A stretch of 64,000 bases of DNA from Inhella crocodyli (GTDB taxonomy: Bacteria; Pseudomonadota; Gammaproteobacteria; Burkholderiales; Burkholderiaceae_C), in assembly GCF_004004565.1 (NCBI RefSeq), contig NZ_SACM01000006.1:1-64000 (forward strand), read 5' to 3'. The translations under genes were made by a program, and so were the position numbers. Below the pieces are notes generated by a model. The model was given only the letters and a program-made list of their open reading frames with translations. It did not search any database and was not told where the DNA came from. This document shows positions 1 to 64,000 of this stretch, one piece after another. Each line of letters opens with the position of its first letter. Within the stretch, counting starts at the first letter, position 1.

Positions 1-371
1 CCAAGCCCGCTGCGAAGAAGGCTGCTGCCAAGCCGGCCGCCAAGCCCGCTGCGAAGAAGGCTGCTGCCAAGCCGGCCGCCAAGCCCGCTGCGAAGAAGGC
101 TGCTGCCAAGCCGGCCGCCAAGCCCGCCGCGAAGAAGGCTGCTGCCAAGCCGGCCGCCAAGCCCGCCGCGAAGAAGGCTGCTGCCAAGCCGGCCGCCAAG
201 CCCGCTGCGAAGAAGGCTGCTGCCAAGCCGGCCGCCAAGCCCGCTGCCAAGCCGGCTGCGAAAAAGCCTGCCGCTGCGGCCAAGCAGCCGCCGGCCAAGC
301 CTGCCCCTGCGGCCAAGACCACGCTGAGCCCGCAAGCCGCCTGGCCTTTCCCGACCGGCAACAAGCCCTGA
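1..371 (+). CDS. Histone H1-like protein, C-terminal part (start outside window)
   Basis: The visible part is almost entirely lysine, alanine and proline. It is built from a 13-residue unit (KPAAKKAAAKPAA) and ends in a short non-repetitive tail finishing WPFPTGNKP before a TGA at 369-371. Proteins of this kind in Burkholderiales are nucleoid-associated, DNA-binding tails resembling eukaryotic histone H1 (HC1/HC2 and AlgP-like). No folded domain is visible in this fragment. DNA binding through the basic repeat is inferred from family and composition. The gene is followed after about 45 bases by a strong terminator. The number of repeats probably varies between strains. Confidence 0.85.
   Translation, partial: KPAAKKAAAKPAAKPAAKKAAAKPAAKPAAKKAAAKPAAKPAAKKAAAKPAAKPAAKKAAAKPAAKPAAKKAAAKPAAKPAAKPAAKKPAAAAKQPPAKPAPAAKTTLSPQAAWPFPTGNKP
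3..236 (+). repeat. 39-bp tandem repeat, six copies, inside the histone-like gene
   Basis: Six consecutive 39-base units begin at 3, 42, 81, 120, 159 and 198, differing mainly by GCT/GCC wobble changes. A degenerate partial unit follows from 237. Each unit is 13 codons, so copy-number changes keep the reading frame. This is a coding minisatellite, not a CRISPR: there are no unique spacers. Confidence 0.95.
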
Positions 372-415
372 GCTGGACCTCGCCTCTGCTCCTTCGGGCG
401 CGGGGGCTTGGTGTT

Positions 416-446
416 CAACGCCCGCCTTGCGCGGGCGTTGTTTTTT
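416..446 (+). terminator. Rho-independent terminator of the histone-like gene
   Basis: Perfect 10-bp stem CAACGCCCGC (416-425) and GCGGGCGTTG (431-440) with a 5-base loop, followed by six T (441-446). It lies 44 bases after the stop codon at 369-371. Confidence 0.92.
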
Positions 447-508
447 CTGTCTCACCAGAAGCGCCACTCGGCGTGGCACCTGCCACGGGTGGGACGCCCC
501 CTCGGGGC

Positions 509-1525
509 TCAGGGGTGGAAGAGCCCGACCTCGTAGCCGCTGATGCCCGCGCCGCGGCGGTCGGCGTCCACGCGGAAGCTGCCTTGCAAGGTGATTTGGC
601 CGCCCGCAGGCAGCCGGTCTGCACGGGCGCCGAGCTCTTGCGGCGACACCGACCGGCGCACGACCACGCGCCCTTGTGCATCCTGCAGGCGCAGGTCCAG
701 CCAAGGCAAGGCCAAGGCGTGCCCGGCCCCGTTGTGCAAGGTGATTTGGAGTTGGTAGGCCTGTCCTTGGGGCGTGGGGCGCAGGCTGCTGGCACCGACG
801 CGAAGGCCGTCGATTTGGGCCCAAGCCGGCGCGTCACAAGAAGGGCAGACCTGTCGCCATGCCTGATCCAGGGCGGGCGAGCGGGCGCGCAAGGCCGCGC
901 GTTCCGTCCAGCCCCATTGCAGGGGGAGGGCGAGCGCCAAGCCAGCCACGGCCAACCACCCCAGCCCCGTCAGCCAGCGCGGTCCGGCCTGCGGCGTGGG
1001 CGCAGGCGCCAGCGACGACCAAGCGGACGCGGCAGGGGACGGGTTCGATCCATCGCCCCCCAACAAGGCGCGCAGGCGCTCGTTCACGTCGGCCGGCGCC
1101 AATGGGTCTTCGTGGGCCGCGACCTCGTCCATGCTCGGTTCGCGCCATCCAGGTTCGGCACGATGGTCTTGAGGGGCTGGCGTGGCTGGGTGAATCGCAG
1201 GCGCTTCGGAGGGCTCGTCGCGCCAGGCCGGCTCCGGTCGATCGGCGGCCGACTCGACGCCACCCGGCACCCCCTCATCCGGTTCGACCGGTGCCATCGA
1301 CGCGCCTGCGGGCTCCTGGGTGGCCTGTCCATCGGCCATCGCCTCGGCCGGCGCCGGCGACCAAGCCACCGCTTGCCCATCGTTCAAGTCGAACAGCGAC
1401 AGGCGCGCATCAAAGACGGCGTCGCAGCGACCGCAGCGCACGAACCCTTGGCTCGCGCCCAATTGCGCGGCTTGAACCCGGAAACTGGTGCTGCATTCGG
1501 GGCAACGGGTCGCCAGCGCCTGCAT
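509..1525 (-). CDS. Zinc-ribbon, membrane-anchored DUF3426 protein
   Basis: A 338-residue protein. The N-terminus holds a zinc ribbon of the MJ0042 type (Cys8, Cys11, Cys31, Cys34). An acidic, proline-rich linker follows, then one membrane segment at about 184-206 and a C-terminal DUF3426 domain likely on the periplasmic side. The ATG at 1525 was chosen because the zinc ribbon starts immediately after it and an AGGA sequence lies about ten bases upstream; reading further upstream only runs antisense-free into prmA in another frame. It follows prmA by 11 bases at the end of the aroQ-accB-accC-prmA run. The family role is unknown; a regulator or envelope function is only a guess. Confidence 0.85.
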   Translation of the reverse strand: MQALATRCPECSTSFRVQAAQLGASQGFVRCGRCDAVFDARLSLFDLNDGQAVAWSPAPAEAMADGQATQEPAGASMAPVEPDEGVPGGVESAADRPEPAWRDEPSEAPAIHPATPAPQDHRAEPGWREPSMDEVAAHEDPLAPADVNERLRALLGGDGSNPSPAASAWSSLAPAPTPQAGPRWLTGLGWLAVAGLALALPLQWGWTERAALRARSPALDQAWRQVCPSCDAPAWAQIDGLRVGASSLRPTPQGQAYQLQITLHNGAGHALALPWLDLRLQDAQGRVVVRRSVSPQELGARADRLPAGGQITLQGSFRVDADRRGAGISGYEVGLFHP

Positions 1526-1536
1526 GCCTCGGTCCT

Positions 1537-2433
1537 TCAGGTTTTGCGCCCGCTGAGGAGCACCCAGCCGTCTTCTTGATCGGCCACGCTCAATGCCAAC
1601 CAAGGGGCGTACACCGCGGCCAGTTCTTCGGCCTGACGCTCCAGCAGCCCGGCCAGGAGCAGGCTGGCGCCGGGTGCCAAATGGCCGCACAGCAAGGGGG
1701 CCAAGAGCTTGAGCGGCGTCGCCAAGATGTTCGCGATGACCAATTGGTACTGGCCTTGGGCCAACTCGGGCAGGCCAACGTGCAGCGCGACGCCGTTGGC
1801 CTGGGCGTTGTGGGTCGTGGCGGTGACCGCCGCGGGGTCGATGTCCACCGCGTCAATCTGTTGCGCGCCCAACAGGCCAGTGGCGATGGCCAAGATGCCG
1901 GAGCCGCAGCCGTAGTCCAGCACCCGACCGTCTTCCCGGCCGTGGCGGGCCAGCCACCGCAGGCACATGCGGGTCGTGGGGTGGGTGCCGGTGCCGAAGG
2001 CCAAGCCTGGGTCCAGGCGCATCACGGTGCGGGCCTGGGCCGGCGTGTCGTGCCAGCTGGGCACGATCCAAAAGTCCTCGGTGATCGGCACCGGGGCGAA
2101 CTGGGCCTGGGTGATCCGCACCCAATCCTGCTCGTCCACCGTGACCAAGCCTTGCACGTGCAGATCGTGCGCCCACGCCTGCGCCAGCAGCAGGGTGGCG
2201 GCCTCTTGGGCGCTGGGCTCGTCGGGGAACAAGGCCTTGACGATGGAGCGCTCCCAGCCGGCGCGGGGAACGGGCATCCCGGGCTCCCCAAACAGGGCCT
2301 GCTCGTCGGGGCTGTCGGCATCGGCGTCTTCGACCGTGACCGACAAGGCCTCGAGTTCCATGAGCGCGTCGCTCACCCACTCCACCCGGTCTTGCGGGCA
2401 GATCAGGCCGAGTTCGACAAGGGCGGTGCTCAA
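1537..2433 (-). CDS. prmA: Ribosomal protein L11 methyltransferase
   Basis: A 298-residue S-adenosylmethionine-dependent enzyme that trimethylates ribosomal protein L11. The family signature [14 protein letters not shown] is at 141-154 and the SAM-binding motif LDYGCGSGI at 172-180. Length matches the family. The start codon is TTG, overlapping the accC stop as TTGA (2430-2433). There is no ATG before residue 25, so the TTG start is strongly favoured. Translation is probably coupled to accC, the usual neighbour in Betaproteobacteria. No key residue appears to be missing. Confidence 0.96.
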
Positions 2434-3779
2434 CGCTTGTGCTGGGCCATCCAGCCCTCGAGGTAGTGGATGCTCGTGCCGCCCTCGACGAACTTGGCAT
2501 CGACCATCAGCTCGCGGTGCAGCGGAATGTTGGTTTGGATGCCTTCAACGACGGTCTCGCTCAGGGCGATGCGCATGCGGGCCAAGGCCTGCTCGCGCGT
2601 GTCCCCGTGGCAGATGATCTTGCCGATCATGCTGTCGTAGTTGGGCGGCACGAAGTAGTTGGTGTAAGCGTGCGAGTCGACCCGGACGCCAGGGCCGCCG
2701 GGAGCGTGCCACATCGTGATGCGGCCCGGGCTCGGCGTGAACTTCACCGGGTCCTCGGCGTTGATGCGGCACTCGATGGCATGACCACGCAGTTCCACCT
2801 GCCGCTGGGTGAAGGGCAACTTCTCGCCCGCTGCGATGCGAATCTGCTGCTGAACGATATCGATGCCGGTGACGAGTTCCGTCACGGGGTGCTCCACCTG
2901 CACGCGCGTGTTCATCTCGATGAAATAGAACTCGCCGTTCTCGTACAGGAACTCGAAGGTGCCGGCGCCGCGGTAGCCGATCTTCTTGCAGGCCGCTGCG
3001 CAGCGCTCGCCCACCTTCTCGATCAGGCGACGGGGAACGCCGGGTGCCGGCGCCTCTTCGATGATCTTCTGGTGGCGGCGCTGCATGGAGCAGTCGCGCT
3101 CGCCGAGCCACACGGCGTTCTTGTGCTGGTCGGCCAGCACTTGGATTTCGATGTGCCGCGGGTTCTCGAGGAACTTCTCCATGTAGACCGCGGGGTTGCC
3201 GAACGCGGCACCCGCTTCGGCCCGGGTGGTTTGCACGGCGTGCAGGAGCGCGGCTTCGGTGTGCACCACGCGCATGCCGCGCCCGCCACCGCCGCCTGCC
3301 GCCTTGATGATGACCGGGTAGCCCACCTGGCGGGCGATGCGGATGATCTCTTTGGGGTCTTCGGGCAACGCGCCTTCGCTGCCGGGCACGCAGGGCACGC
3401 CCGCCTTGATCATGGCCTGCTTGGCCGAGACCTTGTCGCCCATGATGCGGATCGCTTCGGGCGTGGGGCCGATGAACACGAAGCCGCTGGACTCCACCCG
3501 CTCGGCGAAATCGGCGTTCTCACTCAAGAAGCCGTAGCCCGGGTGGATGGCCTCGGCGTCGGTCACCTCGGCCGTGGCGATGATGGCCGGCATGCTCAGG
3601 TAGCTCTGCGCCGAAGGCGCCGGCCCGATGCAGACGGCTTCATCCGCCAGCTTCACGTACTTGGCTTCGCGGTCGGCCTCCGAGTAAACGACCACGGCCT
3701 TGATGCCGAGTTCTCGGCAGGCGCGCTGAATCCGCAGGGCGATTTCGCCCCGGTTCGCAATCAGGATCTTCTTAAACAT
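2430..3779 (-). CDS. accC: Acetyl-CoA carboxylase, biotin carboxylase subunit
   Basis: A 449-residue ATP-grasp enzyme, exactly the usual length. It carboxylates biotin carried by AccB in the first step of fatty-acid synthesis. The start [12 protein letters not shown] is canonical. The glycine-rich ATP loop is at about 161-168, and [13 protein letters not shown] and the [14 protein letters not shown] catalytic region follow. The ATG at 3777-3779 is set by homology to the family; only a weak GGGCTC precedes it. Upstream lies a short leader frame and a duplicated copy of the accC 5' end (3864-3897), so initiation may depend on ribosomes arriving from accB or the leader. The stop overlaps prmA. 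Confidence 0.98.
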
Positions 3780-3897
3780 GGTGAGCCCGGGGCTCGATCG
3801 CCCCCTGTGCTGCGCACAGGGCGCAATCTGCCGTCCCTGCAGAGCGTCCACGCGGCGCGCAAGCGCCCCGGTTCGCCATCAGGATCTTGTTGAACAC
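3772..3897 (-). CDS. Possible leader peptide overlapping the accC start (accC-like N-terminus)
   Basis: A 41-codon frame starting GTG at 3895-3897 begins [12 protein letters not shown], clearly related to the [12 protein letters not shown] start of AccC. It then diverges into unrelated sequence and ends in TAA at 3772-3774. That stop lies inside accC codons 2-3, so this frame would terminate on top of the accC start. It fills the accB-accC spacer. It could be a translated coupling leader or a fossil of a partial duplication; there is no clear Shine-Dalgarno sequence. Translation is unproven. Confidence 0.35.
3864..3897 (-). repeat. Partial duplication of the accC 5' end
   Basis: The 34 bases at 3864-3897 match the first 34 bases of accC (3746-3779) at 30 of 34 positions in the same orientation. 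Similarity fades on both sides, so only the first eleven codons or so are copied. Confidence 0.85.
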
Positions 3898-3910
3898 GAG
3901 CGCGGTCGCC

Positions 3911-4378
3911 TTACTCGATGATGAACAGCGGCTGTCCGAACTCGACCGGTTGGCCGTTTTCGCACAAGACCTTGACCACCGTGCCCGTGGCATCGGCTTC
4001 GATCTCGTTCATGATCTTCATGGCCTCGATGATGCACAAGGGCTCGCCGGTCTTGATCGACTGGCCCACCTCGACGAAGGGCTTCGCGTTCGGGCCCGAG
4101 GCGCGGTAGAAGGTGCCGACCATCGGCGACTTGACCACGTGCCCCGAGGGGGCCGGCTCGGCGGCTGGGGCTGCAGGCGCGGCGGCCGGGGTCGCAGGCG
4201 CGGCGGCGGCCACCATGGCCGGGGCGGCCACGGGGGCCGGCGCCAGCACGTGGGCCACTTGGGCGACGGGGCCGGCCTTCACGATGCGAACCTTGCCTTC
4301 GGCTTCCGTGATTTCCAGTTCCGAGACGTTGCTCTCGGACACGAGGTCGATCAGGGTTTTGAGTTTGCGCAGGTCCAT
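3911..4378 (-). CDS. accB: Acetyl-CoA carboxylase, biotin carboxyl carrier protein
   Basis: A 155-residue protein with the standard layout: a small N-terminal helix, an alanine/proline-rich flexible linker at about 45-78, and a C-terminal biotinyl domain with the EAMKIMNE motif, biotinylated Lys121. It shuttles carboxybiotin between AccC and the carboxyltransferase. The ATG at 4376-4378 overlaps the aroQ stop by one base (TGATG) and has GGAG upstream inside aroQ. accC follows after a 131-base spacer holding the duplicated accC fragment. Confidence 0.97.
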
Positions 4379-4833
4379 CAAAGGGCTCCGGAAGGTGAGG
4401 GGTCCAGCCGGCTCAGGGCGTGCTGCAGGGCCAGGCCGTAGCCTTGGGGGCCGAGTCCGCAGACGACGCCGACGGCGAGGTCGGACAGGTAGCTGTGGTG
4501 GCGAAAGGCCTCGCGGCGGTGCACATTGCTGAGGTGCACCTCCACGAACGGGATGGCCACCGCGGCCAGGGCGTCGCGCAGGGCCACGCTGGTGTGCGTG
4601 TACGCGGCGGGGTTGATCAGGATGAAGCGGGTGCCGTCGATTCGCGCCGCGTGAATGCGGTCGACCAAGGCGCCCTCGTGGTTGCTCTGAAAGCTGCTCA
4701 GGGCCACGCCCGCGGCGGCGGCCTGCGCTTTCAACTGCTCATCGATTTCGGCCAGCGTCGTGCGCCCATAGACCTCCGGCTCGCGGGTGCCGAGCAGGTT
4801 CAGGTTGGGGCCATGGAGGACGAGAACGCTCAT
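4378..4833 (-). CDS. aroQ: 3-dehydroquinate dehydratase, type II
   Basis: A 151-residue type II dehydroquinase converting 3-dehydroquinate to 3-dehydroshikimate in the shikimate pathway. The N-terminal [17 protein letters not shown] carries the catalytic Tyr22, and the [16 protein letters not shown] region carries the catalytic histidine and substrate-binding residues. Length is normal. It is the first gene of the aroQ-accB-accC-prmA-DUF3426 run. The 96 bases upstream contain a perfect dyad at 4899-4921 that could influence its promoter. Confidence 0.97.
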
Positions 4834-4898
4834 TTAGAGCCGCTTGCCTAGAAACGGGAAGGGGCGAACTTTAAGCGTTTTCGGTGCAGATCGGCCGA

Positions 4899-4921
4899 TT
4901 TTTCGGCGAAATGCCGAAAAA
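4899..4921. promoter_or_regulatory. Perfect inverted repeat between aroQ and the TlpA-like gene
   Basis: Arms TTTTTCGGC (4899-4907) and GCCGAAAAA (4913-4921) with a 5-base centre. On either strand the transcript would carry U before the stem and A after it, so it does not look like a normal intrinsic terminator. It lies upstream of aroQ and just past the TlpA-like gene, next to another small palindrome TCGGCCGA (4891-4898). An operator or an mRNA hairpin is possible. Confidence 0.5.
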
Positions 4922-4929
4922 GTATCGTC

Positions 4930-5460
4930 TCAGCCCAGGGAAAGTACCAGGGCTTCCAGCGCGCGGCGGTCGGTTTCTCCTCGTTGCGCCCACACCCGCT
5001 GGCCCGATGGATTCACCGCCACGGTGAAGGGCAAGCCGCCGGCGGAATTGCCGAGTTTTCGCGCCCATTCGGCGCCGTTCAGGCCTGCCAGACCGATCGG
5101 AAAGCCCAAAGGCGGCGTGAAGCGGGCCAGGAACTGGCGCACCGGGGTGGGGCCGTCGATGGCCAGGCCGACGACCTGCCAACCCGACTTGCCGCGGGCC
5201 GCTTGGCCTTGGGCGAAGGCGTTGAACTCGGGCAATTCTTTGACGCAAGGCGCGCACCAGGTGGCCCAGAAGTTGATCAGCAGCCAACGCCCCCGAAGCC
5301 CGGCCATGTCCAGTTCACCGCCTTCGGGGCGGGCGAACCGGGCCTCCCACAACTCGGCCGGCACGGGCACAGGGGGAGCGTTGGAGGCCGCCTTGGGGGC
5401 GGCCAGGGCGGCGGCCGGGGCGGCCAAACCGGCCAACAGCAGGGGGCGACGGTGGATCAA
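4930..5460 (-). CDS. TlpA-like periplasmic thioredoxin-fold protein
   Basis: A 176-residue protein with an N-terminal export signal (RR at 4-5 followed by a hydrophobic stretch to about 21) and a thioredoxin fold with the WCAPC redox motif (Cys69, Cys72). TlpA/ResA-type proteins reduce disulfides in periplasmic proteins, for instance in cytochrome c maturation. The actual client here is unknown. The start is TTG, overlapping the preceding stop as TTGA (5457-5460); no other initiator precedes residue 52. It ends a seven-gene run beginning at 11424. Confidence 0.85.
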   Translation of the reverse strand: MIHRRPLLLAGLAAPAAALAAPKAASNAPPVPVPAELWEARFARPEGGELDMAGLRGRWLLINFWATWCAPCVKELPEFNAFAQGQAARGKSGWQVVGLAIDGPTPVRQFLARFTPPLGFPIGLAGLNGAEWARKLGNSAGGLPFTVAVNPSGQRVWAQRGETDRRALEALVLSLG

Positions 5461-6050
5461 GGCGTGGACTCCAACAGGGCGCGCAGGGCGGCGCGGTCGC
5501 CGCGCAGGCTCAAGCCCCGGGCGTCGGGCAGCAGGCTGCCGCGGCGGGCGTGGCTGCCGTGGATGGTGATGTGCAGCCCCACCTGCTGCTTCAAGGCCGG
5601 GCAGGGGAGCAGCAGGGCCAGGGTGGTCAAGGGCAGGCCGCGCTCGTCGCGCTCTTGGGCGCCCGGGTCCGGGCTCAGGCCGGCGTTGATCAGGGCGATC
5701 TCCGGGGCCTTGGGGTCGTCGCTGTAGAGGAGCAGGTGCAGGTCGGAGAAGTGATTGGCCGTGCCGCGCCAGGCGGCGCCCGTCAGTTGGGGGTCAAAGT
5801 CGGCCAGGCGGTCCATCCAGCGCATTGCGGTTTCTCGCAGCGCCCGCAGTTCGGCCGGTTGGGTGTCGGCTTGGAACAGCGCCAGGTGCTCGCGCAGCGC
5901 GTCTTCCACCTCGTCGTTGCTGGGCAGGGCCGTGCGCGGCGGCAGGCCGAGCTCCTTCAGGGCCCGGTGTTTGGCCGCGCCCCAGGACAGGCCTTCGTCG
6001 GCGATGAGCCGGGCCGTGGCGATGGCGATCTCAGCTTGCAGCTCGCTCAC
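5457..6050 (-). CDS. Conserved Burkholderiales protein of unknown function
   Basis: A 197-residue soluble protein. It starts with GTG at 6048-6050, overlapping the mtgA stop (GTGA), and its stop overlaps the next gene. The N-terminal half is helical and charged (AAKHRALKELGLPPRTALP); the middle contains AWRGTANHFSDLHLLLYSDD. I do not recognise a catalytic motif. Relatives are, from memory, sometimes labelled UDP-N-acetylmuramate-alanine ligase, but it has no Mur-ligase GTHGKT loop, so that name should not be used. The tight coupling with mtgA suggests a cell-envelope context only. Confidence 0.75.
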   Translation of the reverse strand: MSELQAEIAIATARLIADEGLSWGAAKHRALKELGLPPRTALPSNDEVEDALREHLALFQADTQPAELRALRETAMRWMDRLADFDPQLTGAAWRGTANHFSDLHLLLYSDDPKAPEIALINAGLSPDPGAQERDERGLPLTTLALLLPCPALKQQVGLHITIHGSHARRGSLLPDARGLSLRGDRAALRALLESTP

Positions 6051-6763
6051 GGCAGTTCCACCGCGCCCATGCGCGCCAGGATGGTGGCGCTGCGGCTGGC
6101 CAGATACGCCGAGGCCGGCAGCTTCTCGAAGCGCTTGGGCGCGGGCAACATCACCGCGAGCCGGGCCGCCTGGGCCGCGCTCAAGCGACTGGCCGGCACC
6201 CGGAAGTAGTGCTGGGCGGCGGCCTCGGCGCCGAACACGCCTTCGCCCCACTCCACGTGGTTCAGGTACAGCTCCAGCAGCCGCCGTTTGCTCAACAGGG
6301 CTTCCAGCGTCAAGGTCAAGAGCGCTTCTTGGGCCTTGCGGGGCAGCGTTCGCTCGCCGCTGAGGAACAGGTTCTTGGCCAGTTGCTGGCTCAAGGTCGA
6401 GCCCCCCACCACCTTGGGCGGGCGCTTGAGGCCCCGCTTCTCGGCCCGGGCCTCGGCGCGCTGGTTCTTGTTCCAGGCCGATTCCACGGCCTCCCAGTCG
6501 ATGCCGCCGTGGTCAACGAACCCGGCGTCTTCGCTGGCGATCACCGCGCGGCCCAGGTGGGGCGAAACCTGCGCGAGAGGGGTCCAGCGTTGCGACCACG
6601 CCAGGCCACCGGTGCTGCCCACGATGCGGCGGGCTTCGCTGCGCTGGAAGGTGGTCGAGGCGGGGTCGAGCACGTTCATCAGCCCGATGCGCGCCACGAA
6701 GTAGAGCTGCAGGCTCAGCAGCGCCAAGGCCAGCAGGCCCAGCAGCCGAAGCAGTCCCCTCAT
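6047..6763 (-). CDS. mtgA: Monofunctional biosynthetic peptidoglycan transglycosylase
   Basis: A 238-residue single-pass membrane protein with a hydrophobic anchor at about 5-25 and a GT51 glycosyltransferase domain. The catalytic glutamate is Glu78 in AVIASEDAGF. GGSTLSQQLAKNLFLS and a KRRLLELYLNHVEWG segment follow, as in the family. It polymerises lipid II into glycan strands without a transpeptidase domain. The ATG at 6761-6763 overlaps the aroE stop (ATGA). Length is normal. Confidence 0.95.
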   Translation of the reverse strand: MRGLLRLLGLLALALLSLQLYFVARIGLMNVLDPASTTFQRSEARRIVGSTGGLAWSQRWTPLAQVSPHLGRAVIASEDAGFVDHGGIDWEAVESAWNKNQRAEARAEKRGLKRPPKVVGGSTLSQQLAKNLFLSGERTLPRKAQEALLTLTLEALLSKRRLLELYLNHVEWGEGVFGAEAAAQHYFRVPASRLSAAQAARLAVMLPAPKRFEKLPASAYLASRSATILARMGAVELP

Positions 6764-7602
6764 GGCGACAGCTCCGCCCGCAAGGCGGCCAGCACGGGCA
6801 CGGGGTCGGGCCGCTGCCCCAGCCACAGCGAGAAGGCCTCGGCCGCCTGCTGCACCAGCATGCCCAGGCCGTCACGACCCTGCGCCCCCTCGGCGGCGGC
6901 CCAGTCCAAGAAGGGCTGCGCCGCCGCGCCGTAAACCATGTCCACCGCCCAGCCGCCGGGTTTGAGCAGGCCCCGGGGCAAGGCCAAGGCCGTGCCCCCC
7001 AGCGCGGCGCTGGTGCCGTTGATGACGCCGTCGTACACGGCGCCGCTGTCCAGGCTGCCCAGGGTTTTGAGGTTGACGCCATGGCGTTGGGCCAAGGCGC
7101 GGTGGCGCTCTACCAACGCGGTGGCCTTGTCGGCGCTGCGGTTGAAGACGCGAATCTCGGCGGGGCCCGCCTCGATGAGGGGCGCCATGGCGCCGGCGCA
7201 GGCCCCACCGGCGCCGAGCATCAGCACGCGCTTGCCCGCCAGTGGGAATCGGGCGGCCACGAGGTCGTAGACCAGTCCGACCCCGTCGGTGTTGTCGGCC
7301 CAGACGGTGTCGCCCTCGAAGCCCAAGGTGTTGGCCGCGCCAGCCAGGGTGGCACGTGCGCTGGCTTGGGTGGCCAAGGCCAAGGCCTCGGGCTTGAACG
7401 GCAGGGTGACGTTGCAGCCGGCAAAACCTTCATGCCGCAGGCGCTCGACGGTGCGGGCGAAGCCATCGAGCGGCGCGAGCACGGCTTGGTAGTCGACGTC
7501 CAAGCCGAGTTGCTCGGCGAAGGCGGCATGGATGCGTGGCGAGCGACTGTGGCCGATGGGGTGGCCGACGACGGCAAGGCGGGTGGGGCGATGGGCGGTC
7601 AA
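6760..7602 (-). CDS. aroE: Shikimate dehydrogenase
   Basis: A 280-residue NADP-dependent enzyme reducing 3-dehydroshikimate to shikimate. It shows the substrate-binding GHPIGHSRSP motif (Ser19, Ser21), NVTLPFK with catalytic Lys70, and NTDG with Asp106. The nucleotide-binding loop GAGGACAGA follows. The start is TTG at 7600-7602, overlapping the stop of the TonB-like gene (TTGA). Reading further upstream would only extend through that gene in another frame. mtgA follows with a 4-base overlap. Confidence 0.95.
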   Translation of the reverse strand: MTAHRPTRLAVVGHPIGHSRSPRIHAAFAEQLGLDVDYQAVLAPLDGFARTVERLRHEGFAGCNVTLPFKPEALALATQASARATLAGAANTLGFEGDTVWADNTDGVGLVYDLVAARFPLAGKRVLMLGAGGACAGAMAPLIEAGPAEIRVFNRSADKATALVERHRALAQRHGVNLKTLGSLDSGAVYDGVINGTSAALGGTALALPRGLLKPGGWAVDMVYGAAAQPFLDWAAAEGAQGRDGLGMLVQQAAEAFSLWLGQRPDPVPVLAALRAELSP

Positions 7603-8585
7603 GGGGCGGCCTCTTGCAACCGGGCTTGCACGCCGTGGTCGCGGTCGAAGGTGAAGCGGGCGCTGATGACGAGGACTTCGGCCTCGGCGCGCATGGCAGG
7701 GCTGAAGGGCCCGAAGGGGGCGCTGGCGCGGACGATGGCCACGGCTCGGCGGTCCAGCAGCGTACTCCCGCTGGGCAGCACCACGTCGGTGTTGCTGACG
7801 CGACCGTCGGCGTCGACGGTGATGTTCATCGTCAGCTGACCGTACAGCTTGCGGCCGGCTTGGGTGGGGAAGTCGCGCGTGCCCCGGGCCTCGATGCGAC
7901 GGCGCACGCGGTCGTAGTACTGCGCGTAAACCACCTCTTGGGTGGCGGGGCTGACGTAACGCTGCCGCGGGCCGGCGCTGTTCTCGTTCACCCGCCGCTC
8001 GATCTGGGCCATCAAGGCCAGCAGTTGGCGACGCCGTTCGGCCTGGTCGCGGCCCTCGGCGGTGGCGGCTTCGGCCTCGGGATTGGGCTCGGGCAGCTTG
8101 GCCAAGTCGCGGCGCAGTTGGGCCAGCAGCGCTTGCTGCTGCTGCTGCAAGGCCTGCACCGCGCGGTGCTGCACATCCGGGGCGTCGCCCAGTTCCATGG
8201 CCACCGACGGCGGCAGCGGGCTCAGCGCGCGTTCGTCGGCCGCGCCATCGCCGCCGCCAGCCAAGTTGGCCTGGGCCAGGGCTTGGGGCTTGTCGGCCGG
8301 GCGCGGGCCCTGGGTGTTGACGAGTACGACGTCGAGCCGGTCCTCCACCCAGCGGCGCGTGGCGCTGCTGGGGTCGGCCAGTTGCACGAACAAGAGCAGG
8401 GCGTGCAGACCCACCGACAGGGTGAGTGCCCACTGCAGCGGCGTGCTGGGGCGCTGCCAGCGCCGGGGCGGCCGTTGGGCGGGGGCGACCGGCGGCCCCG
8501 CGGGCGCGGCCTCCACGGCGATTTCCGTGGGCGCGAAATCACTGGGCTGGCGAAGCAGCTCGGTGCGCGACCACGTGGCGCTCAT
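7599..8585 (-). CDS. TonB-like energy transducer family protein
   Basis: A 328-residue protein with a short cytoplasmic N-terminus, one membrane segment at about 50-67 (LSVGLHALLLFVQLA) and a long periplasmic part with a glutamine-rich stretch (LQQQQQALLAQL). A C-terminal TonB domain (GQLTMNITVDADGRV, then LPSGSTLLDRRA) follows. TonB proteins couple the inner-membrane proton gradient to outer-membrane receptors. No exbB/exbD is adjacent, so the partner is unclear and a paralogous envelope role is possible. The ATG overlaps the RNase gene stop (ATGA at 8582-8585). Confidence 0.85.
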   Translation of the reverse strand: MSATWSRTELLRQPSDFAPTEIAVEAAPAGPPVAPAQRPPRRWQRPSTPLQWALTLSVGLHALLLFVQLADPSSATRRWVEDRLDVVLVNTQGPRPADKPQALAQANLAGGGDGAADERALSPLPPSVAMELGDAPDVQHRAVQALQQQQQALLAQLRRDLAKLPEPNPEAEAATAEGRDQAERRRQLLALMAQIERRVNENSAGPRQRYVSPATQEVVYAQYYDRVRRRIEARGTRDFPTQAGRKLYGQLTMNITVDADGRVSNTDVVLPSGSTLLDRRAVAIVRASAPFGPFSPAMRAEAEVLVISARFTFDRDHGVQARLQEAAP

Positions 8586-10612
8586 GCCGCCGCGTCCCCA
8601 CTCGGTTCGGCGTCGGCCAGGTCGACCGCCACCACGACGGGGGCGGCCGCAGCCTGGGCCTCGTCGTCGTCGTCCGCATCCGATTCGGGGGCGTCCTGGA
8701 CGGCCAGGCGCTCCAACAGGCGGGCGTGCAACTCCAGGGTCAGCAGGTCGATGCCGGTGACTTGCACGCGAACCCCGTCTCCCCGCCCCAGGGCCTCGAC
8801 CCCGAGGGCCTTGAACACCAGGGGCAGTTCGTCGGCGCGCACCAAGCCCAGGTCGTTGCGCATCACCTTCGCCGTCAGCGTGGTGGTGCCCGATTGCTGA
8901 AGCTGGCGCAGGCACCAGTAGCGTTCGATCTGTTGCTGGAAGCCGTTGTAGGCGGTGTAGGCCGCGTCGAAGCTGCTCAAGATGGCGAACAGTTCGGCGT
9001 CCTTGGGCTTGAACGGGGCCACGAGCGCGGCCGTTCGGCCGTGGCGGATGGCGGCGATGAGCTGCCACTGGTTGACCAGGTCCACGTACCGGCGCAAGGG
9101 CGAGGTGCTCCAGGCGTACGCCGGCACGCCCATGCCGGCGTGGGGCAGGGGCTTGACGCCCATGCGCACCTTGATGCCCGGGGCCAGGCTGGCCTGGCTG
9201 CGGTACAGCGCCGGCACGCCCAATTCGCCCAACCACAGCCCCCAGGTGCTGTTGGCCAAGATCATGGCTTCGGCCACGATCAGGTCGAGCGCCGTGCCGC
9301 GCGCGCGCACGCTGATGTGCACGGTCTCGTCGCCCGTGGGCGGGGCGTCGCGCTCGCCGTCCAGCTTGAAGCTGTAATCGGGGCGGTTGAAGGTCTCGGG
9401 CTTGCCGCGCACGGCCTCGCGGCCGGCCTTGAGATGACGCGCCAGACGGTGAGCAAAGGCGAGCTCGGGGGCGAAGGCGTAGTCGGCGGGCGCTTCGCCC
9501 GTGAGGCTGGCCTCGGTGACGATGCCGTCGAGCTTGTCGTGGCGCAGGTTGGCCACGATGGGCACCTGCTCCAAGCGGCTTTCCGTCCCCTTGACCTCGA
9601 GCGTCGCTTCGTCGAGCGTGACGTACAGGCTCAGGGCGGGGCAGTCGCGCCCTTCGACCAGCGTGTAGCGTTGGACCACGCTGTCGGGCAGCATGGTGAT
9701 CTTCCAGCCCGGCATGTACACGGTGGACAGGCGCTGGCGCGCGAGCTGGTCCAAGGGCGAGCCCGGTGCGATGGCCAAGCCCGGTGCCGCGATGTGCACG
9801 CCGAAGGTGACCGTGCCGCTGCCCAGGCCTTGGACCGACAGCGCGTCGTCGATTTCCGTGGTGCTGCTGTCGTCGATCGAGAACGCCGCCACGTCGGCAC
9901 GCGGCAGGGGGTCCACGGCGGGCGCTTCCAAGGCCGGGAAGCCCGTGCCCTTGGGGAAGTGCTCGAACAAGAAGCGCTGCCAGTGGAAGCTGTAGGGGCT
10001 GGTGATCGCCCCGGCGCTTTGCAGCAGGTCCAACGGGGCCCGCTTGGCGAGCAAGGCGGCCTGCACCAAGGCTTTGTACTCGGGGCCGTTCTTGTCGGGC
10101 TTGAACAGCAACTTGTAAATCTGGCCTTGCAGCGCCTCGGGGCAACGACCCGCCACAAGCTCCGCCGTCCACTGCTCGATCTGCAGGTTTTGCAGCCGGC
10201 GCTTTTCCAGACCGGCCAAGGCGGCTTGCACCTGCTCTTGGGGGGCCTTCTTGAATTGGCCGCCCTTGCCAGCGCGGCGGAAGTAGTGCGGCGCGCCCGT
10301 CAGGGCCAACCAGCAGGCCAGCTGTTGGTCCAGGCCGGCGGTCTCGCTGAAGTAATCGCGCGCCAGATCGGCGTAGCCAAACTCCCCTTCCGGGGCGAAT
10401 TCCCAGGCGAGGTCCAGGTCGAAGCCGTCGGCCAGGGCTTGCGCGGCCTGGATCAAGCTGGCTGGCGCCGGCTTGTCGAACTTGGCCAGCAGCTGGGCCT
10501 GCTTGATCTTGACCCGTTTGCCGGAGTCGAGCTCCAGCTGCAGCGTGGCGTCCGCTTCGGAAAGGATGCGGCCGCCTTGTGCTTTGCCGCTGTCGTCATA
10601 CAACCCGTACAT
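8582..10612 (-). CDS. RNase II-family (RNB domain) exoribonuclease
   Basis: A 676-residue protein. The central RNB catalytic domain carries the signature SIDDSSTTEIDDALSV with the metal-binding aspartates. The C-terminal part (GDGVRVQVTGIDLLTLELHA) resembles an S1-type RNA-binding fold. The N-terminus differs from E. coli RNase R, and the usual basic C-terminal tail is missing; it ends in an acidic, alanine-rich tail instead. It likely degrades RNA 3' to 5'. The ATG at 10610-10612 starts MYGLYDDSG, and 38 bases separate it from the upstream metallo-hydrolase gene. Confidence 0.9.
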   Translation of the reverse strand: MYGLYDDSGKAQGGRILSEADATLQLELDSGKRVKIKQAQLLAKFDKPAPASLIQAAQALADGFDLDLAWEFAPEGEFGYADLARDYFSETAGLDQQLACWLALTGAPHYFRRAGKGGQFKKAPQEQVQAALAGLEKRRLQNLQIEQWTAELVAGRCPEALQGQIYKLLFKPDKNGPEYKALVQAALLAKRAPLDLLQSAGAITSPYSFHWQRFLFEHFPKGTGFPALEAPAVDPLPRADVAAFSIDDSSTTEIDDALSVQGLGSGTVTFGVHIAAPGLAIAPGSPLDQLARQRLSTVYMPGWKITMLPDSVVQRYTLVEGRDCPALSLYVTLDEATLEVKGTESRLEQVPIVANLRHDKLDGIVTEASLTGEAPADYAFAPELAFAHRLARHLKAGREAVRGKPETFNRPDYSFKLDGERDAPPTGDETVHISVRARGTALDLIVAEAMILANSTWGLWLGELGVPALYRSQASLAPGIKVRMGVKPLPHAGMGVPAYAWSTSPLRRYVDLVNQWQLIAAIRHGRTAALVAPFKPKDAELFAILSSFDAAYTAYNGFQQQIERYWCLRQLQQSGTTTLTAKVMRNDLGLVRADELPLVFKALGVEALGRGDGVRVQVTGIDLLTLELHARLLERLAVQDAPESDADDDDEAQAAAAPVVVAVDLADAEPSGDAAA

Positions 10613-10650
10613 CCGCCGGATTGTGGCCGAGGGGCGGCTCGCGCCCAGGT

Positions 10651-11424
10651 TCAGGCGGGCACTTGGTAGTTGGATGGGCCGAACAGATCGACGCCGCAAT
10701 CGAGCTCGCGCACCCAGTCGATGAACTGCGCCACCGCCGGCCCGGCCATGGGGGCGCCGTGCTGCGGGGCGATCATCTTGATGTCCAAGCGGCTCACCAT
10801 GTCGGCCCAGAGGCGCAGCACCTTGTTGCTGACCATGTAGCGGCGGTGGAAGCCTTCCATGTGCACGCGGTGGGGGCCCAGGTCGGTGACGACGGTGGCG
10901 GGATCCAGCGCGCCGCCCAGCGAGGCGCCCAGGTCGCCCGAGAACAGGATCTTGCTCACCGGGTCGTAGAACTGGAAGTTGCCTTCGGCGTGCAGAAAGT
11001 GGGCGGGCAGGGCCCACAGCGAAAAGCGGCTGTCACCATCGCCCAGGCGAAGGCGAGCGCCAGCATCGGGCAGGCCCTCGATGCGGCCTTTGGTTTTGCC
11101 CGGCTTGCAGAAGTGGGGCGCGAAGCGCTCCCACAGGCGAGAGATGTAAAGCGTGGCCTCTGTGGCCGTCATCCAGCGGTCGAGCGAGGCAATGATGTCG
11201 GGATCGGCGTGCGAGGCCAGGATGGCGGCCAGGCGGTGCGGGGCGAAGTAGCGGGTCATGCCCACGTACAGCTCGTTGTAGGCCAGGTTGCCGCCCGGGT
11301 CCAAGATGGCGCCGGTGTCGCCGTGGACGAGCAAGAACTGGTTGGACTGCACGCCCTCGCTGCCGGCCAGGTCGGAAAACATCAAGCAGCGGTGATTGCC
11401 TTCTTCGAACAATACAGTGGGCAT
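10651..11424 (-). CDS. Metallo-beta-lactamase fold protein, oxygen-binding di-iron (ODP)-like
   Basis: A 257-residue protein resembling the di-iron domain of flavodiiron proteins without a flavodoxin part. Metal ligands seem to include His72-x-Asp74-x-Asp76 (SHADPDI), the histidines in LPAHFLHAEG, Asp in LFSGDLGAS and His in APQHGAPM. In characterised relatives such domains bind O2 or act as sensors or reductases; the role here is inferred. ATG at 11424 was chosen; an in-frame TTG at 11442 would add six residues, and neither has a good Shine-Dalgarno sequence. It is the first gene of the RNase-tonB-aroE-mtgA run. Confidence 0.85.
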   Translation of the reverse strand: MPTVLFEEGNHRCLMFSDLAGSEGVQSNQFLLVHGDTGAILDPGGNLAYNELYVGMTRYFAPHRLAAILASHADPDIIASLDRWMTATEATLYISRLWERFAPHFCKPGKTKGRIEGLPDAGARLRLGDGDSRFSLWALPAHFLHAEGNFQFYDPVSKILFSGDLGASLGGALDPATVVTDLGPHRVHMEGFHRRYMVSNKVLRLWADMVSRLDIKMIAPQHGAPMAGPAVAQFIDWVRELDCGVDLFGPSNYQVPA

Positions 11425-11541
11425 GGCGGCATCGAGGGACAAGGTGGGAGCCGCGGCACTCTAGGCAGGGCGCTGCCCCCGCGCCTTGCGCAACGTCAAG
11501 GGCGCGCTGTTTCTAAACTGAGCGCTTCGCCCCACAACCGG

Positions 11542-13689
11542 ATGCACCCCATGCGACTCGCCATTTCGGCCTGGTTCGGCCTGGCCTTGGGCTCGGCCCT
11601 GGCCCAAGCGCCGCTCCCCACCCCGCCTGCCTCGCCCGTCAAGCCCGTGGTGGATCGGTACCACGGGACCACGGTCACCGACCCCTACCGCTGGATGGAG
11701 GACATGAAGTCGCCGGAGTTCCAGCAGTGGCTGAAGGCGCAGGCCGACTTCAGCGCGGCCGGCCTGCGCACCCTGCCCGGTCGCGAGGCGCTGCGAACCC
11801 GGCTGGGCCAATTGGCCGACGCGGGCGTCAGCACCGGCGGCTACGCGCCGCTGGGGGCGCAGGTGGTGTACCTGAAACGCGAGCCGGGCCAGAACCAGCG
11901 GCGCCTGTGGATCCGCCAAGGCGTGGACGGCCCGGAGCGCCAGTTGCTGGACCCCTTGGCGGTGCCCGGCCTGCCCGGCAAGCACAGCATCGATTGGTAC
12001 TCGCCCTCGCCCGACGGACAGCGCATCGCCCTGGGCTTGAGCGAGGGGGGCAGCGAGAACAGCACCTTGGTGGTGTTGGACGTTGCGACGGGGGCCCTGG
12101 GCGCCGAGCGCCTGGCCCATGCCGGCTTGAACGAGCCTGGCGTGGCCTGGCTGCCCGACGGCAGCGGCTTCTTTTACAACCGCCACCCGGCCAACGAGCG
12201 CTACAACAAAAGCGCCGTGTACCTGTACCGCCTTGGGGGCAAGGCCGACGTGCGCGTGTTCGGATGGGGCATGCCCCGGCACCGGTTCGACATCGCCGAC
12301 CTGCCCTACGTGAAGCTGAGCAAGGACAGCCGCTGGGCGCTGGCCGAGGTGCTGCACGGCGATGCCCGCGACCGCAGCTACTACGTGACGCCCTTGTCCG
12401 AACTGCTCAACAAGGGCGAGCGTGCCTTCTGGCGCCGCGTGGTCGGCCCACAGGACAAGGTGGCCAGCGCCACCTTGGTGGGCGAACACCTCGTCACCCT
12501 CACCCAGAAAGACGACCCGCGCCGCAGCCTCGTGATGCGCCCGCTGCGCACCCGTGAAGCCCCCCGCGTGCTGCTGGCCCCCAGCGAACAGGTGCTGATG
12601 GAGATGGACAAGGGCGAGGGGGAACTGCTCGTGCGCAGCCTGGACGCCGGCGTGAGCCGTCTGACGCGCGTCCCGCTGGGCGGCGGTGCGCCCCAACGCC
12701 TGGCCTTGCCGTTCGAGGGCACGGTGCGTGAGATGGCGTCGCTCAAAGGCGGCGAATGGCTGGTGAGCCTGGAGGGATGGACGCAGCCACCGCAAACCCT
12801 GGTGCTCAAGCCCGGCACGGCGCCGCGCACGGTGCCCCTGCAGCCGGCCAGCAAGCTCGACACCTCGGGGGTGAAGTCCGAACGGGTGCTGGTCACCAGC
12901 CACGACGGCGTCAAGGTGCCCCTGTCCATCGTCAGCCCGGCCGGCGCCCTCGTGGCCCGGCCCACCATCCTCACCGGCTACGGCGCCTACGGCATCACGC
13001 AAGAGCCGCGCTTCAGCGCCTCGCGCTTGGCGTGGCACGAGCTGGGGGGCCGCTTCGCCGTCTGCCACGTCCGTGGTGGCGGCGAGCTGGGCGAGGCCTG
13101 GCACCAAGGCGCGCACATCGTGAACAAGCAGAACACGGTCAGCGACATGATCGCCTGCGCCAAGTACCTGAACGAGCAGGGCTACAGCAGCCCAGCCTTG
13201 TTGGCGGGCACCGGGGGCAGCGCCGGCGGCATCACCATCGGTGGGGCCATCAACCAGGCGCCGCAGCTGTTTGCCGCGGCCCAGGCGGCGGTGGGGGTCA
13301 GCGACATGCTGCGCATGGAGCTCACCCCCAACGGGCCGCCCAACATCGCCGAGTTCGGCACCGTCACCAACCCGGCGCACTTCAAGGCCATGTTCGCGCT
13401 CAGCCCGTACCACAACGTCAAGGACGGGCAGGCGTATCCGGCGGTGATCGTCACGACCGGCGCCAACGACCCGCGCGTGGACGCCTGGATGCCGGCCAAG
13501 TTCGCCGCCCGCCTGCAAGCGGCCACGGCCAAGAACGTCAACGCCAAGCCCGTGTGGCTGCGCGTGGACTACGAGGCCGGTCACGGTATGGGCTCCAGCG
13601 TCGCCTCGCGCCTGGACGAACAGGCCGATGTGTGGAGCTTCTTCCTGTGGCAGTTCGGGCACCCGGCCTACCAGCCGGTGGGGCACTGA
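11542..13689 (+). CDS. Prolyl oligopeptidase family serine peptidase (S9), secreted
   Basis: A 715-residue peptidase. It has a signal peptide (hydrophobic to about residue 23, AQAP cleavage region), an N-terminal beta-propeller starting at DRYHGTTVTDPYRWMED, and a C-terminal alpha/beta hydrolase. The likely triad is Ser560 (GTGGSAGG), Asp643 (NDPRV) and His681 (EAGHGMG). It would cleave short peptides, probably after proline or in the periplasm. An in-frame ATG at 11551 is an alternative start three codons in. The stop overlaps the start of the next gene (TGATG). Confidence 0.93.
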   Translation: MHPMRLAISAWFGLALGSALAQAPLPTPPASPVKPVVDRYHGTTVTDPYRWMEDMKSPEFQQWLKAQADFSAAGLRTLPGREALRTRLGQLADAGVSTGGYAPLGAQVVYLKREPGQNQRRLWIRQGVDGPERQLLDPLAVPGLPGKHSIDWYSPSPDGQRIALGLSEGGSENSTLVVLDVATGALGAERLAHAGLNEPGVAWLPDGSGFFYNRHPANERYNKSAVYLYRLGGKADVRVFGWGMPRHRFDIADLPYVKLSKDSRWALAEVLHGDARDRSYYVTPLSELLNKGERAFWRRVVGPQDKVASATLVGEHLVTLTQKDDPRRSLVMRPLRTREAPRVLLAPSEQVLMEMDKGEGELLVRSLDAGVSRLTRVPLGGGAPQRLALPFEGTVREMASLKGGEWLVSLEGWTQPPQTLVLKPGTAPRTVPLQPASKLDTSGVKSERVLVTSHDGVKVPLSIVSPAGALVARPTILTGYGAYGITQEPRFSASRLAWHELGGRFAVCHVRGGGELGEAWHQGAHIVNKQNTVSDMIACAKYLNEQGYSSPALLAGTGGSAGGITIGGAINQAPQLFAAAQAAVGVSDMLRMELTPNGPPNIAEFGTVTNPAHFKAMFALSPYHNVKDGQAYPAVIVTTGANDPRVDAWMPAKFAARLQAATAKNVNAKPVWLRVDYEAGHGMGSSVASRLDEQADVWSFFLWQFGHPAYQPVGH

Positions 13690-14366
13690 TGGACGCCGAC
13701 GCGCCCTACTTGCCCATCGACCCCGCCCAGGGCCCGAGGTCGCGGGCTTTCGCGTTCTACCGCGAGGCGGAGCGCCCGCGTTGGGGCGTCACCTTCCCGG
13801 TGGAGTTGGGGGCCTTGCTGACGGCCTTGCCCCGCTGGCGCGAGCGCTTGCCGGGGTTGACGGCGTTCGTGGCCTACCACCACGCCGTGCTGCGCGCGGC
13901 CAATGCCGTGCCCGCCTTGCGCCAACGCCTGACGCCGGAGGGCGGGGCGGTGGAGTGGCGCGCGGTGGACGCCACGCCCACGGTCTTGCGCGCCGACGAC
14001 AGCTTTGCCGTGGCGCGCCTCGTCTACGCCGAGCGCTTGGCGGACTTCGCCGGCCCGGCGCTGGCCGCCGTGGCCGAGGCCCTGCGACCCGAGTCCCCCT
14101 GGGGCGTGCGCACCGCGCAAACCGGGGAATTGCACATGACCACGCTGCCGGCGGTGGCGTTCACGCATTTCACCCACGCGCGGCGCGGGGGCTTCGACGA
14201 CGCGACGCCCAGCCTGGCGCTGGGCGGCTTCCAACGCGAGGGCGAGCGCGTGCACATGGCCGTCAACATCGAGGTGCACCACGCCTTGGTGGATGGGGTG
14301 CACGTGGGGCGCTTTGCCGAAGCCCTGCAGGGCCTGCTGAGCGAGCCCGAGCGCCTCTGGGCCTGA
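13689..14366 (+). CDS. Chloramphenicol acetyltransferase-fold protein (CatA-like)
   Basis: A 225-residue protein with the CAT family active-site motif HHALVDGVHVGRF near the C-terminus, containing the HHxxxDG catalytic signature. The N-terminal FAFYREAERPRWGVTF also resembles CAT. It presumably transfers an acyl group from acyl-CoA; whether it acts on chloramphenicol cannot be told, since many genomic members do not confer resistance. It overlaps the peptidase stop by one base (TGATG) and abuts the convergent chemoreceptor gene with no gap. Confidence 0.85.
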   Translation: MDADAPYLPIDPAQGPRSRAFAFYREAERPRWGVTFPVELGALLTALPRWRERLPGLTAFVAYHHAVLRAANAVPALRQRLTPEGGAVEWRAVDATPTVLRADDSFAVARLVYAERLADFAGPALAAVAEALRPESPWGVRTAQTGELHMTTLPAVAFTHFTHARRGGFDDATPSLALGGFQREGERVHMAVNIEVHHALVDGVHVGRFAEALQGLLSEPERLWA

Positions 14367-15908
14367 TCAGGTCCCGCGGCGGAATCGGGCCACCACGGCG
14401 GCCAGGTCGGCGGCCTGTTGCTTGAGGCTGTCGGCCGCGGCGGCCGACTCTTCCACGAGCGCCGCGTTCTGCTGCGTCATGCGGTCCACCTGCTGGATGG
14501 CGATGCCGACCTGGGCGATGTTGTCGCTCTGCTCTGCGGTGGTGCGCTGAATGTCGGCCATCATGTGCGCGACCTTTTGCACCTGCGTCACGATGTCGTC
14601 CATGGTGCGGCCGGCTTCGGTCACCTGCGCGCCCCCGGTTTCGACCTTGTCCACGCTGTCGGCAATGAGGGTCTTGATTTCTCGGGCCGCTTGCGCGCTG
14701 CGTTGGGCCAGGGTGCGCACCTCGGTCGCCACCACGGCAAAGCCCTTGCCCTGCTCGCCGGCCCGGGCGGCTTCCACGGCGGCGTTCAAGGCCAGGATGT
14801 TGGTCTGGAATGCGATGCTGTCGATGACGCCCAAGATGTCGGCGATTCGGCGCGAGGCTTGGTGGATGGCGCCCATGGTGTCGACCACCCGGCCCACCGC
14901 CTCACCGCCCCGACGGGCGACCTCACTGGCTTGTTCGGCCAGTTCGTTGCCACTTCGGGCGGTTTCGGCGCTTTGCCGCACCGCGCCGGTCAAGCCGTCC
15001 ATGGTGGAGGCGGTGCGCTGCAACTCGGCCGCGGTTTGCTCGGTGCGCTGGCTCAGGTCGGTGTTGCCCACCGCGATCTCGGCACTGCCCTGAGCGATGG
15101 AGCCACTCGTTCGTGCCACCGTGTCGACCAAGATTTGCAGTTGGTCCTGCATGGTGGCGAGGGCTTGCAACAGGCTGGCGGTTTCGCCGCTGCCCTGGAT
15201 GGGTACCGGCTCGCTCAGGTCGCCGCTGGCCACCCGCTGTGCCACGGCCACCGCAGCGCGCACCGGTTTGGCCACGCGCAGGCTGATCGTGGCCGACAAC
15301 CAGTTCAAGCCCACCGCGCCGAGCACGGCGCTGGCGCCAATGAGCCATCGCGCTTGCTGCGCTGTGCTCTCGCTGTGGGCCTGCACCTCGGCGCTGCGCG
15401 CTTCGATCAGCCCGCTCAAGGCCTCCATGTCGTCCTCGAGCACCTTGAAGGCCGCTTGGAAGGCCGGCAGTTGGGCCTCGGCCGCGGCAACGTCAGTGAA
15501 CGCGAGGCGCACCACCTGGGCGGCCGCGGCCGCATAGGCGTCGAGCGCCGGGCGCACCTTTTGCACCGCAGCACGGGTGCCGGGGTCCAGGTCCAGGCCG
15601 TCGAGCTGGGCCAGGGCACTCTTGAAGGTCTCGGTGTGCTCGGCCAGGTCGGCCTGAATCTCCTTGCGCGGTGCCTCGTCGTGCTTGACCCCTGCCAGCA
15701 GCGCCGCCAGCACGTCCGAGCGCAGGGCGTCGTGCATCATGTCGGCGGCCATTTGGGCGCGAAGGGCCGAGCCGCTCTCGGCGATCGCCTGGCTGTTCTG
15801 GGTGAGGCGTTGACTCGCCACCAAGGCCACGCCCCCGATCAGGAAGGCCAGGGCCATTCCCACCACGTTGCTCACCAGCAATTGCCGGCGAATCGTTGTT
15901 CCGAACAT
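14367..15908 (-). CDS. Methyl-accepting chemotaxis protein
   Basis: A 513-residue chemoreceptor with an N-terminal membrane segment, a helical ligand-binding region facing the periplasm, and a second membrane segment near [22 protein letters not shown]-like linker and the signalling hairpin with tip [20 protein letters not shown] complete it. The ATG at 15906-15908 was preferred to one 18 bases upstream because GGGAGG lies 6 bases before it. No CheW-binding pentapeptide methyltransferase tether is evident at the C-terminus. Its stop abuts the convergent acyltransferase stop; the two stops form TGATCA. Confidence 0.93.
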
Positions 15909-16008
15909 TCGGCCTCCCAGCGTCATCGCCCGTGATTCGGGACTCGGAAGCGCGAAGGCTAATGGCGGACGTGGGAAGCCGCAAGCTGCAGTTCCCTGCC
16001 CCGCAGGT

Positions 16009-16752
16009 TCACATCGACAGGCCGCCCGACACTTCCAGTACCGTGCCCGTGATGTAGGCCGCGTCGGCGCTGGCCAGGAAGGCGTAGGCCGCGGCGATGT
16101 CGTCGGGCTGCCCCAAGCGCTGCAGCGGCACCGCGGCCGTCATCTTGTCGGTGACCTTGGCGGGCACGGCGGCGGTCATGGGCGTGGCAATGAAACCGGG
16201 TGCCACCGCGTTCACACGCACGCCCTTGGGGCCGAGTTCTCGGGCCCAGGTCTTGGTCATGCCGATGACCCCGGCCTTGGCCGCGGCGTAGTTGGTCTGC
16301 CCGTAATTGCCATGCAGGCCCACCACCGAGCTCGTGTTGACGATGCAGCCTTGGCTGGCGATCAGGGCCGGCAGACAGGCCTGGGCGCCGTGGAAGACGC
16401 CGCGCAGGTTGACGTCGAGCACCAGGTCGAACTGCTCGATGCTCATCTGGTCGAATCGGGCATCGCGGGTGATGCCCGCGTTGTTGATCAGCACGTCCAG
16501 CCGGCCCCAACGGGCCAGCACCGCCGCCACGGCGGCGTCCCAGGTGGCCCGCTCGGCGGCGTTGCCGGCTTGCACAAGCACCTCGGCGCCCAAGGCCTGG
16601 CATTGCGCGGCCACTTCGTTCAGGGCCTCGGGCTTCAGGTCCAGCAGGGCCAAGCGGGCGCCCTCGCGGGCGAAGCGCAGCGCCGCAGCGGCGCCGATGC
16701 CTTGGGCCGCGCCGGAAAGGAGGACGACGGTCTGGTGAAAACGAGGGCTCAT
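16009..16752 (-). CDS. Short-chain dehydrogenase, FabG/PhaB-like 3-oxoacyl reductase
   Basis: A 247-residue SDR with the cofactor loop SGAAQGIG (13-20), the NNAG motif, the catalytic serine in NTSSVVG and the YAAAK active site. The C-terminal VSGGLSM is typical of FabG and acetoacetyl-CoA reductases. It likely reduces a 3-oxoacyl thioester with NAD(P)H. No phaC or acyl-carrier gene is beside it, so fatty-acid versus polyhydroxyalkanoate use is open. The ATG overlaps the upstream stop (ATGA). Confidence 0.9.
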
Positions 16753-17336
16753 CGGGGGTCCAGCAGGTGACGGGTGAATTCGGGTTGCCAGCGGTCGAAG
16801 TCGCTCAGCGCGTGGTCGCTGCCGGCCAGCAGCAGCACGCGGCCCAGGCCATAGCGTGCGTGCATTTCGCGCCAATCGAGCAATTCATCGCCCTTGGCGA
16901 TCAAGGCCATCCAGCGCGCCGGGTGGGCAAGCGGCCCGGCGTCCAAGGCGCGCAGCTCGTCCACGTACTCGGGGCGGAAGTAGAACGATTCCTCGGGCGC
17001 GTGCCATTGGCGGTTTTCGCCGATGTAAGCGGCCAGGTCGCGGGCCGGATCCACGGCCGGGTTCAAGAGGCCCACGCGCCAGCTGGGGCGGCGCTGCGCC
17101 ACCCAAGCGGCGTAAAAGCCCCCCAGGGAGCTGCCGACCACCGCGCAGCCGGCCGCCGGCCAGTCGCGCACCCAAGCGTCGACTTCGGCCATGGCTTGCG
17201 CTGGTGACGGGGGGAGGGCCGGGCAGGCCCAGTGCAGGCCGTGCTCGCGCGCCCAGGCGCCCATGCGCTGGGCTTTGGCGGATTGGGGGCTGGAGCGAAA
17301 GCCGTGCAGGTACAACAGGTGGGTCAGGGTTGACAC
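16749..17336 (-). CDS. YqiA/YcfP-type alpha/beta-fold esterase
   Basis: A 195-residue hydrolase beginning THLLYLHGFRSSPQSAKA, with the nucleophile elbow VGSSLGGFYA and a late GSDHALSDF supplying the histidine. Family members hydrolyse short acyl esters of unknown physiological substrate. The GTG at 17334-17336 is my start because the conserved sequence begins right after it; an upstream TTG at 17387 is less likely. It is the first gene of a two-gene overlap with the dehydrogenase and is divergent from the metzincin. Confidence 0.85.
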   Translation of the reverse strand: MSTLTHLLYLHGFRSSPQSAKAQRMGAWAREHGLHWACPALPPSPAQAMAEVDAWVRDWPAAGCAVVGSSLGGFYAAWVAQRRPSWRVGLLNPAVDPARDLAAYIGENRQWHAPEESFYFRPEYVDELRALDAGPLAHPARWMALIAKGDELLDWREMHARYGLGRVLLLAGSDHALSDFDRWQPEFTRHLLDPR

Positions 17337-17485
17337 GATTGGGGTTCGCCCTGACGGGCATCGCATGACGAAAGCCAGTGTAGGCAAGGGCCGCTAGGCT
17401 GCGCCTCCCCGTCGGGGCTGCACGCCCGCGCCGACCCCATTCTTTCCCCTGCGGCGTTGTGCCGCTGCCAACCGAGGTCCTTCCC

Positions 17486-20137
17486 ATGAAGTTGTTCAAG
17501 CCCGCGCTGAGCGCGCTGACCGTGGCGGTGTTGAGCCTGCCTGCCCTCGCGCAAGAGGCGCCGAAGCCGGCCAATGGCGCGGCGGCCGCGCCGGGCGCTG
17601 CGCCGGCCGCCGCCCGCCCGCCCGCCGATCCCACCGCGCTGAAGCCCTTCGCCGAAATCAGCAAGGACTTCAAGGAAGAGAAGGGCCTGTTCTCGATCTG
17701 GCGCAAGGACGAGAAGGTGCTGCTGGAAGTGCCGCGCGCGATGTTGAACAAGCCCTTCTTGTTCACGGTCAACATCGCCAACGCCATCGGTGAGCGCGGC
17801 GCCTACGCCAGCCAGATGGGCCCCGACAGCATGGTCGAGTTCCGCTTGGTGGGTCGCACCCTGCAACTGGTGGCCCTGAACAACAAGTTCCGCGCCTCGG
17901 GCCAAGGCAAGCGGGCCGTCGAGCAGGCCTTCTCGCCCAGCTTGTTGGCCAGCGCGCAGGTCGGCAGCGCCGACCACGGCGAGCGCAAGAGCTTCCTGGT
18001 GGACGCGAGCTTTTTGCTGGCCGACATCCCGGGCTACAGCACGCGCCTGGAGTACGCCTACCGCTTGCCCTACGCGCCCGACCGCGGCAACAGCTTCTTC
18101 GCCGCCGGCCGCGCCGACGAAGGCCTGACCACCCTGACCGCGCGCATGCACTTCGCCACGCCGCGCATCCCCGCGCCGCCCCTGGTGCCGCCCCCGGTGC
18201 CCGTGCCCACGCCGCCGCAGGCCACGCCCGACCCGCGCAGCTTCTTCGTGGACTACGTCTACAACTTCAAGGCCCTGCCTGAAGTGCCCATGGCCGTGCG
18301 CCACATCGACCCGCGCTTGGGTCACTTCATGGAGAGCTACACCGACCTCGACGGTGACCTGAAGGCCAACCCGCGGGTGCACCTGCTGCAACGCTGGCGC
18401 CTCGAAAAGAAGGACCCGAGCGCCGCCCTGAGCGAGCCGGTCACGCCGATCACCTACTGGATGGACAAGAACATCCCCGCCCGTTACCGCGGCGCGGTGG
18501 AGGCCGGCATCCTGGAATGGAACAAGGCCTTCGAGAAGATTGGCTTCAAGAACGCCGTGGTGGCCAAGCAGCAACCCGACGACGCCAACTGGGACAACAT
18601 GGACGCGGGCCACGCCTCGATCCGCTGGTTCGTCGGTGCCGATGTCGGCTTTGCCATTGGCCCCAGCCACACCGACCCGCGCACCGGCGAAATCCTGGAC
18701 GCCGACATCGGCATGAGCGATGTCTTCGCCCGCGGTTCGCGCCGCTTCATCGTCGAAGACATGACGCCCACCAGCAGCCTGGACAAGTTGGCCCAGCTGT
18801 CCCTGAGCTGGAAGGACGGCAACAAGTTCAACGCCTACTGCAACTACGGCCACCTGGCCGCGCAGGAGATGAACTTCGCGATGGACATCCTGGAAGCCCG
18901 CGGCGACCTGGACCCCGACAGCCCCGAGGCCGAAGCCTTCGTGCAGGCCGTCATCAAAGACACCATCATGCACGAGGTGGGTCACACGCTCGGCCTCAAG
19001 CACAACTTCAAGGCCAGCACCACGATCACGGCTGCACAGCTGAAGGACAAGGCCTTCACCGAGGCCAAGGGCATCTCGGGCTCGGTGATGGACTACAACG
19101 CCTACAACGTCCCGCTCAAGGGCGAGAAGGTCGGCTCGTACAACATGCCCACCCTGGGTGCCTACGACTACTGGGCCATCGAGTACGCCTACAAGCCGCT
19201 CGACCCAGCCACGGAAAAGGCGGAGCTGGCGAAGATCGCCGCCCGCTCCACCGAGCCGGCCCTGGCCTACGCCGACGACATGGACGCCGCCGGGGGCATG
19301 GACCCCATGGCCAACCTGTTCGACCTGGGCGACGACCCCTTGGGCAACTTCGGCAAGCGCCTGCAACTGGCCAAGGAACTGTGGGCCCGCGTGCAAGAAC
19401 GCGGCGCCAAGCTGGGCGACGACCCGACCCGCGGCCGTCGCGTGATCCTGTCCAGCCTGAACCAGCTGTCTCGGGGCGCGGACCCGGTGTCGAAGTTCGT
19501 CGGCGGCGTGCACACGCTGCGCGACTTGCCCGGTACCACCGGTCGCGCGGCCTTCACGCCGGTCGATCCGGCCAAGCAGCGCGAGGCCCTCAAGGCCTTG
19601 GCCAGCGGCATCTTCAGCGCCGACAGCTTCAAGTTCCGTCCCGAGTTCTTGAGCAACCTGCAGGTCGACTACAACGAGTGGGACCGCGGCAGCCTGCTGG
19701 ACATCTCCGGCGCCGTGCTGCGCCTGCAGCTGGCCTCGCTGGACCGCTTGCTCAGCGCTCCGACGGCCAAGCGCCTGCTGGAGTTGCCGGCCTACGTGCC
19801 CGAGGCCCAGCGCAAGGGTGCCATCAGCCTGAGCGAGGTCTACGCCACGGTCCAAGGTTCGGTCTGGAGCGAGTTGAAGTCGGGCGCCGAGATCGATCGC
19901 CTGCGCCGCAACCTGCAGCGCGAGCACCTCAAGCGCGTGGTCACCCTGCTCACGCGCGGTGCCCCCACGCTGCCGGCCGACGCGCTGAGCCTGGTGCGTT
20001 GGCACGCCAACGCCTTGGCCAGCGACCTGCGTGCCGCGCAGGCCAAGGGCGGCACCTCCGTCGAGACCCGCGCGCACCTGGCCGACAGCCTGTCGGCCTT
20101 GAACGAGGCCCTGCGTGCCACGATGAGCCGCAGCTGA
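17486..20137 (+). CDS. Secreted zinc-dependent metalloprotease (DUF5117/DUF4953 metzincin)
   Basis: An 883-residue protein with a signal peptide (MKLFKPALSALTVAVLSLPA, then AQ) and an alanine/proline-rich start. DUF5117/DUF5118-type regions follow, then a catalytic domain with the metzincin zinc motif HEVGHTLGLKH (His496, Glu497, His500, His506). A methionine-turn candidate is SVMDYNAYN. It probably acts in the periplasm or outside. The ATG at 17486 has GAGG nine bases upstream. It stands alone and ends at a bidirectional terminator. Confidence 0.92.
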   Translation: MKLFKPALSALTVAVLSLPALAQEAPKPANGAAAAPGAAPAAARPPADPTALKPFAEISKDFKEEKGLFSIWRKDEKVLLEVPRAMLNKPFLFTVNIANAIGERGAYASQMGPDSMVEFRLVGRTLQLVALNNKFRASGQGKRAVEQAFSPSLLASAQVGSADHGERKSFLVDASFLLADIPGYSTRLEYAYRLPYAPDRGNSFFAAGRADEGLTTLTARMHFATPRIPAPPLVPPPVPVPTPPQATPDPRSFFVDYVYNFKALPEVPMAVRHIDPRLGHFMESYTDLDGDLKANPRVHLLQRWRLEKKDPSAALSEPVTPITYWMDKNIPARYRGAVEAGILEWNKAFEKIGFKNAVVAKQQPDDANWDNMDAGHASIRWFVGADVGFAIGPSHTDPRTGEILDADIGMSDVFARGSRRFIVEDMTPTSSLDKLAQLSLSWKDGNKFNAYCNYGHLAAQEMNFAMDILEARGDLDPDSPEAEAFVQAVIKDTIMHEVGHTLGLKHNFKASTTITAAQLKDKAFTEAKGISGSVMDYNAYNVPLKGEKVGSYNMPTLGAYDYWAIEYAYKPLDPATEKAELAKIAARSTEPALAYADDMDAAGGMDPMANLFDLGDDPLGNFGKRLQLAKELWARVQERGAKLGDDPTRGRRVILSSLNQLSRGADPVSKFVGGVHTLRDLPGTTGRAAFTPVDPAKQREALKALASGIFSADSFKFRPEFLSNLQVDYNEWDRGSLLDISGAVLRLQLASLDRLLSAPTAKRLLELPAYVPEAQRKGAISLSEVYATVQGSVWSELKSGAEIDRLRRNLQREHLKRVVTLLTRGAPTLPADALSLVRWHANALASDLRAAQAKGGTSVETRAHLADSLSALNEALRATMSRS

Positions 20138-20173
20138 TCGGCGCATCACCCAGCGGGGCGAAGGCCCCCAACG

Positions 20174-20200
20174 AAAAGGGCCGGCGATGCCGGCCCTTTT
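20174..20200. terminator. Bidirectional terminator between the metzincin and mpl
   Basis: Perfect 12-bp stem AAAAGGGCCGGC (20174-20185) and GCCGGCCCTTTT (20189-20200) with a 3-base loop. A-rich and T-rich ends make it usable from both sides of the convergent pair. Confidence 0.92.
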
Positions 20201-20215
20201 CCTTTGTGGACGCCT

Positions 20216-21580
20216 TTAGCTTCGCGCGCGCAGGCCTTCCAGCAGCTTGGCGTGGATGCCGCCAAACCCGCCATTGCTCATGCACAGCAGGTGGTCGCCG
20301 GGGCGCGCCTCTTTCAAGATGGCCTGCACCAATTGGTCGATGTCGTCGGCCACGTGCACGCGCTCGCCCATCAAGGCCAGGGCGGCGCCCGGGTCCCAGC
20401 TCAGGCCGCTGCGGTGGCAAAAGCTTTGGTCGGCGTCTTCCAGGGCCCAGGGCAGTTGCGCCTTCATGGTGCCGAGCTTCATGGTGTTCGAGCGGGGTTC
20501 GAACACGGCCAAGATGCGCTCGGTCGGCTTCAGGCGGCGGCGCAAGCCGTCCACCGTCGTGCGAATGGCCGTGGGGTGGTGGGCGAAGTCGTCGTACACC
20601 GAGACGCCGGCCACGGTGCCGCGCAGCTCCATGCGGCGGCGCACGTTCCCGAAGCGCCCCAAGGCGGCGCAGCCCGCCTCGAGGGCAATGCCGACGCTTT
20701 CTGCCGCCGCCAGCGCGGCCAAGGCGTTGAGCTGGTTGTGTTCGCCGGTCAGGTTCCAGGCCACGTGCCCCACCTGCAGGCTGCCGCGCAGCACGTCAAA
20801 GGCGTGCGGCTCGCCCCGGGCGCGCAACACGCCGGGTTCTTCTTTGCGCGCCCCAAAGGCTTGCACGGGCGTCCAGCAGCCCCGCGCCAGCACGCGGCTC
20901 AAAGCCTCTTCCCGGGCGTTGACCACGAGCTTGCCCGCGCTGGGCACGGTGCGCACCAGGTGGTGGAACTGCGTCTCGATGGCGGCCAGGTCCGGGAAGA
21001 TGTCGGCGTGGTCGTGCTCGAGGTTGTTCAGGATGGCGGTGCGCGGGCGGTAGTGCACGAACTTGCTGCGCTTGTCGAAGAAGGCGCTGTCGTACTCGTC
21101 GGCCTCGATGACAAAGGGCGCCTGTGCCGCGCCCAGCCGTGCCGAGGTGCTGAAGTTCATCGGCACACCGCCGATCAGGTAGCCGGGTTGCAGCCCTGCG
21201 CACTCCAAGATCCAGGCCAGCATGGCCGTCGTCGTGGTCTTGCCGTGGGTGCCGGCCACCGCCATCACGTGCCGGCCTTGCAGCACGTGCTCTTGCAGCC
21301 ATTGCGGGCCGCTCGTGTAGGGCGCTCCCGCGTTCAGGATCGCTTCCATCAGCGGGTTGCCGCGGCTGACCACGTTGCCCACGACGTAGAGGTCGGGCTG
21401 CAGGGCCATCTGCTCGGGACTCCAGCCCTCGATCAATTCGATGCCGAGCTGGGTGAGCTGGTCGCTCATGGGCGGGTAGACGTTGGCGTCGCAGCCGGTG
21501 ACCTTGTGGCCGGCCTCGACCGCGATGGCCGCCAAGCCGCCCATGAAGGTGCCGCAAATGCCCAGGATGTGGAGGTGCAT
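20216..21580 (-). CDS. mpl: UDP-MurNAc:L-Ala-gamma-D-Glu-meso-DAP ligase (murein recycling)
   Basis: A 454-residue Mur-ligase family enzyme that reattaches recycled murein tripeptide to UDP-MurNAc. The N-terminal Rossmann region is HLHILGICGTFMGGLA, the ATP loop is GTHGKTTTTAML, and FEPRSNTMK with the C-terminal domain identifies Mpl rather than MurC. The ATG at 21578-21580 begins MHLHIL. There is no recognisable Shine-Dalgarno sequence; instead an 8-bp hairpin sits directly upstream. The gene follows hemL by about 50 bases. Confidence 0.96.
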   Translation of the reverse strand: MHLHILGICGTFMGGLAAIAVEAGHKVTGCDANVYPPMSDQLTQLGIELIEGWSPEQMALQPDLYVVGNVVSRGNPLMEAILNAGAPYTSGPQWLQEHVLQGRHVMAVAGTHGKTTTTAMLAWILECAGLQPGYLIGGVPMNFSTSARLGAAQAPFVIEADEYDSAFFDKRSKFVHYRPRTAILNNLEHDHADIFPDLAAIETQFHHLVRTVPSAGKLVVNAREEALSRVLARGCWTPVQAFGARKEEPGVLRARGEPHAFDVLRGSLQVGHVAWNLTGEHNQLNALAALAAAESVGIALEAGCAALGRFGNVRRRMELRGTVAGVSVYDDFAHHPTAIRTTVDGLRRRLKPTERILAVFEPRSNTMKLGTMKAQLPWALEDADQSFCHRSGLSWDPGAALALMGERVHVADDIDQLVQAILKEARPGDHLLCMSNGGFGGIHAKLLEGLRARS

Positions 21581-21588
21581 GAACGCGT

Positions 21589-21608
21589 CGGCCCGCCGAG
21601 GCGGGCCG
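21589..21608 (-). promoter_or_regulatory. Hairpin immediately upstream of the mpl start
   Basis: Stem CGGCCCGC (21589-21596) and GCGGGCCG (21601-21608) with a CGAG loop. On the minus strand it ends eight bases before the mpl ATG, where a ribosome binding site would be expected. There is no T-run, so termination is unlikely. Confidence 0.45.
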
Positions 21609-21630
21609 CTCACTGAAGAAGGGAGGGAGC

Positions 21631-22914
21631 TTAGAAGGCTTCGCGCGCCGCGGCCAGCGTGGTGTCGATGTCGGCCTGGGTGTGCGCCGCGCTGACGAAG
21701 CCGGCTTCGTACAGGGCCGGGGCGAAGTACACGCCGCGGTCCAGCATGCCGTGGAAGAAGCGGTTGAAGGCCGGGCCGTCGGTGGTCATCACGGTGCTGT
21801 AGTTCTGCGGCAGCGTGGGCATCAGGAAGAAGCCGAACATGCCCCCCTCGCTGTCGCCGCTGAAGGCAATGCCCTTGTCTTGGGCCACAGCCTTGAGGCC
21901 GTCGACCAGGCTGCGTGTGCGAGCGGCCAACGCATCGAAAAAGCCGGGCTTCTCGATCTCCCGCAGCGTGGCCAGGCCGCAGGCCGTGGCCACCGGGTTG
22001 CCGCTCAAGGTGCCGGCCTGGTACACGCCGCCCAGTGGGGCCAGCTTGCCCATGATGTCGCGCCGGCCGCCGAAAGCCGCCAGCGGCATGCCGCCGCCGA
22101 TGACCTTGCCCATCACGGTCAGGTCGGGCGCGAAACCGGGGATGGCCTTGGCGTAGACCGATTGCGCGCCGCCCAGGGCCACCCGGAAGCCGGTCATCAC
22201 CTCATCCAGGATGAGCAAGGCGCCGTGCTGGGTGCAGAGTTCGCGCAGGCGCTTCATGAAAGGCACCGTGGTGCGCACGAAGTTCATGTTGCCGGCGATG
22301 GGCTCGATCATCACGGCGGCCAACTCGGCCCCGTGCTTCTGGAACGCCAGCTCCAAGGCCTCGATGTCGTTGAAGGGCAGCACCAAGGTGTGCTGCGCCA
22401 CCTCGGCCGGCACGCCGGCGCTGGTCGGGTGTCCGAAGGTGGCCAAACCCGAGCCGGCCTTGACCAGCAAAGCGTCCGCGTGCCCGTGGTAGTGGCCCTC
22501 GAACTTGATGAACAGGCTGCGGCCGGTGAAGCCGCGGGCCAGGCGGATGCAGCTCATGCCGGCCTCGGTGCCAGAACTGACCAGGCGGATCTGCTCGACC
22601 GAGGGCAGGTGGGCCATCACCGCCTCGGCCAGCTCCACCTCGCGCTCGGTCGGGGCGCCGAAGGAGAAGCCATCGACCAAGGCCTTCTGCACCGCCTCGA
22701 CCACGGCCGGGTGCCCATGGCCCAAGATCATGGGGCCCCAGGAGCCGATGTAGTCGATGTAGCGCGTGCCGTTGGCGTCCCAAAAGTAGGCGCCTTGCGC
22801 GCGCTGGACGAAGCGCGGCGTGCCGCCCACGGCGCGGAAGGCGCGCACGGGCGAGTTGACGCCGCCGGGAATGCAGGCTTGCGCCCGCTCGAAGAGCTGT
22901 TGGTTGCGGTCCAT
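21631..22914 (-). CDS. hemL: Glutamate-1-semialdehyde 2,1-aminomutase
   Basis: A 427-residue PLP enzyme making 5-aminolevulinate in the C5 pathway to haem. It begins [20 protein letters not shown]. The PLP lysine is Lys270 in [11 protein letters not shown], and the LDEVMTGFR motif holds the cofactor aspartate. Length is standard. It starts seven bases after thiD; this thiD-hemL order is common in Betaproteobacteria. Confidence 0.97.
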
Positions 22915-22921
22915 CGGGGTC

Positions 22922-23848
22922 TCAGTGCATCCGGCGCGGGGGCGGCGGGGTGTCGTCGGTGGGGGTGCCGGGCAGGTCGGCGTCGACCTCGCCGTCCTCG
23001 GGCGCCGGCAGCGCCCAGAAGAAGCGGTCCGGGATGACGTGGCCCATGCCACCCTGGAAGCCAGCGTCCAGCGCCTGGTCCAAGAAAGTCAGGGCCTCGC
23101 CCACGGCCTCGTGCAGTTCCACGCCCGAGGCCAGCAGGGCGGCCAAGGCGGCCGACAAGGTGTCGCCCGCGCCGATGAAGCTGGCCTCGAAGCGCTCGAA
23201 CTTCTCGCCCGTGATCGGGCCTTGCGGGCCGGCCAGCACGTTGTCCACGTGCTGGTTGGGCAGGTTGATGCCGGTGACCAGGGTGTGGGCGGCGCCCAAC
23301 TTGTGCGCGGCCACGGCGAGTTCGCGCGGCGAGGCCGGGCGGTCGGCATCCCAGTCGGGCAGCAAGAACTCGGTCAGCACCGCGTGGTTGCCCACCAGCA
23401 CGGCGGTCTGCGGCAGCACGAGCTCGCGCAGGGCGTCTTGGTAGCTCTGTTGCTGTTCGTCGTCCAGCCAGGTCGTGGCGGGGACGTAGGTGACCAGGGG
23501 CAGGTCGGGGTAGTCGCTGAGGATCTCCGCCACGGCGGCCACGGTCTCGGCGTTGCCGAGGAAGCCCACCTTCCAGGCGCTGGTGGGCATGTCCTCCAGC
23601 ACCGAGCGGGCCTGCTCGGACACCACCTCGTCGTCCAGCGCGTGGTGCTCGAACACCTCGGCCGTGTCGCGGATCAGCACGCTGGTGACGACCGGCAGGG
23701 GGTGCGCGCCCATGGCGACGATCGCGGCTTGGTCCGCCCCCAGGCCCGCGGCCCCGGTCGGCTCGCTGGCGTTGAAGCTCATGACGCTGGGGGGGGCGGC
23801 CTCTTCGGCGGGGGGCGCATCGGCGTCGGGGAGGTCGGCAGTGGTCAT
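22922..23848 (-). CDS. thiD: Hydroxymethylpyrimidine/phosphomethylpyrimidine kinase, variant form
   Basis: A 308-residue ribokinase-like kinase of thiamine synthesis, phosphorylating HMP and HMP-P. The C-terminal anion hole [15 protein letters not shown] is intact. The usual N-terminal substrate loop (AGSDSSGGAGIQAD) is replaced by [16 protein letters not shown], a clear departure. It carries acidic N- and C-terminal extensions (EEAAPP..., [14 protein letters not shown]). Specificity might differ from classic ThiD. The ATG at 23846-23848 is divergent from the rubredoxin gene. Confidence 0.85.
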
Positions 23849-23915
23849 GATGTGGTGGGCTCGGCCGTGCAAAACACCCGCTGGAGGCGTCTCGCCCCAG
23901 GGATTTCCCATGGGT

Positions 23916-23929
23916 GTTCCCCCAGGAAC
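23916..23929. promoter_or_regulatory. Short dyad in the thiD-rubredoxin divergent region
   Basis: Perfect inverted repeat GTTCC-CCCA-GGAAC. It covers the place where a -35 box would lie relative to the TAGAAT at 23946-23951, so it is a candidate operator. It was seen by eye only. Confidence 0.35.
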
Positions 23930-23945
23930 CAGGGGGGGCCGTGCA

Positions 23946-23951
23946 TAGAAT
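23946..23951 (+). promoter_or_regulatory. Possible -10 element for rubredoxin/pil operon
   Basis: TAGAAT, 31 bases before the rubredoxin ATG. No -35 sequence is recognisable 17 bases upstream. Confidence 0.35.
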
Positions 23952-23982
23952 GAATCGATTGTAGTGAGGGCTGTCTACCCCG

Positions 23983-24183
23983 ATGGCCCAGCCCAAAAGG
24001 ACGAAATTGAGCAACGAACTCAGCACTTGGATGTGCTTGATCTGCGGTTGGATTTACGACGAAGCCAGCGGCGATCCGGAGCACGGCATCGCCCCCGGCA
24101 CGCGCTGGGCGGACGTGGACATGAACTGGACCTGTCCGGAATGTGGCGCGCGCAAGGAAGACTTCGAAATGGTGCGGATCTGA
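23983..24183 (+). CDS. Rubredoxin
   Basis: A 66-residue one-iron electron carrier with two CxxC knuckles, MCLICGW and CPECGAR, and the typical YDEASGDPEHGIAPGTRW between them. It carries a 16-residue N-terminal extension before the first cysteine pair; an in-frame ATG at residue 17 would remove it. Rubredoxins pass electrons to oxygenases or reductases; the partner here is unknown. pilG follows 29 bases later on the same strand. Confidence 0.95.
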   Translation: MAQPKRTKLSNELSTWMCLICGWIYDEASGDPEHGIAPGTRWADVDMNWTCPECGARKEDFEMVRI

Positions 24184-24212
24184 GTGCAACCCTGCACAGG
24201 GAGTGACGAGCC

Positions 24213-24608
24213 GTGAGTGACAACGAGAACACCGCCCCAAGCGCCGGTTCGAAGGTGCTGGTCATCGACGACAGCAACACCATCCGGCGCAGCGCCGAGA
24301 TCTTCCTCAAGCAAGGGGGCTTCACGGTCATGCTTGCCGAAGACGGTTTCGACGCCTTGGCCAAGTTGGGCGATTTCAAGCCCGACCTGGTGTTCTGCGA
24401 CATCTTGATGCCACGCCTCGACGGCTACCAAACCTGCGCCATCATCAAACGCAACCCCGAATTTGCGCACGTGCCGGTGATCATGCTGTCGTCCAAAGAC
24501 GGCCTGTTCGACAAGGCACGGGGCCGCATGGTGGGCTCGCAGGACTACCTGACCAAGCCCTTCACCAAAGACCAACTGCTGCAAGCCGTGCGTCAACACG
24601 GCGCCTGA
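24213..24608 (+). CDS. pilG: Twitching-motility response regulator PilG
   Basis: A 131-residue single-domain receiver. The acidic pocket is Asp19/Asp20, the phosphoacceptor Asp63 (FCDILMPRLDG) and the lysine in LTKPFT. PilG is phosphorylated by ChpA and promotes pilus extension in Pseudomonas. The start is GTG (24213-24215), with a GGGAG upstream. It opens the pilG-pilH-pilI-pilJ-chpA-GGDEF cluster. Confidence 0.93.
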   Translation: MSDNENTAPSAGSKVLVIDDSNTIRRSAEIFLKQGGFTVMLAEDGFDALAKLGDFKPDLVFCDILMPRLDGYQTCAIIKRNPEFAHVPVIMLSSKDGLFDKARGRMVGSQDYLTKPFTKDQLLQAVRQHGA

Positions 24609-24618
24609 GGACCCTCCC

Positions 24619-24984
24619 ATGACCATCAAGAACATCCTCTTGGTCGACGATTCGAAGACCGAACTGCACCACCTCAGCGAAATCCTCACCAAGCGGGGTT
24701 TTTCGGTCCGCACAGCGGAGAACGGTGAAGAGGCCTGGAAGCGCCTGGAAGAGGGCACGCCCGACTTGATCCTCATGGACGTCGTGATGCCCGGCCAGAA
24801 CGGTTTCCAGTTGACCCGCGCGATCACCCGCGATGAGCGCTACGTCAACGTGCCCGTCATCATGTGCACGAGCAAAAACCAAGAGACCGATCGCGTCTGG
24901 GGCTTGCGTCAAGGGGCCAAGGACTACGTGGTCAAGCCGGTGCAGGCCGACGAGCTGATGGCCAAGATCAAGGCCTTGGGCTGA
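24619..24984 (+). CDS. pilH: Twitching-motility response regulator PilH
   Basis: A 121-residue CheY-like receiver with Asp10/Asp11, phosphoacceptor Asp54 (LILMDVVMPG) and the lysine in VVKPV. In Pseudomonas, PilH is the second ChpA target and acts as a phosphate sink or in retraction. GAGGA lies about ten bases before the ATG. Ten bases separate it from pilG, and one base from pilI. Confidence 0.93.
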   Translation: MTIKNILLVDDSKTELHHLSEILTKRGFSVRTAENGEEAWKRLEEGTPDLILMDVVMPGQNGFQLTRAITRDERYVNVPVIMCTSKNQETDRVWGLRQGAKDYVVKPVQADELMAKIKALG

Positions 24985-24985
24985 C

Positions 24986-25510
24986 ATGGGCAACAAGGTC
25001 GCCCTCCGCGAGTTCCAGCAACGCCTGGCCGAGCGCCTGGCCGCGGCCAAGGTGCAGGCGCAAGCCGCGCGCTGGTTGGCGGTCGATTGCGGTGGCCTGG
25101 GCCTGCTCCTGCCCCTGCAGCAAGCGGGCGAAATCTTTGCGCCGGTCCCCATGACCAGCGTGCCTTACACCCAGCCCTGGATGCTGGGGGTGGCCAACCT
25201 GCGTGGGGGCTTGCACGGCGTGGTGGACCTGGCGGTCTTCTTGGGCCTGCGGCAGCGGCCGCGGTCCGACGGTGGCGGTCGGTTGGTGTCGCTGAACCAC
25301 GAACTCAACATCAACTGCGCATTGCTGGTGGACCGATTGATGGGCTTGCGCAGCGAAGACCAACTTCGCCGCGTGACCGACGACGTTGGGCAGCGCCCCC
25401 ACTTTGCGTCCGAGCAGCGCGAGGACGATCAAGGCCGCCGCTGGCAGGTCATCGACCTGGAACTGTTGGTGCGCTTTGAACCCTTCTTGAACATCGTGGC
25501 CGCGGCCTGA
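24986..25510 (+). CDS. pilI: CheW-like adaptor PilI
   Basis: A 174-residue CheW-domain protein. The fold is visible in GLLLPLQQAGEIFAPVPMT and ANLRGGLHGVVDLAVFLG. It links the receptor PilJ to the kinase ChpA at the pilus pole. The ATG begins one base after the pilH stop. Length is normal for PilI. Confidence 0.92.
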   Translation: MGNKVALREFQQRLAERLAAAKVQAQAARWLAVDCGGLGLLLPLQQAGEIFAPVPMTSVPYTQPWMLGVANLRGGLHGVVDLAVFLGLRQRPRSDGGGRLVSLNHELNINCALLVDRLMGLRSEDQLRRVTDDVGQRPHFASEQREDDQGRRWQVIDLELLVRFEPFLNIVAAA

Positions 25511-25590
25511 TGCCCAGGCAGCAACCCACCTGAACCAATCGGCGGCGAACTGAAACGCCCCACTTGAATCAAACCGTGACGAGGGACTCC

Positions 25591-27849
25591 ATGAGCTTTC
25601 TGGACAAGATGAAAAACACTGGCACCGGCGCCGACTCCACGCAGCAGGACGCCCGTGACAGCGTCTACGAAGCCGTTCAACTCGACCCTCAGGGCGCCGA
25701 CACGACCGCGGCCCCCACCACCCAGATCCAGGACAGCCAGCTGACGGCCGGTGCCGACAGCACGCTGACGAGCACGGTTTACTCCACGATGGAGCCTCTG
25801 CCCGTGAAGGTGGGCGACCGCACCGTGAGTTGGCAGAAGGTTTACTTGGGCGTGGGCATCGGCGGCCTGGTCGGCACGCTGCTGATGGTGGCCATGACCA
25901 TTTGGCTGGCCGATCGCAGTGCGCAGCAGGTGCGGGCAGCCGGTCAGGCGCTCACGCAGTCGCAGCGTTTGGCCAAGGCCACGTCGACGGCCATGGTGGG
26001 CAATCCCGTGTCGTTCTCGGAACTGCGCGAGAGCTTGGGCATCCTGACTGGGGTGACCCGCAACCTGTCTTCGGGCGACGGCAAATTGGCCCGCGCACCG
26101 GGCAAGGTGCGTGATGCGCTCGATCCGCTGATGCCCATGGTCGACAAGGCCGAGAAGAGCGTGAAGGCCGTGCTGGAGCAGGAAAAGGTGCTGACCCAGG
26201 TGGGCCAGTCGCTGCGCGCGATCAACCGCCAATCCTCGGACTTGCTGGAATCGGCCGAAGCCGTGGCCTCGCATGCCTTGCAAACGGGGGGATCGGCCAC
26301 CGAAATTGCCGCCACCGGTCAATTGGTGATGCTGACCCAGCGCATCGGCAAGAGCGCCAGCGAGTTCCTGACGCAAGAGGGTGTGAGCCCCGAGGCCGTG
26401 TTCTTGCTGGGCAACGACTTGAACGCGTTCAAAGCCATCGCCGAAGGCTTGCTCAACGGCAGCCGCGAATTGAACTTGCCGGCCGCGCGCGATGGCACGG
26501 CCCGCGAGAACCTGAAGAAGCTGCTGGTCAACTTCGAAAGCACCCGCGAACAGGCCGGTGCCGTGTTGAACAACTTGAGCGGCTTGGTGGCGGCGCGCGA
26601 AGCGGCCAACGACATCCTCAAGGACTCTGAGCCGCTGCGCAAAGGCCTGGACGACGTGGGTCAGAAGCTCGACGAAGCCAGCGGCTTGTCTTGGTGGCAA
26701 GGCCTGTTGTTCTTGGCGTCCTTGGGCGCCTTGGTGTACGGCGGCTACGGCTTGTTCCGACTCTTCATTTCGAGCCAACAACGCCGCGCCCAAAAGGCGG
26801 AAGAAGACCGCCGCCAGGCCCAAGCGCAGGAACTGGAAGCCAAGCGCGTCAACGACGCCAACCAGGCCGCCATTCTTCGCTTGATGAACGAGCTGCAGGC
26901 GGTGGCCGAAGGCGACTTGACGCAACAAGCGACGGTGACGGAAGACATCACGGGGGCCATCGCCGACTCGGTGAACTACACCGTGGAAGAGCTGCGCAAC
27001 CTCGTCGGCCAGGTGCAGGCCACGGCCGCGCGGGTGACGGAGACCACCGGCCAAGTCGACCAAACCTCGACCGAGCTGCTGGCCGCTTCGACCGAGCAGC
27101 TGCGTGAGATTCGTGCCACGGGCGACGCGGTGTTGCAGATGGCCGGCCGAATCAACGAAGTGTCGACGCAGGCCGAAGACGTGGCCGACGTGGCCCGCAA
27201 ATCGCGTGAAGCCGCCGAACAGGGCAAGAGCGCGATGCAGAACAACCGCGAAGGTATGAACGCCATTCGCGACCAGATCCAGGAAACCTCCAAGCGCATC
27301 AAGCGGCTGGGCGAGTCGTCGCAGGAGATTGGCGAGATCACGGAGCTGATTTCGGACATTACCGAACAAACCAACGTGCTGGCCTTGAACGCCGCCATCC
27401 AGGCCGCCTCGGCCGGTGACGCTGGCCGCGGTTTCTCCGTGGTGGCCGAAGAAGTGCAGCGACTGGCCGAACGCTCGGCCGACGCGACGCGTCGAATCGC
27501 GGCGCTGGTGAAGGCCATTCAGACCGACACCCAAGACGCCGTGGCCGCCATGGAGCGCTCGACCTCGGGGGTGGTGGAGGGCACGAAGCTGTCCGACGCC
27601 GCCGGTCAGGCCCTGGACGAGATCGACGCCGTGGCCCGCCAGCTGGACGAGATGGTGGCCAACATCACGAACCGCGCGAAGCAGGAAGCCACGTCCGCCA
27701 ACGACGTGGCCGCCAACATCCAACATATCTTTGCCGTGACCGAACAGACCTCCGAGGGCACGCGTTCGACGGCCAAGATGGTGCACGAACTGTCCCGTTC
27801 GGCCGACGCGCTGAAAACTTCGGTGGCCCGATTCAAGGTTGGCGCTTAA
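25591..27849 (+). CDS. pilJ: Type IV pilus chemoreceptor PilJ
   Basis: A 752-residue receptor. It has an unusually long soluble N-terminus (about 84 residues, rich in Asp, Thr and Gln), a membrane segment at about 85-106, a helical periplasmic PilJ domain and a second membrane segment at about 368-392. A HAMP region and a signalling hairpin with tip [19 protein letters not shown] follow. The ATG at 25591 has GAGGGA upstream; an in-frame TTG at 25564 is less likely. Homologues sense pilus or surface state. Confidence 0.94.
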
Positions 27850-27876
27850 GGCCCGGCCGCTTCTCATTCGCGTTTC

Positions 27877-30800
27877 ATGACCGACCCCGTCCTCCCAACG
27901 GCCGCCCCTGACCTCACGCCCCTGGCGTGGGTGAACGAGGAGTTGCGGCGCACGCTGGAAGGCGTGCACAAGGGCTTGCGCCGCACGCTGCGCGAGTACG
28001 ACCTGCGCCAGGCCAGCAACCAACTGGACGTGGCCCAGACCCGCACGGCCCTGGGCTTGCAGGCCACGGCGATGCACCAAGCCGGTGGTGCTGTCCAGAT
28101 GGTCGGTTTGCGCGAAGGCGCCTTGGTCATGCAGGCCAACGAAGGGCTGATTCGCCGGATGGCCGACGGCGCGGCCATCACGGTGGCGCAGGTCGAGGCG
28201 ATCGAGCGCGCCGACTTCGCGGTGCTCACCTATGTGACGCGCTTGCTGGCTGGGGGGCGTCCGTCGCCATTGAGCCTGTTCTCGGTGTACCGCGCCGTGC
28301 AGGAGCTCAACCAAGCCGAACGCATTCACCCGGCAGACTTCTGGCCTGCGCATTTCGAGTGGCATGCCTTGCCGCCAGTTGCGTTGAGTGACGAGGTCCC
28401 CAGCCTGGACGCGCTGCGCACGGCCTTTGACGCCGCGTTGCTGCGACAGATGCGCCAACCCAGCCCCCAGCACGCCGGCCAACTGGCCGACCTGTGCAAA
28501 GGCTTGAGCCAGGTTTTGGCCCGTGAGCCCCTGGGCAGCTTCTGGCAGCTGGCCGCGGCCCATTACGAGGCCTTGGGTTTGGGGCTGATCGAGGCCGATG
28601 CCTTCGTCAAGCGCCTGGGTTCGCGCTTGGTGGCGCAGTTGCGCAGCCATGCCCAGGGGCACGACGACGTGTCGGAACGCCTTGTGCAGGACCTGCTGTT
28701 CTTCAATGCGCAATCGCGCGAGCCGGCGCCGGGTGCTGCGCCTTGCTTGGAAGCCGTTCGCGCCGCGTACGAATTGCGGGACCTGTCTGCGGGCGATTAC
28801 CGCGACGACAGCCTCGGGCGCGTCGACCCCAGTTGGATCGCGCAGGCGCAGCGCCGTTTGCAGGTGGCCAAGGAAGCCTGGGGCGCCAGCGCCGAGGGCG
28901 AGGCCGCCCGAGCCGCGGGCATGGAAGAGGCCTTCGGCAGCCTGAGCGAGTCCCTGACGCAGCTGTTTGCCAATGGCGAGTTGCTCGGGCAGACCTTGCA
29001 GCGAGCTGCCGTGGTCACGGCACGGGCCGGTCACCGACCGCCCGCTTCGCTGGCGATGGAAGTGGCGTCGTCCCTGCTGTACATCGATGCGGCCTTGGAA
29101 GACGCGGTGTTCGACCAGCCCGAGCAAGCCGCCCGCGTCGCTCGCTTGGCCGAGCGGGTCCAACTGGCCGCCACCGGCCAAGGCACCGACACGCTTGAGC
29201 CTTGGATGGAGGACGTGTACCGCCGCGTCAGCGACCGCCAAACCATGAGTGGCGTGGTGCAAGAACTGCGCCACAGCCTGAACGAAGTCGAACGCCTGGT
29301 CGACGAGTACTTCCGCGACCCTGCGGCGCGACGTCAGCAGCTGGTTCAAGTGCAATCGCCGCTCACGGCGATGCGGGGCGTGCTCAGCGTCTTGGGCATG
29401 CCGCAGGCCGCGATTGCTTGCGTTCGCATGCGCGACGAAGTGGATCGCTTGGCCGAGACCGAAGTCGACCCAAGCCTGCCTGGACCCCGCGCCGTCTTCG
29501 ACCGCTTGGCCTGCAACCTTGGCCAGTTGGGCTTCCTCATCGACATGCTCAACGTCCAGCCCCAACTGGCCAAGTCGATGTTCCGCTTTGACGAGGACAA
29601 AGGCGAGTTGGTGGCCGACGTGGCGCCCGAGCGCCGCACGGCCCCGCCGGCGGAACCGGCCTTGGTGGAGCAGGTGCGTGCGGCCGTCCAAGCCGCGCCA
29701 GAAGACCCGGCCGCCTTGGCCCGCGACTTGGAGCGCCTGGCCTTGCAGGCCGAGGCCGACGATCAGCCGACCTTGGCTGCCGTCACGCAAAGCGCTGCGC
29801 GCGAACTGGACATGCCGGCGCTGGACATCGCCGACTTGGACCTCCCCGACCTGGAGCTGCCGGAGCTGCCCAGCGAGGCCCTCCCGCCTATGGACGTGGA
29901 CACGGTCAGCGGCACGGAGGCCTTGACGGCTTTCCTCGATTCGCAGGTGCCTGCCGCGCCCGCCCCCGCACCCGTGGTGGCGCCGGCTCCGGTGCAAACC
30001 GACGAAGAGATCGACGAGGAGATGTTGGAAATCTTCCTCGAGGAGGCCGACGAAGTTGTGGGCAACGCCCGCGAGGCCTTGGCCGCCTTGCAGGAGGAGC
30101 CCGGCAACCGGGCCCAAGCCACCAACGCCCGCCGTGCCTTCCACACGCTCAAGGGCAGCTCGCGCATGGTCGGGCTGAATGCCTTCGGCGAGGCCGCTTG
30201 GGCCATCGAGCAGCTGTACAACAAGTTGCTGGCCGACGAAGCCCCGCTGGGCCGACCGGTCTTGGACTTCACCGCAGAGGCCTTGGACGAGCTGGCGACC
30301 TGGCGGGATGCCATCGCCGCCGGCTCTGCCGCCGCGTTCAGCCCGGACAGCCTTCGCGCCCGCGCCGATGCCCACCGCCTGGGCACGCCGCTTCCAGCCC
30401 CGGTAGATGCGCCGCCGGCCCTCGTCGTGGATGCCCCGGCGATCGAAGAGATTCCCGCCCTGGGCACGCCCGAACCCGTGGCAGCGCCGGCAGAAGCCGA
30501 ACACGCCGACACGGAGTTCAATGTCGAGCTCGCGATGGCGGCGATCGAGGCCGAACCCGAAGCGGTCTTGGCCGACGAAGAACTCTTGGACTTGGCCTCC
30601 CTCATGGAGGCCGATGCCGACGCCACGCTGCCCCTGCCGCGTCCTGGCGAGGCGGGCGACGATCACGCAGACTTCGAGAACACCCGCCCGTTCGAGATGC
30701 CCGAACCGGCAGAGACCGTTGGGACGGCCGCCGAGCCGCTGGCGTTCGTTGGGCTCGACTTGGATGCCGATGCCACCCTGGCAGAGGTGCCGCTGGACGA

Positions 30801-33800
30801 GGCGCCGATCGACATGGCGGCCTTGGACCTCACCTTGGAGACGGTGCCGGCCGAGTTGGACATGCCCATCGCGGCAGCCGTCGAGCTGGATCTGGGCATG
30901 CCCACGCCGGTCGAGGCCTTGTCGGAGCCGGAGTCGCTGCCCGACCTCCATCTCAATTTGGACGTGACCGACGAAATGTCGGCGTCCGTCGGTGCTCCGG
31001 ACGCGGCATTGCCGGTCGACGACACCCACGAATTGAGCCTGCCGGAGCCCGAGGCCCTGGCCGCCGAGCCGGTGGCCGACGCCGAGTTGGTTTTGACCCT
31101 CGACGGCGAAACCGATGTGGCGCAGGTGGCGAGCGAGCCCATCGCCGTCGACGAACCGATGGCCGAAGCGTCGCTCAGTTTTGGCGTGGCCGGCACTTCT
31201 GAGGCGCCGCCCGCTGAGCCCACCGAGGTTGCCGAAGCCCCCGCTGAGGCGATCGATGGGGAAGTCCTCCCGCAGTCGGCAGAGGACGAAGACGAAGGCT
31301 ACAAGCGCATCGGCGACCTGCGAATCAGCGAGACCCTGTACAGCATCTTCATCGGCGAGGCCGACGAGCACGTTCGGCGCCTCACGGTGGCGCTGCACGA
31401 CTGGGCGAAGGTCCACGACGAGGCGCCGCCCGCCAACAGCGAGGTCTATGCCCACGCCCTGGCCGGCAATGCCGCCACGGTCGGGTTCGACGGTCTGTCG
31501 GTCTTGGCGCGGGCGCTGGAGCATGCGTTGGGCCGCGCCCAGCATGCGCAAGGTTGGACGGGCGACGACGGCCTGCTCTTCGCGCGCGCTGCCGACGCCA
31601 TCGCACACCTGCTGCACCAGTTCGCGGCGGGCTTCTTGCAGGCGCCGGAGGGCGACTTGGTGCCTGCCCTGCAGGCCTACCAGCCGGTCATGCGGGCTGC
31701 CGAGTCCGAGCCCGAGACGGCGATGGGCGAGTTGAACGAGGTCCCGGCCGCAGCCACTTCGGTTGCTGCGTTGACCTTGCCCGACGACGACGACTTTGTG
31801 CCGGGCGAGCCCGACCAAATCGACGACGAGTTGTGGGAGATCTTCGAAGAGGAAGCGTCCGACCTGTTGCACCAGCTCCAGAGCCGCCTGCGCGACTGGA
31901 CCACGCACCCGCAAGACGTGGCCCGCGGCGACGCCTGCATGCGCACCTTGCACACGTTCAAGGGCGGCGCGCGCTTGGCCGGCGCCATGCGCCTGGGCGA
32001 GTTGGCCCACCGCTTGGAGACCGAAGTCGCGACGCTCATGGCCCTGCCCGAGCGCAGCGCCGGCGACGTGGTGCCTTTGCAGCACCGAGGCGACGACATC
32101 GATGCCGAGTTCGAGCGGCTTCGCAAGCAACTCCGTGAAGGCGTCAAGCCAGCGCCTGCTGTGGTCGCAGCCCCTGTGGCGGTCGAGCCGGTTGCCGAAG
32201 CGCCATTGCGTCGTTCGGAGCCCGAGTTGTTGGCGCCGCCGGTCGTGGAGCATCCCCCGCTGGCGCCCACCGCCGTCGACTGGTCGCAGTTCGTGGGCCA
32301 GGATGCGCGCGAATTGGAGGCGGCCGACGCGGCGCCCTTGGTCGGCGCCCAAGCCATGGTTCGCGTGCGGGCCAACTTGCTCGACCGCCTGGCCGCGCAA
32401 GCGGGCGAGGTTTCCATCCGCCGTGCGCGGATGGAGAGCGAGCTGTCGCAGATGAAGACCGCCTTGCTCGAACTCGACGACAACTTGGAGCGCCTGCGCA
32501 CCCAGTTGCGCGAGTTGGAGGTGCAGGCCGAGGCCCAGATCAGTTCGCGCCAAGAGCAGGCCAAGGCCGCCGGCAGCGACTTCGACCCCTTGGAGTTCGA
32601 CCGCTACACGCGCTTCCAAGAAGTGACGCGCATGCTGGCCGAATCGGTGAACGACGTGGCCACGGTGCAGCGCAGCTTGCAGCGCAACGTCGCGCAGGGC
32701 GAAGACGAGTTGGCGGCGCAAAGCCGACTCACGCGCGAGTTGCAGGATGACCTGCTGCGCTCTCGCATGGTGGAGTTCGATTCTTTGGCCGAGCGTTTGC
32801 ATCGCGTGGTCCGGCAGGCCGCCCGCGAGAGCGGAAAGCAAGCGCAGTTGGAGATCACCGGCGGCGCCATCGAACTGGACCGCGGCGTGCTGGAGCGCTT
32901 GATCGGCGCGTTCGAGCACCTGCTGCGCAACAGCGTCGTCCACGGCATCGAAGAGCCGGACGCGCGCAGCAAGGCCGGCAAACCCAACATGGGCACTTTG
33001 CGCGTTCGCCTCTCGCAAGAGGGCAACCAAGTGCTGATCGCCTTCAGCGACGACGGTGCCGGCTTGAACCTGGCGGGCATTCGGGAGAAGGCGGCCAAGC
33101 TGGGCCTGTTGCCCACCGACCGAGAACCCACCGAAAGCGAACTGGTGCAGATGATCTATGCGCCGGGCTTCTCGACCGCGTCCAGCGTCAGCGAGCTGGC
33201 TGGGCGGGGCGTCGGCATGGACGTCGTGCGCTCGGAAGTCAACACGCTGGGTGGCTATGTGTTGACCCGCACGCAAGCGGGCAAGGGCACCGAGTTCGAT
33301 CTGCGCGTGCCCCTGACCACCGCCTTGACCCAGGTGGTGCTGCTGCGCTGCGGGGACCTGCAGGTGGCCGTGCCGGCCAGCCTCGTCGACACGGTGCTGC
33401 GCCTGCCGAATGCCCAACTCACCAGCGCTTATGCCAGCGGGCAGTTGCAAGCCGGCAGTGCCTCGGTGCCCCTGTACTGGTTGGGCGGGCTCTTGGCGCA
33501 CGACGAGCATCCGCAACTGCATGGCAAGCACGCCGCCGTCGTGTTGGTCCATTCGGGCCCGGATCGCATCGCCATCCACGTGGACGAGGTCATCGGCAAC
33601 CAGGAAGTCGTGGTCAAGAACCTCGGCCCGCAGCTGATGCACGTCCCGGGTTTGGCTGGCATCAGCTTGCTGGCCAGTGGCTCGGTGGCCTTGATTTACA
33701 ACCCGGTGGCCTTGGCCGAGCGCTACGGTCACATCGCGGTGGCGCGCACGCACCAGGCGGACACGCCGGTGGTGGTGGTCGAAGCCAAGGTCGAAGCCCA

Positions 33801-34182
33801 AGCGCCGCTGATCATGGTGGTCGACGACTCCCTCACCGTGCGGCGTGTGTCGCAACGCTTCTTGGAGCGCGAGGGCTATCGCGTGATGCTGGCCAAGGAC
33901 GGCTTGGACGCGATGGAGCAGTTGGCCCGCGACGAGTTGCCGGACATGGTCTTGTCGGACATCGAGATGCCGCGCATGGACGGCTTCGACTTGGTCCGCA
34001 ACATCCGCGCCGACCAGCGGCTCAAGGCCTTGCCTGTGGTCATGATCACGTCTCGCATCGCCGAGAAGCATCGGGACTACGCGCAGGCATTGGGCGTGCA
34101 GGGCTACCTCGGCAAGCCTTACGATGAAGAACACCTGCTGGGCCTGATCCGCCAGCACACCCGCCACCTCGCAACGGCCTGA
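27877..34182 (+). CDS. chpA: Hybrid CheA-type kinase of the pilus chemosensory system (ChpA/PilL)
   Basis: A 2101-residue multidomain kinase. Phosphotransfer-like regions include a degenerate N-terminal one (His67), canonical Hpt at His756 (HTLKGSSRMVG), a divergent one at His1193 (HALAGNAATVG, lacking the usual lysine) and canonical Hpt at His1359 (HTFKGGARLAG). Residues about 866-1140 form a very acidic linker. Then come a dimerisation helix, the HATPase (N-box from His1681, HLLRNSVVHG), a CheW-like domain at about 1820-1955 and a C-terminal receiver with Asp2028 (LSDIEMPRMDG). It would phosphorylate PilG and PilH. The length is below the roughly 2470 residues of the Pseudomonas protein. 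Confidence 0.95.
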   Translation: MTDPVLPTAAPDLTPLAWVNEELRRTLEGVHKGLRRTLREYDLRQASNQLDVAQTRTALGLQATAMHQAGGAVQMVGLREGALVMQANEGLIRRMADGAAITVAQVEAIERADFAVLTYVTRLLAGGRPSPLSLFSVYRAVQELNQAERIHPADFWPAHFEWHALPPVALSDEVPSLDALRTAFDAALLRQMRQPSPQHAGQLADLCKGLSQVLAREPLGSFWQLAAAHYEALGLGLIEADAFVKRLGSRLVAQLRSHAQGHDDVSERLVQDLLFFNAQSREPAPGAAPCLEAVRAAYELRDLSAGDYRDDSLGRVDPSWIAQAQRRLQVAKEAWGASAEGEAARAAGMEEAFGSLSESLTQLFANGELLGQTLQRAAVVTARAGHRPPASLAMEVASSLLYIDAALEDAVFDQPEQAARVARLAERVQLAATGQGTDTLEPWMEDVYRRVSDRQTMSGVVQELRHSLNEVERLVDEYFRDPAARRQQLVQVQSPLTAMRGVLSVLGMPQAAIACVRMRDEVDRLAETEVDPSLPGPRAVFDRLACNLGQLGFLIDMLNVQPQLAKSMFRFDEDKGELVADVAPERRTAPPAEPALVEQVRAAVQAAPEDPAALARDLERLALQAEADDQPTLAAVTQSAARELDMPALDIADLDLPDLELPELPSEALPPMDVDTVSGTEALTAFLDSQVPAAPAPAPVVAPAPVQTDEEIDEEMLEIFLEEADEVVGNAREALAALQEEPGNRAQATNARRAFHTLKGSSRMVGLNAFGEAAWAIEQLYNKLLADEAPLGRPVLDFTAEALDELATWRDAIAAGSAAAFSPDSLRARADAHRLGTPLPAPVDAPPALVVDAPAIEEIPALGTPEPVAAPAEAEHADTEFNVELAMAAIEAEPEAVLADEELLDLASLMEADADATLPLPRPGEAGDDHADFENTRPFEMPEPAETVGTAAEPLAFVGLDLDADATLAEVPLDEAPIDMAALDLTLETVPAELDMPIAAAVELDLGMPTPVEALSEPESLPDLHLNLDVTDEMSASVGAPDAALPVDDTHELSLPEPEALAAEPVADAELVLTLDGETDVAQVASEPIAVDEPMAEASLSFGVAGTSEAPPAEPTEVAEAPAEAIDGEVLPQSAEDEDEGYKRIGDLRISETLYSIFIGEADEHVRRLTVALHDWAKVHDEAPPANSEVYAHALAGNAATVGFDGLSVLARALEHALGRAQHAQGWTGDDGLLFARAADAIAHLLHQFAAGFLQAPEGDLVPALQAYQPVMRAAESEPETAMGELNEVPAAATSVAALTLPDDDDFVPGEPDQIDDELWEIFEEEASDLLHQLQSRLRDWTTHPQDVARGDACMRTLHTFKGGARLAGAMRLGELAHRLETEVATLMALPERSAGDVVPLQHRGDDIDAEFERLRKQLREGVKPAPAVVAAPVAVEPVAEAPLRRSEPELLAPPVVEHPPLAPTAVDWSQFVGQDARELEAADAAPLVGAQAMVRVRANLLDRLAAQAGEVSIRRARMESELSQMKTALLELDDNLERLRTQLRELEVQAEAQISSRQEQAKAAGSDFDPLEFDRYTRFQEVTRMLAESVNDVATVQRSLQRNVAQGEDELAAQSRLTRELQDDLLRSRMVEFDSLAERLHRVVRQAARESGKQAQLEITGGAIELDRGVLERLIGAFEHLLRNSVVHGIEEPDARSKAGKPNMGTLRVRLSQEGNQVLIAFSDDGAGLNLAGIREKAAKLGLLPTDREPTESELVQMIYAPGFSTASSVSELAGRGVGMDVVRSEVNTLGGYVLTRTQAGKGTEFDLRVPLTTALTQVVLLRCGDLQVAVPASLVDTVLRLPNAQLTSAYASGQLQAGSASVPLYWLGGLLAHDEHPQLHGKHAAVVLVHSGPDRIAIHVDEVIGNQEVVVKNLGPQLMHVPGLAGISLLASGSVALIYNPVALAERYGHIAVARTHQADTPVVVVEAKVEAQAPLIMVVDDSLTVRRVSQRFLEREGYRVMLAKDGLDAMEQLARDELPDMVLSDIEMPRMDGFDLVRNIRADQRLKALPVVMITSRIAEKHRDYAQALGVQGYLGKPYDEEHLLGLIRQHTRHLATA

Positions 34183-34203
34183 CGCCAGACTCGAACCCCC
34201 CGA

Positions 34204-35238
34204 ATGGGCAACGTCGTCGAACAACTCGCGGAAATCACCGGCTACAAGGACCGGGATGTCATGGACGTCACCATGGTGGTGGCCATGCGCGACATGTTGT
34301 CCCCCCTGTCCGTCAGCATTTACAGGGCGGTGGGGGCGGGCGATGACCAACGTTGGATGACACGGGCGCGGCTGGCTGCCGACGACGCGGTGGCCACGGC
34401 CGACCCCTTGTCCACGCCGCTCACCGAGTTGCCGCCTTTGGCGCAGTTCCCGGCGCGCATGGCTTGCTTGCAAAAGCACGAACTGCGCGAGTCGGCGGCG
34501 GGCAGTGAGTTCACCTGTCACTTCCCGTTGCTCAGCGAGCACGACGGCGACGGCGTGCTGGAGATCGTCACGCGCACGCGCCTGTCACCGGCCGAGCAGC
34601 GCACGGTCAGCGCCATCGTCAAGGTCTATCACAACTTCCAGGGGCTCTTGGATTACTCCGAGCGCGACACCCTGACGGGCTTGTTGAACCGCAAGACCTT
34701 CGACGGCAGCTTTCTCAAGCTCCTCGGCGGTGGTGGGGCCCTGGCCACGGCGGTGGCGGCAGGCGACCGCCGCCACGAACCCAGCGCCTCGTACTGGCTC
34801 GGGGTGATCGACATCGACCACTTCAAGCGGGTGAACGACAACTTCGGCCACTTGATCGGGGACGAGGTCTTGCTGTTGCTGTCGCGCCTGATGCGCGCCT
34901 GCTTCCGCTACCACGACCGCTTGTACCGGTTCGGCGGCGAGGAATTCGTGGTGCTGCTGCGTGCCGACAACGTGGCCGATGCCGCAGCGGCCTTTGAGCG
35001 CCTGCGTGTGCAGTGCCGCAACTACGCCTTCCCGCAGGTCGGTCAGGTCACCCTGTCGATTGGCTTCACCGCGATCCGCATGGGCGATACCCCAGCGGGT
35101 GCCTTCGACCGCGCCGACAAGGCCGTGTACCACGCCAAACACCACGGCCGCGACCAGGTGCATGGCTTCGAACAACTGGTCACCGACGGGCACCTGCAAG
35201 AAGAAGGCGACAAGGAAAGCGACGTCGAGCTCTTCTGA
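34204..35238 (+). CDS. Diguanylate cyclase (GGDEF), last gene of the pil-chp cluster
   Basis: A 344-residue protein. The first 150 residues form an unrecognised sensory or GAF-like region without membrane segments. The cyclase domain starts at YSERDTLTGLLNRKTF, and the active site GGEEF is at 244-248. An RYHD inhibitory-site motif (235-238) sits exactly five residues before it, so feedback inhibition by c-di-GMP is expected. It starts 21 bases after chpA. The position implies that the surface-sensing Chp system feeds directly into c-di-GMP synthesis in this organism. Confidence 0.93.
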   Translation: MGNVVEQLAEITGYKDRDVMDVTMVVAMRDMLSPLSVSIYRAVGAGDDQRWMTRARLAADDAVATADPLSTPLTELPPLAQFPARMACLQKHELRESAAGSEFTCHFPLLSEHDGDGVLEIVTRTRLSPAEQRTVSAIVKVYHNFQGLLDYSERDTLTGLLNRKTFDGSFLKLLGGGGALATAVAAGDRRHEPSASYWLGVIDIDHFKRVNDNFGHLIGDEVLLLLSRLMRACFRYHDRLYRFGGEEFVVLLRADNVADAAAAFERLRVQCRNYAFPQVGQVTLSIGFTAIRMGDTPAGAFDRADKAVYHAKHHGRDQVHGFEQLVTDGHLQEEGDKESDVELF

Positions 35239-35239
35239 G

Positions 35240-35271
35240 CACTCGCGGCCGCTGAGCGGTTTCAGCGAGTG
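35240..35271. terminator. Hairpin between the convergent GGDEF gene and small gene
   Basis: Inner stem CGCTGA (35250-35255) with TCAGCG (35262-35267) is extended by CACT (35240-35243) with AGTG (35268-35271). There is no T-run on either side, so termination is uncertain. It overlaps the stop codon of the small minus-strand gene. Confidence 0.35.
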
Positions 35272-35480
35272 AGAGGGGTTTCAGCAGGTCGGCGCAATCT
35301 GAGGCGCCGTTCTCCGCCCGCCTCGAGCCAGGTCTCGAAGCGGCAGGGGCGCACCTCCAGGCCAGGCAGGATGGCGTTGGCCACGGCGGGCGGGCGAATG
35401 AGGCCGCGTTGACGCAGCACTTCCAACGCCCAAAGGGGCGCGAGGACGACGGAGCGGTGAGCGATGGGCATGACCGGCAT
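35262..35480 (-). CDS. Small protein with GLEV-F-WL-AGG motif
   Basis: A 72-residue protein I do not recognise. Its C-terminal half, GLEVRPCRFETWLEAGGERR, is clearly similar to GLEVADSSFGAWLAAGGDRR in the divergent gene at 35574-35885. No signal peptide or membrane segment is visible. ATG at 35478-35480 is used; another lies three codons in. Codon use is somewhat less GC-rich at the third position than in neighbouring genes. Resemblance to its neighbour is the main reason to regard it as real. Confidence 0.55.
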   Translation of the reverse strand: MPVMPIAHRSVVLAPLWALEVLRQRGLIRPPAVANAILPGLEVRPCRFETWLEAGGERRLRLRRPAETPLTR

Positions 35481-35509
35481 GTTCCGAGTTCAAGGCCCTG
35501 ACGGCCATC

Positions 35510-35537
35510 CCCCCCAAGGGGCCCCACCTTTGGGGGG
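35510..35537. promoter_or_regulatory. Inverted repeat between the two small divergent genes
   Basis: CCCCCCAAGG (35510-35519) and CCTTTGGGGGG (35527-35537) pair with one bulged base around a 7-base loop. The repeat lies in the 93-base region from which both small genes are read, so it could be an operator or a generic GC-rich Burkholderiales hairpin. Confidence 0.4.
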
Positions 35538-35573
35538 CTGGGAGGCGGGGTGTGCGCTGGGCACAGTGGTGCC

Positions 35574-35885
35574 ATGAACCGACCTCAACGCCCCAGCAGT
35601 GCCCTTCTTGCACGCCCGGCGTCCCAAGCCATGGGCAGTCCCATCCCCGCCGAAGGCGACCCGCGAGCGCCTGTACCGGCCATCGCTGGATTGGAGGTCG
35701 CCGACAGTTCTTTCGGGGCATGGCTGGCCGCCGGCGGCGACCGGCGTCAAACCGTGTCCGGACCTCGGACCGCCTGGACGCCGGAGCAGCGCGCCCACCG
35801 CACCGTGGAAGTTCAGCGCGAGGCCCGGCAGCGGTTGGGCGTGGCCAACTGGGACACCCTGCGCCCCCAGACCCTCAAACGCTGA
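35574..35885 (+). CDS. Small protein related to the divergent neighbour (GLEV-F-WL-AGG motif)
   Basis: A 103-residue protein of unknown function. The motif GLEVADSSFGAWLAAGGDRR sits mid-protein, preceded by PVPAIA, where the divergent neighbour has NAILP. A basic, glutamine-rich helical tail follows (TPEQRAHRTVEVQREARQRL). No signal peptide or cofactor motif is seen. An ATG at 35574 was chosen; the Shine-Dalgarno sequence is poor. About 77 percent of third codon positions are G or C by a rough count, lower than the core genes, which suggests accessory DNA. Confidence 0.55.
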   Translation: MNRPQRPSSALLARPASQAMGSPIPAEGDPRAPVPAIAGLEVADSSFGAWLAAGGDRRQTVSGPRTAWTPEQRAHRTVEVQREARQRLGVANWDTLRPQTLKR

Positions 35886-35887
35886 TC

Positions 35888-36355
35888 GTGCAAGGCCTGT
35901 CCGCTGAATCGGGCTGCAGGCCAGGTCGGCCGTTGTTCAGCGCCGCTGGGCCGGTGCCCCCTTGGCAGAACGGGTGCCAGGACGCCTCGGCCCCCCAATC
36001 TCGACTGCAGATGCCCGACACATGCGGATGGGAGGCGCGCCATCGGCAGCAACCGGTCGGCCAGAAAGCGATCGCCCTCCAGCGTCGAGCCTTCTCTGTC
36101 CATGCCATCGGGGGCCGGGACCGCGTGTGCCCTGGCTCAAACCCCGCAAACACGGCGACGGCGCTGCCGGTGCCAGTGCCGGCCGCACTGGGGCACATGG
36201 GAACGGCGACACCGCATTGCAGCCCGGCCACGTCCCCGGCCAGCACACAGGCGCCTCAGCCATCGAAGGTCTTGGGGCCGGAATCGCCCGTCCAAGCCGA
36301 CATCGTGCGGTTCACGCCACCGCCGCGGAGCTTGGCGGGAGACCGCCCCGTCTGA
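35888..36355 (+). other. Uncertain reading frame in a 487-base stretch without a clear gene
   Basis: Between the small gene ending at 35885 and the haemoglobin gene ending at 36373 I find no convincing gene. One plus-strand frame starts at a GTG two bases after the previous stop and runs 155 codons to TGA at 36355. Its product is proline-, threonine- and cysteine-containing with no recognisable fold. G or C occupies roughly 77 percent of third positions by hand count. It may be a decayed gene or chance in GC-rich DNA. Confidence 0.2.
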
Positions 36356-36372
36356 ACCGAACCGGCTTGGCG

Positions 36373-36816
36373 TCAGCGCGAGCTCACCACGTCGCGGTGC
36401 ATGGGGGCGAGCAGCGCCAGCATGCGGTTCTGTTCAGCAAATGGGATGCCACGGGCCGCCATGCTGGCTTGCAGGATCTCGACCAGCGCATGGAAGTCCG
36501 AGCGACGCACGCCCATGTCCTCATGGGCGCTTTTCATGTCGGGGCCGTCGTAGACGCAAGGGCCGCCCGCCAGTTGGCACAGTTGATCGGTCAGTTGCCC
36601 GGCCAAATGCTGCGCGTTGGTGTCACGGAAGAAACTGCCGATGCGGGCGTCGGATTTCAATCGGGGGACGAAGTCGTCCATCACGGCACGGATGCCGGCC
36701 TTGCCGCCCCATGCGCGGTACAGGCTGTCATCGCCCGCGAAGGACAGCGTGGGAGACCAGGCCGCGACGAGCAACATGGAGAGGGTCAAGCCCTTGACGG
36801 TGGCGCTGAGTTTCAT
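36373..36816 (-). CDS. Exported group I truncated haemoglobin
   Basis: A 147-residue protein with a signal peptide (hydrophobic 9-26, cleavage near SFAGDD) and a truncated-globin domain. The proximal haem histidine is His98 (SAHEDMGV). By alignment to the usual DDFYxRV pattern, the B9-B10 pair is Phe49-Val50, so the distal tyrosine at B10 is replaced by valine. Cys80 and Cys87 could form a disulfide after export. Family members bind O2 or NO. It starts 11 bases after the DUF3034 gene and is very probably co-transcribed with it. Confidence 0.9.
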   Translation of the reverse strand: MKLSATVKGLTLSMLLVAAWSPTLSFAGDDSLYRAWGGKAGIRAVMDDFVPRLKSDARIGSFFRDTNAQHLAGQLTDQLCQLAGGPCVYDGPDMKSAHEDMGVRRSDFHALVEILQASMAARGIPFAEQNRMLALLAPMHRDVVSSR

Positions 36817-36827
36817 GGTGGACTCGA

Positions 36828-37736
36828 TCAAATGGCGAATTGGAGGGACAGGTAGGCGCCGCGTTGGCGTTTGGGTTGGACGGCCGGTGCGATCGCCCCC
36901 AAGTCCACATAGGCAGCGGTGACGGAGAAGCGCTTGCTGGGCGCCCAGGCCACGAAGGCGTCGAACCAATCTTGCTCGCGCAGGGCGCCGGCGCCCAACA
37001 CGCTGCGCTCGAGGTTGTTCGGCTTGAGGCGGGCCTCCACGCCCACGGCCACGCTGGGCGACAGCAGCTTGACCACGGACAGCTCGGGCATCAGCTGCCA
37101 GCGGCGGCCCTCGGCGCCGCCATGGCCCAGCAGGCCGTTTTGGTTGGCGCGCGTGGCGCGCAGGGTCAGGTTGGTCAGCACGCCGGGCGCCAGCCACAGT
37201 TTGGTGGCGCTGATGTAGGCCTCGCTGCCGCTGCGCTTGGCACCCAAGGGACCGGTGAGCGTGGGCGTGAGGTCGTTGGCCTTGGCACGCTTGTGCAAGA
37301 GCCCGACGGCCACTTGGGGCATCCAACGGTCGCTGTCGAGCACGGCGTCACCGGCGAGGCGCCACTTGGCGCCGACGATGTCTTGCTCCAACTGCAAGCC
37401 GGGCAGGCCCAATGGGGCAAGGTTGTTCTCGGTGTCCAGGCGCTGGCGGGCCAGGCTGAACTCCAGGCGGTCGTCCCATGCCAAGGCCGCGCCCATCACC
37501 CGAAGCCCGTAGTTGCTGGTGGTGGCGCGGGTGACGAAGGCGGTGCCGCCCCACTCGCCTTGCGTGGCGTAACTGCCGGTCACGGCCCAGGGGGTAAGCC
37601 CACCGCCGGCGGCGCCGTCGATGGTGGAGACGCCGCCGGTCAGCAGCAGCTTGCCGTCGCCGGCCTGGGCGGGCAGTGCAAGGGCGATGGCCAGGGCAAG
37701 GGTGGCCAATGAGGGCAGGGAATGGAGGGAATGCAT
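36828..37736 (-). CDS. DUF3034 family outer-membrane-like protein
   Basis: A 302-residue exported protein with a signal peptide (about 1-25, PAQAGDG) and the family start GKLLLTGGVSTIDGAAGGG. The rest alternates polar and hydrophobic residues, ending YLSLQFAI, as in outer-membrane beta-barrels. No substrate is known. It is paired with the exported truncated haemoglobin downstream. A CRP-type palindrome is centred about 90 bases upstream of its start. Confidence 0.88.
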   Translation of the reverse strand: MHSLHSLPSLATLALAIALALPAQAGDGKLLLTGGVSTIDGAAGGGLTPWAVTGSYATQGEWGGTAFVTRATTSNYGLRVMGAALAWDDRLEFSLARQRLDTENNLAPLGLPGLQLEQDIVGAKWRLAGDAVLDSDRWMPQVAVGLLHKRAKANDLTPTLTGPLGAKRSGSEAYISATKLWLAPGVLTNLTLRATRANQNGLLGHGGAEGRRWQLMPELSVVKLLSPSVAVGVEARLKPNNLERSVLGAGALREQDWFDAFVAWAPSKRFSVTAAYVDLGAIAPAVQPKRQRGAYLSLQFAI

Positions 37737-37820
37737 GGAGACTCCGTCGTTGTGCGATGGAGCACCTTACGCAGCCGCGTGTCGCTTGGATGCAGTGGGG
37801 GAATTGGCCCTGCTGCCGGC

Positions 37821-37834
37821 GTGACGGGCGTCAC
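37821..37834. promoter_or_regulatory. CRP/FNR-family type palindrome upstream of the DUF3034-haemoglobin pair
   Basis: GTGACGGGCGTCAC, with flanking bases giving TGTGA-N6-TCACG on the minus strand. This is one mismatch from the classic CRP consensus TGTGA-N6-TCACA. It lies 85 bases before the DUF3034 ATG in a 117-base intergenic gap. Confidence 0.5.
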
Positions 37835-37853
37835 ACTCGGCGGCGCCCGAACC

Positions 37854-38918
37854 TCAGCGCGACCGGGTGCTGGTGACCCAGGTCGGCAGATCCCACGCGC
37901 CGCCAGCAGTGATGAACTTGCATTGGCCGGTGGTGTGGGCCTCGCTGCGGGCGAAGCGCTGACCGTCCCAAGTCCAAGATTCGCTGCTCCAACAGTCCCC
38001 CAAGCCCCGGCCCTTGTGCGAGGCGGTGACCTCGTTGTCGCCAATGTCCGAGGCCGAGTCGGTCACCATCACCGGGGCGTAGGGGGGACGTTCGTTCACG
38101 ATCCATACGCCGGCACCGAAGTTGTAGGCCGCCATCCAGCACGGGGCGCTGACCAGCAACTGCTGGCCGCTGAGGCGACGCACCTCCCAGGTGGTCGGTG
38201 CTTGCTCCATCAGCCGGTCGCAATTGCCGCCGGCCGCGGTGGCGCGCAGCGCGGCCAGAAGGGCTGGGCCTTGCCGTGCTGGCCATGTCCGGTCGGTCTC
38301 GGTGGTGGGCGGCACGGCGGCGGCCTGCAGTTGGGGCGCGGGTCGGGGGCCAGGCACCTGGCCCTCGTCGCGCTGGCCGCGGGCCACCAGCGCACTGGGC
38401 GTGCCCAAGCGGCCTTGCGCCTCGTCCATCTTCAGCAGCACGGCGCGGGCACCTTGGTCGGACAACATCCACTCGGCCTTGCCGCGGCGCCAGCTCACCT
38501 CGACCTGCGCGCCCGGCAAGGCCTGGAGCAAGGCGCTTGCTTGTGCTGGGCTCAATCGCCCAACGAAGTTGGTTTCACTCAGCCGAACGACGCCCAGCGA
38601 GCGGCCCTGGACCCACATCGTCAGCACCGGGTTGGGTGGCAGCGTCATCACAGCCGGGTGGTCCTGGTAGCTGCCGAGCATCAGTTCCACCGTGGGCCGC
38701 GTTCGCGGCCCGGGCCGACGCGTCACGAGGATGGACACCGGCAGCTCGGCGCTGTCCTGCTGGTAACCGGCGGCGCGGCAGGTGCCGGTGTTGTCGCAAG
38801 CCACTTCCCAGTCCTTGTGTGAGAAGTGAAGGCCTTCTGCGCCCCAAGGCGCCACGTCGGCCGCAGCAGCCAGGCCCAGTGCGGGAACAAGCGCAAGCAA
38901 CAACAACGGCGGCTTCAT
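37854..38918 (-). CDS. DUF1176 domain protein, exported
   Basis: A 354-residue protein with a signal peptide (MKPPLLLLALVPALGLAAAA). The DUF1176 region is recognised by HFSHKDWEVACDNTGTCRAAGYQ near the N-terminus and CWSSESWTWDG near the C-terminus, with paired cysteines suited to the periplasm. Function is unknown. ATG at 38916-38918 was chosen because the signal peptide starts there; an upstream in-frame codon at 38945 would extend it. It stands apart from DUF3034 by 117 bases. Confidence 0.85.
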   Translation of the reverse strand: MKPPLLLLALVPALGLAAAADVAPWGAEGLHFSHKDWEVACDNTGTCRAAGYQQDSAELPVSILVTRRPGPRTRPTVELMLGSYQDHPAVMTLPPNPVLTMWVQGRSLGVVRLSETNFVGRLSPAQASALLQALPGAQVEVSWRRGKAEWMLSDQGARAVLLKMDEAQGRLGTPSALVARGQRDEGQVPGPRPAPQLQAAAVPPTTETDRTWPARQGPALLAALRATAAGGNCDRLMEQAPTTWEVRRLSGQQLLVSAPCWMAAYNFGAGVWIVNERPPYAPVMVTDSASDIGDNEVTASHKGRGLGDCWSSESWTWDGQRFARSEAHTTGQCKFITAGGAWDLPTWVTSTRSR

Positions 38919-38978
38919 GGCGATTACAGGGGTGAGGATGCCCAATTGTTGGCCATGCGCTCGCTACCATCGGCCGCC

Positions 38979-39284
38979 ATGAGCGACGACACCGACACCT
39001 GGGGTTTTGCCCCGCCCCCGTTCAACGCCGAGGCCTCGCTGGTGCAATTCAAGCGCAGCCTGCGTGAGATGGGCCTGAGCGAACGCGCCAGCGGCTTCGA
39101 GCTCAAAGGGCGCCAGGCATTGGCCTACGAGCTCAAGGATGGCGCGATCGCGCTGCGCCTGGCCCGGCGGCTGACCTTGCGCACTCCCGATTGGGACGCG
39201 ATGGCGGTGCGCAGTGGGGCCGACCAACGCAAGGTTCTGGACGAGATCAAGCGCCGGCTGGCGCGCTGGCAAGACGAAGACTGA
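38979..39284 (+). CDS. Small conserved Burkholderiales protein
   Basis: A 101-residue soluble protein starting MSDDTDTWGFAPPPFNAEA, followed by a charged region (LVQFKRSLREMGLSERASGF and ELKDGAIALRLARRL). I recall similar small proteins in related genomes but know no function. There is no membrane segment. Its stop lies three bases before the convergent sensor kinase stop. Confidence 0.75.
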   Translation: MSDDTDTWGFAPPPFNAEASLVQFKRSLREMGLSERASGFELKGRQALAYELKDGAIALRLARRLTLRTPDWDAMAVRSGADQRKVLDEIKRRLARWQDED

Positions 39285-39287
39285 AGT

Positions 39288-41210
39288 TCAAGTTAGTTTG
39301 GGCAGCGGCAAGGACAGCGCCAAGGCCGTGCCGGTGCCCACGTCCAGCCAATCGCGGGGCGCGGGGCTGAACACGTCGAGGCGTCCCCCCAGGCGTTGCG
39401 CCCGCGCCGCGAGGCTGCGGCGCCCGGTGCCTTCGGGCGCCGCGGGGTCGATGCCCTGGCCATCGTCAATCCACCAAAGGATCACATGGCTGGGCGTGCG
39501 CGACGTGCCCACCGTGATCCGCCGTGCTTGGGCGTGCCTCACGGTGTTGGCCAAGGCCTCCTGCAGGAAACGCACCAATTCGAGCGCGCCACTGCCGCGC
39601 AAGCAGGGCAGGGTGGGGGCGTCCATCACGCGCCAGTCCATCTCCAAGCCGGCGCTGCGCAGCATGCCCGCCACCCGGTGCCGCCAACTGCCCAACAGCA
39701 CGCCCAGGTCGCCTTGGTCTTCGGTCAAGGTGTCGACCGAAAGGCGCATTTCCAGCAGGCATTCGTCGATGGCTTGGGCCAGCTTGCTGGGGGTCAGCTC
39801 GCGCGCTTGCAAGCGAAGGGTCAACAGCCGGGCGCCCAAGCCGTCGTGCAGGTCCTGGAGCAGGCGCTGGCGCTGCTCCCCCGCAGCTTGCTCGCGCTCG
39901 GCTTGGGCCTTGGCGGCGTAGGCCGCCTCCAAGGCCTGCGTGCGGCGTTTCAGTTCGCGCGAAAGTTCATCGCGGAGCGCCTTCTCACGCCGCGCGCTTT
40001 GCACGAAATGCCGCTGCAGCATCAGCACCACCCAAAGCACCCAGCCGGCGTGGGCCAGGGTGTTGCTGTCGACCATGGGGGCGCGCAGGGCCAACGAGGC
40101 CAAACTTACCCAGGCCCAGGTGAAGGCCGACAGCCCCACGAGCAGCGCATTGCCCCACTGCGCAATGCTGGGGCGGCGGGCCAGGCAATGCAAAGCCAAG
40201 CCGAGCGCCGTGGTCAAGAGCAGGGCCCGGCTGCCCAAGGCCCACCAAGGCCAGGGATGGCTGAAATCGCTCCAGGACAAATAGTGAAAGGCCGCCCACA
40301 GATCGATGGGCAACCCCGCGGCGAGCACCGCGATCAGAAAGCGACGCAACCCTGGGGTCCAAACCCCGGCCCAATGGGCCACCACGGCCACCTGCAGGGC
40401 TTTGGCGATCAGGTCGGCCGCATCGAGCAGCATGCGCCACCAGGGCGTGGGCAAGGGCTGTTGGCTCAGGACGTATGGAGCGAGCAGCAAGGCCAGCAAG
40501 GCCACGTGCGCAGCGCTGACGAGGTACAGGGGCTCCTCGCGCCGAACCCAGCCCACCAGGCCCAGGAACAAAGCGGCCAACACCGCCCCACCGGCCGTGA
40601 AACCGCGCAATGCCTGCCACATGCGCCGCGAGGCATCCTGGTCGAGCACCACCTCGCGTGGGCCCAGCATTGGGGCGTTGAGGGATTGCCGCTGCGTCAA
40701 GGGGGCTTCCAGCCGCAACTGCAAGCGTTGCGACCCCGCTTGCAAGAGGGTGGACGGCAGGGTCAATTGAAGGTGCCGCATGCCCACCAACAACTGACGG
40801 CGCGACGGGTCGGCGAGCGCGTCGGGGTCGGGATCGGCCAGCAGGGCACCGTTGAGGTAGACCCGCACGTAGGGTCGGTACTCCAAGGCCAAGGCCCACA
40901 CCTCGCCCTCGCGCGGCGCTGAGGGCAAGTCGGCTTCCAGCCACAGCACGCCCGTGCCTTCGGACAAGCGCCGCAGGGGCAGGGTCACCGTGGGGGCCTG
41001 GGCCAACTCGCTGGGCGGCCGCGCGGCGTCAGAGGCCAGCGTGCGCCACTCAGACAGGCGCACCAGGCGGGCATCGCTCTCTTGTTGCAAGGATTGCCAC
41101 TGCACGCCGGCCACGAGCGCCAAGGGCAGCAGCAGGGCCAACAGCCAGCGCCAAGCCACACCGGGCCAGGCCAAGGGGGGGCGCGGGTGTCGGTGCGCGA
41201 TGCTGCCCAT
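39288..41210 (-). CDS. Sensor histidine kinase with 7TM-type sensor, NarL-group
   Basis: A 640-residue kinase. It has an N-terminal membrane helix, a periplasmic 7TMR-DISM-like beta domain (about 50-200), then about seven membrane helices and a coiled coil (AAKAQAEREQAAGEQRQR). A HisKA_3 dimerisation motif LQDLHDGLGARL with His455 and a HATPase (FLQEALANTVRHAQA, WWIDDGQGIDP) follow. The ATG overlaps the dtd stop by one base. No response regulator gene is adjacent, so the partner lies outside the window. Confidence 0.9.
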   Translation of the reverse strand: MGSIAHRHPRPPLAWPGVAWRWLLALLLPLALVAGVQWQSLQQESDARLVRLSEWRTLASDAARPPSELAQAPTVTLPLRRLSEGTGVLWLEADLPSAPREGEVWALALEYRPYVRVYLNGALLADPDPDALADPSRRQLLVGMRHLQLTLPSTLLQAGSQRLQLRLEAPLTQRQSLNAPMLGPREVVLDQDASRRMWQALRGFTAGGAVLAALFLGLVGWVRREEPLYLVSAAHVALLALLLAPYVLSQQPLPTPWWRMLLDAADLIAKALQVAVVAHWAGVWTPGLRRFLIAVLAAGLPIDLWAAFHYLSWSDFSHPWPWWALGSRALLLTTALGLALHCLARRPSIAQWGNALLVGLSAFTWAWVSLASLALRAPMVDSNTLAHAGWVLWVVLMLQRHFVQSARREKALRDELSRELKRRTQALEAAYAAKAQAEREQAAGEQRQRLLQDLHDGLGARLLTLRLQARELTPSKLAQAIDECLLEMRLSVDTLTEDQGDLGVLLGSWRHRVAGMLRSAGLEMDWRVMDAPTLPCLRGSGALELVRFLQEALANTVRHAQARRITVGTSRTPSHVILWWIDDGQGIDPAAPEGTGRRSLAARAQRLGGRLDVFSPAPRDWLDVGTGTALALSLPLPKLT

Positions 41211-41650
41211 CAGTCCACCGCGAGGGGCAGGGTCACCGGGCCGTCGTTCACGAGGCTGACCTGCATGTCGGCCGCGAAGACCCCGAACGCGACCTGGGGG
41301 TGGAGTTCGCGCGCGTCGGCCACCAGCGCGTCCCACAGGCTGCGGGCTTGCGCGGGCGGGGCGGCAGCGGAAAAGCTCGGGCGGGTGCCGCCGCGCGTGT
41401 CGGCCGCCAGGGTGAACTGACTCACCAGCAGCAGGCCCCCGGCCACGTCCTGCAGGCTTCGGTTCATCTTGCCGGCCTCGTCGGCAAACACCCGCAGTTT
41501 GAGCAGCTTGGCCAGCAGGCGCCGGCCGGTCTCTGGCGTGTCGCTGGGCTCGGCGCACACCAAGACCAACAGCCCACGCCCGATGGCGCCGACGACCAAG
41601 CCGTCCACGCGCACTTCGGCCTGCGTCACGCGCTGCAACAGGGCCTTCAT
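41210..41650 (-). CDS. dtd: D-aminoacyl-tRNA deacylase
   Basis: A 146-residue enzyme removing D-amino acids mischarged onto tRNA. Family motifs [17 protein letters not shown] and the C-terminal NDGPVTLPL (the gly-cisPro-type active site is GP) are present. Length is standard. It overlaps the upstream cation efflux gene (ATGA) and the downstream kinase by one base. Confidence 0.97.
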
Positions 41651-42537
41651 GCCAAGTCCTTCGGGTCGTCGAAGTGGGCTTCCACGTCAAAGGGCAGCAA
41701 TTGGATGCTGGCGCGCAAGCCCGGGACCGCCGCCATCAAGGCCTGTTCGACGGAGGTGCGGATCGCGGCGGCGCGTCCCAAGCTCCAACTGGCCGGCATG
41801 TGCATGTGCAGGTCCACGTAGCGGCGACTGCCCGCCCGTCGCGTGTGCACGTGGTCGAAGCGAACGGTGCCGTGCACGAAGCCGGCCAGCGTTGCGTCGA
41901 TCTGTTCGCACAACTCGGGCTCCAGGGCGCGGTCCATCAGGCCGTCGACGGCCGCGCGAATCAGTTTCACGCCCTCGCGACCGATGTTCACCGCCATCAC
42001 CAAGGCGATGCCGGCGTCCAGCCACAGCCAACCCGTGGCCTGGACGGCAACCAGTCCCACCACCACCCCGGCCGAGGTCCAGACGTCGGTCATCAAGTGC
42101 CGGGCGTCGGCCTCCAAGGCCATCGAGCGGTGTTCCTTGGAGGCTTTCAACATGCCCCAGGCCAGCGCGCCGTTCAGCGCGGAACTGACGACGGCCAGCA
42201 CCAACCCCAGGCCGACCTGCTCCAGCGGTTGGGGCGCCCACAAGCGGTGCAGCGCAGCGCCGGCAATGCCCAGGGCGGCAGCCAAGATCAGCAAGCCTTC
42301 GAATCCACCGCTGAAGTACTCGGCCTTGTGGTGGCCATAGGGGTGTTCCTCGTCCGGGGGCTGGGCAGCCAAGGTCACCATGGTCAAGGCGAAGACGGCA
42401 CCGGCCAAATTGACCAGGCTCTCCAGGGCGTCCGACAGCAGGCTCACGGCGTCGGTGAACCACCAAGCAGCGGTCTTCAAGGCAATGGTGACCAGGGCCA
42501 CCGCCACCGACAGCTTCAAATAGGCGCGGGCTTGCAT
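41647..42537 (-). CDS. Cation diffusion facilitator family transporter
   Basis: A 296-residue membrane protein with about six helices and a C-terminal cytoplasmic domain. Motifs are [15 protein letters not shown] in helix 2, [13 protein letters not shown] and [11 protein letters not shown] in helix 5. Against E. coli FieF, the two helix-2 metal aspartates align with Glu39 and Asn43, so the metal preference may differ. C-terminal DHVHTRR and VDLHMHMP fit the metal-binding domain. It likely exports Zn, Fe or Mn by proton exchange. Confidence 0.92.
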
Positions 42538-42560
42538 GGCTGCATTGTCCGGGGGGTTTC

Positions 42561-42566
42561 TAGAAT
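42561..42566 (+). promoter_or_regulatory. Possible -10 element for the binding-protein gene
   Basis: TAGAAT 27 bases before the GTG start at 42594. There is no convincing -35 box. Confidence 0.35.
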
Positions 42567-42593
42567 GCCGGCGTCTTTGGAAAGGGCAGACCC

Positions 42594-43385
42594 GTGAGTG
42601 AGTGGCGTGGCGCCATCGTGGCGATCGGCTTGACGGTATTGGGGTGGAGTGCGCACGCCAAGGCCTTGCGGGTGTGCATGACCGACGTTCCTCATGCGCC
42701 TTGGCGGGTGGCCGAGAACGACGGCCGCGTGGCCGGTCAAGGACTGGATTTCGACCTGTTGCGCGATTTCCAACGCATCTCCGGCTGGACGGTGGAGTTG
42801 CAAGTCCTGTCTGGGCGCCGGTGCTTGATCGAGATCGCCGCCGGGCGCGCCGATGCCAACGTGGGCCTCAGCCACACGCCGGAGCGGGCCCAGTCGTTCC
42901 GCTTTCCGATGCGCGACGGCGAGCCCGACGCCAACTTCTCGTTGCGCCAAGACGCTTACACCCTGTACCGCCGTCGAGGCTCCACGGTCAGTTGGAACGG
43001 CCAGCAACTGAAATTGGCCGCGGGTGGCGCGGTCTTGGTGCAAGCCGGTCACTCGGTGGCCAACCAGTTGCGAGAAATGGGCGTGCCCGTCACCGAGACG
43101 GAGCGAAGCGCCTTCATGACCCTGTCCAAGGTCAAGCTCGGCGAGGCCGATGCGGCCGCGGTGTTCACCTCCGAAGGACAGGCTTTGCTGCAGGCCCACC
43201 CCCAGTTCGCCGAACTGGAGGCCATGAGCCCGGTGCTGGCCCGCAAGCACTACTTCGTGGCCTTCGGCGAACCTTTCGCCCGCCAGAACGAGGCCGAATT
43301 GGCCGGCTTGTGGCGGGCTTTCCAGCAGGCCGCCAAGGCCCCCACCTACCAGTCGGCCGTGCGCCGCGCCAAGAACGTGCGTTGA
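42594..43385 (+). CDS. Periplasmic substrate-binding protein (SBP_bac_3-like)
   Basis: A 263-residue exported protein: a signal peptide to about WSAHAKA, then LRVCMTDVPHAPWRV, GLDFDLLRDFQRISG and a two-lobe binding fold ending YQSAVRRAKNVR. Such proteins bind amino acids or small acids, or serve as sensors. No ABC permease or ATPase is nearby, so it may work with a remote transporter. GTG start at 42594 with GGAAAGGG upstream. argB follows after 86 bases. Confidence 0.85.
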   Translation: MSEWRGAIVAIGLTVLGWSAHAKALRVCMTDVPHAPWRVAENDGRVAGQGLDFDLLRDFQRISGWTVELQVLSGRRCLIEIAAGRADANVGLSHTPERAQSFRFPMRDGEPDANFSLRQDAYTLYRRRGSTVSWNGQQLKLAAGGAVLVQAGHSVANQLREMGVPVTETERSAFMTLSKVKLGEADAAAVFTSEGQALLQAHPQFAELEAMSPVLARKHYFVAFGEPFARQNEAELAGLWRAFQQAAKAPTYQSAVRRAKNVR

Positions 43386-43420
43386 GGTCTGGCGAACGGG
43401 GCGTCGCCGAGGTCGCTGCC

Positions 43421-43426
43421 TAGAAT
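43421..43426 (+). promoter_or_regulatory. Possible -10 element for argB
   Basis: TAGAAT, 45 bases before the argB ATG and just upstream of a hairpin with a T-run. Confidence 0.35.
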
Positions 43427-43433
43427 CCACGGC

Positions 43434-43454
43434 CGTGTCGTTCCGACACGTTTT
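43434..43454 (+). terminator. Terminator-like hairpin between the binding-protein gene and argB
   Basis: Perfect 7-bp stem CGTGTCG (43434-43440) and CGACACG (43444-43450) with a TTC loop and four T. It may end the upstream transcript, or, if TAGAAT at 43421 is the argB -10, it would form the very 5' end of the argB message. Confidence 0.6.
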
Positions 43455-43471
43455 GCCCCGTCCCGATTGCC

Positions 43472-44380
43472 ATGAGCACCTCCGTCCAAGCGCCCGACGT
43501 CACCCACATCGCCCCGCGCGAGAAGGCCGAGATCCTCAGCCAAGCGCTGCCCTACATCCAGCGCTTCCACGGCAAAACCATCGTCATCAAATACGGCGGC
43601 AACGCCATGACGGATCCGTCGTTGCAACAGGACTTCGCCGAGGACGTGGTGCTGCTCAAGCTCGTGGGCCTGAACCCGGTGGTGGTGCACGGCGGCGGGC
43701 CGCAGATCGAGAACGCGCTGAACAAGTTGGGCAAGAAGGGCACCTTCATCCAGGGCATGCGCGTCACCGACGAAGAGACCATGGGCATCGTCGAGTGGGT
43801 GCTCGCCGGCGAGGTGCAGCAAGAAATCGTGGGCCTCATCAACCAAGCGGGCGGCAAGGCCGTGGGCCTGACGGGCAAGGACGGCGCCATGATCCGCGCC
43901 AAGAAGCTCAAACTGGTCGACCAGAAGGACCCAACGGTCGAGCACGATGTGGGCCAGGTGGGCGACATCGAGTCCATCGACCCCAGCGTGGTCAAGGCCC
44001 TGCAGGACGACGCCTTCATTCCCGTCATTTCGCCCCTGGGCTTTGGCAAGCACAACGAGAGCTACAACATCAACGCCGACGTGGTCGCTGGCAAGCTGGC
44101 CGAGGTGTTGAACGCCGAAAAACTCGTGATGCTGACCAACACGCCTGGGGTGCTCGACAAGGCAGGCCAATTGCTCACCGACTTGAGCGCCCGCCAAATC
44201 GACGAGATGTTTGCCGATGGCACCTTGAGCGGCGGCATGCTGCCCAAGATTGCCTCGGCCCTGGACGCGGCCCGCGCCGGCGTTCGCGCCGTGCACATCA
44301 TCGACGGCCGCGTGCCGCACGCCCTGTTGCTGGAGGTGCTGAGCGACCAGGCCTACGGCACCATGATCCGCAGCAAATGA
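43472..44380 (+). CDS. argB: Acetylglutamate kinase
   Basis: A 302-residue amino-acid kinase phosphorylating N-acetylglutamate in arginine synthesis. Motifs [29 protein letters not shown] and [11 protein letters not shown] are typical. There is no obvious Shine-Dalgarno sequence before the ATG. A terminator-like hairpin lies 18 bases upstream. slmA follows after about 46 bases. The other arginine gene of the window, argJ, is 18 kb away. Confidence 0.97.
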
Positions 44381-44426
44381 ACCCCCCGACCTCTTTCTGG
44401 TTGCCATCCCCCGACCGGGGCGCGAC

Positions 44427-45041
44427 ATGCTGGGCGCGGCCCATCGGGTCTCGGCCATGAACGAGGTTCACGCGGTCCGCGCTCGGCTCGCCCCGGGCGA
44501 GCGAAAGCTGCAAATCTTGCAGACCCTGGCCCAGATGCTGGAGGCGGGCGACCGCGTCACCACCGCGCTGTTGGCCGACAAGCTGCAACTGAGCGAGGCC
44601 GCGCTGTACCGACACTTCGCCAGCAAGGCGCAGATGTTCGAGGGCTTGATCGCCTTCATCGAGGACAGCCTGTACGGCGTGGTCACGCAGATCGGGGCGC
44701 AGCCGTTGCCGGCGAGCGATCGCGCCCGCAAGCTGGTGGTGGCCTTGCTGCAGTTCGGCGAGCGCAACCCCGGCATGGCCCGTGTGATGGTCGGCGATGC
44801 GCTGGCCCTGGAGCACGAGCGCTTGGCCGTGCGCATCCACCACCTGTTCGACCGGCTCGAATCCAGCCTGCGCCAGTGGCTGCGCGAGGGCGAGCTCGAG
44901 AGCGCCACGCCCACGGTCGACGCCAATGCCCAAGCCGCCGTGCTCATGGCCTACGCCCAAGGGCGCTTGCTGCGCTACGTGCGCTCGGGCTTTCGCGAGC
45001 GACCCACCGAGCACTGGGACGCGCAAGCGCGTTGGCTGTGA
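44427..45041 (+). CDS. slmA: Nucleoid occlusion factor SlmA, TetR family
   Basis: A 204-residue TetR-fold DNA-binding protein. The helix-turn-helix covers VTTALLADKLQLSEAALYRHF, shown here only in part: TTALLADKLQLSEAALYRH. SlmA binds sites around the chromosome and blocks FtsZ assembly over DNA. Start is uncertain: ATG at 44427 with GGGG upstream, or ATG at 44457, ten codons later. Its stop overlaps the start of the DUF815 ATPase gene (GTGA). Confidence 0.9.
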   Translation: MLGAAHRVSAMNEVHAVRARLAPGERKLQILQTLAQMLEAGDRVTTALLADKLQLSEAALYRHFASKAQMFEGLIAFIEDSLYGVVTQIGAQPLPASDRARKLVVALLQFGERNPGMARVMVGDALALEHERLAVRIHHLFDRLESSLRQWLREGELESATPTVDANAQAAVLMAYAQGRLLRYVRSGFRERPTEHWDAQARWL

Positions 45042-45880
45042 ACGAGGTCCTTCTGCTGCGCCTGGTCGAGGCGGTTGAGGCCCTGGGCCTCAAAAGCACG
45101 GCCTTGGTGCCGCCTGCTGGCGACGCCCGCGCTTGGCGCTACCGCAGCCGACCGGCGCGCTTCGAGCCCATCACGCGTCTGAGTCCGCTGCGTTTGGACG
45201 AGCTGCGCGAGATCGACGCCCAGCGCGACCGCTTCGCGCGCAACTTGGCGCAGTTCGCGCAGGGGCGGGGCTTCAACCACGTGCTGCTCAGTGGCGCACG
45301 CGGCACCGGCAAGAGCTCCCTGGTCAAGGCCGCCCTCAATGCCTGGCCGGACCTGCGCTTGGTCGAGATCGACCGCGGCGACCTGGCCGACCTGCCTGAA
45401 GTGCTGGACGCCTTGGCCCAGCGCCCCGAGCGTTTCGTGGTGTTTTGCGACGACCTCAGCTTCGAGGCAGGCGATGCCGGCTACAAGAGCCTCAAAAGCG
45501 CGCTGGATGGCAGCGTGGCCGCCCAGGCCGAGCGCGTGATGATCATCGCCACCAGCAACCGCCGGCACCTGATGCCCGAGCAGCTCCGCGACAACCTCGA
45601 CGCCCGCGGCCGTGGGCCCGATGGCGAGATCCACCCTGGCGAAGCGGTCGAGGAAAAAATCTCCTTGTCCGAGCGCTTCGGCCTGTGGATCAGCTTCTAC
45701 CCCTTCAGCCAAGACGAGTACTGGGCCATCGCCCAGCAGTGGCTGCGACACCTGGGCGTGCCCGAGGCCCGCTTGGAGGCGCTGCGCCAGCCCGCCCTGG
45801 TGTGGGCGCTGGAGCGCGGCTCGCGCAGTGGCCGTGTGGCCTACCAATTCGCCCGCGACGTGGCGGGGCGCTTCGAATGA
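45038..45880 (+). CDS. DUF815 family ATP-binding protein
   Basis: A 280-residue AAA-like ATPase with Walker [10 protein letters not shown] (86-94), a Walker B-like [11 protein letters not shown] and a sensor-like [10 protein letters not shown]. Cellular role is unknown. Start GTG at 45038 overlaps the slmA stop (GTGA), though a TTG two codons earlier is possible. It is the usual partner of mutT beside argJ in Betaproteobacteria as I recall; here the pair is far from argJ. Confidence 0.9.
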
Positions 45881-46719
45881 CCGATTCCATCCTCGACAAG
45901 AAGACCACCGACGTGGCCGTGGGCGTGCTGCGCCGCGGCACCGACGAGTTCCTGCTGACTTCCCGCCCGCCCGGCAAGGTCTACCCCGGTCACTGGGAGT
46001 TCCCGGGCGGCAAGTTCGAGCCCGGCGAAGACGCCGACGCCGCGCTGCGCCGCGAGCTGCACGAAGAGCTCGGCATCGCCATCGGCGCCACCACGCCTTG
46101 GCGCGTCGAGGTGGTGGACTACCCCCACGCCCGCGTGCGCCTGCACTTCCTGACCGTGCGCGAGTGGCAGGGAGAACTGGCCATGCGCGAGGGCCAGCGC
46201 ATGGCCTGGCAGCGCCTTCCTGCCACCGTGTGGCCGGTGTTGCCCGGCACCTTGCCGGTGCTGCGCTGGCTGGCCGAAGAGTTGGGCCATGCCGGCCCGA
46301 CCCACCACGATGCACCGCCCGCGCCACCGCCTTGGTTGGACGAGGTGGCTTGGGACGAGCGCGGTCTGGTGCCCGCCATCGCCCAAGAAGTGGGCAGCAA
46401 CGACGTGCTGATGGTGGCCTGGATGAACCGCGAGGCCCTGCTGCAAACCTGGGCCCGCGGCCAGGCCGTGTACTGGAGCCGCAGCCGCCAGCGCCTGTGG
46501 CACAAGGGCGAAGAGAGCGGCCACGTACAAACCGTGCACGACATCCGCCTGGACTGCGACCAAGACGTCATCCTGCTCAAGGTCACGCAGCAGGGCCATG
46601 AGGGCTGCGGCGTGGCCTGCCACACCGGGCGCCACTCCTGCTTTTTCCGCCAGTTGGATGGGGAGGCCTGGCAAACGGTGGAGCCCGTGCTGGTCGACCC
46701 CGAGAGGATTTACAAATGA
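45877..46719 (+). CDS. hisI: Fused MutT Nudix hydrolase and HisI phosphoribosyl-AMP cyclohydrolase
   Basis: A single 280-residue frame carries two complete enzymes. Residues 1-136 are MutT-like, with an intact Nudix box from Gly45 to Ile67 (Glu51, Arg59, Glu60, Glu63, Glu64), for cleaning oxidised dGTP. Residues 137-152 form a linker rich in Pro, Ala and His. Residues 153-280 are a full HisI, with metal motifs DCDQD (226-230) and ACHTGRHSC (247-255) and the family end DPERIYK, for the third step of histidine synthesis. There is no stop, and no internal ATG with a ribosome site at the junction. Both ends overlap neighbours (ATGA). hisE follows. Confidence 0.93.
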
Positions 46720-47039
46720 CCGACGCCGTGCTGGCCCGCGTGGCCGACACCATCGCCGCGCGCCGCGCCGCCGCCGACCCCAGCAGCAGCTACGTGGCCA
46801 AGCTCGCCGCCAAGGGCTTGGATGCCATGCTCAAGAAGGTGGGCGAAGAGGCCACCGAGTTCGTCATGGCCGCCAAAGACGGCGATGCCACGAAGCTGAC
46901 CTACGAGGCCGCCGACCTGTGGTTCCACAGCCTGCTGGCCCTGGCCGAGTTCGGCGTGCGGCCCGAGGCCGTGCTGGCCGAGCTGGCCCGCCGAGAAGGG
47001 CTGTCGGGCCTGGAAGAGTTTGCCTCACGCAAGGAGTGA
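46716..47039 (+). CDS. hisE: Phosphoribosyl-ATP pyrophosphatase
   Basis: A 107-residue enzyme of the second histidine step, hydrolysing phosphoribosyl-ATP. [15 protein letters not shown] and [11 protein letters not shown] carry the metal-binding glutamates and aspartate. It overlaps the mutT-hisI stop (ATGA). The rest of the his operon, hisG to hisF, is not upstream in this window. DUF4870, hinT and tatABC follow, as in the ancestral order. Confidence 0.96.
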
Positions 47040-47043
47040 CCCC

Positions 47044-47427
47044 ATGGAACAACCCCAAGTGGTGCTGAGCCCCGAACAAGAACAAAGCCTGCACACGGTC
47101 AGCACCATCAGCTACCTGCTGCACCTCATCGTGGCGGTGGGCGCGGTCTTGCCCGGCTTTCAGCCCGGGGTCTTGTTGCTCTTGATTGCCGTGGTGCTGG
47201 ACCTTGTGAAACGAGGCGACGCACAAGGCAGCTGGCAGGAGAGCCATTTCCGCTTCCGGCTGCGCTCGGTGCTGTTGGCCGGTTTGGCGTATCTGCTGAC
47301 AGCGCCCCTCTGGGTGCTTCTGCTGGTGCCCGGCTGGATCGCCTGGTTCATCGTGTCCCTTTGGTTTTTGTACCGCATCGTTCAAGGCTGGAGCGCCTTG
47401 TCCGGTCGCCGAGCCATCCCTGATTGA
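47044..47427 (+). CDS. DUF4870-type small membrane protein
   Basis: A 127-residue protein with three likely membrane segments (SYLLHLIVAVGAVLPG, VLLLLIAVVLDLV and WIAWFIVSLWFLYRI). The pattern HFRFRLRSVL between them is typical of the family. Function unknown. The ATG at 47044 has AAGGAG about ten bases upstream inside the hisE end. It sits between hisE and hinT in a conserved Betaproteobacterial order. Confidence 0.88.
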   Translation: MEQPQVVLSPEQEQSLHTVSTISYLLHLIVAVGAVLPGFQPGVLLLLIAVVLDLVKRGDAQGSWQESHFRFRLRSVLLAGLAYLLTAPLWVLLLVPGWIAWFIVSLWFLYRIVQGWSALSGRRAIPD

Positions 47428-47433
47428 GTTGCC

Positions 47434-47781
47434 ATGAGCCAAGAACCCAACTGCATTTTTTGCAAGATCGCTGCCGGCCAGATTCCGTCCAAGAAGGTGT
47501 TCGAGGACGAGGACTTGATCGTCTTTCACGACATCGCCCCCTGGGCGCCCGTGCACCTGCTGATCGTGCCGAAGGCGCACATCGTCAGCCATGCCGACTT
47601 GACCGACGCCCATGCGGCGTTGGCCGGCAAGATGATGGTGCTGGCCCCCAAGCTGATGCGCGAGCTGGGGGTGACGGGGGGCTTCCGCACGGTCATCAAC
47701 ACCGGGCGCGACGGCGGCCAAGAGGTGATGCACCTGCACATGCACGTGATGGGCGGCCCGCGCCCTTGGGCCAAAGGCTGA
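47434..47781 (+). CDS. hinT: HIT-family nucleoside phosphoramidase HinT
   Basis: A 115-residue HIT protein hydrolysing adenosine phosphoramidates. CIFCKIAAGQIPS is at the start, and the histidine triad HLHMHVMGG near the C-terminus is intact. Length is normal. It follows DUF4870 by six bases and precedes tatA by 67 bases. Confidence 0.95.
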   Translation: MSQEPNCIFCKIAAGQIPSKKVFEDEDLIVFHDIAPWAPVHLLIVPKAHIVSHADLTDAHAALAGKMMVLAPKLMRELGVTGGFRTVINTGRDGGQEVMHLHMHVMGGPRPWAKG

Positions 47782-47815
47782 CCCTGTCTGAAACAAGGTG
47801 GCAACACGCGCCGCC

Positions 47816-47821
47816 TAAAAT
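47816..47821 (+). promoter_or_regulatory. Possible -10 element for tatABC
   Basis: TAAAAT, 27 bases before the tatA ATG in the hinT-tatA gap. No clear -35 box is seen. Confidence 0.3.
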
Positions 47822-47848
47822 GATGAACTTCTTTCGTTGGAGCTTGCA

Positions 47849-48079
47849 ATGGGCGGTTTGAGCATTTGGCACTGGCTGATCGTGCTGGTGGTGGTGGTGT
47901 TGGTCTTTGGCACCAAGAAGCTCAAGAACGTCGGCTCCGACCTGGGCGCCGCGGTCAAGGGTTTCAAGGACGGCATGAAAGACGGGAATACCGCGCCCAA
48001 CGACCCGAACCAACGGGTCACCCAAAGCACCGACGCCAACACGGTGGACGTGCAGGCCAAAGAGAAGAGCAACTCCTGA
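47849..48079 (+). CDS. tatA: Sec-independent translocase subunit TatA
   Basis: A 76-residue protein with one N-terminal membrane helix ([15 protein letters not shown]), the [10 protein letters not shown] hinge, an amphipathic helix and a polar tail. It forms the protein-conducting ring for folded proteins exported with twin-arginine signals such as the Rieske protein of this window. Start ATG at 47849. Confidence 0.95.
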
Positions 48080-48106
48080 TCGCCCCGCAGCAGTTGGCAG
48101 GCACCC

Positions 48107-48550
48107 ATGCTTGACCTGGGTCTGGACAAGCTCGCGCTGATTGGCGCGGTCGCCCTCATCGTCATCGGACCGGAGAAGCTGCCCAAGGTGGCCCGCACGG
48201 TGGGTCACATGCTGGGCAAGGCACGCCGTTACGTGGCCGACGTGAAGGCCGAGGTCAATCGCTCCATGGAAATGGAGGAGTTGGCCAAGGCACGGCAGCA
48301 GTTCCAAGATGCCGCCCAGGAGGTCTCTCAGACGCTGCACAGCACGGTCAACGAGGCGCAGGCCGGCTTGACCGACAACTGGACGGCCGACCCCGACTGG
48401 CAGCCCACGCCCTACAAGCCGCGGCGCAAGAACTGGCGTGTGCGCCGCAGCAACATGCCCGTTTGGTTCAAGCAACGGCAAGGCATCAAGCGCCAAGTGC
48501 AGTCGGGCGCGGCCCGCGTGGCGCGACACCGACCCAAGACCCCCCGATGA
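48107..48550 (+). CDS. tatB: Sec-independent translocase subunit TatB
   Basis: A 147-residue protein with a short N-terminal membrane helix (DKLALIGAVALIVIGPEKLP), an amphipathic helix and a basic C-terminal tail (RRKNWRVRRS). It binds twin-arginine signal peptides with TatC. The stop overlaps tatC (ATGA). Confidence 0.95.
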   Translation: MLDLGLDKLALIGAVALIVIGPEKLPKVARTVGHMLGKARRYVADVKAEVNRSMEMEELAKARQQFQDAAQEVSQTLHSTVNEAQAGLTDNWTADPDWQPTPYKPRRKNWRVRRSNMPVWFKQRQGIKRQVQSGAARVARHRPKTPR

Positions 48551-49335
48551 GCGCAAAGCCCGATCCGGAAGACGAACTGGCTGGTACGGAGCAGCCCTTC
48601 GTTGAGCACCTCATCGAACTGCGCGACCGCTTGATCCGCGCCATGGTGGCGATTGGGATCGGGTTCGCCTTGCTTTGTGTTTGGCCCACGCCAGGCGGGC
48701 TGTACGACTGGCTGGCCTTGCCCATGAGCCAGGCCTTGCCTGGCGGCACCAAGCTCATCGCCACCGGCACCTTCGCGCCGTTCATGGTGCCCCTCAAGAT
48801 CACGCTGATGGGCGGGCTGCTGCTGGCGCTGCCCTACGTGCTGTACCAGGTTTGGGCCTTTGTCGCGCCCGGCCTGTACTCCCACGAAAAGCGTTTCGTG
48901 CTGCCCTTGGTGGTGTCCAGCACCGTGCTCTTCTTTGCGGGCGTGGCCTTCTGCTACTTTTTGGTGCTGCCGGCGATGTCGAAGTTCATCGTGGCGTTTG
49001 CGCCGAGCTCGATCCAGGTGGCCCCGGACATCGAACAGTACTTCGGCACGGTCTTGACCCTGTTCTTGGTCTTTGGCATCGCCTTCGAGGTGCCGATTGC
49101 CGTGGTGGTGCTGGCCTCCCTGGGCATCGTCAGCGTCGAGAAGCTCAAGGAGTGGCGTGGCTACTTTGCGGTGGCCGCCATCGTGGTGGCCGCCATCGTC
49201 ACGCCGCCGGACGTGATCTCCCAGCTGGCCCTTTTCGTGCCCCTGGTGGTGCTGTACGAACTCGGCATCTGGACGGCCGTCCTGCTGCGCCGGGGGCGGG
49301 ACGACCGCGAGGCCGGCGCCGACCCTTCAGCGTGA
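48547..49335 (+). CDS. tatC: Sec-independent translocase subunit TatC
   Basis: A 262-residue integral membrane protein with six helices. The N-terminal FVEHLIELRDRLIRA, the first periplasmic-loop TFAPFMVPLKITLM and the VTPPDVISQ signature are present. It is the signal-peptide receptor of the Tat pathway. The end overlaps the convergent DegS-like gene by nine bases. Confidence 0.97.
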   Translation: MSAKPDPEDELAGTEQPFVEHLIELRDRLIRAMVAIGIGFALLCVWPTPGGLYDWLALPMSQALPGGTKLIATGTFAPFMVPLKITLMGGLLLALPYVLYQVWAFVAPGLYSHEKRFVLPLVVSSTVLFFAGVAFCYFLVLPAMSKFIVAFAPSSIQVAPDIEQYFGTVLTLFLVFGIAFEVPIAVVVLASLGIVSVEKLKEWRGYFAVAAIVVAAIVTPPDVISQLALFVPLVVLYELGIWTAVLLRRGRDDREAGADPSA

Positions 49336-50436
49336 CACTCGTGGCAGCGGGCGCGTTCCCACGCGCACCGTCAGCGTCAAGGGCTGGCGGTTGCGTTCGA
49401 CGTTCAGCCGCGCCTCTTGCCCCGGGGCCAACGCCGTCACGACGCGCAGCAAGCCCTCGGGGCTGTCCACGGCCTGCCCCGACACGCTGACCAACACGTC
49501 GCCCGGCTGCAGCCCGGCCTTGGCGGCGGGGGCTTCGTTGACCACCCGGCTGACGAGCAGGCCGCGCTGGCTCTCGGGCAATTTCAAGGCCTCAATCAAT
49601 TCCGCGTTCAAGCGCCGGGTTTCGACCCCGATCCAGCCGCGGATGACCTGGCCATCCGTCTTCAAGGCCTGCGCCACCGACTGCGCCAACTCCACCGGAA
49701 TCGAGAAGCCGATGCCTTGGCTGCCGCCGCTGCGGGAGTAGATCGCGCTGTTGATGCCCACCCACTCGCCCAGGGCGTTGACCAAGGCCCCGCCGCTGTT
49801 GCCGGGGTTGATGGCCGCGTCGGTTTGGATGAAGTTCTCGAAGACGCTGATGCCCAATTGGTCGCGGCCCAGCGCGCTCACGATGCCCGAGGTCACGGTT
49901 TGCCCCACGCCAAAAGGGTTGCCGATGGCCAAAACAGGATCGCCCACGCGCAGGCGGTCCGTGCGCCCGGCCTGGGCCACGGGCAAGCGCGGCAAATCGA
50001 CTTTCAGCAGGGCCAAGTCGGTTTCCGGGTCGGAGCCGATCACCGTGGCCTCGGTCTCGCGCCCATCGGCCAACTGCACCTCGATGCGCTCGGCCCCTGC
50101 CACCACGTGGTGGTTGGTCAGGATGTGGCCGTCGGCGTCGACGATCACGCCCGATCCGAGTCCCTGGGGCCCGTCGGGCGCCTCCGGGTGCCAGCGGGGC
50201 AGGGTGGCGCGGCGGCTCGGGAGTGCCGTCCGCAGCAGCACCACGGCTGGCGCGGCGCGCTCCGCCGCCGCCGCCAAGCCCGTGGCGGGCGGCATGGGCA
50301 AGGCCGGCGAGGAAGCCGGCGCTGGGGCCGAGGGCCGGAACGTCAACCACTCCGGCCGCAGGGTGGCCAGCACAAACAAGCCCGCCAAGGCCACCGTACA
50401 AGCCTGGGCAAAAATCAACCACCAACGACGCAACAT
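49327..50436 (-). CDS. DegS/HtrA-type membrane-anchored serine protease
   Basis: A 369-residue protease with an N-terminal membrane anchor (5-26), a trypsin-like domain with triad His110 (TNHHVV), Asp140 (DPETDLALL) and Ser214 (GNSGG), and one PDZ domain at the C-terminus (VVNEAPAAKAGLQPGDVL). With one PDZ and an anchor it resembles DegS, which senses misfolded outer-membrane proteins; no rseA or rpoE is near. The ATG at 50434-50436 has GGGTGGG seven bases upstream. It starts 19 bases from the divergent Nif3-like gene. Confidence 0.92.
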   Translation of the reverse strand: MLRRWWLIFAQACTVALAGLFVLATLRPEWLTFRPSAPAPASSPALPMPPATGLAAAAERAAPAVVLLRTALPSRRATLPRWHPEAPDGPQGLGSGVIVDADGHILTNHHVVAGAERIEVQLADGRETEATVIGSDPETDLALLKVDLPRLPVAQAGRTDRLRVGDPVLAIGNPFGVGQTVTSGIVSALGRDQLGISVFENFIQTDAAINPGNSGGALVNALGEWVGINSAIYSRSGGSQGIGFSIPVELAQSVAQALKTDGQVIRGWIGVETRRLNAELIEALKLPESQRGLLVSRVVNEAPAAKAGLQPGDVLVSVSGQAVDSPEGLLRVVTALAPGQEARLNVERNRQPLTLTVRVGTRPLPRVSR

Positions 50437-50455
50437 GTTCAGGAACCCACCCATC

Positions 50456-51205
50456 GTGACCCGCACGTCAGAGATCGAACGCCACCTCCACGACTTGCTG
50501 GCCGTGGGTCAGTTTAAGGACTACGGCCCCAACGGTTTGCAGGTCCAAGGCAAGTCCGAGGTGCAGCGGGTGGTGGGCGGCGTGACGGCCAGCTTGGCCC
50601 TCATCGACGCGGCCATCGAAGCGCGCGCCGACGCGGTGCTGGTTCACCACGGGCTGTTTTGGCGCGGGCAAGACGGGCGCCTGACCGGATGGCTGGCGCA
50701 GCGCGTCAAGCGGCTCATGGCCCACGACATCAACCTGTTCGCATACCACCTCCCACTGGACGCCCACCCACAATTTGGGAACAACGCGGCCCTGGGAGCG
50801 CGCCTGGGCTGGGTGGCGGACGCGCGGTTCGGCGAGCAAGACTTGGGCTTTTGCGGCCAACTGCCTGAGCCGACCCACTTGGCCAGATTGGCTGAGCACG
50901 TGACCGAGCGTTTGGGGCGGGCGGTGGTGAGCCTGCCCGGCGATGGCCGCGTCCTGCGGCGGGTGGCGTGGTGCACCGGTGGGGCCCAGGGCTACTTCGA
51001 GTCGGCCATCGCTGCCGGAGCTGACGTGTTTTTGACCGGTGAGGTCAGCGAGCCGCAGATGCACCTGGCCGCGGAGACCGGCGTGGCCTTCATCGCCGCG
51101 GGGCACCACGCCACCGAGCGCGACGGCGTCCAGGCGCTAGGCGCGCACCTCGTCGACCGTTTTGGTCTGGCCTTCGAGTTCATCGACCTGAGCAACCCCG
51201 CATGA
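50456..51205 (+). CDS. Nif3-like dinuclear metal centre protein
   Basis: A 249-residue member of the Nif3/YbgI family. Metal-binding motifs include VLVHHGLFW, FAYHLPLDAHPQ and the C-terminal AAGHHATERDGV. Family proteins form hexameric toroids with two metals; a GTP cyclohydrolase-like or repair role has been suggested but is unsettled. GTG at 50456 was chosen, with AGGA upstream. An in-frame ATG at 50435 would collide with the opposite start. pdxA overlaps its stop (ATGA). Confidence 0.9.
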   Translation: MTRTSEIERHLHDLLAVGQFKDYGPNGLQVQGKSEVQRVVGGVTASLALIDAAIEARADAVLVHHGLFWRGQDGRLTGWLAQRVKRLMAHDINLFAYHLPLDAHPQFGNNAALGARLGWVADARFGEQDLGFCGQLPEPTHLARLAEHVTERLGRAVVSLPGDGRVLRRVAWCTGGAQGYFESAIAAGADVFLTGEVSEPQMHLAAETGVAFIAAGHHATERDGVQALGAHLVDRFGLAFEFIDLSNPA

Positions 51206-52176
51206 AGCCACTGTTGCTGAGCATGGGCGACGCGGCCGGCGTCGGTCCCGAAGTCATTGCCAAGGCCTGGGCGGCCTCGCGCGAGAGCGATGCCGTGGTG
51301 GTGGGCGATGTGGGCGTCATGCGCCGCGCCTTGCGATGCTGTGGCATCGCGCTGTCGGTGGCCCAGTTGGACCGGCCGGACGAAGAGGTCCCTGCGGGCG
51401 CCATGGGGGTTTGGTCGCCCCCGGGCCTGCCAGACTTGTCGACGCTCCCCTGGGGACGGATCGACGCCCGGGCCGGTGCTGCGGCCGCCGTTTGCATCGA
51501 GGCGGCGGTGGGGGCCATCCAGTCGGGCGCAGGCCGTGGCTTGGTCACGGCGCCGATCCACAAGGAGGCGCTGCACGCCGCCGGCGTCCACTTCCCGGGG
51601 CACACCGAGATGCTGCAGTCGCTGACCCAGTCGCCTGCCGTGCGCATGATGCTGGTCAACCGCGAGCTGCGGGTGGTGCTCGTCACCGTCCACCAGTCCT
51701 TGCGCAGCGCCTGCGACGCCGTGACGAGGGAGGCCGTGCTGACGACCTTGCGCCTGCTGCAACCCGCCATGGTCCGTTGGTTCGGCGTCGCCCAGCCGCG
51801 CATCGCGGTCGCTGGGCTCAACCCCCACGCGGGCGAGGGCGGCTTGTTCGGGGACGAGGATCTGCGAGAAATCGCGCCAGCGATCGCCGACGCCCAAGCC
51901 TTGGGCTGGGACGCGTCCGGCCCCCACGCGCCCGACACCGTCTTCATGCGTGCGCGCCAGGGCGCCTTCGACGCCGTGGTGGCGATGACCCATGACCAGG
52001 GCCTCATCCCCGTGAAGTACCTGGGCCTGGACGAGGGCGTCAACCTCACGCTGGGCTTGCCGTGGGTCCGCACCAGCCCGGACCACGGCACCGCCTTCGA
52101 CCTGGCCGGCTCCGGGCGGGCCGACCCCGCCAGCTTCCGCGCCGCCTGGGACTTTGCGCGTCAGCTCACGCCTTAG
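51202..52176 (+). CDS. pdxA: 4-hydroxythreonine-4-phosphate dehydrogenase
   Basis: A 324-residue NAD-dependent enzyme of pyridoxal phosphate synthesis. SMGDAAGVGPEV at the start, TAPIHKEALHAAG, FPGHTEML and the LNPHAGEGG metal site are present. In relatives pdxA usually lies with ksgA; here it follows Nif3-like. It could be the only PdxA or a second copy. Its end overlaps the convergent DUF1631 gene by 11 bases. Confidence 0.94.
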   Translation: MKPLLLSMGDAAGVGPEVIAKAWAASRESDAVVVGDVGVMRRALRCCGIALSVAQLDRPDEEVPAGAMGVWSPPGLPDLSTLPWGRIDARAGAAAAVCIEAAVGAIQSGAGRGLVTAPIHKEALHAAGVHFPGHTEMLQSLTQSPAVRMMLVNRELRVVLVTVHQSLRSACDAVTREAVLTTLRLLQPAMVRWFGVAQPRIAVAGLNPHAGEGGLFGDEDLREIAPAIADAQALGWDASGPHAPDTVFMRARQGAFDAVVAMTHDQGLIPVKYLGLDEGVNLTLGLPWVRTSPDHGTAFDLAGSGRADPASFRAAWDFARQLTP

Positions 52177-54478
52177 CCGTTGCGGCGGGCAGCAGCGCGG
52201 CCAATTGGGCCCGGGCACGGGCGGTGGCGCGCTCGAGCAACTGGGCGCTCTCGTAACCACGCAGGCGCTCGCTCTCGCACAGCCGGCGCAGCATCCGGGC
52301 CGTCATGGTGAGGGTCTTGGGGTACTTCTCGCCCTCGGTGAAGATGAAGAAGCTGCGCCCTTGGCTGATGTGCGCCAGCTTTACCTTGCGCCAGGCGTCG
52401 CCGGTGTTCATGCGGTAGACGCATCCCACCTCCAAGTGGTCGAACAGCGCGCCCCCTCGGCTCACCGAAGGTGCTTCCGGGCTGGGCAGGCCGTCGATGC
52501 TGATGTCCACGGTCTGGAGCGGCTCGGACTCTGGCGCGCCGTCGGGTTCAAGCACGATGTCCACCGTGCCATTCCAGGCCACGTCGGCTTCGCCAATCAG
52601 GCCCACCGAACTGGCTTCGCTGTCGCCGAACACCTGCTCCAAGTCGATGTCGAGTGCGGCGGTGGCGCGGATGGCCGACGCCTCGTCCGGCACGGCCAAG
52701 CCAAAGGCGGCTTCGATCCGCTTGACCAGCAGGTTGTGATCCAGCGGCGACAGCGCAGCGGTTTTCAAGGACTCTGCGTGCACTGGCAGCAGGTCCGCGA
52801 ACAACTGCTTGCGAATGGCCTCGGGGCTGTTCACCCGGTCCAGGCCTTCGTTGATCGAGCGCACCATGACCGGCAGCGTCGACAGGAACTCGCGACGCAG
52901 CGGGCTGCCGCCCTTGGGCAGCACGGACAGGGCCAGGTCCTTGCCGAGCCGGCGCATGGCCTGCGCCTGCGCTTCGCCCTCTTGGGTCGAGGCGTGAACG
53001 ATCACCGGGCCCCAATCGCGGCTCAAGAAGCGCCGCAGGAACTCGGGCAAGGGCAGGTCGGCCAGGGCCTTCTCGAGCTCTTGCTGGTACTGCAGGTTCT
53101 GGCGGGCCAGGGCTTCCTTCTTGGCCAGCAGCTCGGCGGCGTCTTGGCCCTGCTGCTGAAGCGCCAAGCGGTTCTGCTCGGCGACGAAAGCCTCAAGCGC
53201 GTCGAGTTGCTCGTCGTAGAGCTTGACCTTTTCAAAGTCGCCGGCGGCGATCTCCTCGACCAGCGGAGCCACGCGCTGCAAGAAGCCCAAGCCGGGGTCT
53301 TGCGAAAAGTCCTCGTACGCGCAGGCCAGGGAGGCCAGGCGGTTGACGAAGCGCCGCACCGGGTGCTTGCGCATCGAGAAGAAGCTGGTGTCGCCCAGCG
53401 CGGCGCGCAGCACCGGCAACTGCAGGCGCGCCAGCAAGCGCGCCATTTGCGGCGGCACTTTGGGGTCCGACAGGATCGCCTCGAACAGGCTGCCCACCAC
53501 GTCGATCACCATGTGATCCAAGGGCGTGTTGGCGGCTTGCTGCAGTTCACCGCGGTGCTGCTGAATCAGGTTGGCCGGCATCGGCCCGCCTGCGTCGCCC
53601 AACGCGACCGGGCTGAGCATGGGACTGCCTTGACCCAGGTGCAGCTGACGCAGCAAGCCCATCACCTGCGGGCCCACCTGGCCCAGCATCGCGCCTCCCA
53701 TCGGGAAGCCGCCGCGTCCGCCCGGACTGCCAGCGCCGCTGCCGAAGGACGGGTTGCCCCCGCCGCCACCGCTTGCATTGGCGCCGGCGCCGACCGGCCC
53801 TGACGCCTCCGGGGCGCCTGCGCCACCGGGGGCGCCAGCGGCCCCGCCGCCAGACGGACGTGGGCTGCTGTCGGTGACGGCACGCAGGTCTTGCGCACGC
53901 AGTCCCCCGGCTTGGAACTCGGCGGCCAGGCTGGCGTAGCAAGACGGCATCCGCGTGGCCAGGGCGCGGGTCAGTTCCTCGCTCAGCGTCTGGCGCATGC
54001 CGGCCTGGTCCGTCAATCCATCGACCGCGGCCAAGAGCGCACGCGCCACGACGGCCGGGCGGAAGGGGTTGCGGTCGGGCCCCGCCTCGGGGTCGCCCAA
54101 CACCGCCGCGGTGTAGGACTCGACCGCCCGAAGTTCCCACTCACTGCCATGGGACAACGACATGCCAATGCGGTCTGCCGCGACCAGTTGGTCCACGGCT
54201 TCTTCTTCCATCAGTGACAACTCGCCCCAACCGGTGCTGCCAAACGACTTGGGCTTGTCGTCGACCAAGCCCCACTGCGACTTCAAGCTGGATTCGAAGC
54301 GAGCCATGCAGGCACTGGCCTGCTGGCGCAGCAGCCCCTGCGTGAGCAGCATCTCGTCGCGTCGCGCCACCTTGAGCGCCGACATGGCCAGGCGCCCGGC
54401 ACTTTCCACCGCGTCAGAAATGGCCGACTCGAATGCCTGGCTCAAGTGCTGCATGCCGTGCAAGAGGTGGGGGTCCAT
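52166..54478 (-). CDS. DUF1631 family protein
   Basis: A 770-residue soluble protein typical of Beta- and Gammaproteobacteria. The N-terminal third is helical. A low-complexity glycine/alanine/proline segment lies at about 200-260. The remainder (DHMVIDVVGSLFEAILSD, then RKHPVRRFVNRLASLA) is the DUF1631 core. The C-terminal YRMNTGDAWRKVKLAHIS is reminiscent of a PilZ-like beta fold, but I see no clear RxxxR motif, so c-di-GMP binding is unsupported. Function unknown. Confidence 0.9.
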   Translation of the reverse strand: MDPHLLHGMQHLSQAFESAISDAVESAGRLAMSALKVARRDEMLLTQGLLRQQASACMARFESSLKSQWGLVDDKPKSFGSTGWGELSLMEEEAVDQLVAADRIGMSLSHGSEWELRAVESYTAAVLGDPEAGPDRNPFRPAVVARALLAAVDGLTDQAGMRQTLSEELTRALATRMPSCYASLAAEFQAGGLRAQDLRAVTDSSPRPSGGGAAGAPGGAGAPEASGPVGAGANASGGGGGNPSFGSGAGSPGGRGGFPMGGAMLGQVGPQVMGLLRQLHLGQGSPMLSPVALGDAGGPMPANLIQQHRGELQQAANTPLDHMVIDVVGSLFEAILSDPKVPPQMARLLARLQLPVLRAALGDTSFFSMRKHPVRRFVNRLASLACAYEDFSQDPGLGFLQRVAPLVEEIAAGDFEKVKLYDEQLDALEAFVAEQNRLALQQQGQDAAELLAKKEALARQNLQYQQELEKALADLPLPEFLRRFLSRDWGPVIVHASTQEGEAQAQAMRRLGKDLALSVLPKGGSPLRREFLSTLPVMVRSINEGLDRVNSPEAIRKQLFADLLPVHAESLKTAALSPLDHNLLVKRIEAAFGLAVPDEASAIRATAALDIDLEQVFGDSEASSVGLIGEADVAWNGTVDIVLEPDGAPESEPLQTVDISIDGLPSPEAPSVSRGGALFDHLEVGCVYRMNTGDAWRKVKLAHISQGRSFFIFTEGEKYPKTLTMTARMLRRLCESERLRGYESAQLLERATARARAQLAALLPAATAKA

Positions 54479-54581
54479 GGCGGTTTGGGTCGGTGTTCGT
54501 CAGGGCGAAAAAGGCGAAAGGGCGGCCGTTGGCCGCCCTCCATGATGCCCCAGCCTGAAAGGACCTGGGGCGACTTCGGGG

Positions 54582-55001
54582 TCAGCGCTTGAGTGCGTCG
54601 CGGATCTCGCGCAGCAGCACCACGTCTTCGGGCGTCGGTGGCGGGGCGCTGGGGGCCGGTGCGGGGGTCTCGCGCTTCAGGCGGTTGATCTGCTTGATCA
54701 TCAAGAAGATCACGAAGGCCAGGATGATGAAGTTCAACAGCACCGACAGAAAGCTGCCATAAGCGAGCACTGCGCCCGCCTTCTTGGCTTCGGCCAGGGT
54801 CGTGGCCGTTTGGCCCGCCAAGGGAATGAAGTAGTCGCTGAAGTCCAGCCCGCCGACGATCTTGCCGATGACCGGCATGATCACGTCGCCCACCAAGGAG
54901 TCGACGATCTTGCCGAACGCGCCACCGATGATCACGCCGACGGCCAAGTCAACGACGTTGCCTTTGACGGCGAACTCGCGAAATTCCGAGAAAAAACTCA
55001 T
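54582..55001 (-). CDS. mscL: Large-conductance mechanosensitive channel
   Basis: A 139-residue channel. The N-terminal amphipathic helix ([14 protein letters not shown]) precedes pore helix [18 protein letters not shown], a periplasmic loop, a second helix ([15 protein letters not shown]) and a C-terminal charged bundle after a proline-rich linker. It opens under membrane tension to release solutes in hypo-osmotic shock. AGCAGG lies about seven bases before the ATG. It is divergent from petA. Confidence 0.97.
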
Positions 55002-55088
55002 GTTGCACCTGCTGGGGGAAAGCGGCGATTTTCTCGAGCGCGCCCCCTGACCCGCCCTCCGGCTTACCCGTAGGCCTCGGTCGGGCTC

Positions 55089-55119
55089 AGCCCCAGGGGA
55101 GGGGCTTGACCCTGGGGCT
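55089..55119. promoter_or_regulatory. Perfect dyad overlapping the likely petA promoter
   Basis: Arms AGCCCCAGGG (55089-55098) and CCCTGGGGCT (55110-55119) with an 11-base spacer. The right arm ends on the first base of TAGAAT (55119-55124). There is no T-run after the stem on either strand. Position between the divergent mscL and petA genes suits an operator. Confidence 0.55.
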
Positions 55120-55124
55120 AGAAT
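55119..55124 (+). promoter_or_regulatory. Possible -10 element for petABC
   Basis: TAGAAT, 70 bases before the petA ATG. TTGACC occurs at 55106-55111, but only seven bases away, too close to be its -35. Confidence 0.4.
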
Positions 55125-55194
55125 GCCGCCCGCCTTCCGAGGGGAAGCCATGGCTTGCCCTCCCCCTCCAAAAAAGAACCCACCAAGGATGCCC

Positions 55195-55788
55195 ATGAGC
55201 GACCACGCTGTGGATCAAAGCAAACGCACCTGGATGATCGCCACCGGTTGCGCCGGTGCGGCCGGCGGTGCTGCCGTCGCGGTGCCTTTCATCAGCACCT
55301 TCGCCCCTTCCGAGCGCGCCAAAGCCGCCGGTGCACCGGTCGAAGTGGACATCTCGACCCTCAAGCCCGGTGAGAAGCTGACCGTCGAATGGCGCGGCAA
55401 ACCGGTGTGGATCGTTCGCCGCACCCCCGAGCAACTGGAGGCCCTGAGCAAGACCACGCCCCAGGTCGCCGATCCGGACAGCAAGCGCACGGCGTACCCG
55501 ACGCCCGAGTACGCGCGCAACGCGCACCGCTCCATCAAGCCCGAGGTGTTCGTGGCTGTGGGCATCTGCTCGCACTTGGGCTGCTCGCCGACCGACAAAT
55601 TCCAGACCGGCGCTCAGCCCTCACTGCCCGACGACTGGGCAGGCGGCTTCCTGTGCCCTTGCCACGGTTCGACCTTTGACATGGCCGGCCGCGTGTTCAA
55701 AAACAAGCCGGCGCCGGACAACCTCGAAGTCCCCCCGCACATGTACCTGAGCGACAGCAAGCTGCTGATCGGCGAAGACAAGGCATAA
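55195..55788 (+). CDS. petA: Ubiquinol-cytochrome c reductase Rieske iron-sulfur subunit
   Basis: A 197-residue subunit of the bc1 complex. It has an N-terminal membrane helix after a twin-arginine-less KRTWMIATG start, a hinge, and a cluster domain with CSHLGC (Cys125, His127, Cys130) and CPCHGS (Cys154, Cys156, His157). It moves electrons from ubiquinol to cytochrome c1. AAGGA lies six bases before the ATG at 55195. petB follows nine bases later. Confidence 0.97.
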
Positions 55789-55797
55789 GGAAACCCC

Positions 55798-57273
55798 ATG
55801 GCCGAATTCAAGGAAGCGCCCGCGGGCGCATCGCTGGGCGTGCAGACCATGACGTGGCTGGAGAACCGGTTCCCGACCGCGTTCGACGCCTACAAGGTGC
55901 ACATGGCGGAGTACTACGCGCCCAAGAACTTCAACTGGTGGTACATCTTCGGTTCGTTGGCGCTGTTGGTGCTGGTGATCCAAATCGTCACCGGCATCTT
56001 CTTGGTGATGCACTACAAGCCGGACGCCGGCTTGGCCTTCGGCTCGGTCGAGTTGAGCATCATGCGCGACGTCGACTGGGGATGGTTGGTCCGCTACATG
56101 CACTCCACCGGGGCCTCGGCCTTCTTCGTGGTGGTTTACCTGCACATGTTCCGCGGCCTTCTGTACGGGTCGTACCGCAAGCCCCGCGAACTGGTGTGGA
56201 TCTTCGGCTGCGCGATCTTTTTGTGCCTGATGGGCGAGGCCTTCTTCGGCTACCTGCTCCCCTGGGGCCAAATGAGCTACTGGGGTGCGCAGGTGATCGT
56301 GAACCTGTTCGCCGCGATCCCCTACGTGGGCGAGACGCTGTCGCTGTTCATCCGAGGTGACTTCGTCGTGAGCGATGCGACGCTGAACCGCTTCTTCAGC
56401 TTCCACGTGATTGCCATTCCCCTGGTGCTGTTGGGCCTGGTGGTGGCGCACTTGCTGGCGTTGCACGATGTGGGCTCGAACAACCCCGACGGCGTGGAAA
56501 TCAAGGCCAAGAAGGATGCGCAGGGCAAGCCGCTGGACGGCATTCCCTTCCATCCCTACTACACGGTGCACGATATCTTCGCCGTCAGTCTGTTCTTGAT
56601 CGTGTTCTCGGCCGTGGTCTTCTTTGCGCCTGAGATGGGCGGCTACTTCCTGGAGTTCAACAACTTCATCCCGGCCGACCCGCTGAAGACCCCCGCGCAC
56701 ATCGCTCCGGTGTGGTACTTCACGCCGTTCTACTCGATGTTGCGCGCCACCACCTCGGACTTCATGCCGGTGTTGTGGGCCTTCTTCGTGGCGGTCGGTT
56801 GGGTGTCGGTGCGGCGCTCCACCTGGCCCGCGATCCTGAAGACGGGGTACTGGGGCTTGATGGCCTTGGCGTTCTTCGCGTTTGGCGTTGCCAAGGTCTT
56901 GCTGGGCTGGGCCGGTGTGGAACTGGCCAACCCGCTGATCGATGCGCTGCTGGGGGGCTACGACGCCAAGTTCTGGGGCGTGGTGGTCATGGGCGGCTCG
57001 GTCGTGATCCTGTTCTTCCTGCCCTGGCTGGACCAGAGCCCGGTCAAGTCGATCCGTTACCGCCCCGACGGCCACACCTGGGTCTACGTGGTGTTCGTGC
57101 TGTTCTTTGTCGTGCTGGGCTACTTGGGCATCCAGCCTCCCAGCGTCGCTGGCACGTTGGTGGCGCAAGTCGGCACCTTGTTCTACTTTGGCTTCTTCTT
57201 GCTGATGCCGTGGTGGAGCCGCAAGGGCGAATTCAAGCCGGTGCCCGATCGCGTCACCTTCGCTGCCCACTGA
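55798..57273 (+). CDS. petB: Cytochrome b of the bc1 complex
   Basis: A 491-residue membrane protein with fused b6 and subunit-IV parts, as usual in Proteobacteria. The two histidine pairs for the haems lie in helices around RYMHSTGASAFFVVVYLHMF and FFSFHVIAIPLVLLGLVVAH. The Qo-site LLPWGQMSYWGAQV and PDWY-equivalent PVWYFTPFYSMLR are present. AAGGAA precedes the ATG. It is the quinone-oxidising core of petABC. Confidence 0.97.
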   Translation: MAEFKEAPAGASLGVQTMTWLENRFPTAFDAYKVHMAEYYAPKNFNWWYIFGSLALLVLVIQIVTGIFLVMHYKPDAGLAFGSVELSIMRDVDWGWLVRYMHSTGASAFFVVVYLHMFRGLLYGSYRKPRELVWIFGCAIFLCLMGEAFFGYLLPWGQMSYWGAQVIVNLFAAIPYVGETLSLFIRGDFVVSDATLNRFFSFHVIAIPLVLLGLVVAHLLALHDVGSNNPDGVEIKAKKDAQGKPLDGIPFHPYYTVHDIFAVSLFLIVFSAVVFFAPEMGGYFLEFNNFIPADPLKTPAHIAPVWYFTPFYSMLRATTSDFMPVLWAFFVAVGWVSVRRSTWPAILKTGYWGLMALAFFAFGVAKVLLGWAGVELANPLIDALLGGYDAKFWGVVVMGGSVVILFFLPWLDQSPVKSIRYRPDGHTWVYVVFVLFFVVLGYLGIQPPSVAGTLVAQVGTLFYFGFFLLMPWWSRKGEFKPVPDRVTFAAH

Positions 57274-57294
57274 CCCCATCCGGAGCCGAATCGA

Positions 57295-58056
57295 ATGAAA
57301 AAAATCCTCGCCTCGCTGGTCTGTGGATGGGCCCTGGCCACTTCGGCCTTGGCCGCGGGGGACGGCGCCCCCTGGGATCGCTTCCCGGCCGAAAAGATGA
57401 GCGACATGGCCGCCCTGCAAAACGGGGCCAAGCTGTTCGCCAACTACTGCTTGAACTGCCACTCGGCGCAGTTCCAGCGCTACAACAAGCTGCGTGACAT
57501 TGGGTTGACGGACCAGCAGATCAAGGACAACTTGATGTTTGCTGGCGAGAAAGTCGGCGACACCATGCGCATCGCCATGGACCCGAAGCAAGCCAAAGAC
57601 TGGTTCGGGGCAACGCCGCCCGACCTGACCTTGGTGGCGCGTTCGCGCGCCGGCTCGCAGGGTTCGGGGGCCGACTACCTGTACACCCTGTGGCGCTCGT
57701 ACTACCGCGATGACACCAAGGCCACGGGCTGGAACAACCTCGTGTTCCCGTCCATCGGCATGCCTCACGTTCTGTGGGAGTTGCAAGGCGAGCGCACGCC
57801 GGTGTTCAAGGAGATCGAGTCGCACGGTCACACTGCGCACGTCTTCACCGGTGAATGGACGGTCGTCAAGCCCGGCAAGATGACCCAGGCCGAGTACGAC
57901 AGTGCCGTGGGTGACTTGGTGGCCTACTTGGCCTGGACCGCTGAACCCATGCAAGCCCAGCGCTACCGTTTGGGCGTTGGCGTGTTGATCTTCCTGGGCA
58001 TCTTCTCGGTGCTGGCGTGGCGTCTGAATGCCGCGTTCTGGAAGGACGTGAAGTAA
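57295..58056 (+). CDS. petC: Cytochrome c1
   Basis: A 253-residue exported haem protein with a signal peptide (MKKILASLVCGWALATSALA), a CLNCH haem site (Cys52, Cys55, His56) and a C-terminal anchor helix (GVGVLIFLGIFSVLAW). It accepts electrons from the Rieske centre. A strong terminator follows 21 bases after the stop, separating petABC from sspAB. Confidence 0.97.
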   Translation: MKKILASLVCGWALATSALAAGDGAPWDRFPAEKMSDMAALQNGAKLFANYCLNCHSAQFQRYNKLRDIGLTDQQIKDNLMFAGEKVGDTMRIAMDPKQAKDWFGATPPDLTLVARSRAGSQGSGADYLYTLWRSYYRDDTKATGWNNLVFPSIGMPHVLWELQGERTPVFKEIESHGHTAHVFTGEWTVVKPGKMTQAEYDSAVGDLVAYLAWTAEPMQAQRYRLGVGVLIFLGIFSVLAWRLNAAFWKDVK

Positions 58057-58076
58057 GCCTTCGGCTTGCCCCCTTG

Positions 58077-58117
58077 CGCAGTGCGCACCCACACGGTGTG
58101 CACTGCGTTTTGTTTTT
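58077..58117 (+). terminator. Terminator after petABC
   Basis: 13-bp stem CGCAGTGCGCACC (58077-58089) and GGTGTGCACTGCG (58095-58107) with one G-T pair and a CACAC loop, then TTTTGTTTTT (58108-58117). Confidence 0.92.
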
Positions 58118-58149
58118 GCTGTTGATCGACTGACTCGGAGTCCACCACC

Positions 58150-58767
58150 ATGATGGTTCTCTACTCGGGCACCACCTGCCCATACTCGCACCGTTGCCGC
58201 TTTGTCCTGTTCGAGAAGGGCATGGATTTCGAGATCCGCGACGTCGACCTGTTCGCCAAGCCCGAAGACATCGCGCTGATGAACCCGTACAACGACGTGC
58301 CGATCCTGGTCGAGCGCGACCTGATCTTGTACGAGTCGAACATCATCAACGAGTACATCGACGAGCGCTTTCCCCATCCGCAGTTGATGCCCGGGGACCC
58401 GCTGGCCCGCGCGCGTGTTCGCCTGTTCCTGCTGAACTTCGAGAAAGAGCTGTTCGCCTACGTGAACATCCTCGAGAACCGCAGCGGCGGCCCCAAGCCG
58501 ACCGACAAACAGTTGGAAAAGGCCCGCAGCCAGATCCGCGACCGCCTGACTCAGTTGGCGCCGATCTTCTTGAAGAACAAGTTCATGCTGGGCGACGACT
58601 TCTCGATGCTCGACGTCGCCATCGCTCCGCTGTTGTGGCGCCTGGACTACTACGGCATCGACATGTCGAAGAACGCCGCTCCCTTGCTGAAGTACGCGGA
58701 GCGCATCTTCTCGCGCCCGGCCTACATCGAAGCGCTGACGCCGTCGGAAAAGGTCATGCGCCGCTGA
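58150..58767 (+). CDS. sspA: Stringent starvation protein A, glutathione S-transferase fold
   Basis: A 205-residue GST-fold protein that binds RNA polymerase rather than glutathione in characterised species. It starts MMVLYSGTTCPYSHRCRFVL, and NDVPILVERDLILYESNII marks the thioredoxin-like half. Position after petC and before sspB is conserved. An upstream GGAG is about 12 bases from the ATG. Confidence 0.93.
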   Translation: MMVLYSGTTCPYSHRCRFVLFEKGMDFEIRDVDLFAKPEDIALMNPYNDVPILVERDLILYESNIINEYIDERFPHPQLMPGDPLARARVRLFLLNFEKELFAYVNILENRSGGPKPTDKQLEKARSQIRDRLTQLAPIFLKNKFMLGDDFSMLDVAIAPLLWRLDYYGIDMSKNAAPLLKYAERIFSRPAYIEALTPSEKVMRR

Positions 58768-59237
58768 TGGACCTGCCCGCCGAACTCCCGTCGACCCGCC
58801 CGTACTTGATCCGGGCCATGCACCAGTGGTGCACGGATCATGGCTTCACGCCTCATTTGGCCGTGAAAGTGGGGCCGGGCGTGCGTGTGCCGATGGAACA
58901 TGTGCACGATGGCCAAATCGTGCTCAACGTCGGCATGGAGGCCACCCAAGGCCTGGAGTTGGGCAACGACTGGATCGCGTTCAAGGCCCGCTTTGGCGGG
59001 GTGGCGCGCGACCTGCTGGTGCCCGTCGATCACGTCTTGGCGATTTATGCCCGCGAGAACGGCCAGGGCATGGCCTTTCCGGCTCCGGCCGAGCGCACCG
59101 AGTCGGCATCCATGGAGGAGGACGATGCGGTTGAACCCACGGGGCTCCGGTTGGCGCCCGAGCCCGTGAAATCGTCGGATGCAGCACCGCCGCCCGACGG
59201 GCCGGCGCCGCGCCCAACCCTCAAGCGTGTCAAATGA
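58767..59237 (+). CDS. sspB: ClpXP adaptor SspB
   Basis: A 156-residue adaptor that delivers SsrA-tagged proteins to ClpXP. The substrate-binding domain is visible in RPYLIRAMHQWCTDHGFTP and VPMEHVHDGQIVLNVG. A disordered linker leads to a C-terminal basic ClpX-binding tail (PTLKRVK). The ATG overlaps the sspA stop (TGATG). Confidence 0.95.
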   Translation: MDLPAELPSTRPYLIRAMHQWCTDHGFTPHLAVKVGPGVRVPMEHVHDGQIVLNVGMEATQGLELGNDWIAFKARFGGVARDLLVPVDHVLAIYARENGQGMAFPAPAERTESASMEEDDAVEPTGLRLAPEPVKSSDAAPPPDGPAPRPTLKRVK

Positions 59238-59267
59238 AGGGGTGGGGCACTTGAGCCTCACCCGAAC

Positions 59268-59343
59268 GCCGGCTTAGCTCAGTTGGTAGAGCAACCGCCT
59301 TGTAAGCGGTAGGTCATCCGTTCGATTCGGATAGCCGGCACCA
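59268..59343 (+). tRNA. tRNA-Thr (anticodon TGT)
   Basis: A complete 76-base cloverleaf: acceptor GCCGGCT with AGCCGGC, D-stem GCTC with GAGC, anticodon stem ACCGC with GCGGT around CTTGTAA (anticodon TGT), variable loop AGGTC and T-arm ATCCG-TTCGATT-CGGAT. The CCA end is encoded. It lies 30 bases after sspB. Confidence 0.97.
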
Positions 59344-59352
59344 CGCCATCCA

Positions 59353-59682
59353 TCACACCGTGCGCTTGATGCGCAGCAGGCCGGGCCCGAAGCGGGCTTG
59401 CAGCAAGGCCTGCAACTGCGGCTGGAACTGGCGCAACTTTGCTGCGGCCGCGGCGCTCGTGACCAACAAGGTCCAGCCCTCCTCGTCGACCGCGCCTGCC
59501 ACCAAACTGCCGTGCATGCTGACTGGCAATCCCTTCTTGACCGTGGTCAACCGGGCTTGGGCGGCCTGGGCCATTTGGGTGAGGTGCACCAAGCCAGCAT
59601 GGGCCTGCAGTGCCTGCGACACCGGCACGGCCGCCGGCACGGTGGGCCGCAAGGGACGATGCAGGTAGCGGGGGCCAGACAT
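59353..59682 (-). CDS. DUF721/DciA-like protein
   Basis: A 109-residue basic protein of the DUF721 family, whose better studied members (DciA) load the replicative helicase DnaB. The family region covers LLVTSAAAAAKLRQFQPQL and ends in RFGPGLLRIKRTV. The sequence is short and slightly divergent, so a helicase-loading role is inferred only. It is divergent from secA, a common arrangement in this group. Confidence 0.8.
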   Translation of the reverse strand: MSGPRYLHRPLRPTVPAAVPVSQALQAHAGLVHLTQMAQAAQARLTTVKKGLPVSMHGSLVAGAVDEEGWTLLVTSAAAAAKLRQFQPQLQALLQARFGPGLLRIKRTV

Positions 59683-59706
59683 GGGCTTCAGTTTAGGCCC
59701 GGCTGG

Positions 59707-59712
59707 TAGACT
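59707..59712 (+). promoter_or_regulatory. Possible -10 element for secA
   Basis: TAGACT, 96 bases before the secA ATG in the dciA-like/secA divergent gap. The implied 5' leader of about 90 bases contains a small CGCTT-GAAA-AAGCG hairpin. Weak evidence only. Confidence 0.25.
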
Positions 59713-59808
59713 CCGGCGCTTTTGCCCTGGCCGGTGATTTCGCTTGAAAAAGCGGAACTTGCGCCCCAGATGCAGGCCCTCGTGCCTTCTCCACTGTTCG
59801 CCGAATCC

Positions 59809-62556
59809 ATGTTGCCCCAGCTCCTGACCCGCCTCTTTGGCAGCCGCAATGAGCGCCTGCTGCGCCAGTTCCGCAAGACGGTGCAGGCCATCAATGCACT
59901 GGAACCCAAGTACGAGGCGATGGACGATGCGACGCTGCAGTCGCAAACGCAGGTCCTCAAGGATCGCTTGGCCGCTGGTGAAACGCTCGACCAGATCCTG
60001 CCTGACGCTTTCGCCGCCGTTCGGGAGGCCAGCAAGCGCGTGCTCAAGATGCGCCACTTCGACGTGCAGTTGATCGGGGGCATGGTGCTCCACAGCGGCA
60101 AGATTGCCGAGATGCGCACGGGCGAAGGCAAGACCTTGATGGCCACGCTGCCCGTTTACTTGAACGCGCTGTCGGGCAAGGGCGTTCATGTGGTGACGGT
60201 CAACGATTACTTGGCACGCCGCGATGCCGAGTGGATGGCCAAGCTGTACAACTTCATGGGGCTGACCGTCGGCATCAACCAGCCGCATGTGCCGCGTGAA
60301 GAAAAGCAAGCGGCCTACAACGCCGACATCACCTACGGCACCAACAACGAATACGGCTTCGACTACCTGCGCGACAACATGGTGCAGTCGATCGAAGACC
60401 GGGTGCAGCGCTCGCTGAACTTCGCCATCGTGGACGAAGTCGACTCGATCTTGATCGACGAAGCGCGCACGCCTCTGATCATTTCGGGCCAGGCCGACGA
60501 CCACACCGAGCTGTACCGCCACATCAACGCCGTGGCCCCGAAGCTGAAGAAGCAAATCGGTGAAGCCGACCCGCGCACGGGCGAGGGCGTGATCGAGCCG
60601 GGCGATTTCACGGTCGACGAAAAGTCGCACCAGATTTTCTTGACCGAAGCTGGCCACGAGCGCGCAGAAGTCTTGCTCGCCGAAGAAGGCCTGCTGGCCG
60701 AGGGCGCCAGCCTGTACGACCCGGGCAACATCTCGCTCGTGCACCACCTGTACGCCGCCTTGCGCGCGCACCATGTGTTCCAGCGCGACACGCACTACGT
60801 GGTTCAGAACAACGAGGTGGTGATCGTTGACGAGTTCACGGGGCGCTTGATGACCGGCCGTCGCTGGTCGGACGGTTTGCACCAAGCCGTTGAGGCGAAG
60901 GAGGGCGTGCAGATCCAGGCCGAGAACCAGACGCTCGCCTCGATCACCTTCCAAAACTACTTCCGCATGTACGCCAAGCTCGGCGGCATGACGGGCACGG
61001 CCGACACGGAAGCCTACGAATTCCAAGAAATCTACGGCCTGGAAACGGTGGTCATTCCGCCGAACCGCCCCACGATTCGCAAGGACGAGCTCGACCTGGT
61101 CTACAAGTCGGCCCGCGAAAAGTACGACGCCCTGGTGCGCGACATCCGCCAGTGCCACGAGGCCGGGCAGCCGGTGCTGGTGGGCACGACCTCGATCGAA
61201 AACTCCGAGCTCGTGTCGGCCATGCTGACCAAGGAGAAGCTGCCACACAACGTGCTGAACGCCAAGCAGCACGCCAAAGAGGCCGAAATCATCGCGCAGG
61301 CGGGTCGGCCTGGCGTGATCACGATCGCCACCAACATGGCGGGTCGGGGCACGGACATCGTGCTGGGCGGCAACGTGGAGAAGCAGGTCCAACTGCTGGA
61401 GGCCGACCCATCGGTGCCGGCCGACGAGAAAGCGCGCCGCATCCAGCAACTGCACGACGAATGGCAGGGGCTGCATGAGAAGGTGAAGGCCGCCGGCGGC
61501 CTGCGCGTGGTCGCCACGGAGCGTCACGAGAGCCGCCGCATCGACAACCAGCTCCGCGGCCGTTCGGGTCGCCAGGGTGACCCCGGTGCCAGCCGCTTCT
61601 ACCTGAGCCTCGACGACTCGCTGATGCGCATCTTTGCCGGCGATCGCGTCAAGGCCATCATGGAGCGCTTGAAGATGCCCGATGGCGAGGCCATCGAAGC
61701 GGGCATCGTGAGCCGCAGCATCGAAGGCGCCCAGCGCAAGGTCGAGGCCCGCAACTTCGACATCCGCAAACAACTGCTGGAGTACGACGACGTCGCCAAC
61801 GACCAGCGCAAGGTGATCTACCAGCAGCGCAACGCCATCTTGGAGGCCGCCGACTTGCTGCCGCAAGTTCGCTCGCTGCGCGAAGGCACGATGACCGACA
61901 TCGTGCGGGCCCATGTGCCGCCCGAGAGCTTGGAAGAGCAATGGGACTTGGTGGGCCTGCAGCGCCAACTCAAGGACGAGTGGATGCTCGACCTGCCCCT
62001 GGTGGAAACCGCCACCGCGGCCGATGCCTTCACCGACGACGACGTCCTCAACCTCGTGGTCAACGCCGCCAACACGGTGTTCGACGCCAAGGTGACTTTG
62101 ATCGGCGTCGAGCAGTTCACGCCCTTCATGCGCATGGTGCTGCTGCAAAGCATCGACCAGCGCTGGCGCGAGCATTTGGCGGCCTTGGACTACCTGCGCC
62201 AGGGCATCCACCTGCGCGGCTACGCCCAGAAGAACCCCAAGCAAGAGTACAAGCGCGAGGCCTTCGAGCTGTTCTCGCAGTTGCTCGACGCGGTGAAGCT
62301 GGAGGTGACCCGGGTGCTGATGAATGTGCGCATCCAGACCCAAGACGAAGCGCAGCGCGCGGCCGAAGCCGCAGCGGCCCAGGCCGAGCAGGTGCGCAAC
62401 GTGACCTACACCCACCCCAACGAAGACGGGTCGGTGTCGCAGGAGCCGGCCGGCGGTCCCTCCCTGGCGGACCAGTACCCCGGCGTTGGACGCAACGACC
62501 CCTGCCCCTGCGGCAGTGGCAAGAAGTTCAAGTTCTGCCACGGCAAGCTGGCCTGA
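59809..62556 (+). CDS. secA: Preprotein translocase ATPase SecA
   Basis: A 915-residue motor driving proteins through SecYEG. Walker A MRTGEGKT at 102-109, the [14 protein letters not shown] motif, and a C-terminal zinc motif (Cys899, Cys901, Cys910, His911) for SecB and phospholipid contact are intact. The ATG at 59809 begins the canonical [18 protein letters not shown]; the frame stays open 29 codons upstream but without family similarity. A terminator follows before argJ. Confidence 0.97.
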
Positions 62557-62585
62557 CACCCGCCCGCCTGCCGTCCTTCGATTTC

Positions 62586-62591
62586 TAGAAT
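62586..62591 (+). promoter_or_regulatory. Possible -10 element for argJ
   Basis: TAGAAT, 39 bases before the argJ ATG and directly before the secA terminator. There is no -35 box. Confidence 0.3.
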
Positions 62592-62617
62592 GGGCCGAGT
62601 TCTTCTCGGCCCTTTTT
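62592..62617 (+). terminator. Terminator between secA and argJ
   Basis: Stem GGGCCGA (62592-62598) and TCGGCCC (62606-62612) with a 7-base loop and five T (62613-62617). Confidence 0.85.
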
Positions 62618-62630
62618 CATTGCCGCCACC

Positions 62631-63860
62631 ATGCCCGTTCAACTGCACAGCCCCGACCCCGCCCAACTCCTGCCCGTGGCGGGGGTTCGCATCGGCACCA
62701 CCCAAGCCGGCGTTCGCAAGGCCAACCGCCGCGACTTGTCGGTGTGGCTCCTGGCACCCGGCACCAGCGTCGCGGGCGTGTTCACCCAGAACCGCTTTTG
62801 CGCCGCGCCGGTGCAGGTGTGCCGCGAGCACCTGCAGCACGGTCCGGAGGTGCGCGCCTTGTTGATCAACACCGGCAACGCGAACGCCGGTACCGGCGCG
62901 GACGGACTGGCGCGCGCCCGGCGCACTTGTGCGGCGCTGGCCGACCAATTGGGCCTCGCCGAGCAGCAGGTGCTTCCGTTCTCGACGGGCGTCATCATGG
63001 AAACGCTGCCGGTTGAGCGCATCGAAGCGGGCTTGCGTGCCGCGATCGATGCGGCCCGACCCGATGCGTGGTTGGAGGCCGCGCAGGCCATCATGACGAC
63101 GGACACCTTGCCCAAGGCGGCTTCGCGCCAAGTCACCATCGGCGGCAAGGCCGTCACGCTCACCGGCATTGCCAAGGGCGCCGGCATGATCCGTCCCAAC
63201 ATGGCCACGATGCTGGGTTTCGTGGCCACCGACGCCTGCGTGGCTCCGAGCTTGTTGCCGGCCCTCGTGAAGGAGGCGGCCGACGCCTCGTTCAACCGCA
63301 TCACGGTCGATGGCGATACCAGCACGAACGACAGCTTCTTGCTCATGGCCACCCACCAAGCGGGTCACGCGCGCATCGACGCCTTGGATTCGGTCGAGGC
63401 GGCCCTGTTGCGCGACGCCTTGAAGAGCTTGGCGGTGGAACTTGCCCAGGCCATCGTCCGGGACGGCGAGGGCGCGACGAAGTTCATCACGGTGCAGGTG
63501 GACGGTGGGCGGGATGCGGCCGAAAGCCGTCAAGTGGCCTATGCCATCGCCCACTCCCCCTTGGTGAAGACCGCCTTCTTCGCCAGCGACCCCAACCTGG
63601 GCCGCATCTTGGCGGCGGTGGGCTATGCCGGCATCCCCGATCTCGACCAGTCCCTGATCGACATGGACTTGGGGGACGTGGCCGTGGTGCGCGAGGGCGG
63701 CCGGCTGGCGAACTACGTGGAAGCGGAAGCGGCCCAAGCGATGGCGGCCAGCGACGTGCGGGTCCGCGTGCATTTGAATCGCGGCGCGGCCAGCGAAACG
63801 GTGTGGACCTGCGACTTCAGCGAAGACTACGTCCGCATCAACGCCGACTACCGGTCCTGA
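62631..63860 (+). CDS. argJ: Bifunctional ornithine acetyltransferase/N-acetylglutamate synthase
   Basis: A 409-residue self-cleaving enzyme that recycles the acetyl group in arginine synthesis. The autocleavage site is Ala-Thr193 in [14 protein letters not shown], with Thr193 becoming the nucleophile of the beta chain. [11 protein letters not shown] and [10 protein letters not shown] motifs are present. In related genomes, as I recall, DUF815-mutT follow argJ; here a minus-strand gene abuts instead. Confidence 0.96.
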
Positions 63861-64000
63861 TCAGAAGCTGACCGAGCGGGTACGCCATCCGCGGGCGACC
63901 ATGGTGGCGTTGAGGATGGCCGCTTCTTCGCGCGTCGCAAAGGGGTAGACCGCGGCGCGCCAGCCCTCGGGGGTCTCGATGACCTCGCCGTGCAGGCCCG
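63861..64000 (-). CDS. C-terminal part of an unrecognised small protein (start outside window)
   Basis: The last 45 residues or so are visible, including HGEVIETPEGWRAAVYPFA and TMVARGWRTRSVSF, ending in a TGA whose complement is at 63861-63863. The pattern of aromatic and charged residues looks like a real protein. It directly abuts the argJ stop (TGATCA across both stops). I cannot assign a family. Confidence 0.7.
   Translation of the reverse strand, partial: GLHGEVIETPEGWRAAVYPFATREEAAILNATMVARGWRTRSVSF

What the first reader, a model, noticed from the sequence alone, without database searches (positions are those of the whole stretch)
35262..35885. Divergent pair of small related proteins with a shared motif
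The minus-strand product (72 aa) and plus-strand product (103 aa) share GLEV....F..WL.AGG.RR at a similar spacing after an ALP/AIA context. They are read away from a common 93-base region containing an inverted repeat. Both have weaker codon bias than core genes and follow the Chp/c-di-GMP cluster. I do not recognise the family; duplicate divergent small genes hint at an unexplored module.
Basis: partly seen in the sequence, partly recalled or inferred. Interest (0 to 1): 0.6.

Follow-up and report, generated by a model that had tools for sequence, protein, structure and literature searches.

The report
Co-regulated small-protein family, unknown function
The two small genes are real members of an undescribed protein family found in Roseateles-type bacteria, nearly every copy of which sits behind the same unusual on-switch, and in related bacteria that same switch sits before a previously unlisted candidate small RNA.

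Summary
The two divergent ORFs share LxGLEVxxxxFxxWLxAGGxRR far beyond chance, and they are protein-coding. They belong to a small-protein family (about 55-103 aa, core GLEV[DE]S[ST][WF]xxW) with no match in Pfam, NCBIfam, PHROGs, PADLOC or the PDB. It was found in 18 of 351 genomes of the window's family (8 of 141 genera; named examples Roseateles, Mitsuaria, Paucibacter) and in no other genome of 300 drawn across the order. The host genome has seven copies, including a second, inverted copy of the same divergent pair.

Most copies carry the same signature: a C/G dyad ending GGGATGG, about 19 nt, then a -10-like element with A and T at the sigma70-critical positions. It passes leave-one-genus-out testing. 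A search with the promoter alone found a family member the protein profile had missed. In genera where the profile found no GLEV gene, the same signature precedes a conserved, unlisted sRNA candidate. In the window the dyads of the two promoters lie back to back, and both mRNAs are predicted leaderless.

The Chp/c-di-GMP link is not supported. I read the proteins as small effectors switched on by an unidentified activator; their target is unknown.

The parts
35262..35471 (-).
   Evidence: Paralogue at L016 plus strand; dN/dS 0.33 between the two. Start chosen because the upstream ATG overlaps the predicted -10.
35574..35885 (+). GLEV-family gene B, 103 aa (MNRPQRPSS...IAGLEVADSSFGAWLAAGGDRR...)
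   Evidence: Paralogue at L016 minus strand; dN/dS 0.32.
35472..35573 (.). 102-nt shared divergent promoter region
35524..35541 (+). Promoter-proximal C/G dyad of gene B, CCACCTTTGGGGGGCTGG (predicted activator site, about -50 to -33)
   Evidence: Held-out score 14.3 against shuffle mean 0.5, p 0.01, the smallest value 100 shuffles allow; also returned by the family-wide pattern search.
35562..35567 (+). Predicted -10 hexamer of gene B, CACAGT, 6 nt before the ATG (leaderless)
35505..35522 (-). Promoter-proximal dyad of gene A, GCCCCTTGGGGGGGATGG
   Evidence: Held-out score 11.6 against shuffle mean 0.9, p 0.02.
35523..35536 (-). Distal dyad of gene A, CCCCCAAAGGTGGG, exactly 14 bp upstream of the proximal one; overlaps gene B's proximal dyad
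   Evidence: Same 14-bp tandem offset in L028, L032, L033, L038, L067, L080, L106.
35479..35484 (-). Predicted -10 hexamer of gene A, GAACAT, 7 nt before ATG 35471 (leaderless); weakest element of the set

Best explanation
The pair is a divergon of two members of a lineage-restricted family of small, enzyme-less effector proteins. Both are transcribed from back-to-back sigma70-type promoters that lack a normal -35 and depend on an unidentified activator. The activator binds C/G dyads centred near -43.5 (class II geometry); the two proximal dyads sit next to each other, so one binding event or a cooperative one would switch both genes on. The messages are leaderless or nearly so. The proteins consist of a variable, often basic N-terminal helix, a linker, and the nearly invariant segment LxGLEVxDSxWxxW, which is an extended stretch followed by an N-capped helix. 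I infer that this segment is the docking motif for one common cellular partner, and that the variable parts give each paralogue its own output. Shown: homology, coding selection, copy number, promoter signature and spacing. Inferred: activator dependence, leaderless start, docking to a partner, effector role.
For: Family and copies. Coding: orthologue dN/dS 0.13-0.37. Promoter: leave-one-genus-out two-block matrix beats at least 97 of 100 shuffles in 33 of 39 copies; window genus combined p 8e-12. The dyad-to--10 gap is 19 nt in 27 of 32 copies, 18 or 20 in the rest; A and T at the sigma70-critical -10 positions in 32 of 32 fitted sites; ATG 6-8 nt after the hexamer in 10 of 11 copies of this genus. 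Predictive test: a promoter-only pattern in 19 genomes returned, besides three sites at known GLEV genes, an unlisted member in Paucibacter (L150...LHSLEVTESTWGEWEQAM...). Specificity: 7 of 11 pattern hits in the genus are GLEV genes; 6 of 9 in 11 Roseateles-type genomes, 0 reversed-pattern controls. AlphaFold2 gives helices at the N-terminus and in the conserved segment and no compact fold (pTM 0.28-0.29).
Against: No activator was identified. No transcription start is known. Six or seven copies show no convincing promoter (L014, L046, L047, L069, L071, with L050 and L087 ambiguous). The starting consensus of the matrix was read by eye from all copies, so the hold-out is not fully blind. Partner and function are unknown, and a docking motif is only one reading of a conserved segment. 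Gene A's -10 is poor.
Confidence: 0.45

Rival explanations
1. The GLEV proteins are themselves the DNA-binding regulators: each copy autoregulates through its own dyad.
For: In genomes that have the family the strict promoter pattern hits mostly the GLEV genes. The proteins are basic in this genus.
Against: The same dyad promoter occurs in genera g139 and g142, where the family profile reported no GLEV gene, before an sRNA candidate. The predicted structures show no helix-turn-helix or ribbon-helix-helix. N-terminal parts are not conserved between paralogues.
Confidence: 0.12
2. A two-gene toxin-antitoxin or other antagonistic pair.
For: Small, divergent, adjacent genes; two copies of the pair in one genome (L016).
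Against: Both genes belong to one family; most copies elsewhere stand alone; no PADLOC or other family match.
Confidence: 0.06
3. The transcripts act mainly as RNAs, or are dual-function RNAs, as the same promoter drives an sRNA candidate in other genera.
For: Shared promoter with the sRNA candidate, including one such site in a GLEV-bearing Paucibacter genome.
Against: Clear purifying selection on the protein; GLEV transcripts share no stretch I could see with the sRNA candidate; no Rfam match.
Confidence: 0.12
4. Chance ORFs in G+C-rich DNA.
For: High G+C (68%) gives many spurious ORFs; GC3 is lower than in the neighbouring genes.
Against: Paralogues and homologues across genera, dN/dS well below 1, conserved promoters.
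Confidence: 0.02

Closest known systems
Class II activator-dependent sigma70 promoters (the lux-box and CRP-type geometry; from general knowledge)
   Same: Dyad centred near -43.5 overlapping the -35 region, no -35 consensus, -10 element at fixed distance.
   Different: The dyad sequence CMCCC-N4-GGTGGGATGG matches no operator I know; tandem dyads 14 bp apart in several copies; the activator is unknown.
Multi-copy lineage-restricted small regulatory proteins (general class, for example adaptor and connector proteins)
   Same: Under 110 aa, dispersed paralogues, one short conserved segment, variable remainder, one shared control element.
   Different: No sequence relation to any catalogued family.
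Activator-controlled bacterial sRNAs with intrinsic terminators
   Same: In genera g139 and g142 the same promoter precedes a 110-150 nt intergenic transcript candidate ending in a terminator.
   Different: In the window the product is a protein; the sRNA candidate itself matches no Rfam family.

Membership tests
GLEV small-protein family (defined here) | Core LxGLEVx[DE]SxWxxW-type segment recognised by the profile | tested here: met
   Gene B 3.9e-12, gene A 9.9e-13 with profile A3, though both are rows of that profile; A-B pair alone 8e-7.
GLEV small-protein family (defined here) | Dyad - 19 nt - -10 promoter signature | tested here: met
   Held-out p 0.01 (B) and 0.02 (A), training excluded the whole genus.
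Class II activator-dependent promoter | Activator site overlapping -35 with fixed spacing to the -10 | tested here: met
   Sequence geometry only.
Class II activator-dependent promoter | Activation by a bound protein | not testable with these tools
   Needs reporter and binding assays.
Toxin-antitoxin pair | Two unrelated proteins, one toxic, always adjacent | tested here: not met
   Both products are related and most copies are single; toxicity itself not testable here.
Chp / c-di-GMP module | Conserved linkage to the Chp or diguanylate cyclase genes | tested here: not met
   Absent downstream of the same cyclase in the five other genomes of the genus.
Leaderless mRNA | Transcription start at or within 1-2 nt of the start codon | not testable with these tools
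   Predicted from 6-8 nt between hexamer and ATG in 10 of 11 copies of this genus.

The most novel reading that the evidence does not exclude
One undescribed activator runs a regulon whose output changed kind during evolution: a small RNA in some genera of the window's taxonomic family, and expanding families of small docking proteins, partly as divergons with leaderless mRNAs, in the Roseateles lineage and the window's genus.
Probability: 0.35. Interest if true: 0.7.

Novelty: new variant of a known kind. Interest (0 to 1): 0.55.

Why it matters
It defines an unannotated protein family together with its control element, so the regulator, the inducing condition and the partner become directly testable. 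If the same switch drives an sRNA in one genus and small proteins in another, it would be a concrete case of a regulon changing its output molecule. The promoter also works as a gene finder: it already found a member that the protein profile had missed.

Tried and rejected
Pfam, NCBIfam, PHROGs, PADLOC and PDB sequence searches gave nothing usable. Rfam at a permissive threshold gave nothing on the element; the hits were tRNAs, a cspA-like leader and weak chance matches. A first promoter pattern had the wrong spacing and returned nothing. A pattern from one operator, TCCCACCAAAGGGGGATGG with 3 mismatches, found only its own site in the genome. Locating the -10 from the dyad block alone was blurred because the distal tandem dyad often scores higher. 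Neighbour clustering found only synteny among close species, no shared partner gene. Structure models were too loose for a fold search (pTM 0.28-0.29), so none was run. Two literature searches found nothing relevant. Sigma28, sigma54 and ECF readings of the promoter were considered and dropped for spacing or missing -35/-12 elements.

Full report
Check of the observation. Both ORFs exist and align over a 22-residue stretch, LPGLEVRPCRFETWLEAGGERR against IAGLEVADSSFGAWLAAGGDRR. No shuffle of the two sequences reached the score in 2000 trials, and 3 of 4000 random ORF pairs of the window did. The common region holds an inverted repeat, which resolves into two C/G dyads.

A family. Searches of 61 related genomes found further copies in the same genome and genus. 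The host genome has seven copies by profile. One is a second divergent pair about 115 kb away on the same contig, in the opposite orientation: its plus-strand gene resembles the window's minus gene (54% identity), and its minus-strand gene resembles the window's plus gene. The DNA of the two pairs aligns in two blocks, 67% over gene A and 80% over 45 bp of gene B, and not in the promoter region. A profile search with the tight core brought in more distant relatives with the core LxGLEVxDSTWxEWE. A wider profile found the family in 18 of 351 genomes of the taxonomic family, 8 of 141 genera, and in no other genome of 300 drawn across the order. A degenerate DNA pattern gave names: Roseateles, Mitsuaria, Paucibacter and unnamed Burkholderiales; the Actinomycetota and Streptomyces hits of that scan were not examined and are probably chance. 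The window's own genus could not be named. No family library or solved structure matches.

Coding. Orthologue pairs within genera have dN/dS 0.13 to 0.37 at dS 0.2-0.8; more distant pairs reach 0.62-0.65. The window's two genes against their paralogues give 0.33 and 0.32, at dS above 1, so those two are rough. Lengths are 55-103 aa. The variable N-terminus often contains a basic helix such as QRILRQTEVLLQRR. AlphaFold2 models of 69 and 74 residues show helices in the N-terminal part and in the conserved segment, and no compact fold (pTM 0.29 and 0.28).

Promoter. Reading the upstream DNA of the copies side by side showed a common signature: CMCCC-N4-GGTGGGATGG, about 19 nt, then a -10-like heptamer such as CGATAGT, CGATGCT or GCACAGT. 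A two-block matrix trained without the tested genus scored above at least 97 of 100 dinucleotide shuffles in 33 of 39 copies; the window's genus alone gave a combined p of 8e-12. The gap is 19 nt in 27 of 32 fitted sites and 18 or 20 in the rest; A and T occupy the two sigma70-critical positions in all 32, a figure that is partly the result of fitting. In eight copies a clear second dyad lies exactly 14 bp upstream. In this genus the ATG follows the hexamer by 6-8 nt in 10 of 11 copies, which predicts leaderless mRNAs; in Roseateles-type genomes the ATG lies 22-32 nt after the hexamer, usually with a ribosome-binding site. In the window, gene A's proximal dyad is 35505-35522 on the minus strand and gene B's is 35524-35541 on the plus strand, so each doubles as the other's distal site. 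Limits: the starting consensus was taken by eye from all copies, and copies L014, L046, L047, L069 and L071 have no supported promoter (L050 and L087 are ambiguous).

Predictive tests. With the spacing corrected, a pattern search of six genomes of the genus gave 11 hits, 7 of them GLEV genes, against 4 reversed-pattern controls. The other four hits precede a caspase-like gene, a transporter-like gene and two short unrelated frames, and look like chance. A Roseateles-type pattern in 11 genomes gave 9 hits, 6 GLEV genes, no control. A tandem-dyad pattern in 19 genomes returned five sites: three at known GLEV genes (one of them, in G005, read from the strand opposite the gene), one elsewhere, and one in front of a GLEV-family gene not previously listed, in Paucibacter (L150). 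A broader pattern over 401 genomes of the family hit 17 genomes against 2 controls. Several of these hits are in genera g139 and g142, where the profile reported no GLEV gene, and precede a conserved intergenic transcript candidate: GTTGCTGTCACAAC near the start, then TCCCAACGAYGTCC, a short hairpin, and a GGTGGCTTTTTTTT terminator. A shorter relative lies behind the same promoter in a GLEV-bearing Paucibacter genome (L125). Rfam has no such family. So the activator that the promoter implies is older or wider than the GLEV family.

Surroundings. In the other five genomes of the genus the diguanylate cyclase upstream of the window pair is followed by a TetR-type regulator (four) or an unrelated gene (one), with no GLEV gene. 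Paralogues elsewhere have no common neighbours beyond local synteny among close species. The Chp/c-di-GMP association is therefore specific to this genome.

Mechanism. Best supported is activator-switched expression of small effector proteins that share one docking segment. The expression part rests on sequence evidence; the docking part is inference from conservation of a short segment in otherwise variable proteins without a fold. Autoregulation by the proteins themselves is less likely, since the promoter exists in genomes where no GLEV gene was found. A toxin-antitoxin pair is unlikely because both products are of one family and most copies are single. A dual RNA role cannot be excluded.

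Noticed in passing
L162, L163, L176, L177, L178 (downstream of about position 1500 on the promoter strand); L125:1545-1650: Unlisted sRNA candidate of about 100-150 nt behind the same dyad promoter in genera g139, g142 and in a Paucibacter genome, with conserved TCCCAACGAYGTCC, hairpin and terminator; in g142 it lies beside a CopD-type membrane protein gene (named from memory of the sequence type).
   Followed up: partly
G000:C14:149580-150133 (L016 about 8600-9130): Second divergent GLEV pair in the same genome, inverted relative to the window pair, apparently a duplication of the whole divergon.
   Followed up: yes
L108 (G000:C9:1602210): Caspase-like (peptidase C14) gene preceded by GGGGGATGG and a -10-like CACAAT, but without the upstream half of the dyad; probably chance.
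   Followed up: partly
L164 (G105:C16:73246): Perfect dyad promoter (CCCCCCAAAGGGGGATAG) about 230 nt before a MerR-type regulator gene, with a CGCTGTCACGC stretch like that of the sRNA candidate in between.
   Followed up: no
L023:2636-2970: cspA-like thermoregulator leader (below Rfam's gathering score) before a cold-shock protein gene close to the GLEV copy at C11:420 kb.
   Followed up: no
L175 (G261:C53:92533): Perfect dyad CCCCCAAATGGGGGATGG upstream of a diguanylate-cyclase-like ORF in genus g25.
   Followed up: no
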